7,994 nucleotides of DNA, from positions 1 through 7,994 of the forward strand of contig JAEZQX010000286.1 of the NCBI GenBank assembly GCA_023441105.1, read 5' to 3'. Position 1 is the stretch's first letter. Every line of letters begins with the position of its first letter. The position numbers were made by a program, and so were the translations under genes. Positions 1-7,994 of the stretch are shown piece after piece. This DNA comes from Pseudomonadota bacterium. Lineage in GTDB: Bacteria > Pseudomonadota > Gammaproteobacteria > Burkholderiales > Burkholderiaceae. Under the pieces are notes generated by a model, which searched no databases, was not told the DNA's origin, and saw only the letters and a list, made by a program, of their open reading frames with translations.

Positions 1-10
1 GGGGGGGGGG
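1..10. other. Ten-base G homopolymer at the window edge
   Basis: The window opens with ten consecutive G residues. On the minus strand this is a C run that stays in frame with the partial hydrolase gene and would encode Pro-Pro. A pure G run exactly at the first base is typical of a read or assembly edge artefact (poly-G from two-colour sequencing), so the last two or three residues of the partial hydrolase should not be trusted. A genuine C run in the gene is the alternative. Confidence 0.55.
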
Positions 11-323
11 CCACGTCCTGGTCCGGAATGTTCGTCGCCTCCTGGACTTCGGCGATGTACTGCATCAGGAACTCCTGCTGCCCGCGATCCAGACCGTCGC
101 CGCGCACCACGATGCGAGCCGCCTGCCCGGGATCGAGCCCGGCCACGATCTGCGCCAGCGTGTCGCCGTAGTACGGGAAGTGGATGCGATCCTCCGGGAT
201 CGGCAGGTCGAGCCCGCTACGGGCAAGGCCCTGGCGCCAGGCGTCGATCCACGACTTCTTCAGGTCGACGGAGTCGAGATTCTCCTGTGCGCGGCCATGG
301 ACGAACACCAGCTCACGAGTCAT
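1..323 (-). CDS. Alpha/beta-hydrolase-like protein, 3' part missing
   Basis: Only the first 107 codons are present; the reading frame is open to the window edge. The N-terminus reads MTRELVFVHGRAQEN: a hydrophobic first beta strand followed by the VHG turn (residues 8-10) that in alpha/beta hydrolases sits beside the oxyanion hole. A helix around residues 21-36 (KKSWIDAWRQGLARSG) and a strand with FPYYGDT (49-55) follow. The nucleophile elbow (GxSxG), acid and histidine would lie beyond the edge, so enzyme activity cannot be confirmed. The start is well supported: AAGGAG lies six bases upstream (335-330), and the ATG overlaps the TGA of the caspase gene by four bases (ATGA), so the two are almost certainly co-transcribed and translationally coupled. 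I recall similar VFVHGRAQE-type proteins annotated as hypothetical or alpha/beta hydrolase, but cannot verify this here. Substrate unknown; lipase/esterase or acyltransferase are possibilities. Confidence 0.72.
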   Translation of the reverse strand, partial: MTRELVFVHGRAQENLDSVDLKKSWIDAWRQGLARSGLDLPIPEDRIHFPYYGDTLAQIVAGLDPGQAARIVVRGDGLDRGQQEFLMQYIAEVQEATNIPDQDVAPP

Positions 324-2206
324 CGCAGTCTCCTTGCCAGCATCAGTTCGCGCAGGCGGCCGGCGCCCGCGGGGTTGAAGTGGGTCCACAGGGAAGGCAG
401 CAGCTCGCGCTGGATGCCCTCCAATCCGTCCGGCAATGCGACGCCGAAGGCGGGGAGCAGGGCCCAGCCGCGGGCAAGCATCGGAAACGGCGGGTGCCGC
501 GGCTGGTGCATCGGGGGAGGCAACGGCAGGTTGGACGAAGCGCCTCGCAGGTCGCCAGACAGCAACGCCAAATCGAAGAACGACAGCGACAGGTCCCGCG
601 ACAGCTCGCGCGACAGCTCGTGCGACAGCATCCGATCGATGTCGCGGATCGCATCGGTCCTGCGCTGGTCGTGCAAGGCGTATGCCACGTGAAGCGCGAG
701 GGTCGGATCGATCATGACATCGTCCGACCCCGTCTGGCCGTAGCGCATCTGCCGTGCCAGCCCCGCCATGCTGTCCGCCTGGGGATGGAAGACGCCGCTG
801 CGGGCGGCGCTTGCGACCAGGCGGCGCAGCTCGCGCAGATGCGCGGCGCGCCGCTGGAATTCCTCCCAGCGCGATGCGCCGAAAGCCGGCTCGTAGGCGA
901 CGTCGACCAGCTCGTCGTCGTCGAATTCCAGCGTGGCGATGAAACCTTCGACAACCGGCACCAAGACGCCGCTGCCGTTGCCCGCGATCAGCAGCAGGTT
1001 CTCGGACGTGCCGGCGAGCTCCAGGGCCATCCGGATCTCGTCCCCGCTGCGCTCGAACCATGGGCGGGCGCCGAGGCAGTCGGCGACCTCCGCGCCCCTG
1101 ACGACGATCCCGCACCTGGGACCTGGCATCCAGCCAGGCACGGGCTCAGCGCCGGTGGCGGCGCCGCGAGCTTCCGGCCGCGCGCCACCCGGCACCGAAC
1201 TGGGCACCGTCCCAGGCATCCTCCTGCGGCGGCCGTCCTCGGGATCGACGGCCGCGCCATCGCCGCGCCGCAGGAACGCCTCCAACTGCGCGTCGAAGCG
1301 CGCCTGTGCCGATGGTCGAAGCACCATTGCGGATGGTCCGGCTGATGGCTCAGCGGACGGAGCAGCGCCCGGCCCTCCCGGGTGTGCGGCGCGCGCCGCT
1401 TCCAACGCCGCCGGCAGGCTGTCGAGCTGCGCTAGCCAGGCGTCGTCGTCGGAGGTGATGCGCGCATCCGGCACCTGGTCGACCGCAAGCGGCAGCGCCA
1501 GTGCGGCAAGCCGGCGCGGCAGTTCGTCGAGCAGGCAGGATTTCAGCGGCCGCGGTCGCACCAGTTGCAGCCTGCGGCCATCGCGTTCTGCCTCCTTGAC
1601 CGCGGCGGGGAGGCGGCCGCTGACCGCATCGAGCAGCGCCTGCGTGTACACCGCATGAAAAGAGGCGCTGGCTGCCGCCGGATCCTTGACTTCCAGCGCC
1701 GGGCGGCCGAGGGTGGTCGCGAAGAAGACATCCACCGCCTGCTCGGGTCCGGGCACCGGATCGTTGGGAAAGATCTCGCTGCCGGTGACGCCCTGCGCCT
1801 GGATGCCTTCGGCGGCGGTGCGGCAGGCATCGGAAATGAACACCACGTGCGGGATGCCGCTGCGACGCGCGAGCACGATGCTGCCCTCGACGTTGACCGC
1901 TGCCGACGGATCCACCGGGGCATCCGACAACAGCCAGTATTCGCCGTAGCGGATGTTGACGCCGTGGCCGGCGAAATAGACGATCAGCTGCTCGATAGCC
2001 CCGCTGTCCACCAGCGTCCGGATCGCCCGCTTGATGGCGCCGATCTCCACCGGCTGCTGTTCATCGGTGAAGACGAGCACGCGACGTGGCGCCAGCCCCT
2101 GCGCCAGCGCCCAGCGCTCCATCGAGCGGGCGCCACTGGCGGCATCATTGAGCACGGGCAGGCCGCCGGTCCGATTCACGCCGATCAATACCGCGGCTCG
2201 CGACAT
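320..2206 (-). CDS. Caspase-like (peptidase C14 family) protein with a long C-terminal region
   Basis: 628 residues from the ATG at 2206. Residues 1 to about 235 form a caspase fold: a first strand (AAVLIGVNR), the histidine motif YFAGHGVN with catalytic His81, and the cysteine motif FISDACR with Asp126 and catalytic Cys128. An Ala/Pro/Gly-rich linker covers about 275-360. The C-terminal part (about 362-628) starts with a beta-rich segment (CGIVVRGAEV through GFIATLEF) and continues with helices, including DPTLALHVAYALHDQ and a short LSRELSRDLS repeat. From memory, this C-terminal module recurs in bacterial 'caspase family' proteins of about 600 residues; I do not know its function. No signal peptide or membrane segment, so cytoplasmic. 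A GTG nine bases upstream is possible, but AGGTGG (2217-2212) sits five bases before the ATG and would overlap that GTG, so I prefer the ATG. The gene overlaps the hydrolase gene by ATGA. The protease could process its partner or itself; a cell-death or defence role is inference only. Confidence 0.88.
   Translation of the reverse strand: MSRAAVLIGVNRTGGLPVLNDAASGARSMERWALAQGLAPRRVLVFTDEQQPVEIGAIKRAIRTLVDSGAIEQLIVYFAGHGVNIRYGEYWLLSDAPVDPSAAVNVEGSIVLARRSGIPHVVFISDACRTAAEGIQAQGVTGSEIFPNDPVPGPEQAVDVFFATTLGRPALEVKDPAAASASFHAVYTQALLDAVSGRLPAAVKEAERDGRRLQLVRPRPLKSCLLDELPRRLAALALPLAVDQVPDARITSDDDAWLAQLDSLPAALEAARAAHPGGPGAAPSAEPSAGPSAMVLRPSAQARFDAQLEAFLRRGDGAAVDPEDGRRRRMPGTVPSSVPGGARPEARGAATGAEPVPGWMPGPRCGIVVRGAEVADCLGARPWFERSGDEIRMALELAGTSENLLLIAGNGSGVLVPVVEGFIATLEFDDDELVDVAYEPAFGASRWEEFQRRAAHLRELRRLVASAARSGVFHPQADSMAGLARQMRYGQTGSDDVMIDPTLALHVAYALHDQRRTDAIRDIDRMLSHELSRELSRDLSLSFFDLALLSGDLRGASSNLPLPPPMHQPRHPPFPMLARGWALLPAFGVALPDGLEGIQRELLPSLWTHFNPAGAGRLRELMLARRLR
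588..623 (-). repeat. Three tandem 12-bp units inside the caspase gene
   Basis: Three successive 12-base units beginning GACAG (588-599, 600-611, 612-623; consensus GACAGCTCGCGC) plus flanking partial copies are read in frame on the minus strand as a four-residue repeat, giving SHELSRELSRDLS at about residues 528-540. Because the period is a multiple of three, copy number changes would only lengthen or shorten a helix. Confidence 0.75.
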
Positions 2207-2300
2207 ACAGCCCACCTGACTGCGACAAGCTACGCTGGATGCTACGCGGGAACGGGGGCGTTAGGATAGCGGTCCCAGGCCGCCTCGCGAGGAGTTCGAT
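2207..2300. promoter_or_regulatory. Divergent intergenic region, caspase gene versus cupin gene
   Basis: This 94-bp gap separates two divergent starts and must hold both promoters if each is transcribed alone. The only -10-like hexamers I see are TAGGAT at 2262-2267 on the plus strand (for the cupin) and TAGCAT or TAGCTT on the minus strand (about 2244-2239 and 2232-2227); none has a convincing -35. The ribosome sites at the two ends are clear: GAGGAG (2289-2294) for the cupin and AGGTGG (2217-2212) for the caspase gene. Confidence 0.4.
2229..2247. repeat. Direct repeat GCTACGC, 12-bp period, in the divergent promoter region
   Basis: GCTACGC occurs at 2229-2235 and again at 2241-2247, separated by five bases. 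On the minus strand each copy is GCGTAGC, overlapping the weak -10-like hexamers of the caspase gene. The near-helical spacing would suit a regulator bound as a direct-repeat dimer, but chance duplication in GC-rich DNA cannot be excluded. Confidence 0.35.
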
Positions 2301-2696
2301 GTGAAATTTTCAGTCAGCCATGCCCAGGATTCGGCGTTCGTGCGCCGCGGCCTGCGCTCCTTCTTCGAGTACCGCGACCTCGGCATCCTCGACGCCACCG
2401 ACGGCGCGGTGGTGGCGCATGTCATCCGGGCGATCCCCGGCGCCCCGGCCATCAGCGAACGCCATCACCACGACGTGAGCTTCCAGCTGGTCTACGTCAT
2501 GAAGGGTTGGATCAAGTTCCACTACGAAGGGGTCGGCGAGGTGCTGCTGGAACCCGGCACCTGCGTCCACCAGCCGCCCGGCATCCGTCACACCGAGCTG
2601 GGTCATTCGGATGACCTCGAGTTGCTGGAGATCGTGATGCCTGGGCGGTTCGAAACGCAGACCGATGAGCCTGCCGCCCAGGAGGCTGCGCGCTAG
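2301..2696 (+). CDS. Small single-domain cupin protein
   Basis: 131 residues, one conserved beta-barrel cupin domain. Motif 1 is represented by HHHDVSFQLVYVMKGW (His55, His56 and His57 as likely metal ligands; the usual glutamate position is Gln62; Gly69 closes the motif). Motif 2 follows the G-x5-P-x-G-x2-H rule: Gly86, Pro92, Gly94, His97. A metal site is therefore plausible but lacks the standard Glu. The C-terminal 15 residues (TDEPAAQEAAR) look disordered. The start is GTG: an ATG at 2299 runs directly into TGA, and GAGGAG at 2289-2294 is six bases before the GTG. Such short cupins may be enzymes (dioxygenase, isomerase) or binding proteins, and the sequence does not say which. The gene is divergent from the caspase gene and convergent with the MFS gene. 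Confidence 0.82.
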   Translation: MKFSVSHAQDSAFVRRGLRSFFEYRDLGILDATDGAVVAHVIRAIPGAPAISERHHHDVSFQLVYVMKGWIKFHYEGVGEVLLEPGTCVHQPPGIRHTELGHSDDLELLEIVMPGRFETQTDEPAAQEAAR

Positions 2697-2720
2697 CCCA
2701 TCACGTCCTAGCCCTAGCTC

Positions 2721-3968
2721 TCACGCCCTGGCGCTGGCCCGCTGCCAGGCCAGCATGGCCCCGGCCAGCACCAGCAGGGCCAGCGCGCTGAGCGCCAGCG
2801 ACCAGTGGATGCCGATCGCGCCGCCCAACAGCCCGACGGTGACGCCGGCGAAGGCCCGCAGGCCGAGCGACGACATGTTGAACAGGCCGATCACGCGCCC
2901 GCGGATCGCCGGCGGCGCGTTGATCTGTACCAGCGTCTGGGCCATGGCCGAGAAGGCGAGTTCGACGAAGCCGGCGACGAACAGCAGGACCAGCGCCAGC
3001 GGAAACACGCTGGCGAGGGCGAAGCCGGCAATGGCCAGGCACCACAGCATCGCCAGGGTGAAGGCGGTGCGCACCTGCGGCTGCAGCAGGCCGCGGCTTT
3101 CCAGCAGCACGCCGGCCAGCAAGGCGCCGGCGGCGTCGGCCGCCAGCAGCGCGCTGTAGGAGAAGTCGGCGTGCAGGTGCCCGAGGTCGCTGGCGAAGGC
3201 CGGCATCTGGGCCTGGTAGGCGTTGCCGATGAACAGCGAGGCACCGCCGGCGAGCAGGGTCATCGACGCTACCGTGCGATTGCCGGCGATGTCGCGGATG
3301 GTCTGCACGATGTCGGCGATGCCGCGCACGGCGCGCGGCGGCACCGGTGCCCCCTTGCGGAACTTCGGTCCGTATGGCGCTTTCCAGAGCCACAGCAGCA
3401 GCGGCAGGTAGAAGATCGCATTCGCCACCAGGCCCCAGACCGGGCCCAGGACCAGCAGGAAACCGGCGCCGACGGCCGGTCCGGCCAGCAGGCCGAGCCA
3501 GCGGGCGGTGGCGTTGAGCCGCACCGCGCTTTGCAGCAACTCGCCGCCGACGACATCGTGGATCAGCACCTGGCTGGGCGGGGCCCAGAAGACGCCGGCG
3601 AATCCGTGCAGCACCAGCAGCGCCATCGCATGCCACATCTGCAGCGTGTCGGTCACCAGGAAGTACGCCCAGCCGAGCGACGCGCCGATGAACAGCAGCA
3701 TGCCGATCTGCACCAGCCGTCGCGGGTCGAAGCGGTCGGCAAGCGCGCCCGACCACACCGAGAACAGCAGGAAAGGCACCCAGTGCGAGATGACGGCAAA
3801 GCCGGCCAGCTCCGGCGACGCGAACTTCTCGTGCATCATCCAGTAGCTGATGACGTGCTCGATGCTGTCCGCCATCATGGCCAGCGCATTGGTCAGGAAG
3901 TAGACGCGATAGCCGGGGTGGTGCAGCGCTGCGAAGGCGCGCTGGGAGGCGGGTGCGGTGGTGCTCAA
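2721..3968 (-). CDS. MFS transporter, enterobactin-exporter-like (EntS/MFS_3 type)
   Basis: 415 residues from the proposed TTG start, with about twelve hydrophobic segments (roughly 22-42, 55-75, 86-105, 110-133, 150-172, 176-196, 233-250, 270-290, 300-320, 322-345, 358-380, 384-408) in two six-helix halves, joined by a charged cytoplasmic loop at about 197-231. The MFS motif A is clear after the second helix: GALADRFDPRRL (74-85). The APPAIRGRVIGLFNMSSLG stretch (351-369) is typical of the MFS_3 exporters related to EntS. It is an inner-membrane, proton-driven exporter; substrate unknown. Upstream of the TTG the frame stays open to 4328 but runs antisense through the EamA gene with no membrane character, so the start must be near 3968; the resulting LSTTAPAS N-terminus fits (read as Met). 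The Shine-Dalgarno match is poor (AGGCAG about ten bases upstream). No terminator stem is visible in the 24 bp between this stop and that of the convergent cupin gene. Confidence 0.88.
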   Translation of the reverse strand: MSTTAPASQRAFAALHHPGYRVYFLTNALAMMADSIEHVISYWMMHEKFASPELAGFAVISHWVPFLLFSVWSGALADRFDPRRLVQIGMLLFIGASLGWAYFLVTDTLQMWHAMALLVLHGFAGVFWAPPSQVLIHDVVGGELLQSAVRLNATARWLGLLAGPAVGAGFLLVLGPVWGLVANAIFYLPLLLWLWKAPYGPKFRKGAPVPPRAVRGIADIVQTIRDIAGNRTVASMTLLAGGASLFIGNAYQAQMPAFASDLGHLHADFSYSALLAADAAGALLAGVLLESRGLLQPQVRTAFTLAMLWCLAIAGFALASVFPLALVLLFVAGFVELAFSAMAQTLVQINAPPAIRGRVIGLFNMSSLGLRAFAGVTVGLLGGAIGIHWSLALSALALLVLAGAMLAWQRASARA

Positions 3969-3999
3969 GGAAGCTGCCTGCTGGCTGGGGTGGGGTCTC

Positions 4000-4008
4000 G
4001 TTATACCA
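4000..4008 (-). promoter_or_regulatory. Extended -10 promoter element for the MFS gene
   Basis: On the minus strand the sequence TGGTATAAC provides a TGn extension plus TATAAC, five of six matches to the consensus -10. It lies about 31 bases before the TTG start, which would give a leader of roughly 25 bases. No recognisable -35 is present, as is usual for extended -10 promoters. On the plus strand the same bases read TTATAC/TATACC (about 4001-4007), a weaker -10 that could serve the EamA gene, so the two promoters would overlap. Confidence 0.45.
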
Positions 4009-4015
4009 TTTCGCC

Positions 4016-4036
4016 ATGACGCCCCCGCTTCCATGA
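4016..4036 (+). other. Six-codon leader reading frame (MTPPLP) before the EamA gene
   Basis: ATG at 4016 opens a frame of six codons, Met-Thr-Pro-Pro-Leu-Pro, whose TGA (4034-4036) overlaps the EamA ATG (4033-4035) as ATGA. Neither ATG has a Shine-Dalgarno sequence. If translated, the small frame would deliver ribosomes to the EamA start and its consecutive prolines could slow them. It may equally be chance, or the EamA protein may start elsewhere. Confidence 0.3.
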
Positions 4037-4962
4037 CCACTGCAGCCGGCAACGCCGGCAGCACCGACACCGCCGCCCTTCTGAAAGCCAACCGCCGCGG
4101 CATACTCTTCATGTGCACGGCGATGGGCTGCTTCGTCGTCAACGATTCCCTGGTCAAGTACGCCAGCCAGTCGATGCCGGCCTCGCAACTGATCTTCCTG
4201 CGGGGGCTCATGGCGACGCTGCTGGTGCTGGGCATCGTGCGAGCCACCGGCGCCGCCCGTCGCACCGGCGAGGTGATGCGCGGCTGGGTCGCGGTGCGCG
4301 CCTGGGTCGACGCGCTCGCCACCTTCACCTACCTCATCGCCCTCTTCCACCTGCCGATCGTCAATGCGACGGCGATCATGATGACCTCGCCGCTGATCAT
4401 CGCCATGCTGGCGGCGCTCTTCATGGGCGAGCGGGTCGGCGCCAGCCGCTGGGCGGCGATCGTGCTGGGCTTCATCGGGGTGTTGTTGATCATCCAGCCG
4501 CGGGCCGAAGGCTTCAACGCCTATTCGCTGCTATGCCTCTTCGGCACCGTGCTGATGTCGGTGCGCGACCTGCTCACCCGCCGCGTCGCCGCCCGCGTGC
4601 CGTCCACCATCATCACCCTGGCGACGGCGCTGGCCGTCACCCTGCTCTCCAGCGTCGCGTCGGCGGTGGAAGGCTGGGGTCCGTTCGGGCTCTTCGAGTT
4701 CTCGCTGCTGGCCGCGGCATCGATCTTCCTCGCCGGCGGCTACTACGGCATCGTGGTCGGCATGCGCCACGGCGAGATGTCGGTGATCGGACCCTTCCGC
4801 TATTCCGGCCTGATCTGGGCGCTGCTGATCGGCTTCGCCGTCTGGGGCGACCTGCCGAACGCGATGGGCTGGATCGGCATCGGCCTGCTCACCGGCTCGG
4901 GCCTCTATGTCGTCTACAGCGAGCGGCTGCGCGCCGAGAGATCGCCGCGCCCCGCGAATTGA
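4033..4962 (+). CDS. EamA/DMT-superfamily permease
   Basis: 309 residues with ten predicted membrane helices (about 24-44, 50-70, 87-104, 110-131, 138-156, 164-180, 190-211, 220-241, 252-271, 278-296). These form the two tandem five-helix EamA repeats (about 20-155 and 165-296). The first repeat ends with the familiar pattern TSPLIIAMLAALFMGERVGASRW (split here as SPLI at 119-122, MGER at 131-134), followed by a glycine-rich fifth helix; the second has SVIGPFRYSGLIW (250-262) at the equivalent place. The family exports or imports small metabolites such as amino acids, purines and polyamines at the inner membrane; no substrate can be assigned. The frame is open upstream to an ATG-less GTG at 3958, but that extension would overlap the MFS start and adds a non-conserved tail, so ATG 4033 is chosen; it lacks a ribosome site. 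Divergent from the MFS gene; the downstream yfcF gene has its own promoter. Confidence 0.87.
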   Translation: MTTAAGNAGSTDTAALLKANRRGILFMCTAMGCFVVNDSLVKYASQSMPASQLIFLRGLMATLLVLGIVRATGAARRTGEVMRGWVAVRAWVDALATFTYLIALFHLPIVNATAIMMTSPLIIAMLAALFMGERVGASRWAAIVLGFIGVLLIIQPRAEGFNAYSLLCLFGTVLMSVRDLLTRRVAARVPSTIITLATALAVTLLSSVASAVEGWGPFGLFEFSLLAAASIFLAGGYYGIVVGMRHGEMSVIGPFRYSGLIWALLIGFAVWGDLPNAMGWIGIGLLTGSGLYVVYSERLRAERSPRPAN

Positions 4963-4987
4963 CTCGTTCGTCTCCGCCACCTAGCAT
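4959..4987 (+). promoter_or_regulatory. Sigma70-like promoter for yfcF, overlapping the EamA stop codon
   Basis: TTGACT (4959-4964, five of six to TTGACA) is followed after exactly 17 bases by TAGCAT (4982-4987, four of six to TATAAT). Transcription would begin near 4994, giving a short leader of about 17 bases that still contains the GGGAGG ribosome site (5000-5005). The -35 box includes the TGA stop codon of the EamA gene. Confidence 0.55.
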
Positions 4988-5010
4988 GGCTGCCTCGCCG
5001 GGAGGCTCGG

Positions 5011-5679
5011 ATGAACGATCACGAATTCACCCTTCACATCGATGCGCGCTTCCTCAGCCCGTATGCGATGTCCGCATTCGTCGCGCTGACCGAGAAGGGC
5101 GTGCCTTTCCAGCTGCGCAAGGTCGACCTGACGGGAAAGGAGCACCTGGAGGATGAATATTCCCGGCTGTCGCTGACGCGGCGCATCCCGACGCTGACGC
5201 ACGGTGACTTCCACCTGTCCGAATCCTCCGCCATCGCGGAGTACCTCGAGGACATCCTGCCTCCGCCCAGGCATTTCCCGCTCTACCCGCAAACGCCCCA
5301 GCCGCGCGCGCAAGCCCGGCAATTGCAGGCCTGGCTGCGCAGCGACCTGATGCCGATCCGCGAGGAGCGGACCACCGAGGTCGTCTTCCTGCAGCCGGCG
5401 AAGCAGCCACTCTCGGCGGACGCCACCACTGCCGCCGAGACCTTGTTCGCCGCTGTCGACGCGTTGCTGCCGGCCGGGGCGCACAACCTTTTTGGCGAGT
5501 GGTGCATCGCGGATGCGGATCTCGCGCTCATGCTCCATCGCCTGATCAACAATGGCGATCCGCTGCCGTCGCGGCTCGTCGACTACGCGCGCCATCAATG
5601 GCAGCGGCCGTCGATCCGGACCTGGGTCACGCAGGCCCATCAGGCGGCAGGAATCGGCGAACCGGCATCCCCGCGATGA
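5011..5679 (+). CDS. yfcF: YfcF-type glutathione S-transferase
   Basis: 222 residues, close in length to E. coli YfcF (214) and, from memory, strikingly similar to it along the whole chain: LSPYAMSAFVALTEKG (15-30), RRIP with the cis-proline Pro60, ESSAIAEYLED (71-81, the glutathione gamma-glutamyl contact), AWLRSDLMPIREER (107-120) and NLFGEWCIADADLALM (159-174). The N-terminal thioredoxin-like fold (about 6-83) binds glutathione; the C-terminal part is the all-helical substrate domain with the conserved Asp-containing N-capping region. Ser16 at the start of helix 1 is the likely catalytic-type residue. YfcF has glutathione transferase/peroxidase activity and is linked to peroxide resistance in E. 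coli. Cytoplasmic. GGGAGG five bases before the ATG supports the start. The stop overlaps the next ATG, so it forms an operon with the PPOX flavoprotein gene. Confidence 0.93.
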   Translation: MNDHEFTLHIDARFLSPYAMSAFVALTEKGVPFQLRKVDLTGKEHLEDEYSRLSLTRRIPTLTHGDFHLSESSAIAEYLEDILPPPRHFPLYPQTPQPRAQARQLQAWLRSDLMPIREERTTEVVFLQPAKQPLSADATTAAETLFAAVDALLPAGAHNLFGEWCIADADLALMLHRLINNGDPLPSRLVDYARHQWQRPSIRTWVTQAHQAAGIGEPASPR

Positions 5680-6290
5680 GCGGGTACAGGATCTCCACCG
5701 TCGAGGCGCTGCGATCGCTCTACCCCCCGCCCGGCGAACGCGCCAGGCGCAAGCAGCTTGCGGCGCTGGACGTCCATTGCCGGCGCTTCGTGAGTCTTGC
5801 GCCGCTCCTGGTCATCTCCAGCGCGTCGGCTGCCGGACAGATGGATGCCTCGCCGCGTGGCGGTGAGCCGGGTTTCGCCAGGGTGGCGGACGACAAGACC
5901 CTGCTGATCCCGGACGCGCCGGGCAACAACCGCCTCGACACGCTGTCGAACATCATCGAGACCGGTCGCGCCGGGCTGCTGTTCCTGATTCCCGGGGTCG
6001 ACGAGACGCTGCGGATCAACGGCACGGCGGAACTATCCGAGGATCCGGCGTTGATGGAGCGCTTTCGCAGCGAACGGCGGCTGCCCAGGCTGGTGATCCG
6101 CATCGGCGTCGAGGAAGCCTACCTGCACTGTGCGAAGGCGCTGATGCGGTCGCGGCTATGGGCGCCGGAATCGCGGGTCGCTCGATCGGCGCTGCCGACC
6201 ATGGGCCGCATGATCAACGACCAGAGCGGCATCGTTGGCGAGCCGGAGTCGCAGGAGCAGATGGTGGCGCGCTACGCCCGGGACTTGTGA
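5676..6290 (+). CDS. PPOX-type FMN flavoprotein (MSMEG_1061 / DR2398-like)
   Basis: 204 residues from the ATG that overlaps the yfcF stop (ATGA). The frame is open further upstream, but only as antiproductive overlap with yfcF. Landmarks of this subgroup of the pyridoxamine 5'-phosphate oxidase-like split barrel are all present: DASPRGG (57-63), LIPDAPGNNRLDTLSNI (77-93), FLIPGVDETLRINGTAEL (103-120) and HCAKALMRSRLW (151-162). The family binds FMN as a dimer; true PNPOx activity is not expected, and family members are mostly uncharacterised oxidoreductases. The N-terminal 34 residues (IS..EALRSLYPPPGERARRKQL) precede the barrel. There is no good Shine-Dalgarno sequence, so translation probably depends on coupling to yfcF. 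Sitting with a glutathione transferase, a role in redox or electrophile detoxification is a reasonable inference. The gene is convergent with the flavocytochrome gene. Confidence 0.9.
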   Translation: MSGYRISTVEALRSLYPPPGERARRKQLAALDVHCRRFVSLAPLLVISSASAAGQMDASPRGGEPGFARVADDKTLLIPDAPGNNRLDTLSNIIETGRAGLLFLIPGVDETLRINGTAELSEDPALMERFRSERRLPRLVIRIGVEEAYLHCAKALMRSRLWAPESRVARSALPTMGRMINDQSGIVGEPESQEQMVARYARDL

Positions 6291-6292
6291 AG

Positions 6293-6390
6293 CGTCGGCC
6301 TGCGGGCATCGGCCAGGGCGTCGGCCCGCGGCGTCAGCCCGCGCGTCAGCCCGAGGCGTAAGCCCGAGGCCTCAGCCCAAGGTGTCGGCC
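6293..6390. repeat. Degenerate 12-14 bp tandem repeat between convergent genes
   Basis: Eight copies of an octamer close to CGTCRGCC start at 6293, 6307, 6319, 6332, 6344, 6357, 6370 and 6383, mostly followed by CG(C/A)GG or a variant. The array fills the whole gap between the PPOX stop and the flavoprotein stop and runs about 19 bases into the 3' end of the flavoprotein gene. The 12-14 bp period is not a multiple of three, so it does not encode a peptide repeat. I see no clean terminator stem and U-tract; an 8-bp palindrome GAGGCCTC lies at 6366-6373. Confidence 0.7.
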
Positions 6391-7643
6391 CAGATGTTGC
6401 GCGCCCAGCTGGTGGCATAGATTCCCTCCAGCTCGTTCGCCGCCTCCGACAGGCCGCCCGAGCCTGGGACTGCCAGCAGCGTCTTCTTCGCCTCGTCCCA
6501 CGCATGCACCGACGCCACGTGGATGACGTCCTTGTCGGAGACGAAGCTGTAGCAGGTGTTGGTCAGCATCGGCCGCGGCGCCGGCGCGCGATCCGCCAGC
6601 AGGTCCACCACCGCGCCGGCGCAGACCTTGGCATGCTGGTTTGCCATGTGCGCCGACTTGGGCATCAGCGGGGCGGTCTGGATGGCATCGCCGACCACGT
6701 GGATGCCCGGTGAGCTGGTCGATTCGAAGGTGCGGAAGTCGACCGAGCACCAGCGGTCATTGGCATCCGCAAGCCCCGCCTGCACCGCGATGTCCGCCGC
6801 CCGCTGCGGCGGGATCACGTTGAGCACATCGCCCTTCACCTCGTCGCCGAGCTCCGAGATGACGCTGCGCGCCGCGGCGTCGACGTCGACCGCAAGAAAG
6901 CCCGGGCGGTATTCGATGATGTCGCGATAGCGTTCCTGCCAGACCTTGCGGAACAAGGCGCCCTTGGAGACGATGTCCGGGTTCGCGTCGAGCACCAGCA
7001 CCTTGGACTTCGGCTTGCTGCGGCTGAAGTAATGCGCAACCTGGCAGGCCCGTTCATACGGGCCCGGCGGACAGCGGTAGGGGGCCGGGGGCACCGACAT
7101 CACATAGATGCCGCCGTCTGCCATGGCCTCGAGCTGCGCGCGCAAGGCCACGGTCTGGGGACCCGCCTTCCAGGCGTGCAGCACCCGCTCGCGCGCGGCC
7201 TCGCTCCGCATGCCGGGCAGACGGTCCCAGATGAAGTCGACGCCGGGCGACAGCACCAGTCGATCGAATGACAGCGCGTCGCCGCCGACGAGCGTGGCCG
7301 TGCGCTTGGCGGCGTCGATCGCCGCCGCCCGGTCGCGCGCGATGCGCACGCCCTGTCGCTCGAGGCCGCGGTAGTCGAGGGTGAGGTCGTCGATCTTCCG
7401 CGAGCCGCCCAGCACCAGGTTAGACAGCGGGCACGACACGAACCGCTCGGCCGGCTCGACGAGGGTCACGTCGATGCTGCCGCCGCTCCAGAGGCGGATG
7501 TACCTGGCGGCGGTGGCGCCACCATAGCCGCCGCCCACCACCAGCACCCTGGGCTGCGAAGCCGCGCTCGCGGGCATAGGCGAGCTGCCGGCGAGAGCCA
7601 CGCCGGCGCCGGCGGCACGCAGGAGAAAGTCGCGCCGCTTCAT
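6372..7643 (-). CDS. fccB: Sulfide dehydrogenase flavoprotein subunit (FccB/SoxF-like)
   Basis: 423 residues. A twin-arginine signal peptide (KRRDFLLRAAGAGVALAG, then an alanine-rich AxA-like end near residue 28) directs the folded flavoprotein to the periplasm. The FAD-binding GxGxxG is VVGGGYGGATAARY (35-48); the second dinucleotide strand is KVLVLDANPD (214-223) and the C-terminal FAD motif is GIHVVGDAI (313-321). Cys71 in SCPLSN aligns, after removing about 29 signal residues, with the cysteine that carries FAD covalently in Allochromatium vinosum FccB (Cys42 as I recall). Cys191 (YRCPPGPYERAC) and Cys364 (TNTCYS) match the redox-active disulfide pair near the flavin. The enzyme oxidises sulfide to sulfur/polysulfide and reduces its cytochrome partner, encoded immediately upstream with an ATGA overlap. 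There is no Shine-Dalgarno sequence; a hairpin covers its place. Substrate may instead be another sulfur compound or thiol in non-phototrophs. Confidence 0.93.
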   Translation of the reverse strand: MKRRDFLLRAAGAGVALAGSSPMPASAASQPRVLVVGGGYGGATAARYIRLWSGGSIDVTLVEPAERFVSCPLSNLVLGGSRKIDDLTLDYRGLERQGVRIARDRAAAIDAAKRTATLVGGDALSFDRLVLSPGVDFIWDRLPGMRSEAARERVLHAWKAGPQTVALRAQLEAMADGGIYVMSVPPAPYRCPPGPYERACQVAHYFSRSKPKSKVLVLDANPDIVSKGALFRKVWQERYRDIIEYRPGFLAVDVDAAARSVISELGDEVKGDVLNVIPPQRAADIAVQAGLADANDRWCSVDFRTFESTSSPGIHVVGDAIQTAPLMPKSAHMANQHAKVCAGAVVDLLADRAPAPRPMLTNTCYSFVSDKDVIHVASVHAWDEAKKTLLAVPGSGGLSEAANELEGIYATSWARNIWADTLG

Positions 7644-7994
7644 GAGCCCGAGGCCGGCCTTGCCGGCCGCGCCGTCGTGCCCGCCGCGTCCTTGGCGGGC
7701 GTCGCATCCTGGGCGGCGAAGAAGGCGGCGATCCGTTCGAGGTCCGCATCGCTGTAGCCCTTGGCCAGCTGCGTCATGACGGTTGCGCTGCGATCGCCGG
7801 ACTTGAAGGCCCTCAGGCTCGCCAGCAGCGCCTGCTTCGGCTGACCGGCCAGCGCCGGAATGGCGTTGCCGACGGTCCGGCCGTCGGTGCGGTGACAGCC
7901 GGTGCAGGTGGCGGCCAGGCGGGCGCCCTCGGCGGCAGCCGGAGACGCCGGCAGCGCGGCGGCGCCTTCGCTCGCGGTGGGCGCGTCGCTGGGG
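7640..7994 (-). CDS. c-type cytochrome, FccA/c4-like partner of FccB, 5' part missing
   Basis: The last 117 codons are present; the start and the export signal lie beyond the window. An Ala/Pro/Ser-rich stretch leads into a single heme-binding CTGCH (bases 7906-7892), followed by NAIPALAGQPKQALLASLRAF, a methionine suited as sixth heme ligand (VMTQLAKGYSDADLERIAAFFAAQ), and a low-complexity Ala/Thr/Pro tail of about 20 residues. This is the layout of a class I cytochrome domain of the c4/FccA type. It could be the second domain of a diheme FccA or a complete monoheme subunit after its signal peptide; the missing 5' end decides. It acts in the periplasm, accepting electrons from the flavoprotein. 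Its TGA overlaps the fccB ATG by ATGA, which argues for fixed stoichiometry. The gene was readable only by tracing the frame upstream from fccB. Confidence 0.88.
   Translation of the reverse strand, partial: PSDAPTASEGAAALPASPAAAEGARLAATCTGCHRTDGRTVGNAIPALAGQPKQALLASLRAFKSGDRSATVMTQLAKGYSDADLERIAAFFAAQDATPAKDAAGTTARPARPASGS
7652..7668 (-). promoter_or_regulatory. GC-rich hairpin just upstream of the fccB start
   Basis: In the minus-strand transcript GGCCGGC, a three-base loop AAG, and GCCGGCC form a perfect seven-pair all-GC stem that ends eight bases before the fccB ATG, in the place a ribosome site would occupy. It lies within the last codons of the cytochrome gene, so a translating ribosome must open it before reaching the overlapping ATGA. 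It has no U-tract and is not a typical terminator. Confidence 0.5.

Follow-up and report, generated by a model that had tools for sequence, protein, structure and literature searches.

The locus at the beginning of the window, as the 7,994-nt stretch of Burkholderiaceae DNA analyzed is called here, raises the question of whether a caspase-family protease and the alpha/beta-hydrolase-like protein encoded directly behind it act together, and what the protease might do to its partner. The caspase gene occupies positions 320 to 2206 of the minus strand, with an ATG start and a product of 628 amino acids; a database protein of 100% identity (P0002) uses the same start, and an alternative GTG start is located at 2215 (ORF 320-2215, minus strand). 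The caspase domain comprises residues 1-262, counted from the ATG (1421-2206, minus strand), and the protein matched the Pfam profile Peptidase_C14 (6.7e-6; 26.4 bits, cut-off 21.4). The catalytic dyad and the aspartate noted in the preliminary description were confirmed in position, with His81 (codon 1964-1966), Asp126 of the SDAC motif (1829-1831), and Cys128 (1823-1825) all on the minus strand and each invariant in 110 of 110 aligned caspases. Asp126 presumably occupies the position of MALT1 Asp462, within the pocket for basic P1 residues. The AF2 model of the caspase (pLDDT 87.6, pTM 0.91) showed a MALT1-like fold in a fold search, and the profile match, the His/Cys dyad, and the fold together place the protein in the caspase superfamily, for which 745 homologues of this caspase were found.

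The caspase domain is followed by a linker at about residues 263-360 (1127-1420, minus strand), which is partly of low confidence in the model (low pLDDT at approximately 271-290 and 321-360) and may be a region of self-processing. The dipeptide RG was present in 82 of 110 caspase linkers, against a mean of 54 and a maximum of 66 in 200 shuffles; this enrichment is weak evidence, [RK]S being enriched too. The C-terminal domain, residues 361-628 (323-1126, minus strand), consists of eight strands followed by helices according to DSSP on the model. Its profile matched loci L001-L004 and L011 and, more weakly, L006, L007, L009, and L021, and no row for this domain appeared among the fold-search matches listed, all of which came from one domain. 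The Rfam search of the window gave no match, and no promoter or terminator patterns were found at 2150-2350. ORFs on the opposite strand over 1-2206 were taken as mechanical.

The stop codon of the caspase gene (TGA, 320-322) and the start codon of the hydrolase gene (ATG, 321-323) share an ATGA (320-323, minus strand), and an AAGGAG ribosome-binding site within the caspase gene (330-335, minus strand) precedes this ATG by six bases, so that both the overlap and the good ribosome site described previously were read again directly. The hydrolase frame begins MTRELVFVHGRAQ and is present for its first 107 amino acids (3-323, minus strand), the remainder lying beyond the window start. Across 103 residues, the fragment is 51% identical to the N-terminal part of the complete alpha/beta hydrolase P0122, in keeping with its earlier naming as alpha/beta-hydrolase-like. 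It contains His9-Gly10 of the VHG strand-turn (294-299, minus strand) and Arg74-Gly75 of the sequence IVVRG (99-104, minus strand), the latter a candidate protease cut site (site 1). With 745 caspase and 2416 hydrolase homologues, and with the pair recurring in other phyla, the arrangement is not a chance feature.

Among plasmid records with this caspase, the hydrolase was found next door, downstream, and on the same strand in 19 of 20 (18 rhizobial plasmids and one Hymenobacter), and the caspase-then-hydrolase order is common to the window, a planctomycete MAG (L001), and an IMG/VR contig (L011). The best-120 caspase and best-120 hydrolase lists have 22 longest-contig sizes in common, whereas 200 shifted controls averaged 0.7 and never exceeded 4. 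A close pair was detected in one of 199 planctomycete genomes; a Mesorhizobium locus (L021) has the caspase without the hydrolase, and in an Acinetobacter-type locus (L008) the hydrolase stands alone. The prospect raised beforehand, that homologues of either gene usually occur singly, was not borne out in the plasmid records. We conclude that caspase and hydrolase are very probably functionally coupled.

Inspection of 39 of the 50 hydrolase plasmid records (one of four places in the L032 record) showed that a change in protease class leaves the association of hydrolase and protease intact. In 38 of the 39, a protease was adjacent or fused: a stand-alone caspase in 19, the N-terminal caspase of a larger STAND/AAA or TPR-PIN protein in 6, caspase-VMAP in 5, CHAT in 1, and trypsin in 7 (two fused); motifs rather than Pfam identified the caspase in ten cases and the trypsin in one. 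No recognisable protease was found in the L033 record. At one Agrobacterium plasmid site, the same flanks enclose either caspase-hydrolase (L006) or hydrolase-trypsin (L030, L038); the ParB-like neighbours are 78% and 96% identical and the helicase neighbour is 83% identical to that of L030, whereas L006 and L030 share just 26% identity in their hydrolases. The L030 helicase, which matched DISARM DrmD, was discarded as defence context, since its counterpart beside L006 makes it look like a plasmid backbone gene. Single-ORF fusions with weak hydrolase scores were found in planctomycetes, joining the hydrolase to a caspase (L016, and the close relatives L018 and L019) or to a subtilase (L012), and five of nine weak planctomycete hydrolase matches had no protease motif. 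The hydrolases of the trypsin, VMAP, STAND, and planctomycete-fusion loci are only distantly related (identity of about 25-35%, or similarity at profile level), and thus the notion of one hydrolase family rests partly on the alpha/beta-hydrolase fold.

The GxSxG, Asp, and His expected of such a hydrolase are visible in relatives only, the window fragment ending after 107 residues. In P0122 numbering, H8, G9, H179, S180, G182, D237, D240, and H272 are invariant in all 120 best-scoring of the 2416 matches, so that these relatives keep HG, HSxG, and a candidate Asp (D240) and His (H272), which in the relatives contradicts the prospect, also raised beforehand, of a hydrolase devoid of catalytic residues; the model of one relative has a lipase/thioesterase-like fold. 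Judged from their folds and invariant catalytic residues, both enzymes look active, and the hydrolase is probably a serine hydrolase, whether lipase, esterase, or phospholipase. The invariance among the best-scoring 120 indicates that the enzyme activity is under selection, which argues against a hydrolase that regulates or inhibits the caspase, or serves as a folding adaptor as CanB may for CanA, with esterase activity being secondary. Such a role would suit the overlapping genes, which fit a stoichiometric complex, and CanA and CanB formed a soluble complex on co-expression according to the available part of PMC12799240, but the same role would then have to be played on unrelated proteases by the relatives linked to trypsin, CHAT, and subtilase, and we regard this explanation as quite improbable.

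An oversized insert separates the HG turn of the hydrolase from its nucleophile and, in caspase-paired hydrolases, holds two conserved [RK]-G dipeptides in poorly ordered loops. There are 18 columns that are at least 90% basic, and a conserved glycine comes next in two only, R73-G74 (site 1) and R114-G115 (site 2; P0122 numbering). Both sites are present in 72 of 76 aligned relatives, and both fall in the lowest-pLDDT stretches of the hydrolase model. A gated pro-hydrolase switched on by the protease was proposed because the two dipeptides lie in these least confident parts, resembling the Canu nuclease. The two sites carry the same letter (R or K) in 99 of 114 sequences (expected 67.5), their R/K changes share 4 tree branches against 0.8 expected (P 0.005; ten column pairs tested, uncorrected), and departures from R/K coincide (site 1, 4; site 2, 5; double, 3; P 1.4e-4, ancestry ignored). 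However, control column pairs also agreed above expectation (2-73, 72/103; 2-114, 70/102; 2-285, 74/99; 73-285, 69/108; 114-285, 66/108), and therefore the agreement is partly shared ancestry; for the control pair 2-217, changes fell together on 3 branches (P 0.01) and never in the same direction. A conserved PLNW follows site 2, and the corresponding Arg in the 60 aligned relatives of a trypsin-paired hydrolase lies inside an invariant E-R-[IV]-P-L-P, so this site may be structural or may serve R/K-cutting proteases of both kinds. Among diverged caspase-paired hydrolases, L006 and L009 have no clear sites, L007 is ambiguous, and L011 has R-A at site 2; the L034 row was left out of this comparison, its sequence having been cut from a wrong start and containing a stop. 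Cleavage at both candidate sites by the caspase is possible, at somewhat under an even chance.

A different arrangement would be that one sensor releases two effectors, the caspase cutting other proteins and the hydrolase attacking lipids, without mutual cleavage and with co-location reflecting shared regulation only. The available part of Kaur et al. 2020 (PMC7159879) has peptidase and hydrolase operating together and proposes no cleavage, and several loci have the hydrolase as a gene of its own, upstream of one for a caspase joined to a sensor-like protein. Against two independent effectors, the hydrolase loops bear the paired [RK]G sites, which are absent from two solo hydrolases, and no shared third gene was seen in the annotation and ORF lists of the stand-alone loci (L001-L004, L006, L007, L009, L011); we consider this arrangement unlikely. 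Action of the protease on the hydrolase is favoured on balance, and the best reading is still that the protease activates its partner, as first suggested from the locus, with candidate cut sites now named.

Caspase-family proteases serve defence in the bacterial gasdermin, type III CRISPR, NLR-like, and Thoeris systems. The window caspase matched the generic caspase model of PADLOC weakly (25.5 bits); it differs in having a hydrolase as partner, and none of the partner genes of those systems was found among the window's Pfam matches. Its caspase domain resembles that of EACC1-associated caspases (NCBIfam NF047832), but the scores of 20.7-47.7 bits in four or five queried caspases (30.7 for the window protein) lie below the cut-off of 140, and no EACC1 gene was identified by annotation, which lacked an EACC1 model. 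The available text of Tuck et al. 2025 (PMC12799240) names caspases in the same four settings and describes the experimentally tested anti-phage system Canu (caspase-nuclease), in which a caspase activates a pro-nuclease having two gating insertions. To the extent that this text shows, the likeness to the window pair lies in a MALT1-like caspase upstream of a second enzyme, in two candidate cut sites with conserved Gly in disordered insertions, and in related nuclease pairs likewise found with trypsin. The window partner, by contrast, is an alpha/beta-fold serine hydrolase and not a metallo-beta-lactamase nuclease, of which none was found among the window's Pfam matches; a CanB-like third gene was not noticed at window-type pairs.

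The nearest precedent for the pairing is in VMAP (MoxR-vWA) ternary conflict systems, where Kaur et al. 2020 (PMC7159879), in the part available, predicted an alpha/beta-hydrolase gene next to one for a caspase domain, and a 2021 follow-up, likewise available in part, lists caspase and alpha/beta hydrolase among effectors fused to one adaptor domain (PMC8195603). At L029, L031, L036, L039, and L040, relatives of the window hydrolase adjoin a MoxR/AAA ATPase gene and VMAP-M2 proteins. Compared with the VMAP arrangement as far as it is described there, the gene order of the window pair is reversed and its caspase bears another C-terminal domain; no VMAP, MoxR, or vWA gene occurs among the window's Pfam matches, which reach no farther than the hydrolase fragment on that side, and the caspase has no VMAP domain. 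Within the open-licence literature, the available parts of PMC10907252 (without 'hydrolase') and PMC10910872 contain nothing on a caspase-hydrolase pair. The preliminary statement that no characterised system has exactly this form accordingly stands for the stand-alone form and gives way for the pairing as such, predicted in VMAP systems, and for caspase activation, tested in Canu. New here are the stand-alone caspase-hydrolase form, the replacement of one protease class by another, and the candidate cleavage sites.

On the question of whether such pairs lie in defence islands, defence genes were near the pair at two loci, with L011 adjoining a type I restriction system and the neighbourhood of L004 containing a Hachiman-type helicase match, but not at the window, whose visible neighbours are cupin, MFS, EamA, GST, PNPOx, and flavocytochrome c genes, with no defence gene among its Pfam matches. 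PADLOC at 1e-5 gave no match for the PIN gene of L011, the NERD gene of L002, or the TIR gene of L037. The search of phage records yielded no caspase of this family, and none was confirmed in the scan of viral contigs, although this missed the diverged caspase of L011, reached through its hydrolase. Hydrolase matches occurred in two records named Acinetobacter phage; one of these, L008, was rejected as phage evidence, its surrounding glutamyl-tRNA synthetase, tRNA, and metal-efflux genes looking like bacterial DNA. A housekeeping or envelope-quality function, such as protein de-acylation plus proteolysis, is made improbable by the patchy distribution (1/199 planctomycete genomes; 18 rhizobial plasmids and one Hymenobacter), the exchange of modules at one plasmid site, the related hydrolases within predicted conflict systems (VMAP), and the restriction system next to L011. 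Phage defence is the role that we consider fairly likely.

In summary, the locus has about an even chance of being a stand-alone two-gene effector module consisting of a caspase-family protease and a gated pro-hydrolase. A signal, perhaps infection, would be sensed by the C-terminal domain of the caspase and would let the caspase act; the caspase would then cleave its partner after an Arg or Lys residue at either candidate site, or at both, opening the active site of the hydrolase, and the freed enzyme might harm the host membrane or another ester pool, so that growth would stop or the cell would die before the phage matures. More tentatively, the nuclease-protease pairs of bacteria may have a counterpart, a second great class of effectors gated by proteases, in which a single lineage of lipase-like pro-hydrolases has repeatedly been wired, by fusion or adjacency, both to many sensors and to proteases from unrelated clans (caspase/CHAT, trypsin, subtilisin). 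The window operon would be its minimal form: an Arg/Lys-specific caspase would cut the two [RK]-G sites and set free an enzyme that destroys membranes, giving bacteria an equivalent of lytic cell death that needs no gasdermin. The available part of the nuclease work (PMC12799240) raises, in general terms, further classes of enzyme activated by proteolysis. If true, proteolytic activation of immune effectors, known for nucleases (Canu, Hachiman, AVAST), would reach lipase-like enzymes too, the pairing described for VMAP systems by Kaur 2020 would gain a reason, and a two-gene system with named residues (caspase H81 and C128; P0122 R73, R114, and S180) would be at hand for a direct test of caspase-driven bacterial death.

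The caspase-family gene lies on the minus strand at 320-2206 when read from its ATG (to 2215 from a GTG) and encodes 628 amino acids identical to P0002, which the protein database search listed on three contigs, the longest being 164 kb. Its sole Pfam match was Peptidase_C14 (26.4 bits). The numbering of His81, Asp126, and Cys128 in the preliminary description was checked and is correct, and the ATGA overlap of the caspase stop with the next start was found as described there, with AAGGAG upstream. The following minus-strand gene encodes an alpha/beta hydrolase fragment that starts with VFVHG, runs for 107 aa to the window edge, and showed 51% identity over 103 residues to P0122, the complete hydrolase of a planctomycete MAG. 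Ten G at positions 1-10 are perhaps a contig end or a sequencing artefact, and thus the terminal residues (PP) of the fragment may not be real. By Pfam, the remaining genes encode a cupin, MFS and EamA transporters, a GST, a PNPOx protein, and flavocytochrome c sulfide dehydrogenase with cytochrome c; no defence gene was matched on the visible side of the pair. The dehydrogenase flavoprotein gene and the upstream cytochrome c gene (6372-7993, minus strand) are likely a sulfide-oxidation pair.

Protein searches revealed 745 caspase homologues, with scoring confined to the 7994 candidates sharing the most words, and 2416 hydrolase homologues. Between the best 120 of each, 22 longest-contig sizes were common, compared with a mean of 0.7 and a maximum of 4 in 200 shifted controls. 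In tblastn against plasmid records, two caspase queries gave 20 records in all and the hydrolase query gave 50. The preliminary description had proposed a neighbourhood search across genomes, and the pair does recur: in 19 of the 20 caspase records the next gene downstream, on the caspase strand, is the hydrolase (all by coordinates, 6 also read as annotated regions), 18 of them rhizobial and one from Hymenobacter, and the pair was also found in a Candidatus Anammoximicrobium MAG (L001; caspase 8001-9788, hydrolase 9790-10671), the single locus from one genome-contig scan. The exception was Mesorhizobium AR10 (L021), in which no hydrolase gene follows the caspase at 4076-6031. Among 199 planctomycete genomes, a close caspase was present only in that containing L001, and 13 others showed weak caspase matches only. 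The pair is real, coupled, and present in several phyla. A 479-aa database protein from outside the window, P0170, joins an apparent C-terminal caspase piece in frame to a hydrolase, either as a natural fusion or as an annotation effect.

Next to the hydrolase, proteases of several kinds were found. The plasmid records covered were 39 of the 50, including the 19 caspase-paired; the other 11 comprise seven seeming duplicates of covered records by name and score, and four from Acinetobacter. A protease was adjacent or fused in 38 of the 39, a count that covers this hydrolase alone. The partner was a stand-alone caspase in 19 records, a caspase forming the N-terminal part of a larger protein in six (STAND or AAA ATPase in L024-L027 and L034, four of these five with WD40 repeats; TPR/PIN in L028), a caspase-VMAP-M2 protein in five, each with an ATPase gene of MoxR or AAA family annotation after it (L029, L031, L036, L039, L040), a CHAT protein in one (L022), and a trypsin-like protease in seven (L023, L030, L035, L037, L038; fused in L005 and L032). 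The caspase call in the STAND/AAA and VMAP proteins was made from HG and DxC motifs by pattern; among all the larger caspase proteins, L028 was the sole one in which Pfam recognised the domain at E 0.01, and our own caspase profile gave weak hits (E 0.004) in L026 and L029. For L032, where one of four hydrolase places was read, trypsin was called from a GSSGSP motif. The surroundings of the L005 fusion also include an S8 peptidase gene. No recognisable protease adjoined the hydrolase in L033, and in the Acinetobacter-type relative L008 the hydrolase stands alone. This 240-kb record is named Acinetobacter phage MD-2021a; the stretch read carries gltX, tRNA, and efflux genes and looks bacterial rather than phage DNA.

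On Agrobacterium plasmids, one site, flanked by a ParB-like gene on one side and a large gene of helicase type on the other, is occupied by either a caspase-hydrolase (L006) or a hydrolase-trypsin module (L030, L038). The ParB-like protein of L006 shares 96% identity with that of L038 and 78% with that of L030, and L006 and L030 share 83% identity over 787 residues in their helicase-type proteins but only 26% in their hydrolases, indicating that one accessory site, a hotspot for such modules, takes different protease-hydrolase modules. In planctomycetes, the hydrolase was matched in 10 of the 199 genomes, one being that of L001; the other nine matches were all weak (best 2.4e-15) and covered mainly the nucleophile half. 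Three of these nine are single ORFs of hydrolase plus caspase (L016 and the close relatives L018 and L019), one joins hydrolase and subtilase (S8) in an 824-aa frame (L012:175-2646, minus strand), and five showed no protease motif within their short loci.

Candidate cut sites were sought in 76 aligned hydrolases. Of 18 columns at least 90% basic, only R73 (site 1) and R114 (site 2; P0122 numbering) precede a conserved Gly (75/76 and 76/76), with R and K interchanging (48 R and 25 K; 46 R and 28 K); both sites are present in 72/76. They fall within the lowest-confidence model stretches (51-80 and 111-120), and the flanks vary on both sides of site 1 and on the N-terminal side only of site 2. 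Among the best 120 of 2416 hydrolases, the R or K letter was the same at both sites in 99/114 (expected 67.5). When the motif columns were excluded from the tree, four branches changed at both sites (expected 0.8, P 0.005), three in the same direction. Counting against this, ancestry also lifts five control column pairs above expected agreement, and control pair 2-217 shared three branches (P 0.01), none in the same direction (ten pairs tested, P uncorrected). Three sequences departed from R/K at both sites, with four departures at site 1 and five at site 2 (P 1.4e-4, disregarding ancestry). The window hydrolase carries site 1 (IVVRG), as do those of L002, L003, L004, and the IMG/VR contig L011, which reads R-A at site 2; site 2 is present in L002, L003, L004, and the CHAT-paired L022. 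Clear candidate sites were not found in the L006 and L009 hydrolases, and L007 was ambiguous. Within residues 31-175, [RK]G was absent from the solo L008 and L033, and likewise from trypsin-paired L030, L038, and L005 and VMAP-type L039 and L040. In 60 relatives of the L030 hydrolase (of 120 listed), site 1 had no counterpart and site 2 reads E-R-[IV]-P-L-P, with R in 60/60. This invariant Arg would fit an Arg cut common to trypsin and an Arg-cutting caspase; equally, it may mark a structural turn.

Eight neighbour genes, chosen rather than random, were scanned for defence. In L011 the pair directly precedes the type I restriction genes hsdR, hsdM, and hsdS. On the Hymenobacter plasmid, a helicase gene near the pair (L004:993-4046, minus strand) matches Hachiman HamB models, with a match to caspase within the N-terminal 232 residues of its product, and is perhaps a caspase-armed helicase defence gene. 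A NERD-NTPase gene lies nearby in L002 and genes annotated TIR in L037; PADLOC at 1e-5 gave no match for the NERD-NTPase gene, the tested TIR gene, or the L011 PIN gene. The defence context is suggestive only, because the eight neighbours were hand-chosen and the window shows no defence neighbour.

According to Kaur et al. (2020, PMC7159879), whenever a VMAP system includes a caspase domain, an alpha/beta-hydrolase gene is its invariable neighbour; as far as visible in the window, the present pair is not a VMAP system. Tuck et al. (2025, PMC12799240) report activation of a gated pro-nuclease by a caspase, in the Canu system, or by trypsin, and suggest that further classes of enzyme await discovery. 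With no nuclease, the window pair is not a Canu member. By analogy, we think that it may work like Canu with a lipase-like enzyme replacing the nuclease, a putative mechanism that is plausible. The pair is a variation on a kind of system already known.
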